Below, piece after piece: positions 1-64,000 of a DNA stretch of 64,000 nt (positions are counted from its first letter, which is position 1; each line of letters opens with the position of its first letter). A model generated the notes under the pieces. That model was not told the DNA's origin. It did not search any database and saw only the letters and a program-made list of their open reading frames with translations. The position numbers were made by a program, and so were the translations under genes. Location of the stretch: contig JAJYZB010000008.1 of the NCBI GenBank assembly GCA_021800275.1, positions 1 to 64,000 of the forward strand. The letters are read 5' to 3'. This DNA is from a bacterium. Lineage in GTDB: Bacteria > Vulcanimicrobiota > JABDET01.

Positions 1-58
1 GTGTTTATTGAGTCTCCTATACTGCCGCTTCTCTTCACCCTTGTTTTCTGAAAATGGA

Positions 59-979
59 TTAAGTGGATTCATTGTGCCAATCCAATTTATAGATTTCTTC
101 ACATCTCCCTGCTTTTTTAGAAAAATCTAACTGTAAAAGTTTTAAATTCAACTGCTGAAAAGCATGAAATGTGTTTTCTAACAAACACGCTGTTGTCACA
201 GGTCCAACTCCTCCTGGAACAGGAGTGATCCAGGAGGCTTTTTCAAAAACAGCTGCTGTATCAACATCTCCAACCACTTTACCCTTGACAACATGAATGC
301 CAACATCTATTACCACAGCTTCAGGAGATACCCAGTCTTGTTTCACCAGGCCGGGCGAACCCGTTGAAACGATGAGAATATCTGCTGTTCGAGAAACATC
401 TTTAAGATTAACTGTTTGCTTGTGGCAGATCGTGAGAGTCGCATTTTCCCGCAGAAGAAGAACTGCGAGAGGTTTCCCGACAGAAAGGCTTCTTCCCAGA
501 ATCACAACCGATTTTCCCGAAATCTTTATCCCATTCTCTTTTAATAGATACCAAACAGCTTTTGCCGTACACGGAATAAAAACAGGAGAGTCTGAAAAAA
601 GAAGACCTTGATTAAAAGGATGAATTCCATCCACATCCTTCTGAGGCGAGATCTCCTGACAGATCCTTCGAAAATTCAATTGACGAGGAAATTGAGATTG
701 AATCAAAATTCCATGAATTTCCTGAGAGGAGTTGAGCTCAGCAAGTCTATTTAAAAAATCTTCTATCGAAACATCCTCTGGAAACTTTTCAGATAAAAAG
801 AAAAAACCAACTTCTCGACAAGCCTTCTGTACGGCTGAAAGATATTGTGCAGAAGCCTCATCTTCTCCAAAAGCCAGGTAAGCCAGTCCAGGCTTTAAAG
901 GCAAACTGCCTACCTTTTCAGCAAGTTGACTTTTTATCTTTTGAGCCAGATACCGCCCATTCAATTCTTTTGCGACCAT
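59..979 (-). CDS. folD: FolD-like methylenetetrahydrofolate dehydrogenase/cyclohydrolase with altered active site
   Basis: FolD interconverts 5,10-methylene-, methenyl- and 10-formyl-tetrahydrofolate in the cytoplasm. The 306-residue protein shows the family blocks in order: a folate-site helix with YLSAVQKAC (about residues 46-54), GILIQSQFP, KDVDGIHPFNQGLL, the Rossmann segment GRSLSVGKPLAVLLL, CHKQT, and PVPGGVGPVTTACLLENT near the C-terminus. In characterised FolDs the first block reads YxxxKxKAC and its first Lys is the catalytic base. Here that position is Val (codon GTA), while the second Lys is kept. PCTP is also changed to PCTA. The Gln of the VQLP-type motif and the DVDG Asp remain. 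Family membership is clear. Cyclohydrolase activity is doubtful, and a dehydrogenase-only enzyme or a divergent paralogue is possible. A tRNA gene lies upstream. Confidence 0.9.
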   Translation of the reverse strand: MVAKELNGRYLAQKIKSQLAEKVGSLPLKPGLAYLAFGEDEASAQYLSAVQKACREVGFFFLSEKFPEDVSIEDFLNRLAELNSSQEIHGILIQSQFPRQLNFRRICQEISPQKDVDGIHPFNQGLLFSDSPVFIPCTAKAVWYLLKENGIKISGKSVVILGRSLSVGKPLAVLLLRENATLTICHKQTVNLKDVSRTADILIVSTGSPGLVKQDWVSPEAVVIDVGIHVVKGKVVGDVDTAAVFEKASWITPVPGGVGPVTTACLLENTFHAFQQLNLKLLQLDFSKKAGRCEEIYKLDWHNEST

Positions 980-1042
980 ACTCCGTGTTTTCTAACTCCA
1001 CTTCACAAGTAATACCCCCAACCTCTTGCTAAACCCTCGCTC

Positions 1043-1129
1043 TGGTGCGGAAGAGAGGATTTGAACCTCCACGGATTTTACCCCACTAGCTCCTGAGGCT
1101 AGCGCGTCTGCCAATTCCGCCACTCCCGC
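1043..1129 (-). tRNA. tRNA-Leu (anticodon CAG)
   Basis: The minus strand folds as an 87-nt class II tRNA with CCA encoded. The acceptor stem is GCGGGAG/CTTCCGC, the D arm GGCGGAATTGGCAGACGC, the anticodon loop CTCAGGA (CAG), a long variable arm follows, and the T loop is GTTCAAATC. It lies 63 bp upstream of the folD start on the same strand. Confidence 0.95.
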
Positions 1130-1309
1130 GTGATTAAAACTCATTCCAAGTCAACCTTATCCATCAGGCATTCATGGATAAGCACTCCTATTCCACATTA
1201 TTAGCCAAACATTAAGAGTTAAAGTTTAACTTCAGCACGAAGAGTCTAAACCCCTCCCACTGAGACAGCGGATGAAATCGCAAATTTTGCGCAAAATTGC
1301 AAATCTATT

Positions 1310-1366
1310 GATAAAAACAACGCGCGAGGCAGACTGAATTTTAACGTTCAGTCCATCTCACGCGCA
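1310..1366 (-). terminator. Rho-independent terminator of the 1412-2053 gene
   Basis: An imperfect inverted repeat (GCGCGAG...GACTGAA / TTCAGTC...CGCGC, about 1321-1365) is followed on the minus strand by TTGTTTTTATC. It lies just past the stop of the upstream minus-strand gene. The rest of 1130-1411 holds no gene I can see. Confidence 0.7.
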
Positions 1367-1411
1367 AGGATTGTGTTATAGGGGTGAATCTCAGTTATAT
1401 AACATCATTCA

Positions 1412-2053
1412 TTACCCATCATCTGTTCCTCCGCCTGGCATATTGCTCATCATCTGGGTGAAAAGGTTGTGACCCCCTAAATTTTGTCCAGGGAGAGGAT
1501 AATTGATAAATCCTGGAGGCTGCTGCGGCTGATTCCCATTTCCAAACTGTGTTTCAAAAACCTGATCATAAGGATCCTGTCCATAAGGATCCTGGTTCCA
1601 ATCAGAAGGGTTGTCAGAGAATCTTTGAAAATCGGTTGTGGTTTGGTTTTGCCCGCCAAAGAGTTGGGGATTGTCCTGCTGAACCTGCATGTTTCCATTG
1701 GGATCAAGGGTATAAGTTGTGGTGGAAGGAAGGTCTCCCAGCAGTCCTCCCCCTAACCAATTTCCCTGACCAGGAGTTGTCACCTGGACAACCCGATCTC
1801 CATTTTGGTTTAAAGACACATTATAGTTTTTCCCATCTGCAGAATAAGTCACATGCTGCACTCCATTTTGATCAGTATAGGTATGGGTCTCGTACTGTCC
1901 ATTATAGGCATTTTGAGTTGCCTGATCAATGATACCTAAATTCTGATTATACTGCTCATCTTGAGGATTTAATGGCATGACCCCTGAAACCCAAGAATTC
2001 GGTCCATACTCATTTGCCGGATTTGGCGGCGGATTTGGTATAATTCCACCCAT
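1412..2053 (-). CDS. Asn/Gln/Gly/Pro-rich hypothetical protein
   Basis: I do not recognise this 213-residue protein. It starts MGGIIPNPPPNPANEYGP and is low in Lys/Arg and rich in Asn, Gln, Gly, Pro and Tyr. A central stretch, about residues 55-125, reads like beta-hairpin repeats (THTYTDQNGVQHVTYSADG, then TTYTLDPNGNMQVQQDNPQ). It has the repeat DPYGQDPYDQ and ends GGGTDDG. No signal peptide or membrane segment is visible. The ribosome binding site is excellent (AAGGAGG, 8 nt before ATG), and a terminator follows, so it is a single-gene transcript. Composition resembles two other orphans in the window (9953-11083 and 63233-63727), which also begin with Gly-rich segments. A secreted or surface structural protein exported without a classical signal is a guess only. 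Confidence 0.75.
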   Translation of the reverse strand: MGGIIPNPPPNPANEYGPNSWVSGVMPLNPQDEQYNQNLGIIDQATQNAYNGQYETHTYTDQNGVQHVTYSADGKNYNVSLNQNGDRVVQVTTPGQGNWLGGGLLGDLPSTTTYTLDPNGNMQVQQDNPQLFGGQNQTTTDFQRFSDNPSDWNQDPYGQDPYDQVFETQFGNGNQPQQPPGFINYPLPGQNLGGHNLFTQMMSNMPGGGTDDG

Positions 2054-2106
2054 TTTTATCTACCTCCTTAAACTTAATTTTTACCTGTCAATTATTTCAA
2101 TCCATC

Positions 2107-2129
2107 CAGTGATTTTTCAGTGATTTTTT
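2107..2129. repeat. Tandem 11-bp repeat upstream of the 1412-2053 gene
   Basis: Two adjacent copies of CAGTGATTTTT (2107-2117 and 2118-2128) lie 54 bp upstream of the minus-strand start at 2053. An 11-bp period places both on one helix face, as for a regulator site, but no regulator is known. Confidence 0.5.
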
Positions 2130-2184
2130 ATAAAAACCAGAAGAAAAAATCAGGTGCGATTCCACAGCAGGTCTGGGTTAACAG

Positions 2185-3552
2185 GTGAGATTTCTTTGGA
2201 TAACTGCAGGTATTTCCATCTTCATGTCAAAAAATTTTTCCATGCCGACCGATTACCAAAGGGCTGCTGATTATCTCGAAAATCTCCTGAAACTCAAAAC
2301 AATTGAGGAATGGAAAGAAAAACTTTCCCCCAAAATCCCTGCCCGCTGTGATCCTGACAGTCCTGAAAAAGAAAAAATGGAAATCGATCCAGGCTATTCA
2401 AAACAGGCTTTTGAAAATCGTTGGGAACAGATCCCCACTTCCCCTGAAATCAGAAATAAAATTGCAGATCCACAAAGTGAAGTGGATCTTCCACTTTACT
2501 CCAGGAACATCGAAAATTACATTGGAACAGTGAAAGTCCCTGTTGGAATAGTTGGTCCTCTTCGGGTCAACGGACTTTTTGCTCAGGGAGATTATTATGT
2601 CCCTCTTGCCACAACTGAGGCAGCTCTTGTGGCTTCTTATGCCAGAGGCTCAAGACTGATTCGAGAAGCTGGCGGCTGCACAGCTCTCCTCTTAAATGAA
2701 GGGATCTCCAGATCCCCTGGATTCGTTTTTGAAAATTTGATTCAGATCGGAGAATTCGCGGCATGGGCTCGAAAAAACATCGAGAACTTCAAAATTGAAG
2801 CGGAAAAAACCACAGCCCATGGGAAACTGATTGATGGGAAGATCACCATTGAAGGAAATCATGTTTTCTTGAATTTTGAATTTTCTACTGGGGATGCTTC
2901 AGGTCAAAATATGGCGACCCTTGCGGCAAATGCAATCTACCAGTACATCCTTAAAAAGACTCCTGTTAAACCCACAGCCCATTTTCTAGAGGCAAACTTT
3001 TCAGGGGACAAAAAAGCCAGCGCCCTCTCATTTCTATCAGTTCGAGGAAAAAAAGTGACAGCAGAAGCAGTCCTCCCTGCAAATCTTGTGCAAAGACATC
3101 TGAACACCTCTCCTGAACAAATGGCAGCCTATTACCGGATCTCTTCAGCAGGATCTGTTTTAAGCGGAGCCATGGGGATCCAGGGACATTATGCCAATGC
3201 CCTTGCCGCTTTTTATATTGCGACAGGACAGGATGCTGCCTGTGTTTCAGAATCATCCGTTGGTCTCTCAAGATTTGAGATTACAAAAAAAGGAGATCTC
3301 TATGCTTCAGCCACTCTCCCAAACCTCATGGTTGGATCTATTGGGGGTGGAACAGGACTCCCCAGTCAGAACGCCTGTCTCAAGCTGCTGAAACTTCCCA
3401 TAAACGACAGCTCCAGGGCAGCCGCAGAAATCTGCGCAGCTCTCTGCTTAGCAGGGGAACTCTCTATTATCGGAGCCCTTTCCTCAGGGGATTTTAGCAG
3501 GGCTCATGAGCTGCTCTCCCGCCGCAAAAAGAAAAAGATTAAGGAGAGTTAA
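2185..3552 (+). CDS. Hydroxymethylglutaryl-CoA reductase
   Basis: HMG-CoA reductase makes mevalonate from HMG-CoA with NAD(P)H. Counting from the GTG at 2185, the sequence shows ENYIGTVKVPVGIVGPL (residues 110-126), the catalytic Glu in ATTEAALVAS (E145), the nucleotide-binding GDASGQNMAT (236-245), the catalytic Lys in SGDKKAS (276/277), the Asp in GQDAACVSESS (D350) and the C-terminal catalytic His in RAHELLSR (H441). All key residues are present. No N-terminal membrane domain is seen. The start is uncertain: ATG at 2224 (MSKNFS) or 2242 (MPTDYQ) look more protein-like than the GTG, and none has a strong ribosome binding site. The stop abuts the next gene's ATG, so this is the first gene of a five-gene operon. 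No other mevalonate-pathway gene lies in the window. Confidence 0.95.
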   Translation: MRFLWITAGISIFMSKNFSMPTDYQRAADYLENLLKLKTIEEWKEKLSPKIPARCDPDSPEKEKMEIDPGYSKQAFENRWEQIPTSPEIRNKIADPQSEVDLPLYSRNIENYIGTVKVPVGIVGPLRVNGLFAQGDYYVPLATTEAALVASYARGSRLIREAGGCTALLLNEGISRSPGFVFENLIQIGEFAAWARKNIENFKIEAEKTTAHGKLIDGKITIEGNHVFLNFEFSTGDASGQNMATLAANAIYQYILKKTPVKPTAHFLEANFSGDKKASALSFLSVRGKKVTAEAVLPANLVQRHLNTSPEQMAAYYRISSAGSVLSGAMGIQGHYANALAAFYIATGQDAACVSESSVGLSRFEITKKGDLYASATLPNLMVGSIGGGTGLPSQNACLKLLKLPINDSSRAAAEICAALCLAGELSIIGALSSGDFSRAHELLSRRKKKKIKES

Positions 3553-4461
3553 ATGAACCGCTGGTGGGTCTATCAGCGAGAGCGCTTCCCTATTTTTCAG
3601 CATGGACCATTAATAGCGGCTTTCAGCATTTCAGCAATCTGTTTCTCATCTCTTCTTAGAAATAATATCAATGTTTCTCATCCCTCTAAATTTTTAGTAG
3701 GGTTTATCACTGCCTTCATTTTTTTTCTGCAGCTTAGACTGGCGGATGAGTTCAAAGATTTTGAAGAGGACAGCAAATTCAGACCTTACCGCCCTGTTCC
3801 CCGCGGCCTGGTTAAATTGAAAGAACTGGCTGTCATCGGCTGCATGGGAGCAGTCATTCAATTAGGACTTGCCCTGTGGTACTATCCCCCACTCTTTTTT
3901 ATTCTGCTTCTAGCCTGGACCTATTTAGTCCTGATGACAAAAGAATTTTTCATCAGAAACTGGATCAAAAAACAGCCTTTAATTTACATGCTTTCTCACA
4001 TGGCTATTGTGCCAATCGTAGATTTCTATACAACCTCCTGCGACTGGCGGCCTGTAGAATCCCATCCCCCTCAAGGGCTTCCCTGGTTCATTGCCGCCAG
4101 TTATTTTAATGGCTTAGTTGTAGAGCTTGGAAGAAAGATTCGTTCAGAGGATCAAGAAGAAAAAGGAGTGGAAACCTATACTTTTCTCTGGGGAAGATCC
4201 AGGGCCATTTCAGCCTGGATCTCAGCCATGATCCTGACAGCTTTCTGTGGAACTATGGCTGCCAGAGAACTCCATTTTGCTCTACCCGTTCTTTTCATTC
4301 TCTCCCTGGTTTTTCTCGCCGCTTTTATTTCTTCCATTCGTTTTCTCCTCAACCCTTCAGCTCAGAACGCAAATAAAATTCAGCCTTTGACAGGAATCTG
4401 GACTCTTGTTTTTTATTTAAGCATAGGCGCCATCCCTTTTATCTGGCGCCACATGGGTTAA
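3553..4461 (+). CDS. UbiA-family membrane prenyltransferase
   Basis: A 302-residue integral membrane protein with about eight hydrophobic segments. UbiA enzymes move a polyprenyl group from its diphosphate to an aromatic ring, tetrapyrrole or glycerol-phosphate acceptor, using two Asp-rich motifs. Motif 1 is seen as RLADEFKDFEEDSKFRPYRP followed by VPRGLV (residues 62-86). Motif 2 is in ELGRKIRSEDQEEKGVETYT (191-210). The DEFKDxxxD and RPVPRGLV pattern differs from the NDxxDxxxD form of ubiquinone and menaquinone enzymes, so the acceptor is probably not a quinone ring. The ATG directly follows the HMG-CoA reductase stop, implying translational coupling. Together with the reductase and the prenol-kinase-like gene downstream, this suggests prenyl-lipid chemistry. 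Substrate unknown. Confidence 0.9.
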   Translation: MNRWWVYQRERFPIFQHGPLIAAFSISAICFSSLLRNNINVSHPSKFLVGFITAFIFFLQLRLADEFKDFEEDSKFRPYRPVPRGLVKLKELAVIGCMGAVIQLGLALWYYPPLFFILLLAWTYLVLMTKEFFIRNWIKKQPLIYMLSHMAIVPIVDFYTTSCDWRPVESHPPQGLPWFIAASYFNGLVVELGRKIRSEDQEEKGVETYTFLWGRSRAISAWISAMILTAFCGTMAARELHFALPVLFILSLVFLAAFISSIRFLLNPSAQNANKIQPLTGIWTLVFYLSIGAIPFIWRHMG

Positions 4462-4465
4462 ATTC

Positions 4466-7162
4466 ATGGACAGTATCACTGCAGGCAGCAGAATCATTAC
4501 CAGCAGCAGTATCAATGCCAGCGGAAATGACATGGTTCTGAATCTCCTGGGAGGAAAAGCAAAATCCCTTGCCACTCTCTCAAAAGCAGGATTTCCTGTT
4601 CCCGAGTGGTTCGTAGTAACCCCTTCTGCCTTTTATGATTTACTGCCTCCCGAAAAAAAGATAGAACTGGAAAAAGCGAAAAGTGAAACAGCAGCAAAAA
4701 ATCCTCTTGATTCTCTTGAGATCAAAGAAAATCTACTCAAACTGCTTCAGAAAACCGCTGAAATCATATTTTTGAACAAAGAAAAAATGGCTGTCCGCTC
4801 CTCTGCATCAGATGAGGATGGAATGCTCAACTCTTTTGCTGGACAGCTTGAAACTTACCTGGATATCTCTCTAGAAGAGCTTCCCGAAAAAATCATCCAG
4901 GTCTGGCGTTCCGGCTTTACTGAAAAAGTTTACGCTTATTTTGCCGAAAGAAAAATCCCCCATCCGCCAACCCCTCCTGCTGTTCTGGTGCAGAAAATGA
5001 TTAAAAGCAGTGCAGCAGGAGTGGCATTCAGCGCAGATCCTGTTACAGGCAGACGTGGAACTGCTGTGGTCAGCTCTGTTCCTGGACTTGGAACTTCCCT
5101 GGTTTCAGGGGAATGTGATGCAGATACCTGGCACATCAATGAAAAAAGTGAGATTATTTCCCGCCAGATCCCTTCCAAAAAAACAATGCACATTGGGAAT
5201 GGACAATCAACCCCAGTCCCTCAAGAAAAGCAGGACGCCCCTTCTCTCAATGAAGAGCAAGTTCTTGAAGTGGCAAAACTAGCGCGTCAATGTGAAAATT
5301 TTTTTGGAATGCCGCAGGATATCGAATGGGCTTATGAATCAGGAAAACTCTATCTTCTGCAGTCGCGACCCATTACTTCATTGTTTAACATGCCTGATCC
5401 AGATGGAATCCTGAACGTTTGGGACAACAGCAATATTGCTGAAAGTTATGGTGGAGTAACAACCCCTCTTACTTTTTCTTTTGCCCGAAAAGCGTATGAA
5501 GGCGTTTATCAAGAGTTCTGCAGAATCATGGGGGTTTCGCAAAAGAACATCGAATCCAATGCAGCGGTATTTCGCTGCATGCTCGGGTTGATTCAAGGAC
5601 GACTTTATTACAATCTTCTAAACTGGTACCGCCTCCTTGCCATGCTTCCGGGATTTAAAATGAACAGAGGATTTATGGAACAGATGATGGGAGTAAAAGA
5701 AGCTCTCCCTGAAAAAATCGCAGAAGAGATCGGAAAACCGACTCGCGGACAGCGTTTTCGGGATGCAGTCCATTTTCTTTCGAGTTTTCTCGGGCTCGGA
5801 TATAATTATTTCGCTTTAGAGAAAAAAAATCAATCCTTTTACAAAAGACTTGACCAGGCTCTTGGAACAGGAAGGCCAAACTTATCCCGGCTGAGTGTGG
5901 ATGAACTTTCGCTAGAGTATCGCGATCTTGAAAAAAAACTGCTTAAAAAATGGGATGCTCCTTTGATCAACGATTTTTTTGCCATGATGTTTTTCGGAAT
6001 TTTAAAAAAACTTTCTGTTTCATGGTGTGGTGATAAAGAAGGAACTCTTCAAAACGACCTGGTTTCAGGGGAGGGAAACATGATCAGCAGAGAACCTGCT
6101 GAAAGGGTGAAAGCCATGGCGCAAACCGCTGCTCAAGACAAGCCATTTGCCGCCCTCCTTCAAAATAGAACACTTGAGGAGATCACAGCAGCAATTCCAA
6201 AACATCCCGAGTTTCAAAAAGCTTATGAATCTTACCTTGAAAAATTCGGGGACCGCTGCACAGATGAACTGAAACTTGAAAGTCTAACTCTTTTTGACAA
6301 TCCCCTCCCCCTGCTGCGCTCTATTGGAGAACTAGCACTGAATGGGAAACCCATCATTCAACATGAGGAAACTAACCTGCGCAAAAAAGCGGAAGCTCTT
6401 GTAAAAAATTCTTTTTCAGGCAAACCCTTCAAACAGTTTTTTTTCCATCTGGTTTTAAAAAATGCCAGAAGCAGAGTTAGAGATAGAGAAAATCTGAGAT
6501 TCGAAAGAACAAGAGTTTTTGGAAGAGTCAGAAACATTTTTTCGGAGATTGGAAAACGCCTTTATTCCTTTAACCTTCTTGAAAACTCAAGAGACGTTTT
6601 TTATCTTGAGCTTGAGGAGATCTTCGGCTTTATGGAAGGCACATCCAGCGCCACTGATTTAAAGGGACTTGTTTCACTTCGAAAAAAAGAGTTTGAAAAT
6701 TACGCCTCAATGCCTCCTCCCCCCAATCGCTTTGAAACTCGCGGAATGGTTTATCAAGGAAACTCTTTCACTCCTAAAACCACTTCTGTGGCGCAAAATG
6801 GAGATTCAAAAAAAGGAATTGGATGCTGCCCAGGAATTATCAGAGCAAAAATTCAAATTGTAAAAAATCCTCAAGAAACTCGAGTAATTTCAGGAAAGAT
6901 TTTTGCGGCTGAAAGAACGGATCCCAGTTGGATCATGATCTTCCCTCTTGCCCGAGGAGTTCTTGTGGAACGAGGCAGCCTTCTTTCTCATTCTGCAATT
7001 GTGGCGCGGGAGATGGGAATCCCAACCATTGTTTCTATTGATGGGTTAATGGGATGGCTGCAGGATGGGGATGAAGTGGAAATGGATGGAAAAAGCGGAA
7101 TCGTGAGAAAATTGACCCCTCAAGAAATCTCGAAAATGGAAAAAAATGAAATCAGAGATTGA
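4466..7162 (+). CDS. PEP-synthase-like phosphotransferase, rifampin-phosphotransferase-type layout
   Basis: The 898-residue protein has an N-terminal PPDK-type ATP-grasp domain: GGKAKSLATLSKAGFPVP at residues 29-46, AVRSSASDEDG...SFAGQLETYL at 109-132, SSAAGVAFSADPVTGRRG near 180-197, and YLLQSRPIT near 296-304. A long middle region of about 430 residues has no motif I recognise. The C-terminal swivelling phosphohistidine domain has LSHSAIVAREMGIPTIVS, with the phospho-acceptor His at 842. The pyruvate-binding TIM barrel of true PEP synthase and PPDK is missing. This order matches rifampin phosphotransferase (RPH), which passes the ATP beta-phosphate to a hydroxyl of an acceptor held by the middle domain. 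The neighbours suggest a lipid or prenol hydroxyl here (inference). The first ~22 residues are Ser/Thr-rich, and ATG at 4532 is an alternative start. It overlaps the next gene by 17 bp. Confidence 0.85.
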   Translation: MDSITAGSRIITSSSINASGNDMVLNLLGGKAKSLATLSKAGFPVPEWFVVTPSAFYDLLPPEKKIELEKAKSETAAKNPLDSLEIKENLLKLLQKTAEIIFLNKEKMAVRSSASDEDGMLNSFAGQLETYLDISLEELPEKIIQVWRSGFTEKVYAYFAERKIPHPPTPPAVLVQKMIKSSAAGVAFSADPVTGRRGTAVVSSVPGLGTSLVSGECDADTWHINEKSEIISRQIPSKKTMHIGNGQSTPVPQEKQDAPSLNEEQVLEVAKLARQCENFFGMPQDIEWAYESGKLYLLQSRPITSLFNMPDPDGILNVWDNSNIAESYGGVTTPLTFSFARKAYEGVYQEFCRIMGVSQKNIESNAAVFRCMLGLIQGRLYYNLLNWYRLLAMLPGFKMNRGFMEQMMGVKEALPEKIAEEIGKPTRGQRFRDAVHFLSSFLGLGYNYFALEKKNQSFYKRLDQALGTGRPNLSRLSVDELSLEYRDLEKKLLKKWDAPLINDFFAMMFFGILKKLSVSWCGDKEGTLQNDLVSGEGNMISREPAERVKAMAQTAAQDKPFAALLQNRTLEEITAAIPKHPEFQKAYESYLEKFGDRCTDELKLESLTLFDNPLPLLRSIGELALNGKPIIQHEETNLRKKAEALVKNSFSGKPFKQFFFHLVLKNARSRVRDRENLRFERTRVFGRVRNIFSEIGKRLYSFNLLENSRDVFYLELEEIFGFMEGTSSATDLKGLVSLRKKEFENYASMPPPPNRFETRGMVYQGNSFTPKTTSVAQNGDSKKGIGCCPGIIRAKIQIVKNPQETRVISGKIFAAERTDPSWIMIFPLARGVLVERGSLLSHSAIVAREMGIPTIVSIDGLMGWLQDGDEVEMDGKSGIVRKLTPQEISKMEKNEIRD

Positions 7163-8243
7163 AGAAAAAGCAAATTTTTCAGAGATCCGCTATGCTCAAT
7201 GCTGGGAAGATGCGGACGTTCTTCTTGAAGCTCTTGACGTCAAACCCGGGGACAGGTGTGTTTCTATTGCATCTGCAGGGGACAACACCCTTGCTCTTCT
7301 TTCAAAAAAACCGGCTGAAGTTTTCGCGCTTGATCTAAACAGCTCCCAATTAGCCTGTCTCGAGCTTCGAGCCGCCGCTTACCGCACCCTTTCCCATGAA
7401 GAGCTTCTGATCCTTGTGGGCTCAAAAGAAGGAAAGGAAAGACTTGAGCTTTACAACCGCGCTAAACCGTTTCTTTCTGAAGAAGTAAAACGTTACTGGG
7501 ATTCTCACCTGGATGGAATAAAACAAGGTATTGGAAAGATCGGAAAATTTGAGCGGTACCTCTCCCTTTTTCGAACCAAAATTCTTCCCTGTATCCATTC
7601 TCAAAAAACGATCTCGTTTTTTCTTGAGAATCATGAAAAAAAAGAAAGAGAAAATTTTTACAAAAAAAGATGGGACAACTGGAAGTGGAGAATCTTTTTC
7701 AAAATCTTCTTTTCCCGGTTTGTCATGGGAAAACTGGGGAGAGATCCCAGCTTTTTTGAGTATGTAAAACACGATGTTCCAGTTCGAATTTTAGCAAGAG
7801 CCAGGCATGCGTTCGTAGAATTGAACCCGTATGAAAATCCTTATTTACAGTGGATTCTGACGGAAAATCATAAAACTTCGCTCCCTTATGCTCTGCGTCC
7901 CGAAAATTTCGAATCGATCCGAGAAAACCTGGATGCCCTTAAAATTCGACGATCTTCCCTTGAAAAATTCTTAGAGTCCAGCAGCGAGAAAAGCATCAAC
8001 AGATTCAACTTAAGCGATATTTTCGAGTACATGTCCTTTCAAAACTATACCCAGCTACTAGAAAAAATCATTAAAGCTGGAAAGCCAGGGAGCAGGCTTG
8101 TTTACTGGAATATGATGGTTTTACGTAAAAAACCAGAAACACTCTCCACTCAATTGAAAGAACTTGAAAATCTTGCGCGGGAACTCCATTTAAAAGATAA
8201 GACATTTTTTTACAGTGGACTTGCAGTAGAAGAGATTATCTAA
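7146..8243 (+). CDS. DUF3419 / BtaA-like SAM-dependent aminocarboxypropyl transferase
   Basis: A 365-residue cytoplasmic protein of the DUF3419 family. Its best-known member, BtaA, transfers the 3-amino-3-carboxypropyl group of S-adenosylmethionine to diacylglycerol in betaine-lipid synthesis. Hallmarks are FSEIRYAQCWEDADVLLEAL near residue 10, the SAM-site segment CVSIASAGDNTLALL (about 38-52), VFALDLNSSQLACLELRAAA just after, and the C-terminal SDIFEYMS...GSRLVYWNMM block. The partner methyltransferase BtaB is absent next to it, so the product may be a homoserine-type lipid that is not trimethylated, or another acceptor may be used. The start lies inside the 3' end of the preceding gene, and 21 bp separate it from the following membrane gene. 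Family call firm; substrate inferred. Confidence 0.85.
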   Translation: MKSEIEEKANFSEIRYAQCWEDADVLLEALDVKPGDRCVSIASAGDNTLALLSKKPAEVFALDLNSSQLACLELRAAAYRTLSHEELLILVGSKEGKERLELYNRAKPFLSEEVKRYWDSHLDGIKQGIGKIGKFERYLSLFRTKILPCIHSQKTISFFLENHEKKERENFYKKRWDNWKWRIFFKIFFSRFVMGKLGRDPSFFEYVKHDVPVRILARARHAFVELNPYENPYLQWILTENHKTSLPYALRPENFESIRENLDALKIRRSSLEKFLESSSEKSINRFNLSDIFEYMSFQNYTQLLEKIIKAGKPGSRLVYWNMMVLRKKPETLSTQLKELENLARELHLKDKTFFYSGLAVEEII

Positions 8244-8264
8244 AAAAAACGGAATGACAGAAAA

Positions 8265-9599
8265 ATGGCAAAAATATTGGAAATGAAAGAAAATTGGATT
8301 GGAATTCTGCTGATTCTCCTTTTTTTAGCTTCTACCGCTCTTCTTATTTTGTTTCTGCAGAATCGCGGCAGACTTTCACCTGAATGGAGCAGAAAACTTC
8401 TGCACATTTCCAGCGGACTGGCATCTCTGAGTTTTCCTTTCATCTTTACGCAGAACTGGCCTGTTTTTGTCATTTCAGGAGGAGGGATCATTTTCGTTCT
8501 CTGCGTGAAAAAAATTTCATCTTTAAAAAAAAGCATTGGGAAAATCACAGGGAGTGTTTCCAGAAAATCTGAAGGTGAAATTTTTTTCCCCATAGGAACT
8601 GCAGTCCTTTTCTGGCTTTCTAAAGGAAACACAGTTCTCTACATCATTCCCCTGTTGATTCTAACTTTTGCCGACACTGCTGCTGCCCTGATCGGCATCT
8701 TTTATGGGACCTTTAAATATGATGCAACAGGGGGTAAAAAAAGCATGGAAGGCTCAATGGCGTTTTTTCTAACAGCCTTTTTCAGCGCCCATATTCCCCT
8801 GCTTGTTTTCACAAACACAGGTAGAATTCAGACCCTGTTGATTTCTGCCCTCCTTGGATTCTTCCTCATGATTGTGGAAGCGGTCTCATGGGATGGAATT
8901 GACAACCTGTTCATCCCTTTGGCAGGTTTTTTCCTTCTGAAAGCATTTCTGCAAATGACTCTTCCTGGACTTGCTGCTAGTCTTGCTGCAACAGCTTTCC
9001 TGGCAGCAGCAGCCCTTTTCCTGAAAAGGCAAAGCATTCTGAACACTGGCGCCCTGATGGGCGCTGTTCTGGCAGCTTATCTCTGCTGGTTTATTGGAGG
9101 AATTCAATGGATCCTTGTGCTGTTTATTTTTTTTGCGGCTTATCTTTTTCTGACCCCAAAATCTAAAGAGGATTGGAAACACCATTATAATGTTCACTCT
9201 GTTTTAAGCACGTGCGGTTCAGGGCTTTTATGGCTGCTGCTCTCAAGCCATTTTAAACACCCTGATTATTTGTACCCTTTCACTGCTTCTTTGTCTTCGC
9301 AGCTTGCCATGATCTCCACAGCTAGACAAATAAGGACACAGTCAAAACTCTCCTTGACTGGAAAAATCATTTTAAGCATCCTGGAAGGATGGCTCCTCAT
9401 GCTCATTCCCATCTTTATTTTACGAGGAAGCCATACAGCCGCGCAACTCATTTTATCTTTTGTCGGAACCAGCGCTTCAGCCGCAGCATTTTATTTCACC
9501 CAGCCTGATCTGGAACAGTATCCAGAAGACACCTCCAGATGGATGCGCCAATTCCTGTTTGGCTTGCTGGCTTCACTCATAGATTTCTGGGCAGTTTGA
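8265..9599 (+). CDS. Polytopic fusion: phytol/dolichol-kinase-like domain plus DUF92 (VTE6-like) domain
   Basis: A 444-residue protein with about 12 hydrophobic segments. The N-terminal half carries motifs of the phosphatidate cytidylyltransferase/dolichol kinase/VTE5 family: SRKLLHISSGL (about 42-52), LTFADTAAALIGIFYG...KYDATGGKKSMEGSMAFF (about 132-167), and EAVSWDGIDNLFIPL (about 205-219). The C-terminal half, from about residue 260 (LNTGALMGAVLAAYLCWFIGGIQW), resembles DUF92/TMEM19, the family of the plant phytyl-phosphate kinase VTE6, but is divergent. VTE5 and VTE6 act in sequence in plants (prenol to prenyl-P to prenyl-PP), so the fusion would make prenyl diphosphate, the donor of the operon's UbiA enzyme. 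The N-terminal assignment is good; the DUF92 part is moderate. ATG at 8283 is an alternative start. This is the last gene of the operon. Confidence 0.75.
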   Translation: MAKILEMKENWIGILLILLFLASTALLILFLQNRGRLSPEWSRKLLHISSGLASLSFPFIFTQNWPVFVISGGGIIFVLCVKKISSLKKSIGKITGSVSRKSEGEIFFPIGTAVLFWLSKGNTVLYIIPLLILTFADTAAALIGIFYGTFKYDATGGKKSMEGSMAFFLTAFFSAHIPLLVFTNTGRIQTLLISALLGFFLMIVEAVSWDGIDNLFIPLAGFFLLKAFLQMTLPGLAASLAATAFLAAAALFLKRQSILNTGALMGAVLAAYLCWFIGGIQWILVLFIFFAAYLFLTPKSKEDWKHHYNVHSVLSTCGSGLLWLLLSSHFKHPDYLYPFTASLSSQLAMISTARQIRTQSKLSLTGKIILSILEGWLLMLIPIFILRGSHTAAQLILSFVGTSASAAAFYFTQPDLEQYPEDTSRWMRQFLFGLLASLIDFWAV

Positions 9600-9697
9600 G
9601 GCTCGAGAATTTTCTAAAACTCAAGGAATTCCTAACCACAAGCCGATGTTTTGCATGAATTAGAAAATGAAGCCCTTCATCTTCTGCAGCCCAACGT

Positions 9698-9773
9698 TGG
9701 TGGAGCTGAGCGGGCTCGAACCGCCGACCCCCTGCTTGCAAAGCAGATGCTCTCCCGACTGAGCTACAGCCCC
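9698..9773 (-). tRNA. tRNA-Ala (anticodon TGC)
   Basis: A 76-nt cloverleaf on the minus strand with encoded CCA: acceptor GGGGCTG/CAGCTCC, D arm AGCTCAGTCGGGAGAGC, anticodon loop TTTGCAA and T loop GTTCGAGCC. It stands alone, convergent with the isoprenoid operon. Confidence 0.96.
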
Positions 9774-9844
9774 AAAAATAATAGCTAGAGTACCTGTGTT
9801 AAAATTCAATAATTCAAGATTCCCTTCCTTCAAAACATTTTTTT

Positions 9845-9915
9845 ACAATCTGTTCACAAAAGATTTACATTTTATTCATAAATTTATCTAGAAAAAATGT
9901 TATAATGTAGTTATA
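9845..9915 (+). promoter_or_regulatory. AT-rich promoter region with extended -10 for the 9953 gene
   Basis: An extended -10 (TGTTATAATG, TATAAT at 9901-9906) lies about 46 bp upstream of the ATG at 9953. Upstream, around 9840-9865, is TTTACAATCTGTTCACAAA. A near-identical block (TTTACAAACTGTACATAAA, read on the minus strand) precedes the same extended -10 before the orphan gene at 63233-63727, which suggests shared control. Confidence 0.6.
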
Positions 9916-9952
9916 AAAAAAATATCATTCAAATCTTTGAGGAGGTTAAAAA

Positions 9953-11083
9953 ATGGGCGGCTCAGGCGGATTTGGTAAACTCACTAATCCACTACCTTTA
10001 CCCGTACCCCCTGATTTTAATAAAAAACCTAAAGTGTATGACACAGGAAAAGACCCAACAGCTAAAGAGTTTGGAAAAACACAAGAGGTTGCTGTTTATA
10101 CAGCCACACAAACAGGAACCATAACTGACCCCAAAACACACAAAACGATCCCTCGTCCTGTATTACCAGAACAGCAGCAAACAGATTCAAACGCAGCCCA
10201 TCAAATACTCGATACCTTTAACCATGACAACCAGCAAATTGCAAATGATTTTGGGCAGAAAAAAATTACCGATTTTAATGTCTATGTAGAACCAGCTCCA
10301 CCTTCCAGTCTTCTAGGTGGGGGGTATGGGGCAAGCCATCCCTATCCTCAAGTTGGAGAACCCCAGCATTATGACGATAATATCACAGTAGATGTCAATG
10401 CGCCAACTTCTTTTTCAAATGCCTCTCCTTCAGGAAAACCAACCCTCGGAGGGCCAAATGAAGCTCCTGAACTGACAGATGCAGAAGTTGTGGAAAGTTA
10501 TGAAGATCGAACAAAAAATTGGAATGCGGGACTGACGAATGGTGAATCCCTCAGCCGAGCGATCTCTTTTGAACTGCAGCCTGCAGGAGGTAAAGATCCT
10601 AACCTAAGCACTGATCCTATGCAAACCTGGTGGAAAAATGGGCACAAAGATTATATCAACGGAAATCCCGATTTTACTAAAAGCCAGCCAACTAACAAAG
10701 AAGGATTTCAGTTTGATGAATACGGAGGGATCCAGAACAAAACACAAGCCAGTGACAGAAACCCCAATAGCAATGGGTCCGGAACCCTTTTTCTCATGTA
10801 CCTCCACAATAAACTAGGATACAACTGGCAGCAGATCACTCATGCAAAAGGGAACACGCTTGGAGAGAAATACCAAAGTTTAACTGGAATCAGCGGGCAG
10901 CAGGGATTCCAGAATTTTCTGAAAGCTCTCCCGACTAAAAAACTGCCCAATGGTCAGACTGAGTTAAATCTGCCTCAAGATGGAAATCCATTTCAAACAA
11001 AACCCAACCCTTTAGATAAAGTAAAAAAAGCGGTCTCCTACGCAGTGGCTCGGATAAAAAACTTTTTCTCAACTCTCTTCTAA
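9953..11083 (+). CDS. Hypothetical protein with a conserved C-terminal domain of unknown function
   Basis: A 376-residue protein starting MGGSGGFGKL, with a strong AGGAGG ribosome binding site and no signal peptide. Residues 1-190 are Pro/Gln/Asn/Thr-rich and probably disordered. Residues about 195-345 look folded: NGESLSRAISFELQP, then WWKNGHKDYINGNPDFT, DRNPNSNGSGTLFLMYLHNK and LGYNWQQITHAKGNTLGEKYQSLTG. From memory, this block order recurs in large uncharacterised bacterial proteins (pattern G-x-LSR-x-x-x-x-EL-x-P ... LFL-x-x-L-x-x-x-LGF-x-W ... TL-x-x-x-Y-x-x-LTG). I know no function for it. The tail (DKVKKAVSYAVARIKNFFSTLF) is a basic amphipathic helix. A signal-peptide-bearing WG-repeat gene follows after 2 bp, so the two may work together at the cell surface (inference). 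Confidence 0.75.
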   Translation: MGGSGGFGKLTNPLPLPVPPDFNKKPKVYDTGKDPTAKEFGKTQEVAVYTATQTGTITDPKTHKTIPRPVLPEQQQTDSNAAHQILDTFNHDNQQIANDFGQKKITDFNVYVEPAPPSSLLGGGYGASHPYPQVGEPQHYDDNITVDVNAPTSFSNASPSGKPTLGGPNEAPELTDAEVVESYEDRTKNWNAGLTNGESLSRAISFELQPAGGKDPNLSTDPMQTWWKNGHKDYINGNPDFTKSQPTNKEGFQFDEYGGIQNKTQASDRNPNSNGSGTLFLMYLHNKLGYNWQQITHAKGNTLGEKYQSLTGISGQQGFQNFLKALPTKKLPNGQTELNLPQDGNPFQTKPNPLDKVKKAVSYAVARIKNFFSTLF

Positions 11084-11085
11084 GA

Positions 11086-12204
11086 ATGCAGAGAACCAGT
11101 GTCAACAGGAGTGCAAAACTAATTCTCCTCATCATATTTGTTTTGTGGAATCTTGGTGCTGCTTCTGCAAAAGCAGTATCACTGATTCCTGCAGTAGGGA
11201 AAAATAACAAATTCGGTTTTATCAATCAGAAAGGGAAGGTGATGATCCCTTTCCGGTTTCTGCAAGTCAAACCTTTTCATGAAGGGGCTGCTTGTGTTGC
11301 AGTCTTATCCAATAATAGGACCGTGAAATGGGGATATATCAATTTAAAAGGCAAATGGATGATCCCCCCAACCTTTAACCTGGCAAGATCTTTTCAGGAA
11401 GGACTTGCAGCTGCAGGATATCAAAGACTTCCCCAATACCATCCAGGGTTTAGAGGCATTTTTCCTCTGACCCAGGCAAACTGGGGGTACATCAATCACA
11501 AAGGAAAGTTCATCATTAAACCCCAATTCAAAAAAGTGTCTTCTTTTTCTGAAGGGCTTGCAGCTGCCTGCATTACAAAAGGCTGCGGTTATATCAATCA
11601 TCACGGAAAATGGGTCATACCGCCCCTCTACCTCTCATCCTTCCCTTTTCATGAAGGGGCCGCTCGAGTTTTTACCGGAAAATTTGGATTTATCAATAAA
11701 CAGGGAAAATGGGTGATTAAACCAAAGTATGATGATGCAGGAAATTTCACCAATCACCGCGCCCTTACTTCAAATTTTAAAAAAAACAAAGGTGATTATG
11801 GCTACTTAAATCTATCCGGAAAGCCTGCTGTTCCTTTCAAATTCAAAGCCGCCTATCCTTTTTCAGAGGGATTAGCTTTTGTTGTTGAAAAAATGGACAA
11901 AAAAACAGAACTGGGTTATATCAATACTTCGGGGAAAATGATGATCCGACTCCCCCAAAACACAATATTCAAGTATCATCCCTGGGAAAATAATTTTATA
12001 ACCTTTAGCAATGGATTAGCTCTTGCAGGAATCCGAAAGAAAAAGGAAATAAAATATGGATACATCAATCATAAAGGAAACTGGGTCATTCCCCCAAAAT
12101 TCAGTGGAGCAGATCCCTTTTGCCGAGGAACAGCAGAAGTGAAAATAGGAAAAACATGGGGTTATATTATCAACGAAAAAGGAAAAATTATCTGGAGCCC
12201 CTAA
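11086..12204 (+). CDS. Exported WG-repeat protein
   Basis: A 372-residue protein with a signal peptide (LILLIIFVLWNLGAASAKA, cleavage near residue 28-30) and about seven WG/KWG repeats of roughly 35-45 residues. Clear copies include KWGYINLKGKWMIPP, NWGYINHKGKFIIKPQF, GCGYINHHGKWVIPP, KFGFINKQGKWVIKPKY, ELGYINTSGKMMI, KYGYINHKGNWVIPPKF and TWGYIINEKGKIIW. Between repeats runs the F-x-EGLA-type link (FHEGAACVA, FSEGLAAAC). WG repeats form beta-propeller-like folds and probably bind partners; no enzyme residues are expected. The gene begins 2 bp after the preceding orphan, so co-transcription is likely. Confidence 0.9.
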   Translation: MQRTSVNRSAKLILLIIFVLWNLGAASAKAVSLIPAVGKNNKFGFINQKGKVMIPFRFLQVKPFHEGAACVAVLSNNRTVKWGYINLKGKWMIPPTFNLARSFQEGLAAAGYQRLPQYHPGFRGIFPLTQANWGYINHKGKFIIKPQFKKVSSFSEGLAAACITKGCGYINHHGKWVIPPLYLSSFPFHEGAARVFTGKFGFINKQGKWVIKPKYDDAGNFTNHRALTSNFKKNKGDYGYLNLSGKPAVPFKFKAAYPFSEGLAFVVEKMDKKTELGYINTSGKMMIRLPQNTIFKYHPWENNFITFSNGLALAGIRKKKEIKYGYINHKGNWVIPPKFSGADPFCRGTAEVKIGKTWGYIINEKGKIIWSP

Positions 12205-12279
12205 ACTCCATCCCGCAGCTGAGCTGAGCAAAGTTGTCCCCACAACTGCAGGAAGATAAAGAGACCTCGTTAAATAACA

Positions 12280-13416
12280 ATGACACATCTTATGCAAACT
12301 CGCAGCCTGACCATCATGTTTACTGATCTCAGCGATTTTACTCAAAAAACGGCGGAAATGTCGCGAGAACAAATACAAGAATTTTTGTCCAGCCATGACC
12401 GTGTCGTTCGACCAATCCTTCTGGCTCGAAGAGGAAAAATTATTAAAACTCTTGGGGATTCTTTTCTAGCTGTGTTCGACAGCCCCACAGATGCTGTTTT
12501 AGCAGGCATCCAGATTCAACAAGCAGTAGAAGAGTATGATCGTTTAGTTAAACCTGTTCAAAAAATGGAAATTCGGGTTTCTATCAATGTGGGAGAAGTC
12601 ACTGAAATGGACAATGACATTTTTGGTGATGCGGTCAACGTCGCCAGCAGACTTCTGTCTATCGCTGAAAAAAACTGCGTTTATTTCACTGAAGCTGTTT
12701 ATCTAGTCATGAACAAAACCGAAGTTCCAACCACAGAGATAGGTTACCGCCAGTTTAAAGGAGTGCCGGAAAAAATAAAAGTTTACCGAGTATTAAAAGA
12801 AAAACCTGCTCAGTCTTCTCCTGCCAAAAAAGAAAATCTGCTTCCTGAAACTATAGAACCTCCAAAAACAGAGCAAGAACAAATACCCGAACCAAAGAAA
12901 AAATCTCACAAAATTCTTATTCTCTTGGCAGCGCTTTTTCTTTTAGGGATAGGACTGTATCTAAGCGCTCGTTTCCTCCATCAGACACTGCCTGCAAACC
13001 CAATTCCCGCTCCAAAGAAAATTGCAGCTGTTCCACAAACCGCGCCTACCAGAAAAAAAGTTTCCTCCCTCCCGAAATCACCCCATACTCCCACTTCAAT
13101 CACTCTCCCAAAACCTGTAATACTCAAATCTACCAGTCCTGCTGCAGCCAACCCGACTCCCCCAAAAACCGCTGTTATTTCCCAGGAGAAGCCAAAATTC
13201 ACAACTCTTGAAATTGACTCATCACCATCAGGGTTCAAGGTTTATATCAATGGAAAATTTATGGGGAGGACAGATCTGGAATTTCCACTTCTCCACGGCG
13301 CATACAAACTCTATCTGAAAAAAGGAAATCATGTCGTAAAATCAGTAAGATTGATTGTAGGACATCAAAAAAAACTAAAAGAAAATTTTAATTTAAGTTC
13401 TGGAGGAAACCCATGA
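12280..13416 (+). CDS. Class III adenylate/guanylate cyclase with membrane anchor and PEGA domain
   Basis: A 378-residue protein. Residues about 8-172 form a class III cyclase homology domain: metal-binding Asp in MFTDLSDF (D16) and TLGDSFLAVF (D60), transition-state Asn and Arg in FGDAVNVASR (N120, R124), then YRQFKGVPEKIKVYRV. All needed catalytic residues seem present, so cAMP or cGMP synthesis is plausible. A Pro/Glu/Lys-rich linker leads to one membrane segment (residues 211-230), a Pro-rich extracytoplasmic stalk, and a C-terminal PEGA domain (SSPSGFKVYINGKFMGRTD...YKLYLKKGNHV, about 308-375). This layout could link envelope binding to cytoplasmic nucleotide output. It overlaps the next gene by 4 bp. 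An alternative ATG lies at 12292. Confidence 0.9.
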   Translation: MTHLMQTRSLTIMFTDLSDFTQKTAEMSREQIQEFLSSHDRVVRPILLARRGKIIKTLGDSFLAVFDSPTDAVLAGIQIQQAVEEYDRLVKPVQKMEIRVSINVGEVTEMDNDIFGDAVNVASRLLSIAEKNCVYFTEAVYLVMNKTEVPTTEIGYRQFKGVPEKIKVYRVLKEKPAQSSPAKKENLLPETIEPPKTEQEQIPEPKKKSHKILILLAALFLLGIGLYLSARFLHQTLPANPIPAPKKIAAVPQTAPTRKKVSSLPKSPHTPTSITLPKPVILKSTSPAAANPTPPKTAVISQEKPKFTTLEIDSSPSGFKVYINGKFMGRTDLEFPLLHGAYKLYLKKGNHVVKSVRLIVGHQKKLKENFNLSSGGNP

Positions 13417-14387
13417 AGTCATACTTACTTGCTGCTCTTATTTTCATTTTTTCTTCTATGCCCGCGTTCGCGGGTTTAAAAATTGGAGAAAAAGCTCCAC
13501 CTTTCACTTCTGCCTCTGTCAGCGGAGAAAAAATTTCTATTTCTTCCTATCAAAATAAAAAATCAGTTCTTCTCTACTTCTGGGATGCGGATTTTCACAT
13601 CTGCAGATTAGATCTTCTGAAACTCAATAAACAGTATGCAAGTTACTCCCGAAAAGGAATCCAGATAATTTCCGTCAATATCAGAAAAAGCTCCTCAAAA
13701 AGAGCCGACGCATTTATTAAAACTTATAAAATCAAGATTCCTCTGCTCATGGATTCTGACGAAAAAATTTCCGAACTTTACCATATCAATGGGATTGTTC
13801 CAACTACTTTTTTAATCAATAAAATAGGCAAAATCGTTTATCTTTACCAGGGCAGTTTTTCTGTTCATAGGCAGATCAATCCACAAATTGCCGCATTGAC
13901 CCCGAAAATGCGCGAAACTCCGATTAAAAACAGTTTGAAATGGAAAGTGTTTCAGATACCTAACACAGGATTAGAGGCCTCCATCCCTCAAGAATGGAAA
14001 CAAAAACCTTTTCACTCAAATTCTATCTTTATTTTTCTTTACAAACCATTTACTAAAAAATGGTTAACCTCTCGTTTTCACTTGATCCGCAGCCGCAAAT
14101 TTAAGTTGGCAAAACTTGTAAAAGCGATTTACCGCGCTGTTAAAAGCCAAAACACAGATGTAAAATTTTTTATAAAACCGACAGCTCATGCAAATTTCCC
14201 CCAGCACATAACCTTTGCTCTTACATTTAAAAATCCAAAGCAGATAAAAATTCTAATGTTTGGTGAAGCAGCTCCTGTAGGACATAAAAAAACTTTCCTT
14301 CTTGTTTCTTTTATGAATCCGTTAAATTTTAAAAAGTATAAACCTCTTCTCCAGGAAGTTTTTGCCAGTCTGCGCAGAGTTAAATAA
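13413..14387 (+). CDS. Exported TlpA-like thioredoxin-fold protein lacking the nucleophilic Cys
   Basis: A 324-residue protein with a signal peptide (LLAALIFIFSSMPAFA) and a TlpA/ResA-type fold: IGEKAPPFTSASVSGEKISISSY, FWDADFHICRLDLLKL, and a cis-Pro loop GIVPTTFLINKIGK. Where family members have WCxxC the sequence reads D-F-H-I-C, so the first, attacking Cys is Phe and only the second is kept. Ordinary disulfide reductase chemistry is unlikely, though a mono-Cys or binding role is possible. From about residue 170 a second domain (FQIPNTGLEASIPQEWKQKP...) resembles PsbP-like or DUF1795-type folds, a weak call. GGAGG precedes the ATG at normal spacing and the gene overlaps the cyclase gene by 4 bp. 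Confidence 0.85.
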   Translation: MKSYLLAALIFIFSSMPAFAGLKIGEKAPPFTSASVSGEKISISSYQNKKSVLLYFWDADFHICRLDLLKLNKQYASYSRKGIQIISVNIRKSSSKRADAFIKTYKIKIPLLMDSDEKISELYHINGIVPTTFLINKIGKIVYLYQGSFSVHRQINPQIAALTPKMRETPIKNSLKWKVFQIPNTGLEASIPQEWKQKPFHSNSIFIFLYKPFTKKWLTSRFHLIRSRKFKLAKLVKAIYRAVKSQNTDVKFFIKPTAHANFPQHITFALTFKNPKQIKILMFGEAAPVGHKKTFLLVSFMNPLNFKKYKPLLQEVFASLRRVK

Positions 14388-14414
14388 AGCGCCTCACTAC
14401 GTTTCTACTACCCA

Positions 14415-14435
14415 TGGGTTTGCACCCACTTTTTA
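14415..14435 (+). terminator. Possible weak terminator
   Basis: A short hairpin, TGGGT-TTGC-ACCCA, is followed by CTTTTTAC, 28 bp after the TlpA-like gene. The stem has only 5 bp. Confidence 0.4.
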
Positions 14436-14501
14436 CGTGTAAACACTGCCTGCAGCTTTCCCCGCAGGATTGTAAACGAACAAAAGAGAAAAGTGGAAAA
14501 C

Positions 14502-15686
14502 ATGAATACCATGAAATTTTTATCCGAAGAACTGGAAGATTTAAAACGAAAATCCCTTTACCGAAAACTTAAAATCCTGCAGTCCCCTCAGCAGCCCACC
14601 AGCATAATTGACGGGAAAACTGTTATTAACTTATCCAGCAACAATTATCTAGGGCTTGCGACCCATCCGCGGCTAAAACAAGCGGCCAAAGCTGCGATTG
14701 AAAAATGGGGAGTTGGAGCAGGTGCAGTTAGACCTATTATCGGAACCATGGAAATCCATGATCAACTGGAAAAAGAACTGGCAGCTTTTAAACATACAGA
14801 AGCTGCTCTTGTTTTTGTCGCAGGGATTGCGGCGAATCGCGGAACGATCCAGGCAGTGGCTCCTGATGAAACAGATGCCATTATCAGTGATGAACTAAAT
14901 CATGCCAGTATTATTGATGGAGTGAGACTGACAAAAGCAAAACGTCTGGTCTATCCCCATAAAGATGTAAAAGGTTTAGAAGCAGCATTAAAAAAAGCTG
15001 AAGGCTCTCGAAGAATTCTTGTTGTCACAGATGGTGTCTTCAGCATGGATGGAGATGTGGCTCCCCTGCCTGAAATAGTGGAAAAAGCGCACCAATATGG
15101 GGCATTTGTAATGGTGGATGATGCCCATGGCAGCGGAGTCATGGGACCCCATGGTGAAGGCACATCATTTCATTTTGGATTGCAGGATAAAATTGAAATT
15201 CAAATGGCAACCATGAGCAAAGCGGTCGGGGTGTTAGGAGGATATGTAGCTGGCAGCCAGGAACTGCGAGAATTTTTGATTCACAAAGCTCGACCATTCC
15301 TTTTTTCAACAGCTCATCCTCCTGCTGTTGCAGCAGCCTGTTTAGAAGCGGTTAGAGTGTTGAAAGAAGAACCGCAGCACCACCAGAAACTCTGGGAAAA
15401 CGCAAAATTTTTCAAAGCAGAATTGAATCGTCTCGGCTTTAACACAGGCACCAGTGTCACTCCAATCACCCCTGTGATTGTAGGAGAAGCTGCTGCAGCC
15501 ATGAAGTTCTCAGACCTTCTTTTTGAAGAGGGAGTTTTTGCTCAGGGGATTGGATTTCCAACAGTACCCGAAGGAAAAGCCAGGCTGAGGACAATTGTTA
15601 CCGCTAACCACACAAAAGAAGAACTTTCAAAAGCCCTGCAGGCTTTTGAAAAAATTGGTAAAAAACTTGCCCTTATGACTGTATGA
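14502..15686 (+). CDS. kbl: Glycine C-acetyltransferase (2-amino-3-ketobutyrate CoA ligase)
   Basis: A PLP-dependent alpha-oxoamine synthase of about 394 residues. It matches the Kbl type more closely than Bio[83 protein letters not shown], the PLP-Lys block [15 protein letters not shown], and [13 protein letters not shown]. Kbl cleaves 2-amino-3-ketobutyrate with CoA to glycine and acetyl-CoA. The neighbouring zinc dehydrogenase could supply that substrate from threonine. A BioF role is the main alternative: a bioD lies in the window with no bioF beside it. ATG at 14502 was chosen; GTG at 14493 and ATG at 14511 are also possible. It overlaps the next gene by 4 bp. Confidence 0.88.
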
Positions 15687-16741
15687 AAGCCCTGGTTTTC
15701 CGCGAATTCGGAGGGACCGAAAAATTAAAATATGAAGAAGTCCCGGATCCAACGCCGCAAGAAAATGAAATTATAGTTAGAGTCAAAGCCTCCTCTATTA
15801 ACCATTTAGATCTCTGGATGAGACAAGGGATTCGAGGTCCAGAAATTCCAATGCCTCATATTTCGGGCTGCGATGGATCAGGCGAAGTTGTTCAGCTCGG
15901 AAAAAATGTTTCAGGACTTGCTCTGAACGAAAAAGTATTAATCTATCCTGGAATCAGCTGCGGGGAGTGCCGTTACTGCAAAACGGGTTGGGATTCTCTA
16001 TGTCCCGCCTATCATATTGTCGGCTACCAAATCCAGGGAACCTTTGCGGAATATGTTAAAATACCGGCCGGCTGCGCTATCCCGATTCCAGAAAAATTAT
16101 CCTTTGAAGAAGCAGCTTCCATTCCTCTGGTTTTTCTAACCGCTTACCACATGCTTTTCACCCGCGCTAAAATTAAAATTGGAGAAGATGTTCTGGTGAT
16201 GGCTGCCGGTTCAGGAGTTGGCAGTTCTGCCATTCAACTGGCAAAAGCCGCTGGGACAAGAGTAATAGCCTCTGCTGGATCTCAGGAAAAACTCGAACTG
16301 GCAAAAAAACTTGGCGCAGATGAAACAATCAATTATCAAAAAGACGATTTAACTCAAAAAATAAAAAACCTGACGGGCGGCAGAGGAGTTGATGTGATCA
16401 TTGAACATGTGGGTGGGGAAAATTTCAAAAAAGGACTTTATGCTTTAAGCAGGAACGGAAGGATTGTGACCTGCGGCGCCACTGCCCAGCCTATTATTGA
16501 TCTTGATTTAAGACTTCTTTTCGTGAGACACGTCAATTTGATAGGGTCCTATATGGGAGCAAAATGGGAACTACTAGAAGTCATAAAGTTGTTTCAAGCA
16601 GGGAAACTGAAAGCAGTGGTGGACAAAGCGTTTCCTCTTTCCCAGGGCGGTCGCGCACAGCAGTACGTTGAAGCAAGGAAAAACATGGGAAAAATTCTGC
16701 TGATCCCGCAAGCTACTTCACACTTAAAACCAGAATCGTAA
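15683..16741 (+). CDS. Zinc-binding medium-chain dehydrogenase
   Basis: A 352-residue MDR-family oxidoreductase. It has the GroES-like N-terminal domain with [15 protein letters not shown], the structural zinc lobe [17 protein letters not shown] (four Cys), and a Rossmann domain [18 protein letters not shown] followed by [14 protein letters not shown]. The catalytic zinc site is not obvious: the usual CGTD-type start is replaced by SSINHLDLW, as in quinone-oxidoreductase-like members that keep only the structural zinc. Pairing and ATGA overlap with kbl suggest a threonine or acyl-amino-ketone step, but the sequence is not a typical threonine dehydrogenase. The 3' end overlaps the convergent phosphatase gene by 29 bp. 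Confidence 0.88.
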
Positions 16742-19700
16742 TATCGTCATCTAACCTCCTCTTATGAGTCCACTGTCTTACTGTGGCTAAAATTCGATTA
16801 GCAATCACCTGTGGAGAATGATTAATGTTGGAAATAAAAGCTTTCTGCAGCTTTTCGATAGCAAAAAATTCCCCTTTTTCATTTTGGGCTTCAGTAACTC
16901 CATCTGTGTAAAACAGCAAAAAATCCCCTGACATGAGAGAAACTTTTCGTTTTGAAAATTCTGCCTTATCATCAATTCCAAGCAGCATGCCAGGCGCCTC
17001 AAGATACTGAAGTTCTTTTGTTTTAGAGCGATACAATAAAGGAGGCAGATGTCCAGCATTGGAGTAAGTCATTTCCATTTTTTTAAGATCCATAACAGCA
17101 TAAATCAAACTAATAAATTTATCGGCTGGCACATTCTCAATCATGACCCGATTCAGCAGAGTTAGAACTTTCTGGGGATCTGATTCTAATAACGCATAAG
17201 CTTTCCAGGCATACTTCCCTTGAGATGTAAAAATGGCGGCAGACGTGCCTTTTCCTGAAACATCAGCCACAACAATTCCGAGTTTGCCGCCGAAATCTAA
17301 AAAGTCATAATAATCGCCGCTGATTTCCTGTGAAGGAAGATATTGAAATCCAATTTCCACTTCCTTAAAACTAGGAACTCGATCAGGCAGAAGGCTTCTC
17401 TGAATCAGCTGCGCCACATGGTAATGTTCCTCAAATGTTTTAGCGTTTTGATAAGCGACAGAAGCCTGTCCAGCAAGAGTTGTTATTAAATGAATCTCGG
17501 AAGGATTGTATTCCTTCCTCTCCTTTGAATAAAGACTGACAACCCCAAACAATTTCTCTTTTGTGGCTAAAGGAACAGAAAGAATCGTAGTAATACCTTC
17601 AGCTCTTAATGCTTCAGGAAACGCCATATCCCCCTCTGTTTTTCCATTATCATGGAAAACAATCGGCTGCCCTGAGCGAGCCACTTTACCCAGGAATCCT
17701 TCTTTGATGCTGATCTTCTTTTGCAGGTTGGACTTTCGGGTTATTCCACGAGTAACCTGAATTGAAAGGGTTTTTTCATCCGGATTCAGCAGCATGATAG
17801 AACATCCATCTGTTTTCATGACCCACAAAAACTGCTCTGTCATAGATCTTAAAACATCTTGAGGATTCAAATGAATACTCACTCTTTTACCGACATCAAA
17901 AATAACCCCCAGTTCCTGGAGTTTCTGTTTGTTCGCTTGATAAAGCCGCGCATTTTCAATGCACAGAGCAGCATGACTGGCAAAATTCCCCAGAAGATGG
18001 ATTTCTTTTTCTTTAAACTGATAACCTAAATCGGCAAACAGAGTAATAACTCCCAGAGTGATCTTCTTGGTTAAGAGTGGAACTGCCAGAACTGCTCCCA
18101 GCCCCTCTTTTTTAAACAATCGCGCCAGCTGCGGGTTATCGGTTTCCAGAAGAATATTCGCTGAATAAACAGATTTTTTTCGATAAGCGGCAAGCCCCAC
18201 AAACCGATCTTCAATTTTAACCACTGCTTTTTTTATAAATTCTTCTGATAGTCCTTGAGAAGCTGCCACAGTAAAGCATTTTTGATCTTCGTCCCACATA
18301 AAAAGACAAAGTCTTTCTGTTTTTACGAGCTGTCCTGTTTTTTCTATGATAATATTCAAAATTTTATCTAAATTCAAGGTAGCGCTCAAAAGAGTGGATA
18401 GATGATAAAGAGTTTGAACCTGTCGAGCTTGATCTTCAACCTGTTTATAAAGCCGTGCTTTTTCTATTGATGCTGCAGCATGAACAGATAAAGAAAGGGC
18501 TGCCCTGATCTGGGATTGATTATAGATATGCAGCACCTCTTTGCAATCCAAATAAACCAGACCAATTAAAGCTCCTTGACTCAACAGAGGAACCAGCAGA
18601 CAATTTCGAGTTCCAAAAACGGAAAATAAATTTTTTAAAGGATTTAACTCTTCCTCCACGCCTTTCACGTCAATTGCGACAGCCTCACCCGCTTTAAACT
18701 TGACCCACAGTCCTCCTTCCAGATAATTTAAGGGGATAGCAAGAGCAGAGAAAAAATCGCTTTGATCAGAATCAATCCCATGAACATAAGACGTATTTAA
18801 GACGTTTCTTTCTTGATCTAAAATTAAAATAAAACAGCGGCTTGCCGTCGAAATTCGACACATCTGATTGGCGGTCTCTTTTAAAATCATAGTTAAATCC
18901 ATGTGCAGAGAAATAGCCTTGGATGCCTCATGAACCTCAGAAATTTCTTCAGCCTTTTCTTGCTCTGCCTGGAAAAGATGCGCATTCTGAATAGAAAGAG
19001 CTGCTTGAGCGCCAAAAGATTTTATCACATCCACAACTTCCTTGGAAAAACAATGTTTTTCCATTGAGTACAAATTTAAGAAACCGATTGGCTCTTCCTG
19101 AATTTTCAGTGGGACATGAAGCGAATATTTTTCCTGAATAACATCCTCTATCACTTTTTCAAATTTCTCTTCGGGAACTTGTCCAATATCAACCATCCGG
19201 GTTAAATGTTGATCTTTGAGAAGATAAAGGCTGGCTGAATCCGCGCGCGCCGCTTTTAAAGACAGATCCGCGATCAAATAGAGGAGCTTGTCCAAATCCA
19301 GTGAAGAACCTATTGCCTTCCCAATTTCCGAGAAATACTGCTGCACTTCTTCTCGGAAGCGGAGAATCGTTTTCTGATTTTTATTCTGTTCTTCTCTTAA
19401 CAACGTTGACTCGATTGCAAGTGTGATTTCAGAAGCTAAAACAGAAATAAACCCTATCTCTTCCCGAGTAAAAAGATGAGGATCTTTAGAATTCACAAAA
19501 GCAATAATCCCGTGACAGTAATTTCGAATGTTTAATGGGATAGTCAATAAGCTTTTAATTTGCCATTCTTTCACTCTTTTTTGATCCAGCCTGCCATCAA
19601 GGGAAGGGTTTGAAGAAACCAGAATTTCTGAATCAATTGGAAAATTCATATTCTGGGAATTTAATGGCACAGCAAATTGCTCGAGTTTGCTTTCAGAGTA

Positions 19701-20429
19701 AAAGTTAGAAGCTTGTGGGTGGAATTTTCCTGTTTCTTCATCGCGGCAGAAAACCACGCAGCTTTCCATTTCGAGAACATCGGGAAGAGAATGCACAATA
19801 AACGCTAAAAGTTTGTTTAAATCGTCTCCGATATGAGGAACCAACTCGGAAATAAATTGTAGTCTTTTTTTGTTTTTTCTTTCTTCTAGCAGTTGAAATC
19901 TTTCCCGTATGACAGAGCCAATGACAGTGATTAAAAGTTTAAGCCATTCTTCATATTTTTCTTTTGAAACAAGCCTCATCTCCTGCGCCATTTTATAGTA
20001 TGATTCAGGATCCAGTCCGTATTTCTTCAATACTTCAAAAAGCGCCGGAGAAGGGGAGCTCGAATAAACCTGCCCTGCTAAAACAGCCCCTATTATTTTG
20101 CCATTATTCTGAAGTGGAATGACCCTATTTTCCATTCCCAGCCAGCAGCGAAAATGGGTCTGTTCCCCTGTCTCAAGTGTTTTCTTTAATGAAGCAAAAT
20201 GTTCATTGACACATCTTTTCGCGGCTTCAGGATGAGTTGAACGTCCCCCTAAAAGTTTTTTGCACAGTGGATTCAAATTGCTGGATGGACAAATTTGAAG
20301 AGACAAGGAATCAAATGTTGTGAGAGTCAAACCCGCAGCATTTCCAAACATCTCCTGAATTTGAAAAAAAACTTCAGCATCTAACAAGTCTTTTTCGGAA
20401 AAAAGTCCGAAGGATCCGTTTCGTATCAT
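16713..20429 (-). CDS. PocR-multiGAF-SpoIIE/PP2C serine phosphatase (RsbU-type)
   Basis: A 1238-residue soluble sensor. Domains in order: a PocR-type ligand domain (about 10-185; LTTFDSLSLQICPSSNLNPLCK...ETGEQTHFRC), about five GAF domains (roughly 205-345, 360-490, 510-660, 680-830 and 845-995), and a C-terminal PP2C/SpoIIE phosphatase (about 1000-1238). Phosphatase residues are visible in SGDYYDF, GIVVADVSGKGTSAAIF, YSNAGHLPPLLY, DFLLFYTDGVTEAQN and [14 protein letters not shown]. Such enzymes dephosphorylate anti-anti-sigma factors in partner-switching stress pathways. No RsbV/RsbW partner lies nearby, so the target is unknown. No membrane segments are seen. It is transcribed alone, divergently from lipB, and its 3' end overlaps the convergent dehydrogenase gene. 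Confidence 0.9.
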   Translation of the reverse strand: MIRNGSFGLFSEKDLLDAEVFFQIQEMFGNAAGLTLTTFDSLSLQICPSSNLNPLCKKLLGGRSTHPEAAKRCVNEHFASLKKTLETGEQTHFRCWLGMENRVIPLQNNGKIIGAVLAGQVYSSSPSPALFEVLKKYGLDPESYYKMAQEMRLVSKEKYEEWLKLLITVIGSVIRERFQLLEERKNKKRLQFISELVPHIGDDLNKLLAFIVHSLPDVLEMESCVVFCRDEETGKFHPQASNFYSESKLEQFAVPLNSQNMNFPIDSEILVSSNPSLDGRLDQKRVKEWQIKSLLTIPLNIRNYCHGIIAFVNSKDPHLFTREEIGFISVLASEITLAIESTLLREEQNKNQKTILRFREEVQQYFSEIGKAIGSSLDLDKLLYLIADLSLKAARADSASLYLLKDQHLTRMVDIGQVPEEKFEKVIEDVIQEKYSLHVPLKIQEEPIGFLNLYSMEKHCFSKEVVDVIKSFGAQAALSIQNAHLFQAEQEKAEEISEVHEASKAISLHMDLTMILKETANQMCRISTASRCFILILDQERNVLNTSYVHGIDSDQSDFFSALAIPLNYLEGGLWVKFKAGEAVAIDVKGVEEELNPLKNLFSVFGTRNCLLVPLLSQGALIGLVYLDCKEVLHIYNQSQIRAALSLSVHAAASIEKARLYKQVEDQARQVQTLYHLSTLLSATLNLDKILNIIIEKTGQLVKTERLCLFMWDEDQKCFTVAASQGLSEEFIKKAVVKIEDRFVGLAAYRKKSVYSANILLETDNPQLARLFKKEGLGAVLAVPLLTKKITLGVITLFADLGYQFKEKEIHLLGNFASHAALCIENARLYQANKQKLQELGVIFDVGKRVSIHLNPQDVLRSMTEQFLWVMKTDGCSIMLLNPDEKTLSIQVTRGITRKSNLQKKISIKEGFLGKVARSGQPIVFHDNGKTEGDMAFPEALRAEGITTILSVPLATKEKLFGVVSLYSKERKEYNPSEIHLITTLAGQASVAYQNAKTFEEHYHVAQLIQRSLLPDRVPSFKEVEIGFQYLPSQEISGDYYDFLDFGGKLGIVVADVSGKGTSAAIFTSQGKYAWKAYALLESDPQKVLTLLNRVMIENVPADKFISLIYAVMDLKKMEMTYSNAGHLPPLLYRSKTKELQYLEAPGMLLGIDDKAEFSKRKVSLMSGDFLLFYTDGVTEAQNEKGEFFAIEKLQKAFISNINHSPQVIANRILATVRQWTHKRRLDDDITILVLSVK

Positions 20430-20563
20430 GGATGGAATACTCTTATTTTACCTCATTCGTCAGAAAATTACAAGAGTTTTGAAAAATTAATCTTCTTTTG
20501 CAAGACAAGGAAGTGTGCAAAACAAATCAAATACTTTAGAGATCCATAGAGAACTAATCAGTA

Positions 20564-21211
20564 ATGGTAAAAAATCTGAACACCCTAAAACATTCTGAAA
20601 GCTGCGCCATCCTTGATTCTGGATTCCTGTCTTTTGAAAAAGCATGGAAATGGCAGGTTGCCCTGGTTGAACAACGGATTAAGGAAGAAATTCCCAATAC
20701 CCTGATCCTTTGTGAACACGAACCGGTTTATACCGTTGGAAGGAATTATAAAGAACCCCTTCCTCATTCACTTCCCTTTCCAATTTTTCAAATTGAGAGA
20801 GGGGGGAAAATCACCTATCATGGTCCGGGACAACTGATTTTTTACCCAATCTGGAAGCTAGAACCCAAAAAAATCCTCCCCTTTATTCGCAGTCTTGAGC
20901 AGTCTATCATTAATCTATTAAGTCTCTTCAATATCAAAAGCGAGACACGGAAAGGGGAAACAGGGGTTTGGATCGGAAAAAAGAAAATAGCATCGATCGG
21001 AATTGCGGTTAGACATTGGGTTACCTTTCACGGAGCAGCTCTTAATGTGAACCCCAATCTTTCCCACTTTTTCAATATTCAGCCCTGCGGCTACCCACCT
21101 GAAACAATGACCAGTCTTTCTCAAGAATTTAAAAAAGAAATTTCAATCCTGGAAATTAAAGAAAAAATCCTCCAAGGGAACTTTCAATTTGATGTCGAAT
21201 CGCCACGTTAG
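20564..21211 (+). CDS. lipB: Octanoyltransferase LipB
   Basis: LipB moves octanoyl groups from acyl carrier protein to lipoyl domains, the first step of lipoate assembly. The 215-residue protein shows TLILCEHEPVYTVGRN, RGGKITYHGPGQLIFYPIWKL, KKIASIGIAVRHWVTFHGAALNV (catalytic Lys region) and NIQPCGYPPETMTSL with the acyl-thioester Cys. The length is normal. It is the first of four close co-directional genes, with the flavoprotein starting 2 bp after its stop. Regulation is not evident. Confidence 0.95.
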   Translation: MVKNLNTLKHSESCAILDSGFLSFEKAWKWQVALVEQRIKEEIPNTLILCEHEPVYTVGRNYKEPLPHSLPFPIFQIERGGKITYHGPGQLIFYPIWKLEPKKILPFIRSLEQSIINLLSLFNIKSETRKGETGVWIGKKKIASIGIAVRHWVTFHGAALNVNPNLSHFFNIQPCGYPPETMTSLSQEFKKEISILEIKEKILQGNFQFDVESPR

Positions 21212-21213
21212 AG

Positions 21214-22797
21214 ATGGATCAATTTGCTGAAATCATTGATGCTTTAAGAACTCCTTTTTTGGGTCTGGGAACAACCCTGAAAAACTTTATTAAACCTCCT
21301 GTTACTATCCCCTATCCCTGGGTAAAAGATGATATTCCAACCAGAAGCCGGGGAGTTCTAGGCATGCATGAATTCTTTGATGCAGAAGGAATGTCCAATA
21401 GAAGCAAACATTATTTTACTGATGATGGACAGTTTAATGAAAAAATTGCAAAAGCTCCCTGCATCTGGGGTTGTCCTGCTGAAACACCTGCCCGAGAGTA
21501 TGTTACTCTCTCAGGAGAGGGAGAATTTTTAAAAGCTTTAACTCTACTCAAAAACCACTATCCTTTTTCCGGAGTTTTAGGCAGAATCTGTTCTGCCCCT
21601 TGTGAAGGAGAATGCAACCGCGGGAAAGTTACAGGAAAAACAATTGCCATTCGTAAACTGAAAAGATTTCTGGCAGATTACGAATATCGACTGCCTAAGG
21701 ATCAATGGTGGAACTACAAAAAAATGCAGGAACATTTTACAAAAAACGACAGCCCCAAAAAAGTGGCGGTGTTAGGAGCAGGACCAGCAGGGATAACCTG
21801 TGCCTGGTATCTGGCTTTAAGAGGCCATCAGTGCACTATTTATGAAAGACTGCCGCAAACAAAACTTCACCACGGAGGCGGCTATTTATTTACAGGAATT
21901 CCAAAATACCGCTTAAATCGAAAAGTTCTGGAAAAAGAAGTCAGAGATGTTCTAGAAATGAAGGGTGTCGAAATAGTTTACGACTGTGAGATTGGAGTTA
22001 ATTTGCAATTTGAAGAAATTGCCTCTCATTTTGACGCGGTCTTCATCGGAGTTGGAGCAATTAAACCCTTGAAACTGAGAGTTCCGGGTGAGAATCTGCA
22101 AGGGGTTATTCCGGCTGAAAATTATCTGGAACAGCTGAACTTCTGGTTAGAAGACCCTACCTATCCATTTTCCTTAAAGCCAGGAAAAAAAATCGTTATT
22201 ATCGGAGGAGGATTCACCAGCATGGATTCTTCTCGATCAGCGCGAAGACTGGGCTCAGAAACTATTTTGGTTTACCGCAGAACACAAGAAGAAATGTTAG
22301 CGAGTCTGGATGAAATCGATGATGCTAAAGAAGAAAATGTTGAATATAAATTTTTATTGAGCCCTGTTGAAGTAAAAGGAAAGGATCACGTCCAAGGATT
22401 TATCCTAAGAGAGAATCGTCTAGGGGACTTTGACAGATCGAGAAGAAGAAGACCTATCGAAGTTCCTGACTCCGATACTTTATATGAATGTGACACAGTG
22501 ATGACCGCCATATCGAGAGAACCAAATTTGCGCTGGCTTCCAGAAAACATCAAGCGGTCAAAAGGGGGAACCATAGAGGTTCACCCTAATACTTTGATGT
22601 CTGTCAGCAGAAAGGGGGTATTTGCAGGAGGGGATGTTGTTTTAGGACCAGCTACTGTCATTCAAGCCATTGGCCAGGCTAAAATTGCGGCTAGAGCTAT
22701 TCATGAATACTTAACAGATGAAAAGCCGTTTGAAGAGATTTATGATTACTGGCAGGTCATGAGCTCCAAAAAAACGCTTGCTGTCAGTACAACTTAA
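21214..22797 (+). CDS. GltD-like FAD/NAD(P) oxidoreductase with NdhI-like N-terminal segment
   Basis: A 527-residue flavoprotein of the glutamate-synthase small-subunit/NfnB type. Residues about 80-150 form the N-terminal iron-sulfur domain (APCIWGCPAETPAREYV; GRICSAPCEGECNRGK). The FAD site is VAVLGAGPAGITCAWYLALRG, the family block is GGGYLFTGIPKYRLN, and the NAD(P) site is KIVIIGGGFTSMDSSRSARR. The protein ends soon after GVFAGGDVVLGPATVIQAIGQAKIAARAIHEYL. Residues about 14-50 (GLGTTLKNFIKPPVTIPYPW...PTRSRGVL) do not belong to GltD but closely match the N-terminal membrane-docking segment of complex I subunit NuoI/NdhI. The rest of that subunit appears in the ferredoxin gene at 23464. Inference: an electron-input module that can dock to a complex-I-like membrane arm. 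Confidence 0.88.
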   Translation: MDQFAEIIDALRTPFLGLGTTLKNFIKPPVTIPYPWVKDDIPTRSRGVLGMHEFFDAEGMSNRSKHYFTDDGQFNEKIAKAPCIWGCPAETPAREYVTLSGEGEFLKALTLLKNHYPFSGVLGRICSAPCEGECNRGKVTGKTIAIRKLKRFLADYEYRLPKDQWWNYKKMQEHFTKNDSPKKVAVLGAGPAGITCAWYLALRGHQCTIYERLPQTKLHHGGGYLFTGIPKYRLNRKVLEKEVRDVLEMKGVEIVYDCEIGVNLQFEEIASHFDAVFIGVGAIKPLKLRVPGENLQGVIPAENYLEQLNFWLEDPTYPFSLKPGKKIVIIGGGFTSMDSSRSARRLGSETILVYRRTQEEMLASLDEIDDAKEENVEYKFLLSPVEVKGKDHVQGFILRENRLGDFDRSRRRRPIEVPDSDTLYECDTVMTAISREPNLRWLPENIKRSKGGTIEVHPNTLMSVSRKGVFAGGDVVLGPATVIQAIGQAKIAARAIHEYLTDEKPFEEIYDYWQVMSSKKTLAVSTT

Positions 22798-22827
22798 TAT
22801 TTAATGACTCGACAGAAGGAGGAAAAA

Positions 22828-23457
22828 ATGGAACGTTGCGATGTCTGTGAAAAAGAACTTTTAGAAGAAGAAACAAATAATGTCCCAAAATCAACCCAGG
22901 GATTTCTATATGTGTGTAATGAGTGCTTCGAGAGCGATCAATACTGTCATGAATGCGGGAGCAGTGATAAAACTTTAGATTCAAGCAGCGGTGAACCTAT
23001 TTGTGAAGAGTGCAGCGAGATGATTAAAATGAATGAAGGCCTCGAACAAATAAGTGACGAGGAAGAGGAAGAGGAAGAGGAAGAAGAAGAAGAGGAAGAA
23101 GAAGAAATCTCTCCTGGAGAAGTCATAGAAGAGGAGATTTCTTTTACTGCAGAAACTAGAAAGCCATTCCAAACAAAAGAAAAACTAAAATCTAGTCCTA
23201 AAAAGACAAACGCAAAGAAACCTGCGGCAAAAATCAAAAAACCTGTCAAAGTTGAAAAACAGACAAAACCCAAAAAACAGACAAAACCCAAAAAGTTATC
23301 TGCAGCTAAAAAACCAGCAAAAAGTAAAAACCAGGCAAAAAGCCGCAAACCTGCTGCTGGAGAGAAAAAAACAGTCCGAGCCAAAAAAAATCCTACAACT
23401 AAACCGTCAAAAGGGAAAAAAAGCGGCTCCAAAAAAGGAGCAAAAAAAAGAGGTTAA
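22828..23457 (+). CDS. Zinc-ribbon protein with poly-Glu linker and histone-H1-like Lys/Pro/Ala tail
   Basis: A 209-residue protein. ATG at 22828 is favoured over 22804 because AAGGAGG sits just before it. Residues 1-65 hold four CxxC pairs (CDVCEKE, CNECFES, CHECGSS, CEECSEM), an apparent double zinc ribbon. Residues about 70-95 are almost pure Glu. From about 115 to the end the chain is Lys/Pro/Ala-rich (KKPAAKIKKPVKVEKQ, a tandem KQTKPK, SAAKKPAKSKNQAKSRKPAA), like histone H1 and H1-like bacterial tails. It is coded between two redox genes that seem to form one enzyme. It could be a redox-linked or nucleic-acid-binding accessory. Function unknown. Confidence 0.8.
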   Translation: MERCDVCEKELLEEETNNVPKSTQGFLYVCNECFESDQYCHECGSSDKTLDSSSGEPICEECSEMIKMNEGLEQISDEEEEEEEEEEEEEEEEISPGEVIEEEISFTAETRKPFQTKEKLKSSPKKTNAKKPAAKIKKPVKVEKQTKPKKQTKPKKLSAAKKPAKSKNQAKSRKPAAGEKKTVRAKKNPTTKPSKGKKSGSKKGAKKRG

Positions 23458-23463
23458 AAAAAA

Positions 23464-24003
23464 TTGACATCTTCTAAGACTTATTATCGAGAAATTCCCT
23501 ATCTAAAAAAAGCCCATCAAACAGGGATGCCAAAACTGACTGCTGAGTATCGCATCAGCAACTGGGAGGAGGTCGAGTTAGGTTTTACAGATGACCAGGC
23601 AGTTGAAGAAGGAAAAAGATGTTTTTCCTGTGAAGTCGAAAACTGCATCGCCTGCGGTGTTTGTGTTGAAGTCTGTCCTGTTGGAATTATTTATTTAGAG
23701 GCAGAAAACAATACACAGCAGATGGATTGGCCCAAAGAATACACCATTGATGTCGGGTTATGCATGTTCTGCGGCCTCTGTGTCGAAAGATGCCCGACCC
23801 AATCTTTATATATGACGCACGATTATGAAGTTTCTACCGAAATAAAAGCTAGTTTTATGTATCCAAAAGAAAAATTGGAACGGGAAACACGCAAGGGAAT
23901 ATGGCCCACTACTGAAAAACAGATAAACTTGGAAACAATAAACCCTTTTCAGAAGCCGCCAGGCGAACTTTACCCTCAGTCTCCCATAAAGCCGAGCACT
24001 TGA
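23464..24003 (+). CDS. NdhI/NuoI-like 2[4Fe-4S] ferredoxin with GltD-type N-terminal tail
   Basis: A 179-residue protein starting at TTG, after AGAGG. Residues about 25-60 (AEYRISNWEEVELGFTDDQA...CFSC) resemble the C-terminal tail of GltD-like oxidoreductases that leads into ferredoxin motifs. Next come two [4Fe-4S] motifs: CIACGVCVEVCPVGIIYLEA and CMFCGLCVERCPTQSLYMTH. The spacer YTIDVGLC and the following HDYEVSTEIKASFMYPKEKL match NuoI/NdhI. The N-terminal docking segment of NuoI is missing and instead begins the flavoprotein at 21214. The two genes look like exchanged halves of one electron-transfer unit. No other complex I gene is in the window. Confidence 0.88.
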   Translation: MTSSKTYYREIPYLKKAHQTGMPKLTAEYRISNWEEVELGFTDDQAVEEGKRCFSCEVENCIACGVCVEVCPVGIIYLEAENNTQQMDWPKEYTIDVGLCMFCGLCVERCPTQSLYMTHDYEVSTEIKASFMYPKEKLERETRKGIWPTTEKQINLETINPFQKPPGELYPQSPIKPST

Positions 24004-24122
24004 TTTTCTGTAAAGAGGCTTCAACCCTGCCTGGTCTCAAAAAAAAGTCTTCCCAGCAGAATCAATATCAGAGTCCAGGCGACCTAGCAGACTGCTGTTT
24101 ACGGACTGACTATGATTTATTT

Positions 24123-24209
24123 GCCGAAGTGGCGGAACAGGCAGACGCGCGGGTCTCAAAAACCCGTGAGGGCAACCTCTTGTGGGTTCGATTCCCACCT
24201 TCGGCACCA
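24123..24209 (+). tRNA. tRNA-Leu (anticodon CAA)
   Basis: An 87-nt class II tRNA with encoded CCA: acceptor GCCGAAG/CTTCGGC, D arm GGCGGAACAGGCAGACGC, anticodon loop CTCAAAA, long variable arm GTGAGGGCAACCTCTTG and T loop GTTCGATTC. A lipoprotein gene begins 29 bp downstream on the same strand. Confidence 0.96.
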
Positions 24210-24238
24210 CTTTCAATGCAGCGACAGAGGTGCACGAA

Positions 24239-25315
24239 ATGAAAAAACTACTCACACTTCTATGCTTTGTCTTGTTTTCTGCTCTGCTTTACTCCTGCGC
24301 CAAGAACGATAAAACCATCCAATGGGCTGAACAGGATCCCCTTTTAAGAAGCAGACTCAGGCTAAATCATGTTAATATCAATAAAATTCCAAAACAAGTC
24401 ATCATCGATCAAGAGATGGTCTATTACACACAGGCAGGTGATAGAAAAAAAGTAAGCTATTTGCTATCCCATGGCGGAAGCGCCAATGCTGCAGTGGGGA
24501 CGTGGAACATCCTGGAATACGCTGTGTCCAGCGAACATTTAAAAATAGTCAGATTGTTTTTAAAAAAAGGAGCGGACATCAATGCAGGGGATGCTGAAGG
24601 AGAAACCCCTCTAATGCTGGCTAAATCCATGACTATCTTGAAATTTTTAATTCGCCGCGGAGCAAAAGTCAATCTTAGAGATGACAGCGGGAATACTGCT
24701 GCCATGCACTTAAAGCCCGAAGAAGCAAAATATCTTTTAGCTCATGGAGCAAGCATGAATGTGGAAAACAAAAAGGGCCAATCCCTTTTAATGGTGGCAT
24801 TGAAAAAAAATCATTCCTCTTTCGCAAAATATCTAATTCTCCATGGAGCAAAAACACACACAAAAGATCAGTTCGGGCGAACTCCATTGATGTACGCGGT
24901 TCGAGCAGATATGCCAGACGTCGAACTCCTGCTACTTCAGCATGGCGCCAATCCTAATGCAAAAGACAAAATAGGTAGAACGGTTCTCATGCATGCCGTG
25001 TTGAACAACAACGTCAGTTCAGTAAAATTTTTATTAAATCATGGAGCGAACGTTAATGCGGCAGATCATCTGGGAAACACGGCTCTTATGGATGCGGTAT
25101 CAAAGCCATCAGATAAGCTTCTGCAAAGCGATCTGACAGGCGGATCCTCAAAAGATTTTGCTATCTATCGGCATCAAATGATAAAAATACTTATTTTCCA
25201 CAGAGCTAACCTGTATATGAAGAACAAAAAAGAGGAAACTGCTCTATCCATAGCCAGGAAAAATGGTTTTATTCACAGCGCAAATTTAATTCACACAGCT
25301 GCTGCTCAGCGATAA
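24239..25315 (+). CDS. Ankyrin-repeat lipoprotein
   Basis: A 358-residue protein from ATG at 24239, preceded by GAGGTG. The N-terminus is a lipoprotein signal: LLTLLCFVLFSALLYSC, lipobox LLYS|C near residue 19. The rest is about seven ankyrin repeats of ~33 residues, for example LSHGGSANAAVGTWNILEYA, FLKKGADINAGDAEGETPLM, FLIRRGAKVNLRDDSGNTAA, LILHGAKTHTKDQFGRTPLM, LLQHGANPNAKDKIGRTVLM and LLNHGANVNAADHLGNTALM. Envelope-anchored ankyrins usually bind proteins; the partner is unknown. Starting so soon after the tRNA, it may share that transcript. An upstream in-frame ATG at 24182 lies inside the tRNA gene and was rejected. Confidence 0.92.
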   Translation: MKKLLTLLCFVLFSALLYSCAKNDKTIQWAEQDPLLRSRLRLNHVNINKIPKQVIIDQEMVYYTQAGDRKKVSYLLSHGGSANAAVGTWNILEYAVSSEHLKIVRLFLKKGADINAGDAEGETPLMLAKSMTILKFLIRRGAKVNLRDDSGNTAAMHLKPEEAKYLLAHGASMNVENKKGQSLLMVALKKNHSSFAKYLILHGAKTHTKDQFGRTPLMYAVRADMPDVELLLLQHGANPNAKDKIGRTVLMHAVLNNNVSSVKFLLNHGANVNAADHLGNTALMDAVSKPSDKLLQSDLTGGSSKDFAIYRHQMIKILIFHRANLYMKNKKEETALSIARKNGFIHSANLIHTAAAQR

Positions 25316-25324
25316 AGCTGTCCA

Positions 25325-25345
25325 CTGCTCAGCGGCAGGTTTTTT
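25325..25345 (+). terminator. Possible terminator after the ankyrin gene
   Basis: A short hairpin CTGC...GCAG (stem near 25325-25338) is followed by GTTTTTT. It is weak in stem length but well placed. A TATAAT at 25362-25367 downstream may be the -10 of the next operon. Confidence 0.45.
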
Positions 25346-25412
25346 AAAAAAGCCGTAGAATTATAATATAGATCATTAATCTTGGTCATAAAATAAAAAC
25401 TGGAGAAATAAC

Positions 25413-26078
25413 ATGAGAAATCTGACAAAAAAGATGAAAGATTTTTTACCCTTACTGCTCTGCATCAGTTTCCTGCTTTTAATAAAAACCTCGTTTGCTA
25501 AAACTTCATATGCTGCGATACCCAAAATCGGTCAGAGAGCACCCAGCTTTTCACTCCCGGATCAGCATGGGAAAATCCATACTCTTGCCGAATATCGTGG
25601 GAAAATTCTTATTCTTGCTTTTTATCCGGCTGATTTCACAGTCGGATGCACATTAGAGGCGCATGTCAATACAGAATACTACAAAAAATATATTAAAAAT
25701 GGAATTACTCTCATTGGGATCAGTGTCCAAACTCCTCAATCTCATAAAGCTTTTTGTGAAACCTATAAAATTCCATATACCCTTCTTGCAGACACAACAG
25801 GAAAAGTCGCGCGAAAATATGGAGTTTTAGGAAAACCTTTCCACGGAAAGTTCCCTAAACAAGCCTGGTACTCTCATCCAAAACGCTCCGCAAAAATCTA
25901 CTACAAACTAAACCCTCAGAAATCTCCAGGATTAGCTGAAAGAGTGACCTTTATTATTGGAAAGCATGGAAAAATCGCCTACATTGATAAAAACGTGAAT
26001 CAGCATATTTTGACCTGTGCTCCAAGATGGATTTACTGGGTCCAAACACACAGAAAACTTCTCAACGCAAAATATTAA
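25413..26078 (+). CDS. Exported peroxiredoxin (AhpC/TSA, PrxQ/Bcp-like)
   Basis: A 221-residue protein with an N-terminal signal peptide (LPLLLCISFLLLIKTSFA) and a peroxiredoxin domain: IGQRAPSFSLPDQHGK, ILAFYPADFTVGCTLEAHVN with the peroxidatic Cys, GISVQTPQSHKAFCETYKIPYTLLADTTGKVARKYGV, and VTFIIGKHGKIAYID. The resolving Cys of PrxQ, five residues after the first, is His here, so it is probably a 1-Cys type or uses a distant Cys. It begins an operon with ABC permease genes and overlaps the next reading frame. It would act on peroxides or lipid peroxides in the envelope. Confidence 0.9.
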   Translation: MRNLTKKMKDFLPLLLCISFLLLIKTSFAKTSYAAIPKIGQRAPSFSLPDQHGKIHTLAEYRGKILILAFYPADFTVGCTLEAHVNTEYYKKYIKNGITLIGISVQTPQSHKAFCETYKIPYTLLADTTGKVARKYGVLGKPFHGKFPKQAWYSHPKRSAKIYYKLNPQKSPGLAERVTFIIGKHGKIAYIDKNVNQHILTCAPRWIYWVQTHRKLLNAKY

Positions 26079-26988
26079 GCGGCCAGTCAACACGACAAAG
26101 AAAAACACAAAAATTGTCGAAAAAAGACCTGTGTTTTTTTTAAAACGAAGCACCATATTACTCTTCTTTTTGCTGGGAATTTTGCTTTTATATATCCCTG
26201 ATTACTCTTATGGCCGCCATTTGAATTCTATCCATCCTATTTTCATCAATCAGGCTCTAAAAGATGATCTTTCACTAAAAAAAGGAAATATCATCAAATT
26301 ATCCGCCCATCCTCAAGGCCCGTGGTCGTCCTTTAGAATTGCTGGATACAAAGAATCCCGCTTTGATCCATTGAATCTGTATTATACAAATCAAGCAGTC
26401 ACGATGAATCTTTCGGACTTATGGAGACTTACAGGAAAAAAAGGAGACGTCAGTTTTATCGCATTAAAATTAAAAAATAAAAAAGACTTCAAAAAAGTTT
26501 CTCAAGGGGTTTCTCTTCTAGGCCTTCACCTTGAAAATCCAAAACGTTCCGAAGAGCAGGGAACAGCTTTAAGCCTCATTTTCGAACGATTTTCCAGTAT
26601 CATAGCATGGCTCTCATTTGGAGCAGGAACCATTTTTCTGTTTTCTCTCATGCTCCTTAAAACTGAAGAAGAAAAAAAAGAAATGGGATATCTACAGGCC
26701 ATTGGAATCGGGAAAAAAACTATCTCAAAACTGCTGATGCTGGATGGATTATTTCTTTCCATTCTGGGAACTCTATTCGGGCTTTTCCTTGGAACTCTGG
26801 CAGGGCTCGCGATTAATTTTATTTTTCAATGGTATTTTCAAAGACCTGGAACAAAATTCGCGATTTTTTCGGAAAACATTTATTGGGAACTGCTGATCCT
26901 AGGAATGTTGATGGGTTTTTTATCCACCCTTTTTTCATTAGCCAGGGTAAAAATTGTAAAAATCGCAAAACTTTTTGAAAACCCATGA
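26017..26988 (+). CDS. FtsX/MacB-type ABC permease subunit (short)
   Basis: A 323-residue membrane protein. One membrane segment (STILLFFLLGILLLYIPDYSYG) is followed by a short periplasmic region and then the FtsX domain with three C-terminal segments, including MGYLQAIGIGKKTISKLLMLDG, the family's coupling-helix region. The MacB periplasmic domain is shorter than usual. The start is unclear: ATG at 26017 overlaps the peroxiredoxin by 62 bp, and GTG at 26131 (VFFLKRS) is an alternative. It overlaps the next permease by 4 bp. Confidence 0.85.
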   Translation: MLQDGFTGSKHTENFSTQNIKRPVNTTKKNTKIVEKRPVFFLKRSTILLFFLLGILLLYIPDYSYGRHLNSIHPIFINQALKDDLSLKKGNIIKLSAHPQGPWSSFRIAGYKESRFDPLNLYYTNQAVTMNLSDLWRLTGKKGDVSFIALKLKNKKDFKKVSQGVSLLGLHLENPKRSEEQGTALSLIFERFSSIIAWLSFGAGTIFLFSLMLLKTEEEKKEMGYLQAIGIGKKTISKLLMLDGLFLSILGTLFGLFLGTLAGLAINFIFQWYFQRPGTKFAIFSENIYWELLILGMLMGFLSTLFSLARVKIVKIAKLFENP

Positions 26989-28187
26989 TGCATCTAGCGA
27001 TAAAATCGCTCTTAAGACATAAAAGCCGCTTAATTTTAACTGTGATCGCGGTAAGCGCTGCCTGTGCTCTAATGTTCGACATGTTCATGCTTGCCAATGG
27101 ATTTCAGAAAAGTCTAACGAACGTTCTGGAAAACTCAGGATATCAACTTCGCCTTATTCCAAAAGGAGCAAACCCTCTTTCTGGCGCTTTATTCAAACAT
27201 GAAGCAAAAATCGTTCAAACCCTCAAAAAATGCCCTTATGTCAAGAATGTTTTCCCTCTTGCTTTAGGGATTCTTGCCATTTCTTCCCATAAAGGGGATC
27301 TTCAATTTGTGGAAGCCTTTGGCTACACAGGAAAATTTAAAAACCCGCCTTTTTACAAAATCTTAAAAGGAACGAATCTTTCTAACTTAACCCTTTCTGG
27401 AAAAACTCATGCCATGATAATCAGCAGAGCACTCGCTGAAAAGGGAAAAATTAAGCCCGGAGATTTAATCCAAGTTTACCCTTTCTCCAGCGGATTCGCC
27501 ATGGTTAAAAAACCAGAAACTTTTAAAATCTCTGGAACCGCTTTTTTTAACCTTGAAGGCGGCGGAGAAGAAATGGCGGCACTCCCTTTGAAAGAACTGG
27601 ATAAACTTCAAGGTAGCGAACCTCTGGATCCTGCAAATGTTATCCTAATAAAAGTGGATCAAAACAAAAACTTAAAAATAGTAACAAAATTCGCCGCAGA
27701 AAAATTCCCTGACATTCGAATTTACAATATCCCTAAATTTGTGCAAGCCATCGCAAAACCAGTATTTTCCCTGGACGCTGTCAGCGTGGTCATGAGGGTT
27801 GTGTCATCCTGCATGGTTTTTCTTTTTTTATTTATCTTCCTGGCTCTCACGGCTCAGGAATCCCGAGGAGAGCTGGCAGGACTTAGGGCAGTAGGATTTC
27901 AGGCGGCCAGCTGCTTCAGAATCGTTTTCTGGCAGGGAATCTGTTTAACTTTGTCAGGCGCTTTCATTGGACTTCCTGCTGGTTATTTGCTTTCCTATTA
28001 TTTAAATCGAATTTTTGAAGGATTCCCTTTTGTTCCTGAGCAGCTTCATTTTTTTATTCTTACTCCTTCGAGTCTCGGACTGACTCTTATTACTCTTTTC
28101 CTAGTAGGAAGTATGGCAGGTTTTTTCCCCGCTCTTCAAGCATCCCGTTCCAATCTTCTCCAAATTCTTCATGAGGAATTAGAATAA
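26985..28187 (+). CDS. FtsX/MacB-type ABC permease
   Basis: A complete 400-residue permease. An N-terminal membrane helix (LILTVIAVSAACALMFDMFM) is followed by a MacB periplasmic core (about 40-260) and three C-terminal helices of the FtsX domain, with SRGELAGLRAVGFQAASCFRI as the coupling region. MacB/LolCDE-type transporters drive extraction or export of lipids, lipoproteins or peptides by mechanotransmission instead of substrate passage through the membrane. It pairs with the short permease before it and the ATPase after it. Confidence 0.9.
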   Translation: MMHLAIKSLLRHKSRLILTVIAVSAACALMFDMFMLANGFQKSLTNVLENSGYQLRLIPKGANPLSGALFKHEAKIVQTLKKCPYVKNVFPLALGILAISSHKGDLQFVEAFGYTGKFKNPPFYKILKGTNLSNLTLSGKTHAMIISRALAEKGKIKPGDLIQVYPFSSGFAMVKKPETFKISGTAFFNLEGGGEEMAALPLKELDKLQGSEPLDPANVILIKVDQNKNLKIVTKFAAEKFPDIRIYNIPKFVQAIAKPVFSLDAVSVVMRVVSSCMVFLFLFIFLALTAQESRGELAGLRAVGFQAASCFRIVFWQGICLTLSGAFIGLPAGYLLSYYLNRIFEGFPFVPEQLHFFILTPSSLGLTLITLFLVGSMAGFFPALQASRSNLLQILHEELE

Positions 28188-28188
28188 A

Positions 28189-28854
28189 ATGCTGCAGGCA
28201 TCTGATCTGCACAAAATCTACTCCCTGGGAAAAGAAAAAATCCATGCTCTTAAGGGAATTACATTTTCCTTTAAGAAGGGAACCATGACCGCTTTTGTTG
28301 GTCCCAGCGGCTCAGGAAAATCAACTTTGCTGCATCTTTTAGCGGGAATTGATCAACCCACAAAGGGAGAAATTCATTTGAATGGGCAAATTCTTTCTCA
28401 TCTCAATGAAACAGAAAGGACGCGAATCAGACTTTTTCAGATTGGATTTGTATTTCAACGCTTTTTCCTGCTGCCTTATTTGACCGCAGAAGAAAACATT
28501 GAACTTCCCCTTCTGGAAGCAGGCATAAAAAGGATTGAAAGAGTGAAAAGAACAAAAGAATTATTGAGTCTGTTCGGGGTTGAAAATAGAGCTGATCACC
28601 GTCCATGGCAGATTTCTGGCGGAGAAAAACAAAGAATTGCGATAGCCAGAGCCCTGGCTAACAACCCACCCATTATTCTAGCCGATGAACCGACAGGGGA
28701 ATTGGACGAAGCCAATACAAAACAGATCGGAAAAATTCTAAAAAACCTCGCAAAAGATGGAAAACTAGTTGTTCTGGCGACCCATAATCATGAGCTTGCT
28801 CAGCAGGCAGATCACCTCATTTCATTGAGAGATGGGAAAATAGAAAAGCAGTGA
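28189..28854 (+). CDS. ABC transporter ATPase (LolD/MacB type)
   Basis: A 221-residue ATPase: Walker A GPSGSGKSTLLHLLAGID, Q-loop FVFQRFFLLPYLTAEENIELPL, signature ISGGEKQRIAIARALANNP, Walker B IILADEPTGELD, and the H-loop His in VLATHNHELA. The length is typical of LolD/FtsE/MacB-type ATPases. It energises the two permeases upstream. It overlaps the next gene by 4 bp, so the four-gene transport unit is one operon. Confidence 0.95.
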   Translation: MLQASDLHKIYSLGKEKIHALKGITFSFKKGTMTAFVGPSGSGKSTLLHLLAGIDQPTKGEIHLNGQILSHLNETERTRIRLFQIGFVFQRFFLLPYLTAEENIELPLLEAGIKRIERVKRTKELLSLFGVENRADHRPWQISGGEKQRIAIARALANNPPIILADEPTGELDEANTKQIGKILKNLAKDGKLVVLATHNHELAQQADHLISLRDGKIEKQ

Positions 28855-30212
28855 AATCCTTATTCTTTGGAAGAGTATTCCGCAGAAAAGCCCGAACACT
28901 GCTTTTTCTGCTTGGTTTTGCGGTTGGAGTGGCTTCTTCTTTTGCTCTTCTTTCCATTGGTAAGGGATCCGTTTTACTCTCTCTGCATGGACTTTCAGCG
29001 AATCTAGGGGATGGAATCCTTGTCCCAAAAGGATTCCAAGGCGTAGATTTAACAGGAGGAAATCCTTTATCCCTTAATTTGAAAGACGCCAATTACTTTT
29101 TCTGGGCAGTAAAACATGAACCGTGGATTTCAAAACTAGTGACTGCTGCTGCTCCAAAATTAGAAAACCAGACCCTTTACGTTCGAAGAGATGGAAAAAC
29201 ACTGCGGGTCATGGCGTCAGGAGTCATACCCAGCCAACAAGCTCTTCTGCAAAACAGCCCTTCCTGGAAAAAACTGAACTTTGATTCAAAAAAAAATTTT
29301 TATTCATGCTGCCCTGATCCTTTTCACAAGCCCCCAACAAAAACGGGATGGATGGAATGGCACTATTTTAACTTTTTGGTTCCCGGAAAACTGGCGGGAT
29401 ATATCAGTTTCATCCTCTATGAAAAAAAAGCCGGAAAACTGGAAGGTTCAGCCAGGTTCCTTTTTATAAAAGGGAACAAAAAGCCTGAAATCTTCTTTGA
29501 GAATAGTCGAAAAGTGAAACTTCTTTCAGCAGTCTCAGGGTGCCGAATTGGAAAAAGTTTTGACAGGTTCAAAAACGGAAGATACAGGATTTATCTAGAT
29601 TTTCCAAAAGAAAAAATACAAATTTCCCTTTTTTATACCCCTTATCTCCCTGGACTGCCTTATTCCAACACGCTCTATCACGGAACTGATTTCGGCTATA
29701 TCCAGCCTATTCTGCATGGATTTGTCTCCGGCAAAATTCGAATCCAGGGACAAAAATTTATCCTGACAAAAGCCATTGGCTATCATGATCACAACTGGGG
29801 TAAAATGAGAAACGTCACCTGGAATTGGGGAGAAACATCTCAAAAAAGCGCGAATGGATATGCCTTAAGCTATGGAGAAATCAATTCTGGAAGCGGTATT
29901 CTTTTAATTGGTCAAAGAAAAAATATCCTTGCTGTTCTCCCGATTAAAAAAATTTCCATTCTATCAAAAAAAGGGCTGCCTAAAACAATAAACCTTGCAG
30001 TACGAAAAAAATCCGGAAATCTTTTCATAAAAATCCTTCTCCATCAAGAAATAAAATTCCCCGGGCAAAAAATCAATTTTATTCAAGCTCTCGGAAATTA
30101 CTCGGTTCAAGGAAGACTACTCAATCACTCCATTCATTTCCATTCCGAAGGATTTGTAGAAACCTTTGAGAGAACTCGCTCCAATTCTATTACTGACGAA
30201 TCTGAAAACTAG
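28851..30212 (+). CDS. Fusion of MacB-type permease N-terminus with AttH/CrtC-like lipocalin domain
   Basis: A 453-residue protein. Residues 1-~125 look like the start of a MacB permease: basic FRRKARTLLFLLGFAVGVASSFALLSIG, then a short periplasmic piece with NLGDGILVPKGFQGVDLTGG. Residues about 165-445 belong to the AttH/CrtC-like lipocalin group: WMEWHYFNF (167-175) and GYHDHNWG (310-317) are its marker motifs. No C-terminal FtsX helices remain. In Agrobacterium attEFGH, ABC genes are followed by a separate AttH; here AttH is tethered to a permease-like anchor. AttH/CrtC relatives bind or hydrate carotenoid-like lipids, so an envelope lipid cargo is plausible. The 3' end overlaps the convergent SIMPL gene by 23 bp. 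Confidence 0.8.
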   Translation: MKSLFFGRVFRRKARTLLFLLGFAVGVASSFALLSIGKGSVLLSLHGLSANLGDGILVPKGFQGVDLTGGNPLSLNLKDANYFFWAVKHEPWISKLVTAAAPKLENQTLYVRRDGKTLRVMASGVIPSQQALLQNSPSWKKLNFDSKKNFYSCCPDPFHKPPTKTGWMEWHYFNFLVPGKLAGYISFILYEKKAGKLEGSARFLFIKGNKKPEIFFENSRKVKLLSAVSGCRIGKSFDRFKNGRYRIYLDFPKEKIQISLFYTPYLPGLPYSNTLYHGTDFGYIQPILHGFVSGKIRIQGQKFILTKAIGYHDHNWGKMRNVTWNWGETSQKSANGYALSYGEINSGSGILLIGQRKNILAVLPIKKISILSKKGLPKTINLAVRKKSGNLFIKILLHQEIKFPGQKINFIQALGNYSVQGRLLNHSIHFHSEGFVETFERTRSNSITDESEN

Positions 30213-30936
30213 CGGATTCAACGACAGAAACCTGTTTTTCAATGGTTGAAGTGCTGTACTGCCCGAAAGCGCTCACTTCTGTGGAACCAGGGGAAGTTAC
30301 CTGGAACAGGCCGACATTCACACTGCGAAGCACACCAATCCTGTCTCCTGCTGCTCCAGCTATAGCGACAGCCCTTGCTTTTGCGTCTTTAGTGGCTTCA
30401 GTCAGCATCTGCACGCGCAGAGGTCCTAAATCTGTATAAAGAAACTGAGGAGATTGAGAAACAATAGGGATCCCCTGGTTGATAAGCTGATAAATATGAC
30501 GCGCAAAGGCAGCAATTTGATTGACATGATGGGATCGAATTTCAAAATTCTGAATCAATTGATATTGGACAATATATCCTGTCATCTGTCCATTTATAAA
30601 CTGCTGGATATTGTTTGTCATCAAGGGTGATTCCATAATTTCAGATCTTGGAATCTGATTAGAGTTTAAATAACTTAAAATAGAAGCAGTATAAGATCCT
30701 ACTCTCTGATAAGCATGTTGGAGAGTCGTGCCTTTCCCTTTTACAGAAAACTTCCAAACCACATAATTGGATTGAATTTTCTTTGTGGCAACTCCTGAAA
30801 CCGTGATCAGTTGATTGGACTGTTTAATTTGGCGAATCGTTTTAGACACAGACCATCCAAAAAGAACAAGTGCTGCTGCAATCAGCATCAGTCCCAGGAA
30901 TAGCTGCGGAAAACGAGATGTGGAAGAATGATCCAT
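30190..30936 (-). CDS. SIMPL (DUF541) domain protein, membrane-anchored
   Basis: A 248-residue protein with one N-terminal membrane segment (LFLGLMLIAAALVLFGWSV) and a SIMPL/DUF541 domain: ITVSGVATKKIQSNYVVWKFSVKGKG, then ATKDAKARAVAIAGAAGDRIGVLRSVNVG. The molecular role of SIMPL proteins is poorly known; family members occur in bacterial envelopes and in IRAK1-binding protein. It is a single minus-strand gene convergent with the Att-like operon. Confidence 0.9.
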   Translation of the reverse strand: MDHSSTSRFPQLFLGLMLIAAALVLFGWSVSKTIRQIKQSNQLITVSGVATKKIQSNYVVWKFSVKGKGTTLQHAYQRVGSYTASILSYLNSNQIPRSEIMESPLMTNNIQQFINGQMTGYIVQYQLIQNFEIRSHHVNQIAAFARHIYQLINQGIPIVSQSPQFLYTDLGPLRVQMLTEATKDAKARAVAIAGAAGDRIGVLRSVNVGLFQVTSPGSTEVSAFGQYSTSTIEKQVSVVESASFQIRQ

Positions 30937-31086
30937 GCTTATTTCTTCGTTTTGACGGACAAGCCTCCTTCTTTGAAAAAGCGCTCTACCTGTGGCACAG
31001 GGGACACAGCAGCCATCACTTCAGTGTCTCGAATTTCAAAACTAAAAAATTGAAGGTAGAAATTTAAAAAAAAGGAAAATTCCGAA

Positions 31087-32325
31087 ATGACTTTTTTAGA
31101 AGAGCGTCTCAAAAACAATAGCTATTTCCAGCTTTTAAAAAACAATCGGGATTTTCGAAAATTTTGGACAGCTCAACAAATCAGTATGGCTGGGGATTGG
31201 ATCACCAGCATTCCCCTTTTAGGACTTGTGCTAACCCTGACTGGTTCAGGGCTTGATACGAGCTTAGTGATGGTTTTTACTTTAATTCCTTATGTGCTTT
31301 TTGCCCCTTTTTCAGGAGTTCTTGCAGATCGAGCCAATCGTAAAACAATTATGGTTCTTGGAGATTTTATTCGAACTCCTCTAGTTTTAGGATTTCTCTT
31401 AATTCATCAAGCATCTCAAATCTGGATCGTTTATGTTCTGATCATTGTAGGTGAACTGATTGGAGTTCTCTATTATCCTGCAGCCTCTTCAGCTTTTCCT
31501 AATCTGGTTGAGCCTCATGAACTTTACACAGCCAATGCCCTTTCAGGAGCGAGCTGGGGGGTCATGCTGGCAGTTGGTTCTGCTCTTGGAGGGATCATGG
31601 CTGCCCTCTGGGGAAATAAAATTTGTTTTATTGTAGATTCTGCCAGTTTCTTTATTTCAGCTTTAATCACAATGACTATCAAACGTTCTTTTTCCAGAGA
31701 AAGGAAAGAAAATAGAGAGCAAGGAGGATTCAGAGACCTAAAAGAAGGCTTTCAGTATTCCATTTCTCATCCCCAAATCTGGCAGATCATTTTATTTAAT
31801 GGAGGAATGGGGTTTGCTACAGGAATGGTCATTCTCTACACCATTTTTCCTGTTAAAATTTTCCACGATGGAGATTTTGGAATTGGAATCCTTTATGCCA
31901 TCCGGGGAGTAGGGAATATCATCGGCGCTCCAATGGCAAGATATCTCGTTCCCGAAGATTTTGTTTCTCTTAGAAAAGGATTTATCGTATCAGGAATCAT
32001 GGTTGGAGTTTTTTATCTAATTTTCAGTCAGTCTCCTGGATTGATATTCGCATGCTGCTCAGTTCTGCTTGATCATATTGGGAATGGAGCCTTTTGGACA
32101 CTGTGCAATTTTTCGATTCAAAAATCAGCTCCTGATCAATATTTAGGAAGGGTCCTTTCCTTTCAAGTGACAGTTTTCACGCTTGCCATGTCTTCTGCTA
32201 GTTTGCTCTGCGGCGCACTGGTCGGGATCATTTCTCCTCGATGGGTTGCTGCAGGTTTTGGAGTCATCATTTTGTTGTTTGTGTTTTTCTGGTATGCGTT
32301 TACAAAAAAATCATTTGCGTCATAG
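31087..32325 (+). CDS. MFS transporter (MFS_3/EntS-like)
   Basis: A 412-residue, 12-helix carrier. The N-terminal block NNRDFRKFWTAQQISMAGDWI and the loop GVLADRANRKTIMVLGD are typical of the enterobactin-exporter-like MFS group; the second half repeats the fold (AIRGVGNIIGAPMARYL). Substrate unknown. It is transcribed with the sense strand of the PilZ and glycosidase genes but is separated from them by ~115 bp. Confidence 0.9.
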   Translation: MTFLEERLKNNSYFQLLKNNRDFRKFWTAQQISMAGDWITSIPLLGLVLTLTGSGLDTSLVMVFTLIPYVLFAPFSGVLADRANRKTIMVLGDFIRTPLVLGFLLIHQASQIWIVYVLIIVGELIGVLYYPAASSAFPNLVEPHELYTANALSGASWGVMLAVGSALGGIMAALWGNKICFIVDSASFFISALITMTIKRSFSRERKENREQGGFRDLKEGFQYSISHPQIWQIILFNGGMGFATGMVILYTIFPVKIFHDGDFGIGILYAIRGVGNIIGAPMARYLVPEDFVSLRKGFIVSGIMVGVFYLIFSQSPGLIFACCSVLLDHIGNGAFWTLCNFSIQKSAPDQYLGRVLSFQVTVFTLAMSSASLLCGALVGIISPRWVAAGFGVIILLFVFFWYAFTKKSFAS

Positions 32326-32439
32326 AAAGCCTGGAAAACAGATGGAGGTGACGTACACGTCGCAATTTTTAAAGGAAATCCTCCAATAATGCTGTAACTA
32401 ACACTGATATAACTGAAAACAAGGGAAGGAGAAAAAATA

Positions 32440-32865
32440 ATTTTTTGGAAAAAAAATAAAGAAAAAGAGAGCGGCAAAACCACTTCTCTGCCTAAAACAA
32501 ATGCCGGAAAAAGGGAGAGCAGCAGACTTGTGCACGCTGTTTCTGTTCGTTCTAGAAGACTCCCGGGGAATAAAGGCATTGCCAGAGACATTTCATTGAC
32601 TGGAGTGGAAATAGAGGGAGGGGGGGTCAGCGCAAAACTGGACGCTCCTCCTCCAATTCAAATAGGAGAAAAATTTTCCATCACACTGGATCTTGATCTG
32701 ATTAATGAAAGTATTACTGTTTTAGCAGAAGTGGTATGGGTTAAAAGACGTCCTCAATTTGCTTTTGAAGCAGGACTTCAATTTATCGAAATAGGCGAAT
32801 CTGAAAAAAACTTGCTTTCCCGCTATCTGGCAAAAGTGAAAGCTGCCCTGGACCGATTTCTATAA
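32440..32865 (+). CDS. PilZ-domain protein, probable AUU start
   Basis: PilZ domains bind cyclic di-GMP through RxxxR and D/NxSxxG. Both are visible here: KRESSRLVHAVSV and RDISLTGVEIEG. The first in-frame ATG/GTG/TTG is GTG at 32530, which would cut off the RESSR motif. Upstream the frame stays open to a stop at 32410. It contains no ATG, GTG or TTG, but has ATA at 32437 and ATT at 32440, just after a strong AAGGAG (32426-32431). Translation at ATT gives about 141 residues with an intact binding motif. The C-terminus is VLAEVVWVKRRPQFAFEAGLQFIEI, a normal PilZ end. Function is c-di-GMP response; the effector is unknown. The glycosidase gene follows after 10 bp. Confidence 0.75.
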   Translation: MFWKKNKEKESGKTTSLPKTNAGKRESSRLVHAVSVRSRRLPGNKGIARDISLTGVEIEGGGVSAKLDAPPPIQIGEKFSITLDLDLINESITVLAEVVWVKRRPQFAFEAGLQFIEIGESEKNLLSRYLAKVKAALDRFL

Positions 32866-32875
32866 AGATAAATCT

Positions 32876-34198
32876 ATGCCTGTAAAAAAAACAATATTTC
32901 TTTTCTGTTTTGCGGCCTTATTGTTGAATCTTTCTCTCCCACTTTCAGCTTCTGCTGAATACAGCCGCAGAAGCCCTATCAAATTTCAAAAAACCTCCTT
33001 GAAAAATGACGAAAAAACAGTCCACGATTATGTTGAAAGAATTTTAAAACAAATTGTTCGCCCTGCCAGCGGCCTGCTCCCCTACCCTTATATTATTCCC
33101 AGCGCTCCTGGTCAAAATGCTCCCACCAGCCGTTTAAAAGGGACTTACTTGCAAATGTACGATTGGGACACTTTTTTCGTAGGACTCAGACTCAGCATGG
33201 ACAAAAAAACTTATCTCTGGAAAGATGCGATTCTAGATTTTCTAGCTCAAACCGCTCCTGACGGATATACTCCAAGAACTCTTGCTCCCTATCGTTTCTG
33301 GGACTACCCTGATCAATGCAAACCCTTTTTAGCCCAGGGGGCCTATCTGGCATCAAAAGCAATGCGCAATTTTTCCTGGATTACACCTCAAATTTTCCGC
33401 AAATTAGCTTTGACCGTTCAATATTGGGAAAATTATCGGAAAGGAGCAGATGGCCTGTATGTTTGGAGGAGATCAGTTGAATCAGGAGTGGATAATTCTG
33501 CGGCAGACTTAATGACTCCTGATAACACAGCTGCAGGAGTGGATTTAAATTGTTATCTGGTTCGAGAGTTTAAAGCTTTGTCCCTGATTGCTCTCAAACT
33601 GGGGATGAAAAAAAATGCTGCAAAATACTTGCGAAAATCCGCCAGGCTGGCAGAATTAATCAATGCTGAAATGTGGAGCAAAAAAGATAAAATTTATTAC
33701 AGCATTAATTCTTTAACAGGCAGACAGATAAAAATTAAAGACTGGACTTGTTTTCTTCCTCTGTGGGTCGGAATTGCCAGCAAAAAAAGAGCAGAAGAAA
33801 TGATCCAGAGACATTTATTAAATCCGAAAGAATTTTGGGGAAAATATGGAATCCCTTCTCTGGCTTTTAATAATCCACTGTACAATAATGCAAAACTTGG
33901 ATTTATTCCAGGATATCATACTGTTTCTAACTGGCAGGGTCCTGTCTGGATTCTTCCTAACTACCTTATCATGTTGGGCATTGAACACTACGGGTATCAT
34001 CAAGAAGCTGTAGAAATAGCGCGAAAAATGGTCAGATTAGTGGCAGTTGATATTCAAAAAAACGGGAGCGCACATGAAAATTACAATTCAAGAACAGGAA
34101 AACCTTTAAATGCTCCAAATTTTGGAAGTTGGGATTTATTAACTGATGTCATGCTGCGGGAAGCTCAAAACAATTCCAATCCCACTGAACTAAAATAA
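32876..34198 (+). CDS. Exported GH37/GH63-like (alpha/alpha)6 glycoside hydrolase
   Basis: A 440-residue protein with a signal peptide (TIFLFCFAALLLNLSLPLSASA). The rest resembles trehalase/GH63 barrels: LQMYDWDTFF (92-101), the likely acid motif ESGVDNS (202-208, compare trehalase ESGWDxS), PGYHTVSNWQGPVWILPNYL, and the likely base in SAHENYNSRTGKP (E401), then SWDLLTDVML. Substrate may be trehalose, a mannosylglycerate-type solute or an alpha-glucoside. Its stop overlaps the start of a second MFS gene (TAATG), suggesting coupled breakdown and sugar uptake. Confidence 0.85.
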   Translation: MPVKKTIFLFCFAALLLNLSLPLSASAEYSRRSPIKFQKTSLKNDEKTVHDYVERILKQIVRPASGLLPYPYIIPSAPGQNAPTSRLKGTYLQMYDWDTFFVGLRLSMDKKTYLWKDAILDFLAQTAPDGYTPRTLAPYRFWDYPDQCKPFLAQGAYLASKAMRNFSWITPQIFRKLALTVQYWENYRKGADGLYVWRRSVESGVDNSAADLMTPDNTAAGVDLNCYLVREFKALSLIALKLGMKKNAAKYLRKSARLAELINAEMWSKKDKIYYSINSLTGRQIKIKDWTCFLPLWVGIASKKRAEEMIQRHLLNPKEFWGKYGIPSLAFNNPLYNNAKLGFIPGYHTVSNWQGPVWILPNYLIMLGIEHYGYHQEAVEIARKMVRLVAVDIQKNGSAHENYNSRTGKPLNAPNFGSWDLLTDVMLREAQNNSNPTELK

Positions 34199-35382
34199 TG
34201 CCGGCAGAAGAAATTACAAACAAAAATTCTTCTAGTCTTGTTTTCCTCGTCGCTTTCCGAATTTGCAGAAGTATTGCCGCTGGCATGATCGCACTGACTT
34301 TCCCTTACCTGATATTAAAATCATTTACTCATGGAGCCTTGATTTTAGGCTTTCTCTATTCATCTGCCTCAATTGCAACCGCTCTTCTAGGATTGTTTTT
34401 CGGTTTTTTGACTGATATATGGGGAAGGAAAGAAACCCTTCTTACAGTAGCATTCTTAATTCCTTTAAGCTGTTTTTTCGTTCTGCTGGCACATACCCTG
34501 CCTCTGCTTTTTGCGGCTGCCGTCTTAGGAGGATATTCAGCCACAGGTTCCCTGGCAGGAGGAGGCGTAGGAGGAGCTGCTCAACCGATTCAAAACGCGG
34601 TTCTAGCTGATTTAACAACTTCAGAAAATCGCACAAAATACTACTCTATTCTTACTTTCATCAGTGGAATTCTGGCATCTCTTGGAACTCTTCTGGCAAA
34701 ACTTTTTACGCTTCAAGGAGCATTTGCGGCAGCACTGTTCATTTCACTCATCAGCATCCTTTTTGTGATTCCGCTCAAATTTAAAAAAATTAAAGGAAAT
34801 CCGAAACAATTAAAAAGCGCAGGAGCCATCGGAAAATTTACGATAACCGGGATTTTAAACGGTTTTTCACAAGGACTTGTAACCCCATTTTTAATCCCTT
34901 TTTTTGTTCTGGTTTATCATATTCCAAAATCAGAAATGGCAGTTTATGGTTTTATCAGCGGGTTAATTGCTGCAGTCGGTCTATTAGGAGCTCCCTATCT
35001 TGAAAAAACTTTTGGGTTTGTAAAAAGCATGACCATAACCAGAGGATTTGGAGCTCTGCTTATGATCCTGCTGCCGCTCATAAAAGATCTGCCTTTTGCT
35101 CTTGCCGTTTATTTCTTTTCCCCGGCTCTCAGAATTGCCGCTCTCCCCATTCAACAAACTCAAATTACAGAAAGAGTTAATCCTGACGAAGTTGGGAGAG
35201 CGCTTGGAACAAATCAAGTCGCGCGTTTAGCTTCATCTTCAGGAGGAATTTTGATGACAGGATATCTTTTTGATCTCTCAGAAATTGGCGTGCCTTTTTA
35301 CTTATATGGAGCAGTCATGGGAATAAACACTTATCTGTACCATCGTTTTTTCAGCGGTCCTGGAGATGGAGTCGAGAGTTAA
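34198..35382 (+). CDS. MFS transporter
   Basis: A 394-residue, about 12-helix MFS protein. The first inner loop, GFLTDIWGRKETLL, carries the family's G-x-x-x-D-x-x-G-R-[KR] motif, and the mirrored sequence near residue 330 (ERVNPDEVGRALGTNQVARLASSSGG) is typical of drug/sugar MFS_1 members. It starts inside the stop codon of the exported glycosidase, so a sugar released in the periplasm is a likely substrate (inference). Confidence 0.9.
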   Translation: MPAEEITNKNSSSLVFLVAFRICRSIAAGMIALTFPYLILKSFTHGALILGFLYSSASIATALLGLFFGFLTDIWGRKETLLTVAFLIPLSCFFVLLAHTLPLLFAAAVLGGYSATGSLAGGGVGGAAQPIQNAVLADLTTSENRTKYYSILTFISGILASLGTLLAKLFTLQGAFAAALFISLISILFVIPLKFKKIKGNPKQLKSAGAIGKFTITGILNGFSQGLVTPFLIPFFVLVYHIPKSEMAVYGFISGLIAAVGLLGAPYLEKTFGFVKSMTITRGFGALLMILLPLIKDLPFALAVYFFSPALRIAALPIQQTQITERVNPDEVGRALGTNQVARLASSSGGILMTGYLFDLSEIGVPFYLYGAVMGINTYLYHRFFSGPGDGVES

Positions 35383-35446
35383 ACCTGCTCCGTGGTCTGC
35401 TCTCCACCCCTGTGCAGAGCAGTCACGCATGGTTTAATGAGCAGGT
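35383..35446. repeat. Nested inverted repeats between convergent genes
   Basis: The outer arms ACCTGCTC (35383-35390) and GAGCAGGT (35439-35446) are perfect complements. Nested inside, CTGCTCT (35397-35403) pairs with AGAGCAG (35416-35422). No T-run follows, so this is not a clear terminator. The two left arms also share CTGCTC, so alternative folds are possible. Confidence 0.6.
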
Positions 35447-35493
35447 CATGGCGCTGCTTCAGAATCCGCTGATGCTGACCGAATAGTTTTAGT

Positions 35494-36408
35494 TTATCGA
35501 GTCAGATTCTTGAGAAAGAAAAAAAGGTTAGCCGGTCTTTCAGCCAGCCGCCGCATAAAATAAGGATACCAGTGGGTTCCGAAAGGAACATAAATCCGCA
35601 GATTATATCCCTGTTTCACTAATTCATCCTGAAGATCTCTACGTATCCCATAAAGCATTTGAAACTCAAAACGATCTAAAGGAACCTTATGCTCTTGAGC
35701 GGTTCGTTGAATCGCTTCAATGATCTGAGGATCATGAGTCGCAAAACCAGGGTAATTTCCATTCAGCAGAAGCATTTTCATGAGTTTAAGATAATTCTGG
35801 TCCACATCAGTCTTTTTAGGAAACGCAGTGTCCGGAGGTTCGCTGTAAGCCCCTTTGCAGAGTCTGACTCTTGCCTGCATTTTAATCAAATTTTCGATGT
35901 CTTTCTCACTTCTATAAAGATAAGCTTGTATAACCACTCCAACATTTTTATAAACCTGATAGACCTGCTGAAAAAGAGTTAATGTCTTCTCTGTATAGTT
36001 CGATCCTTCCATATCAATTCGAATAAAATTATTCCTCTCAGCCGCTCTTTTTAGAATTTTTTCAAGATTATCTCGTGCCAGCTCAGGATCCAAATCAAGT
36101 CCTAACTCTGTCATTTTAAGGGAAACATTGGAATTAACTCCATTCTTCTGAATATCATCTAAAATTTGAAAGTAAATTTCTGAAGAACGCAGAGCTTCTT
36201 CTTTCGTGCTGACATTTTCCCCTAAATGATCCAAAGTAGCAAACATCCCTTTTCGATTTAATTCCTGAACAGCAAGGACGGCTTCCTTTAGAGTTTCACC
36301 AGCGGTAAACCTGGATGCCATGCTTTTAGAAAAACCATGGCTCATGATAAATTCATGGAGCCAGTTGTTTTCAGAAAGCATTAAAAACGTTTTGCGGAAA
36401 ATAGACAT
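35494..36408 (-). CDS. putA: Proline dehydrogenase
   Basis: A monofunctional FAD-dependent proline dehydrogenase of 304 residues, about the size of Thermus and Bacillus enzymes. It oxidises proline to pyrroline-5-carboxylate and passes electrons to quinone. Motifs: ATLDHLGENVSTKEEA, SNVSLKMTELGLDLD, IRIDMEGSNYTEKTL, VVIQAYLYRSEKDIENL, RLCKGAYSEPP, FATHDPQII, FEFQMLYGIR and the substrate motif YVPFGTHWYPYFMRRLAERPAN. The P5C dehydrogenase partner is not in the window. No good ribosome binding site precedes either ATG (36408 or 36381). Confidence 0.93.
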   Translation of the reverse strand: MSIFRKTFLMLSENNWLHEFIMSHGFSKSMASRFTAGETLKEAVLAVQELNRKGMFATLDHLGENVSTKEEALRSSEIYFQILDDIQKNGVNSNVSLKMTELGLDLDPELARDNLEKILKRAAERNNFIRIDMEGSNYTEKTLTLFQQVYQVYKNVGVVIQAYLYRSEKDIENLIKMQARVRLCKGAYSEPPDTAFPKKTDVDQNYLKLMKMLLLNGNYPGFATHDPQIIEAIQRTAQEHKVPLDRFEFQMLYGIRRDLQDELVKQGYNLRIYVPFGTHWYPYFMRRLAERPANLFFFLKNLTR

Positions 36409-36654
36409 TTTGAGTGTGAATTTCGATGTGTCAAGAATTCTTCCTGTTCGCTTTTTACGCTTGGTTTTCTACCCTGCATGGCTAGTCCTGTCTCTTTCAA
36501 AACTTTATTCAAAGTCGAACGTATTAGAACGCGCTGATTGGTAAAACCTTCCAGATCGAAATTGAACACTTCGGCAGATTGATATAATAAAAACCCCTCT
36601 CAACAAAATATTTTTTTATTGACCCATTTTAAAAAAGGAATTTATGCATAACTA

Positions 36655-36683
36655 TTGAAAAGCAAACTTGTTTAACTTAAAAT
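36655..36683 (+). promoter_or_regulatory. Sigma70-type promoter of the SLH porin gene
   Basis: TTGAAA (36655-36660), a 17-bp spacer and TAAAAT (36678-36683). An upstream TTGAAC...TATAAT (15-bp spacer, near 36562-36590) may be a second promoter. The rest of 36409-36654 shows no convincing gene. Confidence 0.6.
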
Positions 36684-36689
36684 TATATC

Positions 36690-36792
36690 ATTTCATTTTA
36701 AATGAAAGGAGGGGATAAAAGCTCGGGAGGATGAAGATGCTCCCACAAAATAAACACGCAAGTGTTTAAGGTTGACAAAAAGGAGGAATTAA
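36690..36792 (+). promoter_or_regulatory. Structured 5' leader of the porin mRNA with a possible short leader peptide
   Basis: The leader holds a near-palindrome TTTCATTTTAAATGAAA, a hairpin GGGAG (36725-36729)/CTCCC (36740-36744), and a perfect 6-bp stem AAACAC-GCAA-GTGTTT (36752-36767) with a GNRA tetraloop. GGAGG at 36726 precedes ATGs at 36731 and 36737; the frame ends at TAA 36767-36769 (11-13 codons). The first hairpin would hide that start. The porin's own AAGGAGG lies at about 36780. Confidence 0.5.
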
Positions 36793-39153
36793 ATGCGAAA
36801 AATCGCAACATTATTATTAGTTGTTTTCGCCTTTGGCATGGCTCTGCCCGCTTTTGCTTCGCCATTCAGCGATCTGCCTGCCCATCACTGGGCAACAAAA
36901 GCAGTTGAACTGCTCGCGCAGAAAGGGCTTGTTGAAGGATTTCCAGATGGAACATTTCGAGGAACCCAACCAGCGACTCGTTATCAAGTCGCCATGATTG
37001 TAGCCAGATTGGTGGAGTACTTGGAAAGACAAAAGCCACAAGTCACAAAAGCTGAGCTGGATGCTATCAGAAGACTGGTTAACGAATACAAAAATGAGCT
37101 GGATGCCATGGGGGTCAGATTAAGCAATGTTGAAAACACCCTGGCTGCTCTGCAAGGACAAGTCAAAAAGTTAGCGGCTGTGAGATTTCACGGGGGATTT
37201 GAAACCCGATTTTCCACAGTTGGCTATGCCCAGTCCAATAACACTGAAACAGGATCGCCTTTTCAATTTGATTCTTTAACCATTGGAAACCGTGAACCAA
37301 CATCAGGTTACAACAGCCTGTGGGATCACACCCATGTTTACCGCCACAGATGGCAGAATAATCCATGGGAAGGGGACGTGGAAGGATATCCAATGGATCG
37401 TTTGATTACAGTTTTTCCCGCCCAAAGTGGAACCGCTTTAACAGAAGTGGGATATCTCCAGGTGGACACAAAACTGCAGGACAACTGGAACGCAGGTGGA
37501 ACCATTTCTCTTTACAATAATCAAGGAGACATGGGAAATGGATACACTTATGGTGTGACTGCTCCAACCCTGGACAATCCTGCTTACAACCCTCTTGGGG
37601 GATTTGCTGCCAGTTTCGTCAATACTGCTTTTACGCATAACCTGAATGCAAGTTTAAGCCAGGTTTATGTAGAAAATACCAGTGGAAATGAAACTGGTGT
37701 GGTGGGAGACTGGAGACCTGCTTATATTCCTGATTTCCTGCTGCAGGGAACTCCAAATCCTGGAATTTATGGGCCTGATTACCTTCCTTTCTATGGTGGA
37801 CAGCTCTATGGAACTGCTACTACCATTGGAACAGGACTCCATTATGAAATCGCCGCAGGAAAACTTCCTTCCAGCGCTGCATACGATTCTTCCACACTTA
37901 CACCTACCTTATGGCAGAATGAGGTGTTTGGGGGAGCTTTAGGTTACAAATTCACAGACACATCTTTGAATGCCAAACTCACCGGCGCATTTGTCCGATT
38001 AATGAATGACTCAGCTTCACAACCCGCTGGCACAGGAGCTGCCCTTGGCGCAGGGGTGGACAATCCTGGTTTCTGGTCTATGACTGATCCAACCACTCTA
38101 GCTTTAGTTGGCATCGGTCCACAGGAAGAGAATATGTATGGAGCAGATTTTGTCCTGCACTTCAAAAAGAACTTAAACTGGCTTGGAGTCTGGGGCAAAT
38201 ACGGAAACAGCGAATACAATGGGAACCATGCCAATTCTCTTTACAACAATGTCAGCGGAGATATGTGGGATGCTGGAATCGCGATCGGAAAAGCAGCAGG
38301 GAAAGTTACCGGCGGCGCCGATTATTTAGATGTTCAGCCAACTTATGATCCTTTCATCTCTGAGTTGAATGTTCCAGCCGCCCAATTCAATATTGGATTA
38401 CCGATTGATTACCAGGAATATCCTTTTGCAAGCACTTACAGCTTTCCTTACACTAATGTGCTAGGATTCTCTGGACAAACTGGCGCAGGAGATCTCTTCT
38501 ATCAAGCCCATGACTCCAGAAAATATCCCAATAATCGCAGTGGTTACAGAGCTTACCTCAACTGGAATTATGGACATGGAAACGTTGGAGGTTGGTATGA
38601 GAACTTAACCCAGGCAACAGCCACGAATTCAACCAATGAATTCACTCCCGGATTTTATGAACCCGTTTTCTTTGCTGTTCCTGGAGACCCCGCTCCACCC
38701 AAAGGGAAAATTGTTACCTGGTATGGGTATGCCAATTATACCCCTTACAAACAGTTGACTCTTTCTGGCATTTACATCAGCAACCAGATTGAAAGGCCAA
38801 CCACTGACTTCAACAACATTAACCTCCAGTCTAACTGGTGGAGAGTAGGGCTGAATTATATGCCTAATGGAAACAATCTATGGGTTATTTCTGCGGGCTA
38901 TGATCAGTTCTTATCCAATGGAGCAGGACAGTACCTGGAATTATCCAGTCTTCCAGGGGCTTATAAATTTAAACAATTGGGCCCCTATCTTGGAGTTGAC
39001 TACAACTTCAGCAAAAATGCCTCAGCCTGGATTATGTATAACCAGTTCTACCTGAATGACAACAGCGGTGGAGCTTCTATTGAAACGTTCGGCACTCCTG
39101 CGAGCGGTTACCAGGGAACCCAGGTTTCCTCTGGGATGCGCTTCTTGTTTTAA
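36793..39153 (+). CDS. SLH-domain outer-membrane porin (OprB-like)
   Basis: A 786-residue exported protein. Signal peptide LLLVVFAFGMALPAFA; one SLH domain (about 24-80: SPFSDLPAHHWATKAVELLA...GFPDGTFRGTQPATRYQVAMI); a coiled-coil (about 83-125, ELDAIRRLVNEYKNELDAMG); then a beta-strand-rich barrel to the end, finishing with the aromatic strand SSGMRFLF. This is the layout of porins in Cyanobacteria, Margulisbacteria, Negativicutes and Thermus, where SLH grips peptidoglycan-linked polymer. Aromatic- and Asn/Gly-rich composition fits a barrel. It has its own promoter, a structured leader and a strong terminator, pointing to high expression. Confidence 0.92.
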   Translation: MRKIATLLLVVFAFGMALPAFASPFSDLPAHHWATKAVELLAQKGLVEGFPDGTFRGTQPATRYQVAMIVARLVEYLERQKPQVTKAELDAIRRLVNEYKNELDAMGVRLSNVENTLAALQGQVKKLAAVRFHGGFETRFSTVGYAQSNNTETGSPFQFDSLTIGNREPTSGYNSLWDHTHVYRHRWQNNPWEGDVEGYPMDRLITVFPAQSGTALTEVGYLQVDTKLQDNWNAGGTISLYNNQGDMGNGYTYGVTAPTLDNPAYNPLGGFAASFVNTAFTHNLNASLSQVYVENTSGNETGVVGDWRPAYIPDFLLQGTPNPGIYGPDYLPFYGGQLYGTATTIGTGLHYEIAAGKLPSSAAYDSSTLTPTLWQNEVFGGALGYKFTDTSLNAKLTGAFVRLMNDSASQPAGTGAALGAGVDNPGFWSMTDPTTLALVGIGPQEENMYGADFVLHFKKNLNWLGVWGKYGNSEYNGNHANSLYNNVSGDMWDAGIAIGKAAGKVTGGADYLDVQPTYDPFISELNVPAAQFNIGLPIDYQEYPFASTYSFPYTNVLGFSGQTGAGDLFYQAHDSRKYPNNRSGYRAYLNWNYGHGNVGGWYENLTQATATNSTNEFTPGFYEPVFFAVPGDPAPPKGKIVTWYGYANYTPYKQLTLSGIYISNQIERPTTDFNNINLQSNWWRVGLNYMPNGNNLWVISAGYDQFLSNGAGQYLELSSLPGAYKFKQLGPYLGVDYNFSKNASAWIMYNQFYLNDNSGGASIETFGTPASGYQGTQVSSGMRFLF

Positions 39154-39196
39154 ACAGTCAAAAATCCAGCCCTCAAAAAGCTAGATTTAACAAATT

Positions 39197-39232
39197 AAAA
39201 AAGAGGAGGCTTTCAGCCTCCTCTTTTTTTTA
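39197..39232 (+). terminator. Strong rho-independent terminator after the porin
   Basis: A perfect hairpin GAGGAGGCT-TTC-AGCCTCCTC is flanked by A-runs and T8. It is also functional in principle on the minus strand. Confidence 0.92.
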
Positions 39233-39347
39233 TCCTCCGTACTGCCCAATCAGACAATAAAAATCGTTCTCCTGCATAATATCTATTCCCCACCCCCTAT
39301 CGTATAATAGAGAGGGAAAGAAATATACGTAATTAAAGGAAAAGACG

Positions 39348-40910
39348 ATGAATAAAATTAAATCTTTTAAAAAATTATTATCCAGGATGGTTAAAGATCC
39401 TATCAAAAACAACAAAAAATGGATCGAATTTGGAATTGCTTTAGGATTTTGTCTTTTCGCAGTCAGCAGATTGGGGTTCTTTAATCCAACGAATGCTTAC
39501 TGGGTAAAAGCCTGTTTATCCATAAAAAACTTTTTCCAATTCAACCCATCAAAACCGATCTCTGTTGAGCATTTTGTCCCTATTCCTCCCCTGGAAAAAT
39601 TAACTCTCCTTTTATTCCTCGGCTTTTTCCTTGGCTCATTTCTCCCCTCCTATTCCTGGAAAAAATTCATTCCCTGGATGGGGTACCTTTTCATTGGAAT
39701 CTATGTTTTCGGATTCGCGGCATTTGCGCTTAAAGAAAGAATGATAAACGTCATTCCTTTATCAGTTCTCGTCCTAATTTTTTCAGGAACCCTTTTTCTC
39801 TTCAAGACTCTTCAGACAGAAGCAGCTTTATTGGATAAACTCAAAGAATGGCAAAAATTCAACAGACTCAGCCAGCTGCAGACTCAGGATTTTACCCTGG
39901 ACGAACTTCTAGAATCAGCGCTGAACCTTACTCAAGAGATTCTTCCTGCCACAAATGCCGCGGGGATTTTATTAAAAGATTCTGAAGGAAGATTAGTCCT
40001 CCAGGCAGCCTCAGGGATCACCCCTGTGACAGAAGACCAGCTGTTAAATCCACACGAAGGGATTTGCGGAAAAATAGCAGATGAAGGAAAAGGAATCTGT
40101 CTTGAAAATTTTCAAACCCTGCCTTCAACGTCGAAATTTGAAAGAAATTTAAAAGACCCCTATTTCGCATCAGTCCCATTGATTTCGAAAAACCAGATTC
40201 TTGGAATACTCTGGGCAAATTCATCCGCAAGACCCTATCATCAAAAAGATTTAATTTCACTTTCTTTTATCGCAAGCCAGATTGCCGCTGGAGTTCAAAA
40301 TTCTCTTTTAAGCCAGAGCTTAAACCTGTTATATCTGGACTCAACGAAAGCCCTGCTGCGAGCTGTGGAATTCTATCAGCCCTCAACCAGAGGACATGGT
40401 GAAAGGGTTGCTAGATATGCCTTGATGCTTGGAAAAGCGGCTAACCTCTCTGCAGAAGAGCTCGAAACTATTCATTCTGCAGCCCTGCTGCATGATATCG
40501 GAAAAATGGGACATTTTGATGTCCTTTACCGAAAACAAGGAGGGATTACAGAAGAAGACTGGAAACAAATTTTAGTTTCTGTTAAAATTGGACTAAAAAT
40601 TCTCCAGCCACTTTCAGGAAAATCTCCTTTTCTCCCCATTTTATACCATTTTTATGAACGATTTGACGGGAAAGGGTTCCCTGATAAATTAAAAGGAGAA
40701 CAAATTCCCATAGGTTCACGCATCCTGGCAGTCGCCAATGCTTTTGACGATATTTCAAGCACAGTCCCACTGTTTGGGCAGGTTTCTATGGATAGAGCTG
40801 TACAAGAGATAAAAAAAGAAGCTGGAACTTTATTCGATCCAGCTTTAGTCAGATTTCTTATCCAGAATTTAAGCTACTTCCCTGCGTCTGAAGTCGCTAA
40901 AACGGCTTGA
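39348..40910 (+). CDS. Membrane GAF/HD-GYP phosphodiesterase-like protein
   Basis: A 520-residue protein with three or four N-terminal membrane segments (about 25-145), a GAF domain (about 185-325; LDELLESALNLTQEILPATNAA...) and a C-terminal HD domain of the HD-GYP class (about 340-510): RGHGERVARYALMLGKAA, ALLHDIGKMGHFDVL, and YHFYERFDGKGFPDKLKGEQIPIGSRILAVANAFD. GYP is GFP here, and the HHE before it is reduced to a single His, so c-di-GMP hydrolysis is likely but not certain. It pairs in theme with the PilZ gene. A TATAAT near 39301-39306 is a plausible -10. Confidence 0.88.
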   Translation: MNKIKSFKKLLSRMVKDPIKNNKKWIEFGIALGFCLFAVSRLGFFNPTNAYWVKACLSIKNFFQFNPSKPISVEHFVPIPPLEKLTLLLFLGFFLGSFLPSYSWKKFIPWMGYLFIGIYVFGFAAFALKERMINVIPLSVLVLIFSGTLFLFKTLQTEAALLDKLKEWQKFNRLSQLQTQDFTLDELLESALNLTQEILPATNAAGILLKDSEGRLVLQAASGITPVTEDQLLNPHEGICGKIADEGKGICLENFQTLPSTSKFERNLKDPYFASVPLISKNQILGILWANSSARPYHQKDLISLSFIASQIAAGVQNSLLSQSLNLLYLDSTKALLRAVEFYQPSTRGHGERVARYALMLGKAANLSAEELETIHSAALLHDIGKMGHFDVLYRKQGGITEEDWKQILVSVKIGLKILQPLSGKSPFLPILYHFYERFDGKGFPDKLKGEQIPIGSRILAVANAFDDISSTVPLFGQVSMDRAVQEIKKEAGTLFDPALVRFLIQNLSYFPASEVAKTA

Positions 40911-40924
40911 AGCATTACAGTGAC

Positions 40925-42877
40925 TTATTTTTTGCTGTCACCATCTCCTTCAACACGGTAATCTGCATCAATAACACCACTTTGCCCACTTTGCTGCGGT
41001 GGAGTCTCTCCTCCGACAGGATGTTCCCCTTGAGGAGTCCATACTGTTTTACCGCCTGTGCCGCCTCCTGCAGCAGCCCCTGCCTGGGCATAAACTGCAG
41101 AGCTTATTTCATACAAAATCTGTTTTAAACTTTCACTTTCAGTTTTCATGCGATTGTTGTCATTAGAGTTCATGGATTCTTTCAACCTCTTAATGCCATC
41201 TTCAGCTTTTCCTTTCAGCGCAGGGTCCACATTAGGAATATCTTTTAATGTTTTTTCAGCAGTATAAATAAGGGAGTCTGCTTGAGATTTAATTTCTGCT
41301 TCATCTTTTTTCTTTCTATCAGCTTCTGCAAAAGCTTCTGACTCCTTTATCATTTTATCGATTTCTGTTTTAGGAAGATTAGTTGAACCTGTCAATCTAA
41401 TCCCTGTCTGCTTCCCACTAGCCAGATCTTTTGCTGTAACATTCAATATTCCATTAGAATCAATCTCAAAATTCACCTCAATTTGAGGAATTCCGCGCGG
41501 GGCGGGTGGAATATCAGTAAGCATGAACTTCCCAAGACTCTTGTTATCCCCTGCCATGGGCCTTTCTCCCTGAATGACATGCACTTCAACAGCAGTCTGG
41601 GCATCAGCAGCAGTTGTAAACACTTTTTTCCCTGATGTAGGAACAGCCGTGTTTCTCTCTATCATTTTCTCAACATATCCCCCTAGAACTTCAACTCCAA
41701 GACTCAAGGGAGTAACATCTACCAGAACGATATTCTTAACTTCACCTACAAGAACCCCTGCCTGAACAGCTGCTCCTAAAGCGACACATTCATCAGGATT
41801 AATATCTTTGTGCGGATCTTTTCCAAAGAATCGCTTCACAAACTCCTGAATCATGGGCATTCTGGTGGCCCCTCCAACCAGTAAAATACGGTCAATTTTT
41901 TCAGGAGTTAATGCTGCGTCAGAAATAGCCTGCCGGGTCGGATTCGCGCACCGCTCCACTAAATGCAGAGACATTTTTTCAAATTCAGAACGAGTAATCG
42001 TTAAATCCAGGTGTTTCGCTCCTGAAGCATCGGCTGTGATGAAAGGAAGATTGATATTGGTCTGAGTCACTTGTGAAAGCTCAATTTTAGCTTTTTCAGC
42101 AGCCTCTTTTAATCTCTGGAGAGCCATCCTGTCTTTGCGCAGATCCATTCCATTTTGAGCCTTAAATTTTTCAGCCATCCAATCAATCAACAATTGATCC
42201 CAATTGTCTCCGCCAAGATGGGTATCCCCATTGGTAGCTTTGACCTGAAAAACTCCGCCGCCCGCTTCTAGAATAGAAACATCAAAAGTTCCGCCCCCCA
42301 GATCGAAAACAAGAATAGTCAACATTTCATCCTGTTTATCCATTCCATAAGCCATGCAGCTGGCTGTTGGCTCATTGATGATTCTTAAAACTTCAAGTCC
42401 TGCAATCTGACCAGCTTCCTTTGTGGCTGTCCTCTGAGCATCATTAAAATACGCTGGAACTGTTATCACTGCTTTAGTAACGGATTCTCCCAGGTATCTT
42501 TCAGCATCCGTTTTTAATTTTTGAAGGATCATGGCAGAAATCTCTTGAGGAGTATAATCTTTCCCCTGCAGCCTGACTCGAGCCTCATTCTGCGGTCCGG
42601 ACACCACCTGATAAGGAACTAATTTCATTTCCTCGCTAACCTCATTCATAAACCTTCCCATAAACCGTTTAATCGAGTAAACCGTGTTTTCAGGGTTAAC
42701 TACAGCCTGCCTTTTTGCCAGTTCTCCAACCAGTCTTTCCCCTGTTTTTGTGAACGCTACAACACTTGGAGTAAGGCGGCTTCCTTCAGCATTAGGGATA
42801 ACTACAGGTTTACCCCCTTCCAGAATAGCCACAACTGAATTTGTTGTCCCCAGATCAATTCCTACAACTTTAGCCAT
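40925..42877 (-). CDS. dnaK: Chaperone DnaK (Hsp70)
   Basis: A 650-residue Hsp70. ATPase domain: [54 protein letters not shown] and [15 protein letters not shown]. Substrate domain: [14 protein letters not shown]...[32 protein letters not shown]. Gly/Gln-rich tail ending [14 protein letters not shown]. It has an AGGAGG ribosome binding site and lies 49 bp after grpE on the same strand. Neither hrcA nor dnaJ is adjacent and no CIRCE operator is seen. Confidence 0.98.
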
Positions 42878-42926
42878 TCTTTTCTCCTCCTTTTTTTATG
42901 ATTTTACTATCAACATACATCCTCAT

Positions 42927-43496
42927 TTACTTCCTTGCTCCCTCAGAAACTTTCAAAACTTTAACAAGGGCTGGGCGAAGCACTTTCCCTTTAAATATAT
43001 ACCCTTTTCTTACTTCTTCAATCACTGTATGGTCCTCGCCTTCCTCTCTTTCTTCATAGCTGATTGCCTCGTGATAATTAGGATCAAATTCCTTTCCAAC
43101 CGACTCAATTACAGTTAACCCCTCATCTTTCAGAAGATCTGAAATTTGGCGACAAATTAAAGAAACTCCTTCCTGAATCTCAGTTTTTCCCCCCTGACAG
43201 GCAGAACTGGAAGCCAGAGCCAACTCAAAGTTATCCAGAACAGGGAGAAGTTTTTTTATCAGGCTTGAATTAGCATGCTCAACTAAAAACTGCTTCTCCG
43301 ACTCGATCCTTTTTCTCCAATTCTCAAAATCCGCCTGCAGCCGCTTAATCTGCTCTAAATACCCAATTGACTCTTTTTCCTGTTTTTCTAAAGCCTCTTT
43401 TAAACGCTGAAGTTCTTCTTGAACTGGCTCTTGATTCTGCGCTTCATCCCGAACCGCCGAGTTTTCTTCCATGATATTTCCTTCTTCTTGATTCAT
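42927..43496 (-). CDS. grpE: Nucleotide exchange factor GrpE
   Basis: GrpE releases ADP from DnaK. From ATG at 43496 (MNQEEGNIMEENS, after GGAGGTG) the protein has 189 residues: an acidic N-terminus, a coiled coil (EELQRLKEALEKQEKESIGYLEQIKRLQADFENWRKR), and the beta domain VESVGKEFDPNYHEAISYEE-like block with GYIFKGKVLRPALVKV. The frame is open further upstream into the divergent gpmI, but that extension lacks GrpE features and was not used. Confidence 0.95.
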   Translation of the reverse strand: MNQEEGNIMEENSAVRDEAQNQEPVQEELQRLKEALEKQEKESIGYLEQIKRLQADFENWRKRIESEKQFLVEHANSSLIKKLLPVLDNFELALASSSACQGGKTEIQEGVSLICRQISDLLKDEGLTVIESVGKEFDPNYHEAISYEEREEGEDHTVIEEVRKGYIFKGKVLRPALVKVLKVSEGARK

Positions 43497-43707
43497 CAAA
43501 TTACACACCTCCGTTTTGCCTCCAAAAACTAACAAAATACTGCCCTGTCCCTGCAGAAAGGCAGATGCGGAGCAAATTATTAGTTCCACAAAAAGTAAAT
43601 CTTTGCCTTCTTTATTATTCCCTATTCTTCTCCTAAAATTCCAAAAAGGTATTTTTATCTTTTTCACAAATAAAACTGCAAATATAACAGGGACAGCAGC
43701 CAGAATT

Positions 43708-45264
43708 ATGCCAATAAAATACAAACCCACACTCCTCATCGTTCTAGATGGATGGGGCCTTCGCGAAGAATCCGAATCCAATGCTGTTAAACTGTCTAAA
43801 ACCCCAGCCATGGATCACTTAATCAAGGAGTTCCCTCACACTGCTTTACAGGCATCTGGAGAGTTTGTAGGACTGCCCAAGGGTTTGATGGGCAATTCTG
43901 AAGTTGGACACCTCAATATCGGAGCTGGCAGGATTGTTTATCAAGATATTGTCCGCATTTCCCGAGCGATTCAAGATAGGTCCTTTTTTAAAAATTCTAA
44001 TCTGTTAAAAATTTTTTCCGATGCTAAAAAAAATCAAAGAAAAGTTCACCTTTTAGGGCTGCTCAGTGATGGGGGGGTTCACAGCTCTTTTGAGCATCTA
44101 GAGGCTCTGATTCAAATGGCAAAACAAGAACAGATTCAGCATCTCATTATCCATGCTTTTTTAGATGGAAGAGACACCCCTCCAAAATCGGCTTTAATCT
44201 ATCTTGAGAGACTGGAAAAAGTCGCAAAAAAATTCAATATCGGTCTTGTTGGCAGTGTTTCAGGCAGATATTATGCTATGGACAGAGACAAGAGATGGGA
44301 TCGGCTCGAAAAAGCTTACCGCGCCCTGGTGCTGGGAGAAGGAATAAAAATTCATTCAGCCCGAGAAGCTGTTTTGAACGCCTATGAAAGAGGGGAAACC
44401 GATGAATTTGTCCTCCCCACTCTTATTATCCCTGATTCTAAAAAAGAAGCTGCTCTTATTCAAGATGGAGATGGAGTGATTTTCTTTAACTTTCGGGCTG
44501 ACAGAGCGAGAGAATTAACCGCTGCTTTAACCACTCAGAACTTCCCTGGTTTTCAATTAAAACAGCCCAAAATCTCTTTCTGCGGCATGACCCGATATGA
44601 TGATCAATTGACTGTCTCTGTCGCTTTTGAAGATGAAAACTTAAAAAACACAATCAGTGAAGTTTGGAGCCAGCAGGGGCTGAAACAATTTCATACAGCA
44701 GAAACAGAAAAATACGCCCATGTCACTTATTTTTTTGGAGGAGGGAGAGAAACCCCTTTTCCAGGAGAAGACAGACTTCTGATCCCCTCTTTAAAAATCC
44801 CCACTTATGATCTGCAGCCTGAAATGTCCGCTGTGTCAATCACAGAAACCTGCCTGGAGAAAATTCAATCCGATGCCTATGACTGCATTGCAATGAATTT
44901 TGCCAATGCAGACATGGTAGGACACACAGGAAATCTGAAAGCCACCATTAAAGCGGTAGAAGTGGTGGACACCTGCATTGGAAAACTGACAGAAGCTGTT
45001 CTCAAGAAAAAAGGGCTGGCTGCCATTACAGCAGACCATGGAAATGCGGAGATCAAATGGGATCCTGCCGCTCAGCAGCCCTCTACTGCCCACACCACCA
45101 ATCCTGTCCCCTTCATCTTTGTCTGTGAAAACATGAAAGGGAAAAAACTAAAAAAAGACGGAATTCTGGCTGATATCGCCCCAACGATCCTGCTGGCGCA
45201 GGGAATCAAACCTCCAGCAGAAATGACCGGAAAAAATCTTCTCTTAAACGAATCACTGCTTTAA
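43708..45264 (+). CDS. gpmI: 2,3-bisphosphoglycerate-independent phosphoglycerate mutase
   Basis: The Mn-dependent glycolytic mutase interconverts 3- and 2-phosphoglycerate. The 518-residue protein from ATG at 43708 starts PTLLIVLDGWGLREESESNA, has the catalytic Ser in LMGNSEVGHLNIGAGR, then HAFLDGRDTPPKSA, SGRYYAMDRDKRWDR, NFRADRARELTAAL, YAHVTYFFGGG, NFANADMVGHTGN and TADHGNAE. The reading frame is open to 43516, but the family begins near 43708. The initiating site has only a weak ribosome binding site. It is divergent from grpE. Confidence 0.97.
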   Translation: MPIKYKPTLLIVLDGWGLREESESNAVKLSKTPAMDHLIKEFPHTALQASGEFVGLPKGLMGNSEVGHLNIGAGRIVYQDIVRISRAIQDRSFFKNSNLLKIFSDAKKNQRKVHLLGLLSDGGVHSSFEHLEALIQMAKQEQIQHLIIHAFLDGRDTPPKSALIYLERLEKVAKKFNIGLVGSVSGRYYAMDRDKRWDRLEKAYRALVLGEGIKIHSAREAVLNAYERGETDEFVLPTLIIPDSKKEAALIQDGDGVIFFNFRADRARELTAALTTQNFPGFQLKQPKISFCGMTRYDDQLTVSVAFEDENLKNTISEVWSQQGLKQFHTAETEKYAHVTYFFGGGRETPFPGEDRLLIPSLKIPTYDLQPEMSAVSITETCLEKIQSDAYDCIAMNFANADMVGHTGNLKATIKAVEVVDTCIGKLTEAVLKKKGLAAITADHGNAEIKWDPAAQQPSTAHTTNPVPFIFVCENMKGKKLKKDGILADIAPTILLAQGIKPPAEMTGKNLLLNESLL

Positions 45265-45310
45265 CATCAAACAGCTATTTCAACGGCTTAATACAGGAAC
45301 AGAATTATTG

Positions 45311-45730
45311 TTAATCAATAAACTGAATTTGCGTGAGCAAATGGTAAACAGCTTCTAAATCAGTAAAAGCAGAAAAAGAAATTTCTTCTCCATTTTTTTG
45401 AGCAGACAATGAAATTCCATCTGTCTGGTCCTGAATCTGCAAACGATACCCTTTGTTTTTCAAAAAACTTCTGCAAAATTCCCAGGTAGGAAGCCATACA
45501 AAACTGCTGATTTTAAGTCCTCCTTGCTGTAGATGCCAGAGCATCGAAGAATCAAAAAGATAGGCTTCCCCTTTTTGAAAAAAATAAGAAGCAGGAAGAT
45601 TTTCTCCTAAATAAAAATGATGAGAAAAATCCTCAGCAGACCAAAACCAATCCCCTTCCTGAGGTTTCCACTGAATCCCCTTTTGTTTCAACTGCAGCGA
45701 CAGCTCTTTTTCTTTCTCTGTAAAATTCAC
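45311..45730 (-). CDS. Hypothetical protein
   Basis: A 139-residue protein I do not recognise. It is acidic and rich in Trp, Phe and Tyr (KPQEGDWFWSAEDFSHHFYLGENLPASYFF, then SSFVWLPTWEFCRSFLKNKGY), with no signal peptide or membrane helix. The aromatic pattern suggests a small soluble alpha/beta fold. It is a single gene in a gap between gpmI and the toxin-antitoxin region. Confidence 0.65.
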   Translation of the reverse strand: MNFTEKEKELSLQLKQKGIQWKPQEGDWFWSAEDFSHHFYLGENLPASYFFQKGEAYLFDSSMLWHLQQGGLKISSFVWLPTWEFCRSFLKNKGYRLQIQDQTDGISLSAQKNGEEISFSAFTDLEAVYHLLTQIQFID

Positions 45731-45842
45731 AAGATCTTGATTCTAATCCATATCATTGTATCCTTTATCAGCCAAGTGAGGGCAATCTCTAAAAAAATCT
45801 ATCCATCAAATGGTTATTATTGGCAAAGGGCAGTTATATTTT

Positions 45843-45887
45843 CTAAATGCATTTACTATTGCATTTAGTATCACTATATGTTATACT
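45843..45887 (+). promoter_or_regulatory. Promoter with overlapping operator-like palindrome
   Basis: CTAAATGCA (45843-45851) and TGCATTTAG (45860-45868) form a perfect 9-bp inverted repeat. It overlaps a -35-like TTGCAT (45859-45864), which is 17 bp from TATACT (45882-45887). The arrangement is typical of an autoregulated gene, but the gene downstream is only a remnant. Confidence 0.5.
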
Positions 45888-46000
45888 ACCTTCTTTTGGC
45901 TTCTGATGTGGACAGCACCTATTTAAAAACCTACCGCGGCATTAAGATTAGATTTGTAAATTTGGATAATCTTATTCAAGAGATTAGTGGAGGCACGTAA
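45878..46000 (+). pseudogene. Possible remnant of a nucleotidyltransferase-like or antitoxin gene
   Basis: The 40-residue frame ends TYLKTYRGIKIRFVNLDNLI followed by QEISGGT. The V/I-R-F-V-x-LDxLI pattern resembles the C-terminal part of MNT-type nucleotidyltransferase-like proteins. It has no good start: its ATG overlaps the -10. It lies between a gene of unknown function and a toxin-antitoxin pair. The remaining sequence from 45731 to 46092 shows no other gene. Confidence 0.35.
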
Positions 46001-46092
46001 AACTTTCACTGTAAATTGCCCAAACTGAATTAAAAAGAAGATTGATATCCATCTTGAATATTGGAAGTCTCTTAAAATGCTGAGATTTTCTC

Positions 46093-46121
46093 TTGACCAG
46101 AAGGAATGAAAAGAGTATAAT
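46093..46121 (+). promoter_or_regulatory. Promoter of the toxin-antitoxin operon
   Basis: TTGACC (46093-46098), a 17-bp spacer and a perfect TATAAT (46116-46121), 46 bp upstream of the antitoxin ATG. Confidence 0.75.
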
Positions 46122-46166
46122 AAGAATTAGGGGCGGTAAGATAATAATAAAAGAAGGTGATATGAA

Positions 46167-46463
46167 ATGGCATTCACCAGCAGAGTAACCTCCAGAGGAC
46201 AGATTACGATTCCTCAGGAAATTCGGGAGACCCTCCATCTTGGAGAAGGGTCAGTAGTGCAGTTTGAGCTTGAAGGATCACGAGTCTCTGTTGTCCCTCT
46301 AGCTCTGGTTCCAGCGGATCAAACTTGGTTCTGGACAAAAGAACACCAAGCTAAAGAAAAAGAAGCGGATCAAGATCTGACAGAGGGGAATTATAAAGAT
46401 TTTTCCTCTGCTGACAGCTTAATTAAGGACTTAAAGCGTGGCTCTCAAACTAAGAAGGCTTAA
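46167..46463 (+). CDS. AbrB/MazE-type antitoxin
   Basis: A 98-residue protein with an N-terminal SpoVT-AbrB swapped-hairpin DNA-binding domain (SRVTSRGQITIPQEIRETLHLGEGSVVQFELEG, residues 5-37) and an acidic/Lys-rich C-terminal tail likely to bind the toxin. An AAGGTG ribosome binding site precedes the ATG. It overlaps the following RelE-like gene by 26 bp, the usual antitoxin-first order. Confidence 0.88.
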   Translation: MAFTSRVTSRGQITIPQEIRETLHLGEGSVVQFELEGSRVSVVPLALVPADQTWFWTKEHQAKEKEADQDLTEGNYKDFSSADSLIKDLKRGSQTKKA

Positions 46464-46716
46464 CAGCTTCTTGAAGGATTACCATGAGCTTAACCAAGAA
46501 GAGAAAGTGAAAGTAGAAAAAACATTAGGACTGCTGATTGAAAATCCACGACATCCTTCCCTGCAGGTGAAGCGAATCCAGGGAACGCCTAACCTCTGGG
46601 AAGCCAGGGTAGATTTGAAGCACAGGATTACCTTTCAATGGGAAAGGAATCTGTTAATTCTTCGGAGGATTGGAAATCATGACATCATCGGTAAAGAAGC
46701 CAAAAGGCAGCCCTGA
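46438..46716 (+). CDS. RelE/ParE-family toxin
   Basis: A 92-residue basic protein starting at GTG inside the antitoxin's end. RelE-fold features: LNSFLKDYHELNQEEKVKVEKTLGLLIENPRHPSL, KRIQGTPNLWEARVDLKHRITFQWERN and LILRRIGNHDII. RelE toxins cleave mRNA in the ribosomal A site; ParE relatives inhibit gyrase, and the sequence alone does not choose. An AbrB-type antitoxin with a RelE toxin is less common than MazE/MazF but known. Confidence 0.85.
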   Translation: MALKLRRLNSFLKDYHELNQEEKVKVEKTLGLLIENPRHPSLQVKRIQGTPNLWEARVDLKHRITFQWERNLLILRRIGNHDIIGKEAKRQP

Positions 46717-46720
46717 GAGC

Positions 46721-46793
46721 GGATCGCATAGGACTTGAACCTGTAACCCGCTGATTAAGAGTCAGCCGCTCTGCAAAATTGAGCTAGCGATTC
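46721..46793 (-). pseudogene. Decayed tRNA-Lys (anticodon CTT)
   Basis: The minus strand keeps a perfect anticodon arm (GCTGA-CTCTTAA-TCAGC) and recognisable D and T arms. However, the D loop reads AATTTTGCA, without the invariant GG. The acceptor (GAATCGC/GCGATCC) and T stem (ACAGG/CCTAT) each have an A-C mismatch. No CCA follows, whereas the four other tRNA genes here encode CCA. It begins 1 bp past the bioD stop and ends 4 bp from the toxin gene. Confidence 0.65.
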
Positions 46794-46794
46794 A

Positions 46795-47472
46795 CTATCC
46801 TTTACCGGGCACAAAACCGATCCACTTTTCTATAAAGATGGAAGCCACTCTGGAAGCATCTCCATTAAAATCAAGAGTTCCTAAAACCGGAACAGAGGAA
46901 AACTCTCTTAACACAGCCTCAATAGAAACTGCTCCTATGGAGTTATCCTTTTGAAATTCATTCAGCACAAAACCTAAAATTTCAAGCCCTTTTGCTCTTG
47001 CAGCTTCAATTGTTAAAAGAGCATGATTGATAGCTCCAAGACGTTTTCCTACAACCACGACAACTGGCAGATTTAACAATTTCGCCAGATCGGCATAGGT
47101 GGCTTTTTCATTTAATGGAACCATCAGCCCTCCTGCTGTTTCAACAATTACAATCTCGTGCTGCTCTGCTATCTGTTTATAGGTATCCTGCAGAACTGAG
47201 AGGAGAACAGATCTTCCCTCTTTCTGAGCCGCAGCCAATGGGGCAGCAGGTTCTCGAAACACATAAGGGCAAACCGCTTCCAATTTCTCGCTGCATTCTG
47301 CTGCCTGCTTCAAGGCAAGAGCATCTTGAGGAATGTCAGCCACTCCGGTTTCAACCGGTTTAAAAACACCCACACGTTTAATCCCCTGCTTTAAAAAAGC
47401 TTTTGCCAACTGGGTTCCCACGTAAGTTTTCCCGATTCCAGTATCAGTTCCAGTAATTAAAAAACCTTTCAT
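46795..47472 (-). CDS. bioD: Dethiobiotin synthetase
   Basis: BioD closes the ureido ring of biotin using CO2 and ATP. The 225-residue protein starts MKGFLITGTDTGIGKTYVGT (P-loop), has GVFKPVETGV, FREPAAPLAAAQKEGR, IVETAGGLMVPLNEKATYADLAKLL and VVGKRLGAINHALLTIEAARAKGL. These are standard BioD blocks. It is the last gene of a minus-strand run after rsmA (1 bp apart). No other biotin gene is adjacent, although the Kbl-like gene at 14502 is a distant BioF relative. Confidence 0.95.
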   Translation of the reverse strand: MKGFLITGTDTGIGKTYVGTQLAKAFLKQGIKRVGVFKPVETGVADIPQDALALKQAAECSEKLEAVCPYVFREPAAPLAAAQKEGRSVLLSVLQDTYKQIAEQHEIVIVETAGGLMVPLNEKATYADLAKLLNLPVVVVVGKRLGAINHALLTIEAARAKGLEILGFVLNEFQKDNSIGAVSIEAVLREFSSVPVLGTLDFNGDASRVASIFIEKWIGFVPGKG

Positions 47473-47473
47473 T

Positions 47474-49634
<2,161 letters not shown>

Positions 49635-50192
49635 TTACGATTTCCATTTAATGCTGCAGCCCAGAGACGGCTTTTGAATCGGATTTAGAGGCTTCCCATG
49701 AAGAACCGAATCCAGAGCATTCCGAAGATCCCTGCCCGTGATAGGACTGTGATTGCCCGGACGGCTGTCATCCATCTGCCCCCGGTAAACCAGTTGACGT
49801 TTCTCATCAAAAAGAAAAAAATCAGGAGTGCAGACAGCCCCATAGGCTTTCGCTGTTTCCTGGGTTTCATCATAACACAAAGGGAAAGCAAACCGACACT
49901 CTTCTGCCATCTCCTTCAGACTTTCCGGAGAATCATCCGGATAAGTACTCGCATCATTAGAGCTGATAGCAGCAATCCCAATATCCTTGTCATGATAATC
50001 CTTTCCAATTCGAGCCAGTTCTAATTTGACATGTTTAACATAAGGGCAGTGAACACAAATAAACATCACCAGAAGACCTTTTTTACCAGCAAAAAATTCA
50101 AGAGATATAGTCTTCCCTGTTCTGACATCTGGGAGAGAAAAATCAGGTGCTTTTGTCCCAAGGGGAATCATTGTTGAAGAAACGGCTGCCAT
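49635..50192 (-). CDS. Thioredoxin-fold AhpC/TSA-like protein with CVHC motif
   Basis: A 185-residue cytoplasmic protein: LGTKAPDFSLPDVRTGKTIS, then LLVMFICVHCPYVKHVKLEL with the CxxC redox pair, GIAAISSNDASTYPDDSPESLKEMAEE, GAVCTPDFFLFDEKRQLVYRG (cis-Pro loop) and DDSRPGN. This is the widespread thioredoxin-family group marked by xHCPxVK, whose role is probably peroxide or disulfide reduction. It is the first gene of the eno-rsmA-bioD run. Confidence 0.9.
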   Translation of the reverse strand: MAAVSSTMIPLGTKAPDFSLPDVRTGKTISLEFFAGKKGLLVMFICVHCPYVKHVKLELARIGKDYHDKDIGIAAISSNDASTYPDDSPESLKEMAEECRFAFPLCYDETQETAKAYGAVCTPDFFLFDEKRQLVYRGQMDDSRPGNHSPITGRDLRNALDSVLHGKPLNPIQKPSLGCSIKWKS

Positions 50193-50351
50193 AATAAAAC
50201 CTCCTGTAAATTATTTACTCTTTAATTTCTTTAGTGCGTTGATCTATGAAATCATAGACTAACTCAAGCGTTACTTTTTGGCAAACCCCACAGCTTTTCT
50301 CGTCATTCCACTGATTATCTTATCCATCTTAAAAGTTCATTCAAGAAAAAA

Positions 50352-51611
50352 ATGCCCTTCTCCTTCCTTGTGAATAACACTGAACAAGCAGGAAGAAGAA
50401 AAAAAAATTCTAACTCTCTTTTCATGCCTGCAAAAACAATATCGCCTAAAACCAATCATTGGAGATTTGAAACCAAAGCCATTCATGAAGGGCAAAATCC
50501 AGATCCTGCGACAGGAGCAGTGATTGTCCCGATTTATCAAACCTCCACTTACGTTCAGGAAGAACTTGGAAAACACAAAGGATACGAATATTCCCGAACA
50601 GGGAACCCAACCCGAAAAGCACTGGAAGATTCTTTAGCAGCCCTGGAAAACGGAACCTTTGGGCTGGCTTTTTCCTCTGGCATGGCTGCAGCATCTACTG
50701 TGATGAATCTTTTTTCACAGGGGGACCATCTCATTGTTACAGATGATGTCTATGGGGGAACTTTTCGACTTTTTGAAAGAGTTTTAAAAAAGTACGGACT
50801 TTCTTTCACCTTCACCGACACCAGAGAAATTCAGAATACTGAGAAAGCTTTACAGAAAAACACGAAAGGGATTTGGATTGAAACCCCCACCAATCCCCTT
50901 CTAAAACTAGTAGATCTGAAAAAAACCGCTGAATTTGCTAAAAAAAACCACCTTATTTCAATTTGCGACAACACTTTTGCCACCCCTTATTTTCAAAACC
51001 CTCTAGATTTTGACCTTGATCTTGTGGTGCATTCCACCACAAAATATCTGGGAGGACACAGTGATGTGGTTGGAGGCGGAGTTGTCACCAACCGAAACGA
51101 CCTGTATGAAACGATTAAATTCCATCAAAATGCGGTCGGAGGAATTCCGGGTCCCTTTGATTCCTGGCTTGTTTTAAGAGGAATTAAAACTCTGGCTGTC
51201 CGCATGGTCCAGCACGAAAAAAATGCTTTAAAAATTGCAAAAATGCTGGAAAATCATCCCTCTGTTCTAAAAGTTAACTATCCTGGACTCCATTCCCACC
51301 CCCAACATCAACTGGCTGAGCAGCAGATGCGCGGATTTGGGGGGATGATCTCTTTTGAAATAAAAGGGGGGCTTGAATCAGCCCGAAATTTACTCAATCA
51401 CACAAAACTTTTTTCTTTAGCAGAGTCTCTTGGAGGAGTAGAAAGTTTAATTGAACATCCAGCGACCATGACTCATGCCAGCCTTCCTCAAGCAGCCAGA
51501 GAAAAATTAGGAATTTCTGATGGATTGATTCGCGTCTCTGTTGGAATTGAAAATATTGAAGACCTGACCACAGAACTGGAAAACGCTTTAAACCAGTCAA
51601 GGAGGAAATAA
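50352..51611 (+). CDS. Cystathionine gamma-synthase/lyase family PLP enzyme
   Basis: A 419-residue Cys/Met-metabolism PLP enzyme: ETKAIHEGQNPDPATGAVIVPIYQTSTY, GYEYSRTGNPTRKALEDSLAALE, FSSGMAA, the PLP-Lys block VVHSTTKYLGGHSDVVGG, and ESLGGVESLIEHPATMTHAS. The SLGGVESL and HPATMTH signature fits either CGS (MetB) or cystathionine gamma-lyase, and substrate cannot be told by eye. ATG at 50424 (MPAKTIS) is a likely alternative start, since the first 24 residues are unlike the family. It is followed 2 bp later by a crotonase gene. Confidence 0.9.
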   Translation: MPFSFLVNNTEQAGRRKKNSNSLFMPAKTISPKTNHWRFETKAIHEGQNPDPATGAVIVPIYQTSTYVQEELGKHKGYEYSRTGNPTRKALEDSLAALENGTFGLAFSSGMAAASTVMNLFSQGDHLIVTDDVYGGTFRLFERVLKKYGLSFTFTDTREIQNTEKALQKNTKGIWIETPTNPLLKLVDLKKTAEFAKKNHLISICDNTFATPYFQNPLDFDLDLVVHSTTKYLGGHSDVVGGGVVTNRNDLYETIKFHQNAVGGIPGPFDSWLVLRGIKTLAVRMVQHEKNALKIAKMLENHPSVLKVNYPGLHSHPQHQLAEQQMRGFGGMISFEIKGGLESARNLLNHTKLFSLAESLGGVESLIEHPATMTHASLPQAAREKLGISDGLIRVSVGIENIEDLTTELENALNQSRRK

Positions 51612-51613
51612 TT

Positions 51614-52408
51614 ATGCTGACAGCAGTAAATTACAAAAACATTAAAATTGAACAGGAAGGGGTGACTGCCATTCTAACCCTTCATCGCCCGGATGTATTA
51701 AACGCTCTAAATGCAGAACTGAAAGAAGAAACCGCAAAAGCGCTGAAAGAGTTAAATCGTGATCCCAATATTCTAGTCATTATTATGACAGGCAGTGGTG
51801 AAAAAGCTTTTTCAGCAGGAGCAGACCTTAATGAACTAAAAAAATTGACTGCAGTTGAGGGACTTGAACGCTCTTTATCAGGACAAAAGCTGTCCCTGCA
51901 AATGGAAAGTCTAGACAAACCCATTATTGCAGCAATCAATGGATATGCCCTTGGAGGAGGATGTGAACTGGCTTTAGCCTGTGATATCAGAATTGCTTCT
52001 GAAAAAGCAAAACTCGGGCAGCCAGAAGTTAATCTCGGAATTATTCCAGGATTTGGCGGGACACAGAGGCTCCCACGAGTTGTTGGAAAAGGGAAAGCCA
52101 TGGAACTCATTCTAACAGGAGACATTATTGATGCGCAGGAAGCTTTAAAAATTGGCTTGGTAGAAAAAGTGGTCCCACCTGAAAAACTCATGGAAACAGC
52201 CAAAGAAATGGCTCAAAAAATAGCTTCCAAAGGACCTATTGCTATCAGACTCTCCAAAAAAGCGATTCATGAAGGGCTTCAAATGGATCTGGATAGAGGG
52301 CTTGCGCTGGAATCTTCTTATTTTGGAGCTGTTTGTTCCACACAAGACAAATTGGAAGGAATCTCAGCCTTTCTCGAAAAAAGAAAACCGCAGTTCAAAG
52401 GAGAGTAG
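51614..52408 (+). CDS. Enoyl-CoA hydratase/isomerase (crotonase)
   Basis: A 264-residue crotonase with AGGAGG before the ATG. Family blocks: ILTLHRPDVLNALNAEL, FSAGADLNELKKL (oxyanion-hole Gly-Ala), AAINGYALGGGCELALACDIRIAS with the catalytic Glu, LGQPEVNLGIIPGFGGTQRLPRVVG with the second Glu, and LVEKVVPPEKL. Both catalytic glutamates of true enoyl-CoA hydratases appear present. It would hydrate short 2-enoyl-CoA thioesters. Pairing with a cystathionine-type enzyme may be chance or may reflect amino-acid-derived acyl-CoA breakdown. Confidence 0.93.
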   Translation: MLTAVNYKNIKIEQEGVTAILTLHRPDVLNALNAELKEETAKALKELNRDPNILVIIMTGSGEKAFSAGADLNELKKLTAVEGLERSLSGQKLSLQMESLDKPIIAAINGYALGGGCELALACDIRIASEKAKLGQPEVNLGIIPGFGGTQRLPRVVGKGKAMELILTGDIIDAQEALKIGLVEKVVPPEKLMETAKEMAQKIASKGPIAIRLSKKAIHEGLQMDLDRGLALESSYFGAVCSTQDKLEGISAFLEKRKPQFKGE

Positions 52409-52411
52409 TCC

Positions 52412-52485
52412 TGGCTGCCGGGGAAGGATTTGAACCCTCACAAACAGATCCAGAGTCTGCTGTCCTACCATTAGACGACCCGGCA
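52412..52485 (-). tRNA. tRNA-Gln (anticodon CTG)
   Basis: A 74-nt cloverleaf with encoded CCA: acceptor TGCCGGG/CCCGGCA, D arm CGTCTAATGGTAGGACA, anticodon loop CTCTGGA and T loop GTTCAAATC. It is convergent with, and 3 bp from, the crotonase stop. Confidence 0.95.
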
Positions 52486-52603
52486 AAACCTCAAGTGCCT
52501 CCAAGCTTATTCGAGCATAGAAGGATTTCGCCTCCTTTGACCTGAATCCTAGCAGGTATATCTTAAAAACAGTAAATTTAGATACTCAATGGAGGTGTAA
52601 GGG

Positions 52604-52792
52604 TTGGCTCTTGAACGGTTAGAAGAAATTGCCCGAGAAATCCTGGATTTAGTAGGTAAATACAATCTCACTTATGATGAAATGTTTTACACCTTAAATT
52701 ATGTGGAAAGAATGCTTCAAATGGACATGATTGAAGAAATGCTGGAAGATTATGGATTAATCACTTTCGAAGAAGAAGATGAAAACGGCTGA
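52604..52792 (+). CDS. Small acidic helical protein of unknown function
   Basis: 62 residues from TTG at 52604, preceded by GGAGGTG. Highly acidic and amphipathic: LERLEEIAREILDLVGKYNL, then LNYVERMLQMDMIEEMLEDYG. It seems to be two or three helices. I do not recognise it. Its 3' end overlaps the convergent EEP gene by 43 bp. The strong ribosome binding site and biased composition support a real gene. Confidence 0.6.
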   Translation: MALERLEEIAREILDLVGKYNLTYDEMFYTLNYVERMLQMDMIEEMLEDYGLITFEEEDENG

Positions 52793-53775
52793 TTGACAAA
52801 TTTTTGTGTCGGGTAAGCTCTAAAATGCAGTTCAAGAGGATCATGATCAGAAGCGCCATGGTTTTCTTTTTCTCTAACTTCTGCTGAACCTGTTTGATAT
52901 CTTTTCATGAGTTCAGGGGATAACAATAGATAATCTAAACGAGTGTTTCCGAACTTGCTGCTGTGATGAGTCGGCTGATATTCGCGTTTTTCCACAGACA
53001 ACGGATCAATGACAGAATTTGGACCGCGTTCCACGGTTTTAACCGCAGGACTATCTGGAAAATCATTAAAGTCTCCTGCCACAGCGATCAAACTTTCTGG
53101 TTCTTTCTCAAGCTGCTGACTGATAATTCTTTTGACTTCTCGAGCTTCTGACTCTCGTCTTAAATCCGAGTATTCTCCTCCTCTTTTAGATTTTAAATGA
53201 CAGACAAAAATCTTCACTGGAAACTGGGGCGTTACTTGAACCACAGCTTCCAGAAGATCTCGTGTGAATTTCATGGGCTGCCCGTCAACTCCTGGAAAAA
53301 CGCGATCGCGATAAGTATAAGCTCTTTTAATCGGAAATTTAGAGAGCAGTCCTACATTGATACCGGGATCATTCCCTTGAATCAAAATCCGATAAGGATA
53401 AGTTTGCTCCCCAAGCAGCCTAGTGCGAAATTGATCCAGGGTTTGCAAATCTCCAATCTCCTGAAGAGCGACAACATCAGCATTGACTTCTTTCAACACC
53501 TCTGCCTTCTCTTTAATTTTTTCCCAATCATTTGCCCTGCGACCAGATGTGACTAAATTTTCCGCATTCCAGGTGGCAAGAGTAAATTCGCGATTTTCAG
53601 AGTTAGATACAGCCGCAGCTTGAGAATCTAAACAAGGATGACTGGCAGCCTCATCTCTTGGAACAAAAACGTTAGTCGCCCCAGACAAAATGGCTGGGTC
53701 TTCTTTTCTGTTCAACAAAGAAGTATCGTTTTTCCAGGTTTTTAAAAGATATAGATCCCGAATTTGCTCTAACAT
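52750..53775 (-). CDS. Endonuclease/exonuclease/phosphatase (EEP) family protein
   Basis: A 341-residue DNase I-fold protein. EEP residues: TLATWNAENL (Asn), ADVVALQEIGD (metal Glu), VKIFVCHLKSKRGGE (His), IAVAGDFNDFPDS (Asp/Asn) and NHGASDHDPLELHF (Asp/His). The catalytic set is complete. Substrate may be DNA, a nucleotide or a phospholipid. The N-terminal ~60 residues carry no signal peptide. It is a single transcription unit. Confidence 0.9.
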   Translation of the reverse strand: MLEQIRDLYLLKTWKNDTSLLNRKEDPAILSGATNVFVPRDEAASHPCLDSQAAAVSNSENREFTLATWNAENLVTSGRRANDWEKIKEKAEVLKEVNADVVALQEIGDLQTLDQFRTRLLGEQTYPYRILIQGNDPGINVGLLSKFPIKRAYTYRDRVFPGVDGQPMKFTRDLLEAVVQVTPQFPVKIFVCHLKSKRGGEYSDLRRESEAREVKRIISQQLEKEPESLIAVAGDFNDFPDSPAVKTVERGPNSVIDPLSVEKREYQPTHHSSKFGNTRLDYLLLSPELMKRYQTGSAEVREKENHGASDHDPLELHFRAYPTQKFVNQPFSSSSSKVINP

Positions 53776-53869
53776 ACTTTTTATAGTAACACTGCAGCAG
53801 CATTAAATCCAGGTTAAAAACATAAACGAAAATGAATAAATTGTAAATTTACCGAAATGAATAAATGGG

Positions 53870-54958
53870 CTAGCCCGACTTCTCCAACACAGGCATCAGC
53901 TTGACGCGGCGGATGCAGTAATCGGCAATTCCACTTAATTTTTCTCGAAAGAAATCGGATATTTTCGTATTTTCCAAAGCTTCAAGGGTCTCCTGATAAT
54001 ATCTCTTAACCCAGACTTCAGATGCCTGATAGGCTCCTGATTCTTCTAAAATGTCCAACACGCGAAAAACGCTTGCATCCGATAACTCAGGGCTTTCATA
54101 AACTCGAATTAATTCTTCCCTGGCAGCTGGTGAACTGTTGTTAAAAGCATAAATAATAGGCAGAGTTTTTTTCTTATTGCGAATATCAGCAGGAATTTTC
54201 CCTGTTTTTTCGATTCCTCCCCAGATCCCTAACACATCATCTGACAGTTGAAACAATATCCCTAATTTTAAGCCAAACTGACGATAAAGTTCTACTCTTT
54301 CAGGCTCTTTATTTTCATAAGCGAGAATCGCAGCGCATTCGGCGGCTCCTGCATAAGGAGCTGCTGTTTTGCGTTCAATCATGTCAAAATACTCTGTCTC
54401 CGAGATATCTGTTCTTTTTTCAAATGCTAAATCCAGATACTGCCCTTCTACAACAGTCCTGTGAATCTTGCTAGAAACCTCTAAGATCTTTCGAACTGTT
54501 CTTTCATTAATTCCCTTGTCATAAAGCTCTAAAATTAAGCCGTAAGCCATTGCCTGAAGGGAATCTCCACAATTGATTCCCTGCTCTAAACCGAAAAGCT
54601 TCCACAAGGTTGGCCTTCCCCACCTCATCTCATCTCGATCTTGAATATCATCATGAATCAAGGAAGCGTTGTGCAGCAGTTCAATGCCTAAAATCATGGG
54701 GACAGCCTGATGATAATCCCCTGTCAGGGATTGAGAAATTAATAAACACATCAATGGCCTTAATCTCTTGCCAAAAAAACAAGGGGTGCCTTCTTTCTTA
54801 TCTTGATTATATCCTGAGGAATATCCGAAATGGTATAACAAACGATTATAATATTCTTCAGGGCTTTTAAATCGTTTTAAAAAACTTAATAGTTCATGAT
54901 CAATAATGTCAATATAGGGCTTTAAAAAAGACAGAGCTTCAGAATGACGGCATGCCAT
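53870..54958 (-). CDS. Polyprenyl diphosphate synthase (GGPP-synthase type)
   Basis: A 362-residue trans-prenyltransferase that condenses isopentenyl diphosphate onto allylic diphosphates. Motifs: FGKRLRPLMCLL, the first Asp-rich motif LIHDDIQDRDEMRWGRPTLW, VVEGQYLDLAFEKR, MIERKTAAPYAGAAECAAILA, and the second motif FQLSDDVLGIWGG with IRNKKKTLPIIYAF. The DDVLGIWG form is common in actinobacterial-type GGPP synthases. It could supply geranylgeranyl donor to the UbiA enzyme of the 2185-9599 operon (inference). Confidence 0.93.
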   Translation of the reverse strand: MACRHSEALSFLKPYIDIIDHELLSFLKRFKSPEEYYNRLLYHFGYSSGYNQDKKEGTPCFFGKRLRPLMCLLISQSLTGDYHQAVPMILGIELLHNASLIHDDIQDRDEMRWGRPTLWKLFGLEQGINCGDSLQAMAYGLILELYDKGINERTVRKILEVSSKIHRTVVEGQYLDLAFEKRTDISETEYFDMIERKTAAPYAGAAECAAILAYENKEPERVELYRQFGLKLGILFQLSDDVLGIWGGIEKTGKIPADIRNKKKTLPIIYAFNNSSPAAREELIRVYESPELSDASVFRVLDILEESGAYQASEVWVKRYYQETLEALENTKISDFFREKLSGIADYCIRRVKLMPVLEKSG

Positions 54959-55000
54959 AAGAATGTAATTTTACATTGAAGAAAAAAGCCCTTTGTTCAT

Positions 55001-55381
55001 TTATGAGGGCTGAACAGATGAAGGCTGATGCCAGACTAAACGATACCCGCCATAGGGTTCCAGCTTCAGTACTCTTCCAGTGGCAACTTTCAAATGGGTA
55101 ATCACATTAGAATAGAGATGACTGGCAAAATCTACGACTGATTTTCCAGCAGCTTTCATCTCCATTAAAACAACCTGAGCTTCAACTGAAAGTGTGGATC
55201 TATCTTTTTTCCAGGGACCCTGGGACTGCGACAACGCTAATTCAACAGGGAAAGAAGAATCGCCAGCAGCAGAAACTCCAAGAGGCGCTGATGCGCCTGA
55301 GAGGTTAACAGAATCTTTTCTACCCCCTAGGGTTATAGGTCTGATATTTCGTTCCCGATCATCTCGACGATAGTCTGCCAT
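55001..55381 (-). CDS. Hypothetical protein
   Basis: 126 residues, not recognised. The charged N-terminus (MADYRRDDRERNIRPITLGG) leads to a Ser/Ala/Gly-rich linker, then a probably folded part (TLSVEAQVVLMEMKAAGKSV, VDFASHLYSNVITHLKVATG) ending Pro/Ser-rich. No signal peptide or membrane helix. It is divergent from radC and convergent with nothing; the gene before it on this strand is the polyprenyl synthase 42 bp downstream. Confidence 0.6.
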   Translation of the reverse strand: MADYRRDDRERNIRPITLGGRKDSVNLSGASAPLGVSAAGDSSFPVELALSQSQGPWKKDRSTLSVEAQVVLMEMKAAGKSVVDFASHLYSNVITHLKVATGRVLKLEPYGGYRLVWHQPSSVQPS

Positions 55382-55481
55382 ATCTAATCCTAGTATAACT
55401 CCTTTTGTTTGCCAGCATATTTCCAGATTGTTAAATTTTTGTAAAAACTGATGCCAATTTTTTGAAAAATTAAATTATTTT

Positions 55482-55513
55482 TGACAGATTTTTGACAGGC
55501 ATGTTCTATACTG
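55482..55513 (+). promoter_or_regulatory. Direct repeat and -10 upstream of radC
   Basis: Two copies of TTTTTGACAG, 11 bp apart, each contain a TTGACA-like element. They precede a TATACT -10 about 10 bp before the ATG, so translation would start almost without a leader or from a nearby upstream site. Confidence 0.4.
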
Positions 55514-55519
55514 AAAAAA

Positions 55520-56209
55520 ATGAAAAAAATCTCAATCACTTCACTTCCTCCCCATGAACTCCCCCGAGAGAAATTAATCGCCAATGGGGCTGAAAATCTA
55601 AAAACCTCAGAACTGCTCGCTCTTTTATTAGGATCAGGAACAAAAGAAGCCAATGTTCTGGAAATAGCAAAGCGACTTTTCAAAAAATTTGGCACAGAGG
55701 AGTTTTCGAAAATCACATTCAATCAGTTAAAAACAGAAAAAGGAATAGGAAAAGCAAAAGCCTGTGTTATCCTTGCCTGTCTTGAACTAGGAAAACGTTT
55801 TTTTACTCGCGAAGAGCACTTTCAGCCCGTCATCAGTGGACCAGAAGCAGCCTATCTTCAGCTCAAACATTTAGCTCAGCACAAAAAAGAGTATTTCATG
55901 GCTTTATACTTAAATGCTAAAAATCAGATTTTAAAACAAGAGATCATCAGCATTGGTTCACTTTTTTCTAACATGGTCCATCCTAGAGAAGTATTTGCCC
56001 CTGCCCTGGAAGTTCGAGCAGCAGCAGTTGTTTTAGGACACAACCATCCTTCAGGAGATCCAACCCCAAGCCCTGAAGACCAATCACTCACCCAGAGATT
56101 AACGGCTGCAGGAGATTTAATGGGGATTGAAGTGCTGGATCATCTTGTAATCGGAACGAACAGATATGTTAGTTTGAAGGAAACAGGTCTTATTCTTCCG
56201 AAAGACTAA
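55520..56209 (+). CDS. radC: RadC/DUF2466 JAB-domain protein
   Basis: A 229-residue protein: LPPHELPREKLIANGAENLKTSELLALLLGSG (UPF0758 N-terminal domain with a helix-hairpin-helix-like GIGKAKACVILACLELGKR) and a JAMM/MPN+ metalloprotease domain, VFAPALEVRAAAVVLGHNHPSGDPTPSPEDQSLT (HxH...D) and VLDHLVIGTNRYVSLKETG. Historically linked to DNA repair, it is not essential for it; the role is unclear. It seems complete. Confidence 0.95.
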   Translation: MKKISITSLPPHELPREKLIANGAENLKTSELLALLLGSGTKEANVLEIAKRLFKKFGTEEFSKITFNQLKTEKGIGKAKACVILACLELGKRFFTREEHFQPVISGPEAAYLQLKHLAQHKKEYFMALYLNAKNQILKQEIISIGSLFSNMVHPREVFAPALEVRAAAVVLGHNHPSGDPTPSPEDQSLTQRLTAAGDLMGIEVLDHLVIGTNRYVSLKETGLILPKD

Positions 56210-56254
56210 ATCTCAGAATCAAATTAAAGCAGCACCTTTAGAAATTGAATTTAA

Positions 56255-58495
<2,241 letters not shown>

Positions 58496-58499
<4 letters not shown>

Positions 58500-58966
58500 T
58501 GAGCAGGTTAGAACAGATAAAACAAAAAATCTCAGACCATCCAAGCTTCCAAAAAGCTTGTGAAACTCTTGCGCATGAGCTTCATTCAAATTTTAAACAT
58601 TACAACTGGGTGGGAATCTACCAGGTCAACAAGAACGTTCTCAACCTGTTAGCATGGAAAGGAGCTGCTCCCACTGAACACGTTACAATTCCTATTGGGA
58701 CAGGGATCTGTGGATCTGCTGCAGCAGAAAGAAAGACTATTCTAGTGGAGGATGTGAATAAAGATCCTCGATATCTGCAGTGCTTCCTGAGCACCCGATC
58801 TGAGATTGTCATTCCAATCATTTCTTCTGAAAAAGTCATTGGAGAAATTGACATTGATTCCGACAAAACTGCTGCGTTCAATGATCTGGATAAAATTTAT
58901 TTGGAAGATTTAGCCCTCGAACTTTCGAAAATTTGGGAAAAAGAACAGGCGCTGGAGAAAATATAA
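58496..58966 (+). CDS. GAF-domain protein, free-methionine-R-sulfoxide-reductase-like
   Basis: A 156-residue single GAF domain: SNFKHYNWVGIYQVNKNVLNLLAWKG, IPIGTGICGSAAAERKTILVEDVNKDPRYLQCF, then TRSEIVIPIISSEKVIGEIDIDSD. The spacing of the Cys in GICGSAA and in YLQCF matches catalytic Cys positions of fRMsr (YebR/MsrC). A third Cys of that family is not seen upstream in IPIG. It sits between pgk and tpiA, overlapping pgk by 4 bp, so it should be co-expressed with glycolysis. It could repair free oxidised Met or sense a metabolite. Confidence 0.85.
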
Positions 58967-58970
58967 CTTG

Positions 58971-59741
58971 ATGGGCTTGAGAACACCTGTTTTTGCGGCC
59001 AATTGGAAAATGAATAAAACCCTTAAAGAAGCATCCCTCTTTTTTGAGACATTTTTAAATCTTCTGCCTACAAAATTAGATGCAGAAATTATTGTCTGTC
59101 CCTCGTTTACTCTTTTTCATTCAATCTCCTCATGCTCCAGTCAAAAAATAAAACTAGGGGCGCAAAATATATTCTGGGAAAAAGAAGGAGCGTACACAGG
59201 TGAAATCTCCCCTGTCATGTTGAAAGACTCAGGATGTCAGTATGTGATTATTGGACACTCTGAAAGAAGAAAATATTTTGCTGAGACAAATGCTATAGTT
59301 AACAAAAAAATTCTGGCAGCTTTTGAATATGGGTTAAAACCGATTCTATGCATTGGAGAAACTCTTGAAGAAATGGAAAAAGGGATCACCAGACAAATCC
59401 TGGCAGAACAGATAAAAGAAGGACTATTTAGAACCGCCCAGAGCGATTTTGAGAAATTAATTATGGCTTATGAACCGGTGTGGGCTATTGGCACAGGAAA
59501 AGCAGATAGTCCGCAGCAGTCTAATGAAACCATTCGATTTATTCGAGAAACTTTATCTGAACTCTGCGGCATCCATACAGCCAGCAAAATCCGAATTCTT
59601 TATGGAGGCTCTGTCAAACCTAACAACATCAAAGGATTTATGGAGCAGTCAGAAATTGATGGAGCCCTTGTTGGAGGAGCCAGCTTAAATCCTGAAGATT
59701 TTGCGAAACTCGTCTTATCAGGGGATCCTGCAAAATTCTAA
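58971..59741 (+). CDS. tpiA: Triosephosphate isomerase
   Basis: A 256-residue TIM barrel: FAANWKMNKT (Asn-Lys substrate site), GAQNIFWEKEGAYTGEISPVMLKDSGC, VIIGHSERRKYF (His catalytic), the catalytic Glu loop MAYEPVWAIGTGK and RILYGGSVKPNNI...DGALVGGASL. ATG at 58971 was chosen over the upstream TTG at 58968. It is the last gene of the glycolytic operon and is convergent with the arrestin-like gene 14 bp away. Confidence 0.97.
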   Translation: MGLRTPVFAANWKMNKTLKEASLFFETFLNLLPTKLDAEIIVCPSFTLFHSISSCSSQKIKLGAQNIFWEKEGAYTGEISPVMLKDSGCQYVIIGHSERRKYFAETNAIVNKKILAAFEYGLKPILCIGETLEEMEKGITRQILAEQIKEGLFRTAQSDFEKLIMAYEPVWAIGTGKADSPQQSNETIRFIRETLSELCGIHTASKIRILYGGSVKPNNIKGFMEQSEIDGALVGGASLNPEDFAKLVLSGDPAKF

Positions 59742-59755
59742 AATTAATCCAAGTT

Positions 59756-60604
59756 TTATGACTGATTCCCTTCATCCTCGAATTCCAAATGAGAAATAGG
59801 TCCACCTGGCTGCTGATTCTGAGGTGGATCTGGCGGCAGCTCCAAGCCCGACAAAGGAGCTGGCTGCTGAACTGAATTTTGGGGAGGCATGGAGACATGT
59901 GAAATTGTGGTCTGGGATGGGAAAAGCGACTGAGGAATCCCTGATGTCTGAGCTTGAGGAATCTGCGGCTGAGCAGGGATTTTGGGATGAAAAGGGTCAT
60001 CCTGCGCATCCTGATACTGGGGGAGGGAGCTAAGATGGGCTTGATAATCCGGAACAATCCTGATTTTCTGAGTAATCACACCAGGAGGATCAGGGGCAGG
60101 CAGATGGGCTTCAATAACAAGATTCCACTGAGTCCAAAGTCTTCCGCCTTCTTTAGAATGAATCGCATCACCAGGAATAGGAATCTCTGCAGGGATCTCG
60201 CGCGCCTGCCCTTTCTGAAAAGTCAAAGACCCTCCGGCTGCTTCCCATTGATATTCCTGAAGAGTTTCTGGCGCATCATCAAGAATAGAACGACTGCTGT
60301 AAGAGGAAGAAAAAAGTAAGGTGCTGGCTATATCCCCTGCGACTTGTCCTTGATCATGGACAGTCTGAACACACTTCAATTTCATAATAATACGGGTTAC
60401 AGTTATGTTTGACGACGAATTAATTCCGATTTTAAATTTTAAGGTGTCCCCTCTGACAACTTGAGGGTTTTCAATTTGCAGAGATAGTTTTAAAAGGTAA
60501 TGCGCGGTGTAATAGCGGAGCATAAACCACAGTCCAAGCAGAACAATGACAACAACCACAGCAAAAAGTGCTGCTGTTTGAATTCCCCCCAAATAATTAA
60601 GCAT
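59756..60604 (-). CDS. Membrane-anchored arrestin-like/Spo0M-like protein
   Basis: A 282-residue protein with one N-terminal membrane segment (ALFAVVVVIVLLGLWFML). Residues about 38-195 look like an arrestin-type beta sandwich: LKLSLQIENPQVVRGDTLKF, VTRIIMKLKCVQTV, then REIPAEIPIPGDAIHSKEGGRLWTQWNLVIEAHLPAPDPP. The C-terminal ~85 residues are Pro/Gln/Ser-rich and probably disordered. The fold call rests on pattern only. It is preceded 6 bp away by the Ycf46-like ATPase, so the pair may work together, with this protein as a membrane adaptor. Confidence 0.6.
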   Translation of the reverse strand: MLNYLGGIQTAALFAVVVVIVLLGLWFMLRYYTAHYLLKLSLQIENPQVVRGDTLKFKIGINSSSNITVTRIIMKLKCVQTVHDQGQVAGDIASTLLFSSSYSSRSILDDAPETLQEYQWEAAGGSLTFQKGQAREIPAEIPIPGDAIHSKEGGRLWTQWNLVIEAHLPAPDPPGVITQKIRIVPDYQAHLSSLPQYQDAQDDPFHPKIPAQPQIPQAQTSGIPQSLFPSQTTISHVSMPPQNSVQQPAPLSGLELPPDPPQNQQPGGPISHLEFEDEGNQS

Positions 60605-60610
60605 AAAGAT

Positions 60611-62185
60611 TCATGATCGAAAATCCAGAGGAGGAGCCTCTACACCTGCTGAAACAGGAACTTTTGTGGACTGCGAAGATTCTGAACCCTCTGGAGCTGA
60701 GGCTGGGAGAGCGCGGGTCCTAGCCCAATTTCTCAATTCATCTATTTTTTCGCTCATGGTTTTTGAGAGAGGAACCATGGCTTTCAAATTTTTGCGGAGA
60801 TCATCAGGCTGCAGATCTCTATTTTTGTAATAAGCGTCAAAAAGAGAAGCAATCACCACCTGCTCAATTTCAGAACCACTCCACCCTTCTGAAAGGCGCG
60901 CAAAATCCTCTAATGGAAAAGTCTTTGGATCTCTTTTCTTTTTTTCTAAATGAATCGAAAAGATCACTTTTCTCTCATTAAAAGTTGGGAGGTCAATAAA
61001 GAAAATTTCATCAAACCTCCCTTTCCTCAGCATTTCAGGGGGAAGACTGCTGATATCATTGGCTGTGGCAATCACAAAAACGGGTGATTTTTTCTCCTGG
61101 AGCCAGGTAATAAAAGTTCCAAAGATGCGAGCTGTTGCCCCTGCATCTGACGTATTGGAACTTGCGATCCCTGAAAAACCTTTTTCAATTTCATCAATCC
61201 ATAAAACACAGGGAGCAATGGTTTCAGACGTTTTAATTGCTTTTCTCATATTCTCTTCAGATGACCCTACAATTCCGCTGAAAATACTTCCGACATCCAG
61301 ACGAAGGAGCGGCAGTTTCCATTCAGAAGCCACGACTTTTGAAGTTAAACTTTTTCCGCACCCTTGAACTCCCATGAGCAGAACCCCTTTAGGTGAAGGG
61401 AGGCCAAAAGCATGAGCTTTATCAGAGAAAGCTTCCACTCTTTTGCTCAACCAGTCTTTTAAGACTTCCATTCCTCCCACATGGGTCATTTGTTCATCAG
61501 TGTGGTAATATTCCAAAATCCCGCCTTTTTTGATGATCTGCTCTTTTTCTTCCAGGACAACAGGAATATCATCCGCATTTAATTTAGAGTCATTCACGAT
61601 CGCTTTCGCAAAAACTCGCTTGGCTTCATTTTCAGTTAATCCTAAAACTGCTTTCACCATTTTTTCATGAATATCAGTCGGCAGATCCACCACAATACGA
61701 GGATTGCTCCGCACAGAAGCAATCAGATCATCAAGAATTTTTTTCAACTCATTAAACGTGGGAAGAGGAAAATCCAGAACCGCCATCTCTTTTTCCAGTT
61801 CAGGGGGGATCTTCATGACAGGAGAAGAGATAAAGATCGTCTTATAAGTGTTTCTAATGATCTGGCAGGTCTCCCGCAGTTTTCGAATAATGACCGCATG
61901 TTCTTTTTCCATATAGATATGAAAATCTTTTAACAGATAGATGGAGTGATCCTCAGACTGCAAGATCCGATCTAGCAAAACCAGAGGATCAACAGTTGCA
62001 CTATCAAAACCTGTTTGACCATAAGTCCCAAAGCCTGAAGCGCAGGACCAGACAAAAAACTTCTTTTTCATGTTCTGAGCAATCTGGTTTAATACAGATT
62101 CAACCCTGTCTTCTTCAGAAGTGATTAAATAAATAAGGGGATAACGAGAACGAATTAAAAGATCAAGATCTTCTGCTATGGGCAT
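60611..62185 (-). CDS. Ycf46-type AAA+ ATPase
   Basis: A 524-residue AAA+ protein of the Ycf46 group known from cyanobacteria and plastids. The N-terminal ~240 residues hold the group's own domain (LDLLIRSRYPLIYLITSEED, LDRILQSEDHSIYLLKDFH). The AAA module follows: GGMEVLKDWLSKRVEAFS, Walker A GVLLMGVQGCGKSLTSKVVA, SEENMRKAIKTSE, Walker B CVLWIDEIEKGFSG, sensor 1 VFVIATANDISSLPPEMLRKGRFDEIFFIDLP and an Arg-finger region. No metalloprotease motif follows, so it is not FtsH. In cyanobacteria Ycf46 is linked to CO2/photosynthetic regulation; its role here is unknown. It is operonic with an arrestin-like protein. Confidence 0.88.
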   Translation of the reverse strand: MPIAEDLDLLIRSRYPLIYLITSEEDRVESVLNQIAQNMKKKFFVWSCASGFGTYGQTGFDSATVDPLVLLDRILQSEDHSIYLLKDFHIYMEKEHAVIIRKLRETCQIIRNTYKTIFISSPVMKIPPELEKEMAVLDFPLPTFNELKKILDDLIASVRSNPRIVVDLPTDIHEKMVKAVLGLTENEAKRVFAKAIVNDSKLNADDIPVVLEEKEQIIKKGGILEYYHTDEQMTHVGGMEVLKDWLSKRVEAFSDKAHAFGLPSPKGVLLMGVQGCGKSLTSKVVASEWKLPLLRLDVGSIFSGIVGSSEENMRKAIKTSETIAPCVLWIDEIEKGFSGIASSNTSDAGATARIFGTFITWLQEKKSPVFVIATANDISSLPPEMLRKGRFDEIFFIDLPTFNERKVIFSIHLEKKKRDPKTFPLEDFARLSEGWSGSEIEQVVIASLFDAYYKNRDLQPDDLRKNLKAMVPLSKTMSEKIDELRNWARTRALPASAPEGSESSQSTKVPVSAGVEAPPLDFRS

Positions 62186-62316
62186 GATTTTATGTTTTCA
62201 AGGTACGGTTTTCTTTCTCCTGCCTTTAGAACCATTTTCAACAAATTCAGCGGTGAAAAGGGTTTTCATATAAAAAAGACAATTCAATCCCCAGGAAACT
62301 ATCAGCGGAGAGAAAA

Positions 62317-63138
62317 ATGGAAACCAATGTATGGAATGAAGCAGCAGCAGGATGGAAAATTTGGTGGCCTATCATTGACAAAGCAGGAAAACCTGTCAGC
62401 TTAAAGCTTGCAGAACTCTGCAAACTCAAACCAGGAGATAAAGTTCTGGATCTTGCCACAGGACCAGGAGAACCCGCTCTAACTGCAGCCCAAATCGTTG
62501 GAGAAAAAGGGTTTGTTCTAGGGGTTGACGCCTCTTCTCAAATGCTGGCTTTTGCCAAAAACAGAACCCAGAGTTTAAACTTGAAAAACATCGAATTTAA
62601 AGAGTGCAATCTGCAAACTTATCATTATGAATCCGATCCAATAGATGCTGTTCTCTGCAGATGGGGACTGATGTTTATACAGGATTTACGCCCCTTTCTA
62701 ACCCATATTCGCAGCATCTTAAAAAAAGGAGGAATGGCTGCTTTTGCAGTTTGGAGCACCCCTGAAAAAGTGCCTATGATGTCTCTAGGAATGGAAGAAA
62801 TCCAAAAGAAATATGGAAAAATTGAACGACCTCCAGGTTCTCCAGATCCTGGAAAATTAGCTGATCCATTAATTTTAAAAGAAGCTCTCCACGAATCAGG
62901 TTTTGTAAAAATCCAATGGGAAAAAATGTTAGTGGAGTATGAATGGGATTCTGCTGAAGCCTTTACCCAATTCCGTTATGATATCTCTCCTCCTTTTCGA
63001 ACGATCTTTTCAGGAAAACCAGAAGAAATGAAAAAAGAAATTCTTAATACCCTGACAGAAGCAGCCAGAAGTCATGCCCGTCAGGATGGAAAACTTGTGC
63101 TTCAAAATGAAACCCTCTGCTTTTCTGCTGCGCATTAA
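62317..63138 (+). CDS. Class I SAM-dependent methyltransferase (UbiE/Coq5-like)
   Basis: A 273-residue Rossmann methyltransferase: VWNEAAAGWKIWWPIIDKAG, the SAM motif GDKVLDLATGPGEPALTAAQIVG, VLGVDASSQMLAFAKNRT, DAVLCRWGLMFIQDLRPFL and GGMAAFAVWSTPEKVPMM. The last third (YEWDSAEAFTQFRYDISPPFRTIF) resembles sterol/quinone or small-molecule methyltransferases. Substrate unknown. A GGAGAG ribosome binding site precedes the ATG. It stands alone. Confidence 0.88.
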   Translation: METNVWNEAAAGWKIWWPIIDKAGKPVSLKLAELCKLKPGDKVLDLATGPGEPALTAAQIVGEKGFVLGVDASSQMLAFAKNRTQSLNLKNIEFKECNLQTYHYESDPIDAVLCRWGLMFIQDLRPFLTHIRSILKKGGMAAFAVWSTPEKVPMMSLGMEEIQKKYGKIERPPGSPDPGKLADPLILKEALHESGFVKIQWEKMLVEYEWDSAEAFTQFRYDISPPFRTIFSGKPEEMKKEILNTLTEAARSHARQDGKLVLQNETLCFSAAH

Positions 63139-63180
63139 AATCCAGAGGAATCTTCCGACTCCCTGAATTCTTCCTGAAAA

Positions 63181-63211
63181 TAAAAACAGGCTGCATATCC
63201 TGCAGCCTGTT
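63181..63211 (-). terminator. Rho-independent terminator of the 63233-63727 gene
   Basis: A perfect 11-bp stem AACAGGCTGCA/TGCAGCCTGTT with loop TATCC, followed on the minus strand by a T-rich tail (TTTTTATTTTC). It lies 22 bp past the stop. Confidence 0.88.
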
Positions 63212-63232
63212 AAAAAATTTGATAATCGAAAA

Positions 63233-63727
63233 CTATTTTGCAGCGGTCTGCTGTCCTCCTGGCTGCACTGCGGGTTGAGCAGCAGGCTTTTGATCTGCTA
63301 AAAAAGTTTTAATTTGATTTGTCAAATTAGTGAGAAATGTGGTTAATCCAGTATTGCCATTGCCTCCATTATTACCTCCAGCGGCATTAGGCTGGGCGCC
63401 TGCTTGTGCATTCCCATTAGCCGCATTCTGAGTATTCTGCTGATCTTGTAAGAACTGTTGAACGGTTTCACTCTTATCTGCAATTTGCGATAAATCCGTT
63501 CCATGAATCCCGTGATGAGCTGCCCAGGAAACTTCCTGACCATGATTCTTAAAGCTTGTCGGAACCTGGAGCCCACCTATCTCGACAGTGTCTCCCTGCT
63601 GACCAGCCCCTCCTGCTGCAGCACCACCTTGCTGCGCTCCACCTCCCTGGGCATTTGCGCCAATATTCTGAGGTTGAATCGCTCCACCTAATGCAAAATG
63701 ACCATGAACTCCAATCTGTCCTGCCAT
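63233..63727 (-). CDS. Gly/Ala/Gln/Asn-rich hypothetical protein
   Basis: A 164-residue orphan from ATG at 63727 (MAGQIGVHGHFALGG). It is dominated by Gly, Ala, Gln and Asn with a more ordered middle (GDTVEIGGLQVPTSFKNHGQ, VSWAAHHGIHGTDLSQIADK) and a helix NTGLTTFLTNLTNQIKTFLA. It has no signal peptide and no recognised domain. It shares with the 9953 orphan a Gly-rich start, an extended -10 promoter with a common upstream block, and an own terminator (compare also the 1412 gene). Possibly a small structural or exported protein family specific to this lineage. Confidence 0.72.
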   Translation of the reverse strand: MAGQIGVHGHFALGGAIQPQNIGANAQGGGAQQGGAAAGGAGQQGDTVEIGGLQVPTSFKNHGQEVSWAAHHGIHGTDLSQIADKSETVQQFLQDQQNTQNAANGNAQAGAQPNAAGGNNGGNGNTGLTTFLTNLTNQIKTFLADQKPAAQPAVQPGGQQTAAK

Positions 63728-63770
63728 TTTCACTCACCATCCCTTTCAAATTTTTTCTGGATTAATAATG

Positions 63771-63819
63771 ATTATAACACCCATTTTTTACAAATTTATG
63801 TACAGTTTGTAAAAAAAAT
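63771..63819 (-). promoter_or_regulatory. Extended -10 promoter with upstream palindrome
   Basis: On the minus strand TGTTATAAT (TATAAT complement at 63771-63776) precedes the orphan gene by ~45 bp. Upstream, ATTTTTTACAAA (63783-63794) and TTTGTAAAAAA (63806-63816) form a near-perfect inverted repeat with an 11-bp centre. It matches the block upstream of the 9953 gene. Confidence 0.6.
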
Positions 63820-64000
63820 GTTAACATTTATAAAAAAATCATAACATCTTTTACAAATTATTAATCAAGTAAAGAAATCATAACATTCTACACCCACAGG
63901 ATTGGCTTAATGAGTGATGCCTGCCGCACTTCCTCTACATCAACTACACAGCTTCACTAGCTATTTTTCTGCCAAAGAAAGTTTTATGCTTAATTCTATT
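63820..64000. other. AT-rich intergenic end of window
   Basis: Contains the direct repeat AAATCATAACAT (near 63836 and 63875) and AT-rich spacer. I see no gene here; the next gene lies beyond the window. Confidence 0.5.

Follow-up and report, generated by a model that had tools for sequence, protein, structure and literature searches.

Five co-directional genes in the window, that is, the whole 64,000-nt stretch analyzed here (contig JAJYZB010000008.1 of a member of the Vulcanimicrobiota), belong to one conserved functional set, and it is near certain that this set serves one shared pathway. Our preferred reading, in which we have slightly less than even confidence, is that the operon constitutes the larger part of a dedicated, horizontally mobile seven-enzyme pathway for an N-acylated, aminocarboxypropyl-bearing prenyl or alkyl amphiphile. 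The genes (positions 2185 to 9599) are separated by gaps of 0, 4 and 21 bp, with a single 17-bp overlap between the DUF3419 gene and the preceding Rph-like gene. ORF calls and Pfam matches agree with the families and the tight packing reported in a preliminary description of this DNA, with one amendment: homologues of the HMG-CoA reductase (HMGR) begin to align some 20 residues into the listed ORF, which makes one of two in-frame ATGs, at 2224 or at 2242, a likelier true start than the GTG at 2185. Promoter and terminator scans gave signals near or modestly above shuffled background and carry no weight in what follows.

Table 1. Coordinates of the operon genes and of the two halves of the fusion protein in the window.
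Feature	Position	Strand	Size and domain evidence
HMG-CoA reductase-like (class I) reductase	ORF 2185..3552	+	455 aa; Pfam HMG-CoA_red E 3.5e-106
UbiA-superfamily membrane prenyltransferase	3553..4461	+	302 aa; Pfam UbiA PF01040 1.4e-14, above cut-off
PEP-synthase/Rph/PigC-RedH-like three-domain phosphotransferase	4466..7162	+	898 aa; PPDK_N 1.5e-62, PEP-utilizers 3.4e-20
DUF3419/BtaA-like SAM-binding protein, predicted 3-amino-3-carboxypropyl transferase	7146..8243	+	365 aa; PF11899 2.5e-71
Fusion protein, whole ORF	8265..9599	+	444 aa; VTE5-like kinase + DUF92/VTE6-like
Fusion N-terminal half, VTE5-like (phytol/polyprenol kinase) CTP-transferase-type membrane domain	8265..8975	+	residues ~1-237
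Fusion C-terminal half, DUF92-like (VTE6-type) membrane domain	8976..9599	+	Pfam DUF92 weak, 0.0057

The idea of a common pathway had been tied to the co-occurrence of the five families across genomes, which we did observe: among 56 related loci with enough flanking sequence, 35 contain all five, almost always in the same order, and the related loci that keep this set and order span approximately 14 bacterial phyla. Taken separately, UbiA is present in 49 of these 56 loci, the PPS-like phosphotransferase in 52, HMGR in 39 and the kinase domain in 43. In the window's phylum, each of the 10 genomes with a close DUF3419 relative also has a UbiA of the operon type, which is missing from the 139 other genomes. 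Furthermore, pairwise divergences correlate between gene families (r of 0.66 to 0.94; permuting the labels 200 times gave no value above 0.28). Since the five families recur in most related loci and their divergences correlate, the arrangement is not due to chance. The five-gene set as initially drawn is conserved yet incomplete, because a GNAT acyltransferase (47 of the 56 loci) and an AMP-forming acyl ligase (46 of the 56) also belong to it, bringing the set to seven families, and because HMGR is an optional member. Strong GNAT matches were found in 9 of the 10 genomes with a close DUF3419 relative and in 0 of the 139 others, and in the window's own genome the GNAT and ligase genes form an overlapping two-gene unit on a separate contig (C12). 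Whole genomes exist that lack HMGR and retain the remaining set, and many cyanobacterial and verrucomicrobial versions lack both HMGR and the fusion. Across the 56 loci, HMGR and the kinase domain are both present in 38, both missing in 12 and found singly in 6 (Fisher P of 1e-7, a value that ignores relatedness).

The product of the third gene combines an ATP-grasp N-domain, a middle domain of its own and a swivel domain, and both the ATP-grasp residues and His842 of the swivel domain are invariant. It shares the ATP-grasp and phosphohistidine domains and the conserved histidine with rifampin phosphotransferase Rph, PigC/RedH and PEP synthase, but differs from them by its distinct middle domain. 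It scores against prodigiosin ligases, below all NCBIfam equivalog cut-offs, and no rifampin or prodigiosin genes were seen near the operon. Instead of a membrane lipid, the set could yield a small secreted or signaling molecule, for instance an amino-acid derivative bearing a prenyl or acyl group, with this PigC/RedH-like protein acting as an ATP-dependent ligase. We judge such a specialized metabolite rather unlikely, although several observations would suit it besides the prodigiosin ligase scores: the distribution of the operon is patchy, whole operons are nearly identical across phyla, a copy resides on a plasmid in Roseinatronobacter, variant clusters contain extra tailoring genes, and the AMP-forming ligase is nearest to the OleC (olefin beta-lactone synthetase) and PRK09274 families. 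The ligase scores below the cut-offs of these families, and the clusters differ from the OleC system in that no OleA, OleB or OleD partner was seen. Against this reading, clustering of neighboring genes, carried out with the core genes masked because antisense frames swamp G+C-rich loci, revealed no transporter, regulator or carrier protein recurring in the cluster, and those DUF3419 relatives whose function is known are enzymes of membrane-lipid synthesis.

The DUF3419 protein is homologous to BtaA over its full length, with the WED and SxGxN motifs common to both, and its profile matches at 2.5e-42 a rhizobial BtaA (from R. leguminosarum) that adjoins a methyltransferase, which bears out its initial description as BtaA-related. 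Its predicted structure (pLDDT of 94) has SAM methyltransferases as best, albeit weak, fold matches; PDB profile searches with the DUF3419, GNAT and fusion proteins returned no match. By homology, the protein could move the aminocarboxypropyl group of SAM, or possibly another SAM group instead. DUF3419 has been found to predict DGTS in algae (PMC6642084). The operon might accordingly produce a variant of a homoserine- or betaine-type lipid, in which DUF3419 would act on diacylglycerol as BtaA does and the products of the remaining genes would alter the head group or substitute for its methylation. We regard this as improbable despite the full-length homology, since no BtaB-type N-methyltransferase recurs in the clusters, the protein shares only ~25% identity with most DUF3419 proteins of rhizobial plasmids, and, unlike BtaA/BtaB synthesis of DGTS, the set comprises five or six other enzymes, among which UbiA, HMGR and the two kinase-type proteins are not known to take part in that synthesis.

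The initial description of the fusion as prenol-kinase-like is likewise supported: it appears related to phytol/polyprenol-kinase-type proteins and, in its C-terminal half, to DUF92. Its kinase-domain profile matches single-domain cyanobacterial proteins of ~240 aa at 1e-30 to 1e-35; these match CTP_transf_1 weakly, at or just below the cut-off, and are putative VTE5 judging by size and motifs, not by a named record, NCBIfam having given no name for them. The kinase domain has a weak fold match to CDP-DAG synthase (probability of 0.97 but E of 0.14). DUF92 is matched in 12 of 47 members (best 2.4e-4), the window protein reaching 16.5 bits for a cut-off of 27.5, and part of the relatives lack the DUF92-like domain. 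In tocopherol and phytol salvage, the phytol kinase VTE5 and the phytyl-phosphate kinase VTE6 work together with a UbiA-type prenyltransferase. The operon resembles this system in that a single protein next to UbiA carries a VTE5-like and a DUF92-like domain, and related single-domain proteins were found in the searched cyanobacteria; it differs in that the domains are fused and accompanied by DUF3419, HMGR-like, Rph-like, GNAT and ligase proteins, and in its altered UbiA. The latter keeps the first Asp-rich motif (D65-E-x-K-D69-x3-D73, with D65, D69 and D73 invariant), but alignment with chlorophyll synthase reveals that the second, diphosphate-binding Asp-rich motif is replaced by an invariant R194-K195, and ordinary prenyl-diphosphate chemistry is therefore not assured. 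Salvage of free prenols, recycled to prenyl diphosphates and attached as in plants and cyanobacteria with the other genes incidental, is quite improbable in spite of the fusion lying beside UbiA: DUF3419, GNAT, ligase and HMGR would not be needed, yet they co-diverge with the rest, and many versions lack the fusion entirely.

The preliminary description had assigned the reductase to mevalonate synthesis, a role that genome content contradicts. HMG-CoA synthase (PF08540) was found in none of the 34 host genomes, the control search being positive in Bacillus subtilis, Lactococcus and two archaea; mevalonate kinase (TIGR00549) scored above cut-off in none of the 34, compared with 5 of 14 controls; and the MEP enzyme Dxr is present in 33. 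The hosts lack the mevalonate pathway, and we rejected the canonical role of HMGR on this ground. The operon proteins share full catalytic-domain homology with class I HMG-CoA reductases and keep the catalytic residues (E145, K276, D350 and H441 of the ORF), conserving those aligned to human Glu559, Lys691, Asp767 and His866. They differ by an invariant glutamate at the position of human Ser684 (44 of 44 operon HMGRs; Glu269 in the window ORF). In the human enzyme, Ser684 and Lys735 contact the HMG carboxylate. The Lys735 position is not conserved either, most operon proteins having an arginine beside the lost lysine. The window's phylum also has non-operon HMGRs that share the loss of Lys735 and a GQN motif, and both were dropped as marks of operon HMGRs; glutamate at the Ser684 position is likewise present in one of four non-operon HMGRs compared from that phylum. 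The substitutions are only suggestive of an altered substrate pocket. Supply of mevalonate for prenyl groups of a prenyl-lipid pathway is very improbable even with catalytic residues intact, given the genome content, the Ser684 replacement in all operon HMGRs and the many genomes that keep the set without HMGR.

We thus return to the seven-enzyme amphiphile pathway, whose product and step order we infer from sequence; the steps are listed here with no order asserted. The AMP-forming ligase would activate a carboxylic acid, and the HMGR-like enzyme would use two NADPH to reduce an acyl thioester other than HMG-CoA to a primary alcohol. The VTE5-like domain may phosphorylate an alcohol with CTP, and the DUF92-like domain would add the second phosphate. 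UbiA would then attach either this chain or a prenyl diphosphate from stock to an acceptor. The Rph-like protein, via its phosphohistidine, would phosphorylate or activate an intermediate for joining, the BtaA-like protein would load a hydroxyl with the 3-amino-3-carboxypropyl group of SAM, and GNAT would acylate an amine, perhaps the one brought by the BtaA-like step. Because many cyanobacterial and verrucomicrobial versions lack HMGR and the fusion, the reductase and kinase steps cannot be core. In the literature searched, which leaves out most subscription-journal papers and preprints, we found no published description of this gene set, as had been supposed, and only betaine-lipid-type work on DUF3419. 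A more specific version of the proposal, rather speculative as it stands, is a new class of bacterial amphiphile in which a prenyl or alkyl chain bears an N-acylated SAM-derived aminocarboxypropyl group, which a neofunctionalized HMGR might in addition reduce to an amino alcohol. Such a product would be ceramide-like and made without serine, by a widespread, horizontally mobile pathway of a kind so far undescribed.

HMGR alone should be taken with caution as a sign of a mevalonate pathway. If our interpretation is correct, proteins annotated as HMG-CoA reductase in MEP-only hosts would be a different reductase, and a lipid or metabolite would have been overlooked in many bacterial groups, among them cyanobacteria, planctomycetes, gammaproteobacteria, Deinococcota and Chloroflexota. 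Named isolates allow direct testing, including Methylomonas sp. SURF-1, Alkalilimnicola ehrlichii AK92, Microcoleus sp. FACHB-1515, Calothrix strains and Roseinatronobacter sp. S2.

The DUF3419 protein of the operon was used as a query on named genomes, which gave 201 relatives and 80 loci. By record titles, some of which may be wrong since most records are MAGs, these loci belong to Planctomycetota, Cyanobacteriota, Pseudomonadota, Desulfobacterota-type bacteria, Verrucomicrobiota, Deinococcota (Trueperaceae), Chloroflexota, Gemmatimonadota, Bacteroidota/Rhodothermota, Acidobacteriota, Armatimonadota, Rokubacteria, Latescibacterota, Krumholzibacteriota and Actinomycetota. The gene order HMGR-UbiA-PPS-DUF3419-fusion was found again in most of them. 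The available sequence extends at least 5 kb upstream and at least 4.5 kb downstream in 56 loci; of these, 35 hold HMGR, UbiA, the PPS-like protein, DUF3419 and the kinase domain (the N-half of the fusion), and 30 also hold a GNAT acyltransferase and an AMP-forming acyl ligase. The co-occurrence that the preliminary description had proposed to look for in other genomes is therefore conserved, and because the set is conserved, it is as good as shown that the seven families serve one shared pathway.

The GNAT protein (~325 aa) matches the Pfam GNAT family in its C-terminal third, and the nearest families of the ligase (~530 aa) are PRK09274/OleC. Both genes follow the fusion in most loci; in those labelled Rhodothermota and Gemmatimonadota, they lie upstream of HMGR. 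They are not adjacent to the operon in the window; an overlapping GNAT-ligase pair (374 and 639 bits, respectively) is located on another contig of the same genome, which thus has the full seven-gene set.

Close DUF3419 relatives occur in 10 of the 149 genomes of the window's phylum (two more have distant ones only), operon-type UbiA in exactly the same 10 and no others, and strong GNAT matches in nine of these 10 and nowhere else in the phylum. In the same searches, one genome of the window's own genus lacked HMGR, DUF3419, UbiA and GNAT. Pairwise divergences of the seven families are correlated (r 0.66-0.94; maximum of 0.28 in 200 permutations). Some loci filed under different phyla share 83-87% protein identity in three families. 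Such similarity suggests either that the block moved as one unit or that MAGs were mis-binned. In Roseinatronobacter sp. S2, the complete plasmid NZ_CP121116.1 has a UbiA-PPS-DUF3419-fusion block; next come a hypothetical protein, at the place usually taken by GNAT, and an AMP-binding protein. Glycosyltransferase and lipopolysaccharide genes lie near this copy.

An ORF scan of the operon found spacings of 0, 4 and 21 bp and one 17-bp overlap. Pfam identified HMG-CoA reductase, UbiA, PPDK_N with PEP-utilizers, and DUF3419; the fifth protein, the fusion, gave nothing above the cut-off.

Coordinates of the operon, its flanks and a rhizobial comparison stretch
Feature	Position	Strand	Length	Remark
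Operon	2185-9599	+		five co-directional ORFs
Probable HMGR start	ATG 2224 or 2242	+		matches where the homologues start
Fusion	8265-9599	+	444 aa	
Flanking ORF	1412-2053	-	213 aa	no Pfam match
Flanking ORF	9953-11083	+	376 aa	no Pfam match
Sinorhizobium meliloti pSymB btaA stretch (L130)	3001-4127			no listed gene; no ORF of at least 250 aa matching the DUF3419 profile

The operon HMGR had been assigned to mevalonate synthesis, a role contradicted by host gene content: HMG-CoA synthase and above-cut-off mevalonate kinase were each found in 0 of 34 host genomes, and Dxr of the MEP route in 33. No second intact HMGR was found beside the operon copy in genomes searched with PF00368, the exception being one genome (G124) in the phylum search; no HMGR at all was found with PF00368 in about 17 genomes that carry the other members of the set. 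Compared with human, plant and archaeal structures, the operon HMGR keeps the catalytic residues. Human Ser684 is a contact of the HMG carboxylate; all 44 operon HMGRs compared (44 of 44) have Glu at this position. A control weakens the force of this substitution: the phylum also has four class-I-like HMGRs that lie outside any such operon (L161-L164), all with the GQN motif and without Lys735, and one of them has Glu at 684. The HMGR-like proteins concerned may thus form a broader group in bacteria of this kind. These four may represent another orphan HMGR group.

HMGR and the kinase domain are both present in 38 loci, both absent from 12 and discordant in 6 (n=56; Fisher P 1e-7, uncorrected for relatedness). 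This joint presence or absence fits an alcohol-supplying module, in which HMGR would make an alcohol and the fusion would phosphorylate it. Versions without the module, found in filamentous cyanobacteria and Verrucomicrobiota, have other genes in place: upstream of UbiA in the former (L048, L051, L077, L091), a radical SAM/SPASM protein, a ~342-aa membrane protein and a ~150-aa protein; upstream of DUF3419 in the latter (L033, L042, L052, L069), an aminotransferase-III/semialdehyde-dehydrogenase-like fusion, a second PPS-like protein and a SnoaL-like protein.

The predicted model of the fusion, of high confidence (pLDDT 93), has CDP-DAG synthase as top fold match (E 0.14). Its N-half profile retrieves a ~240-aa protein with weak CTP_transf_1 similarity in all six cyanobacterial genomes searched (1e-30 to 1e-35), taken from size and motifs to be a VTE5-type phytol kinase; its C-half is weakly DUF92-like. 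Among solved structures, UbiA is closest to chlorophyll synthase and digeranylgeranylglyceryl phosphate synthase (E ~1e-4); the first Asp motif is retained and an invariant Arg-Lys replaces the second. The PPS-like protein shares ATP-grasp and swivel domains with Rph, with His842 invariant, but its middle domain is its own.

The DUF3419 profile matches a rhizobial BtaA (2.5e-42) whose gene adjoins that of its methyltransferase, and DUF3419 and this BtaA both contain the WED and SxGxN motifs. The predicted DUF3419 model, of high confidence (pLDDT 94), finds its best, weak fold matches among SAM methyltransferases. In algae, DUF3419 tracks DGTS synthesis (PMC6642084). On S. meliloti pSymB, a btaB-like methyltransferase is listed after the btaA stretch.

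We found no published description of the seven-family set in the open-access library searched, which covers few subscription-journal papers and no preprints. Judging from the families, we tentatively propose as the product of the pathway an N-acylated amphiphile with a prenyl or alkyl chain and an aminocarboxypropyl group.
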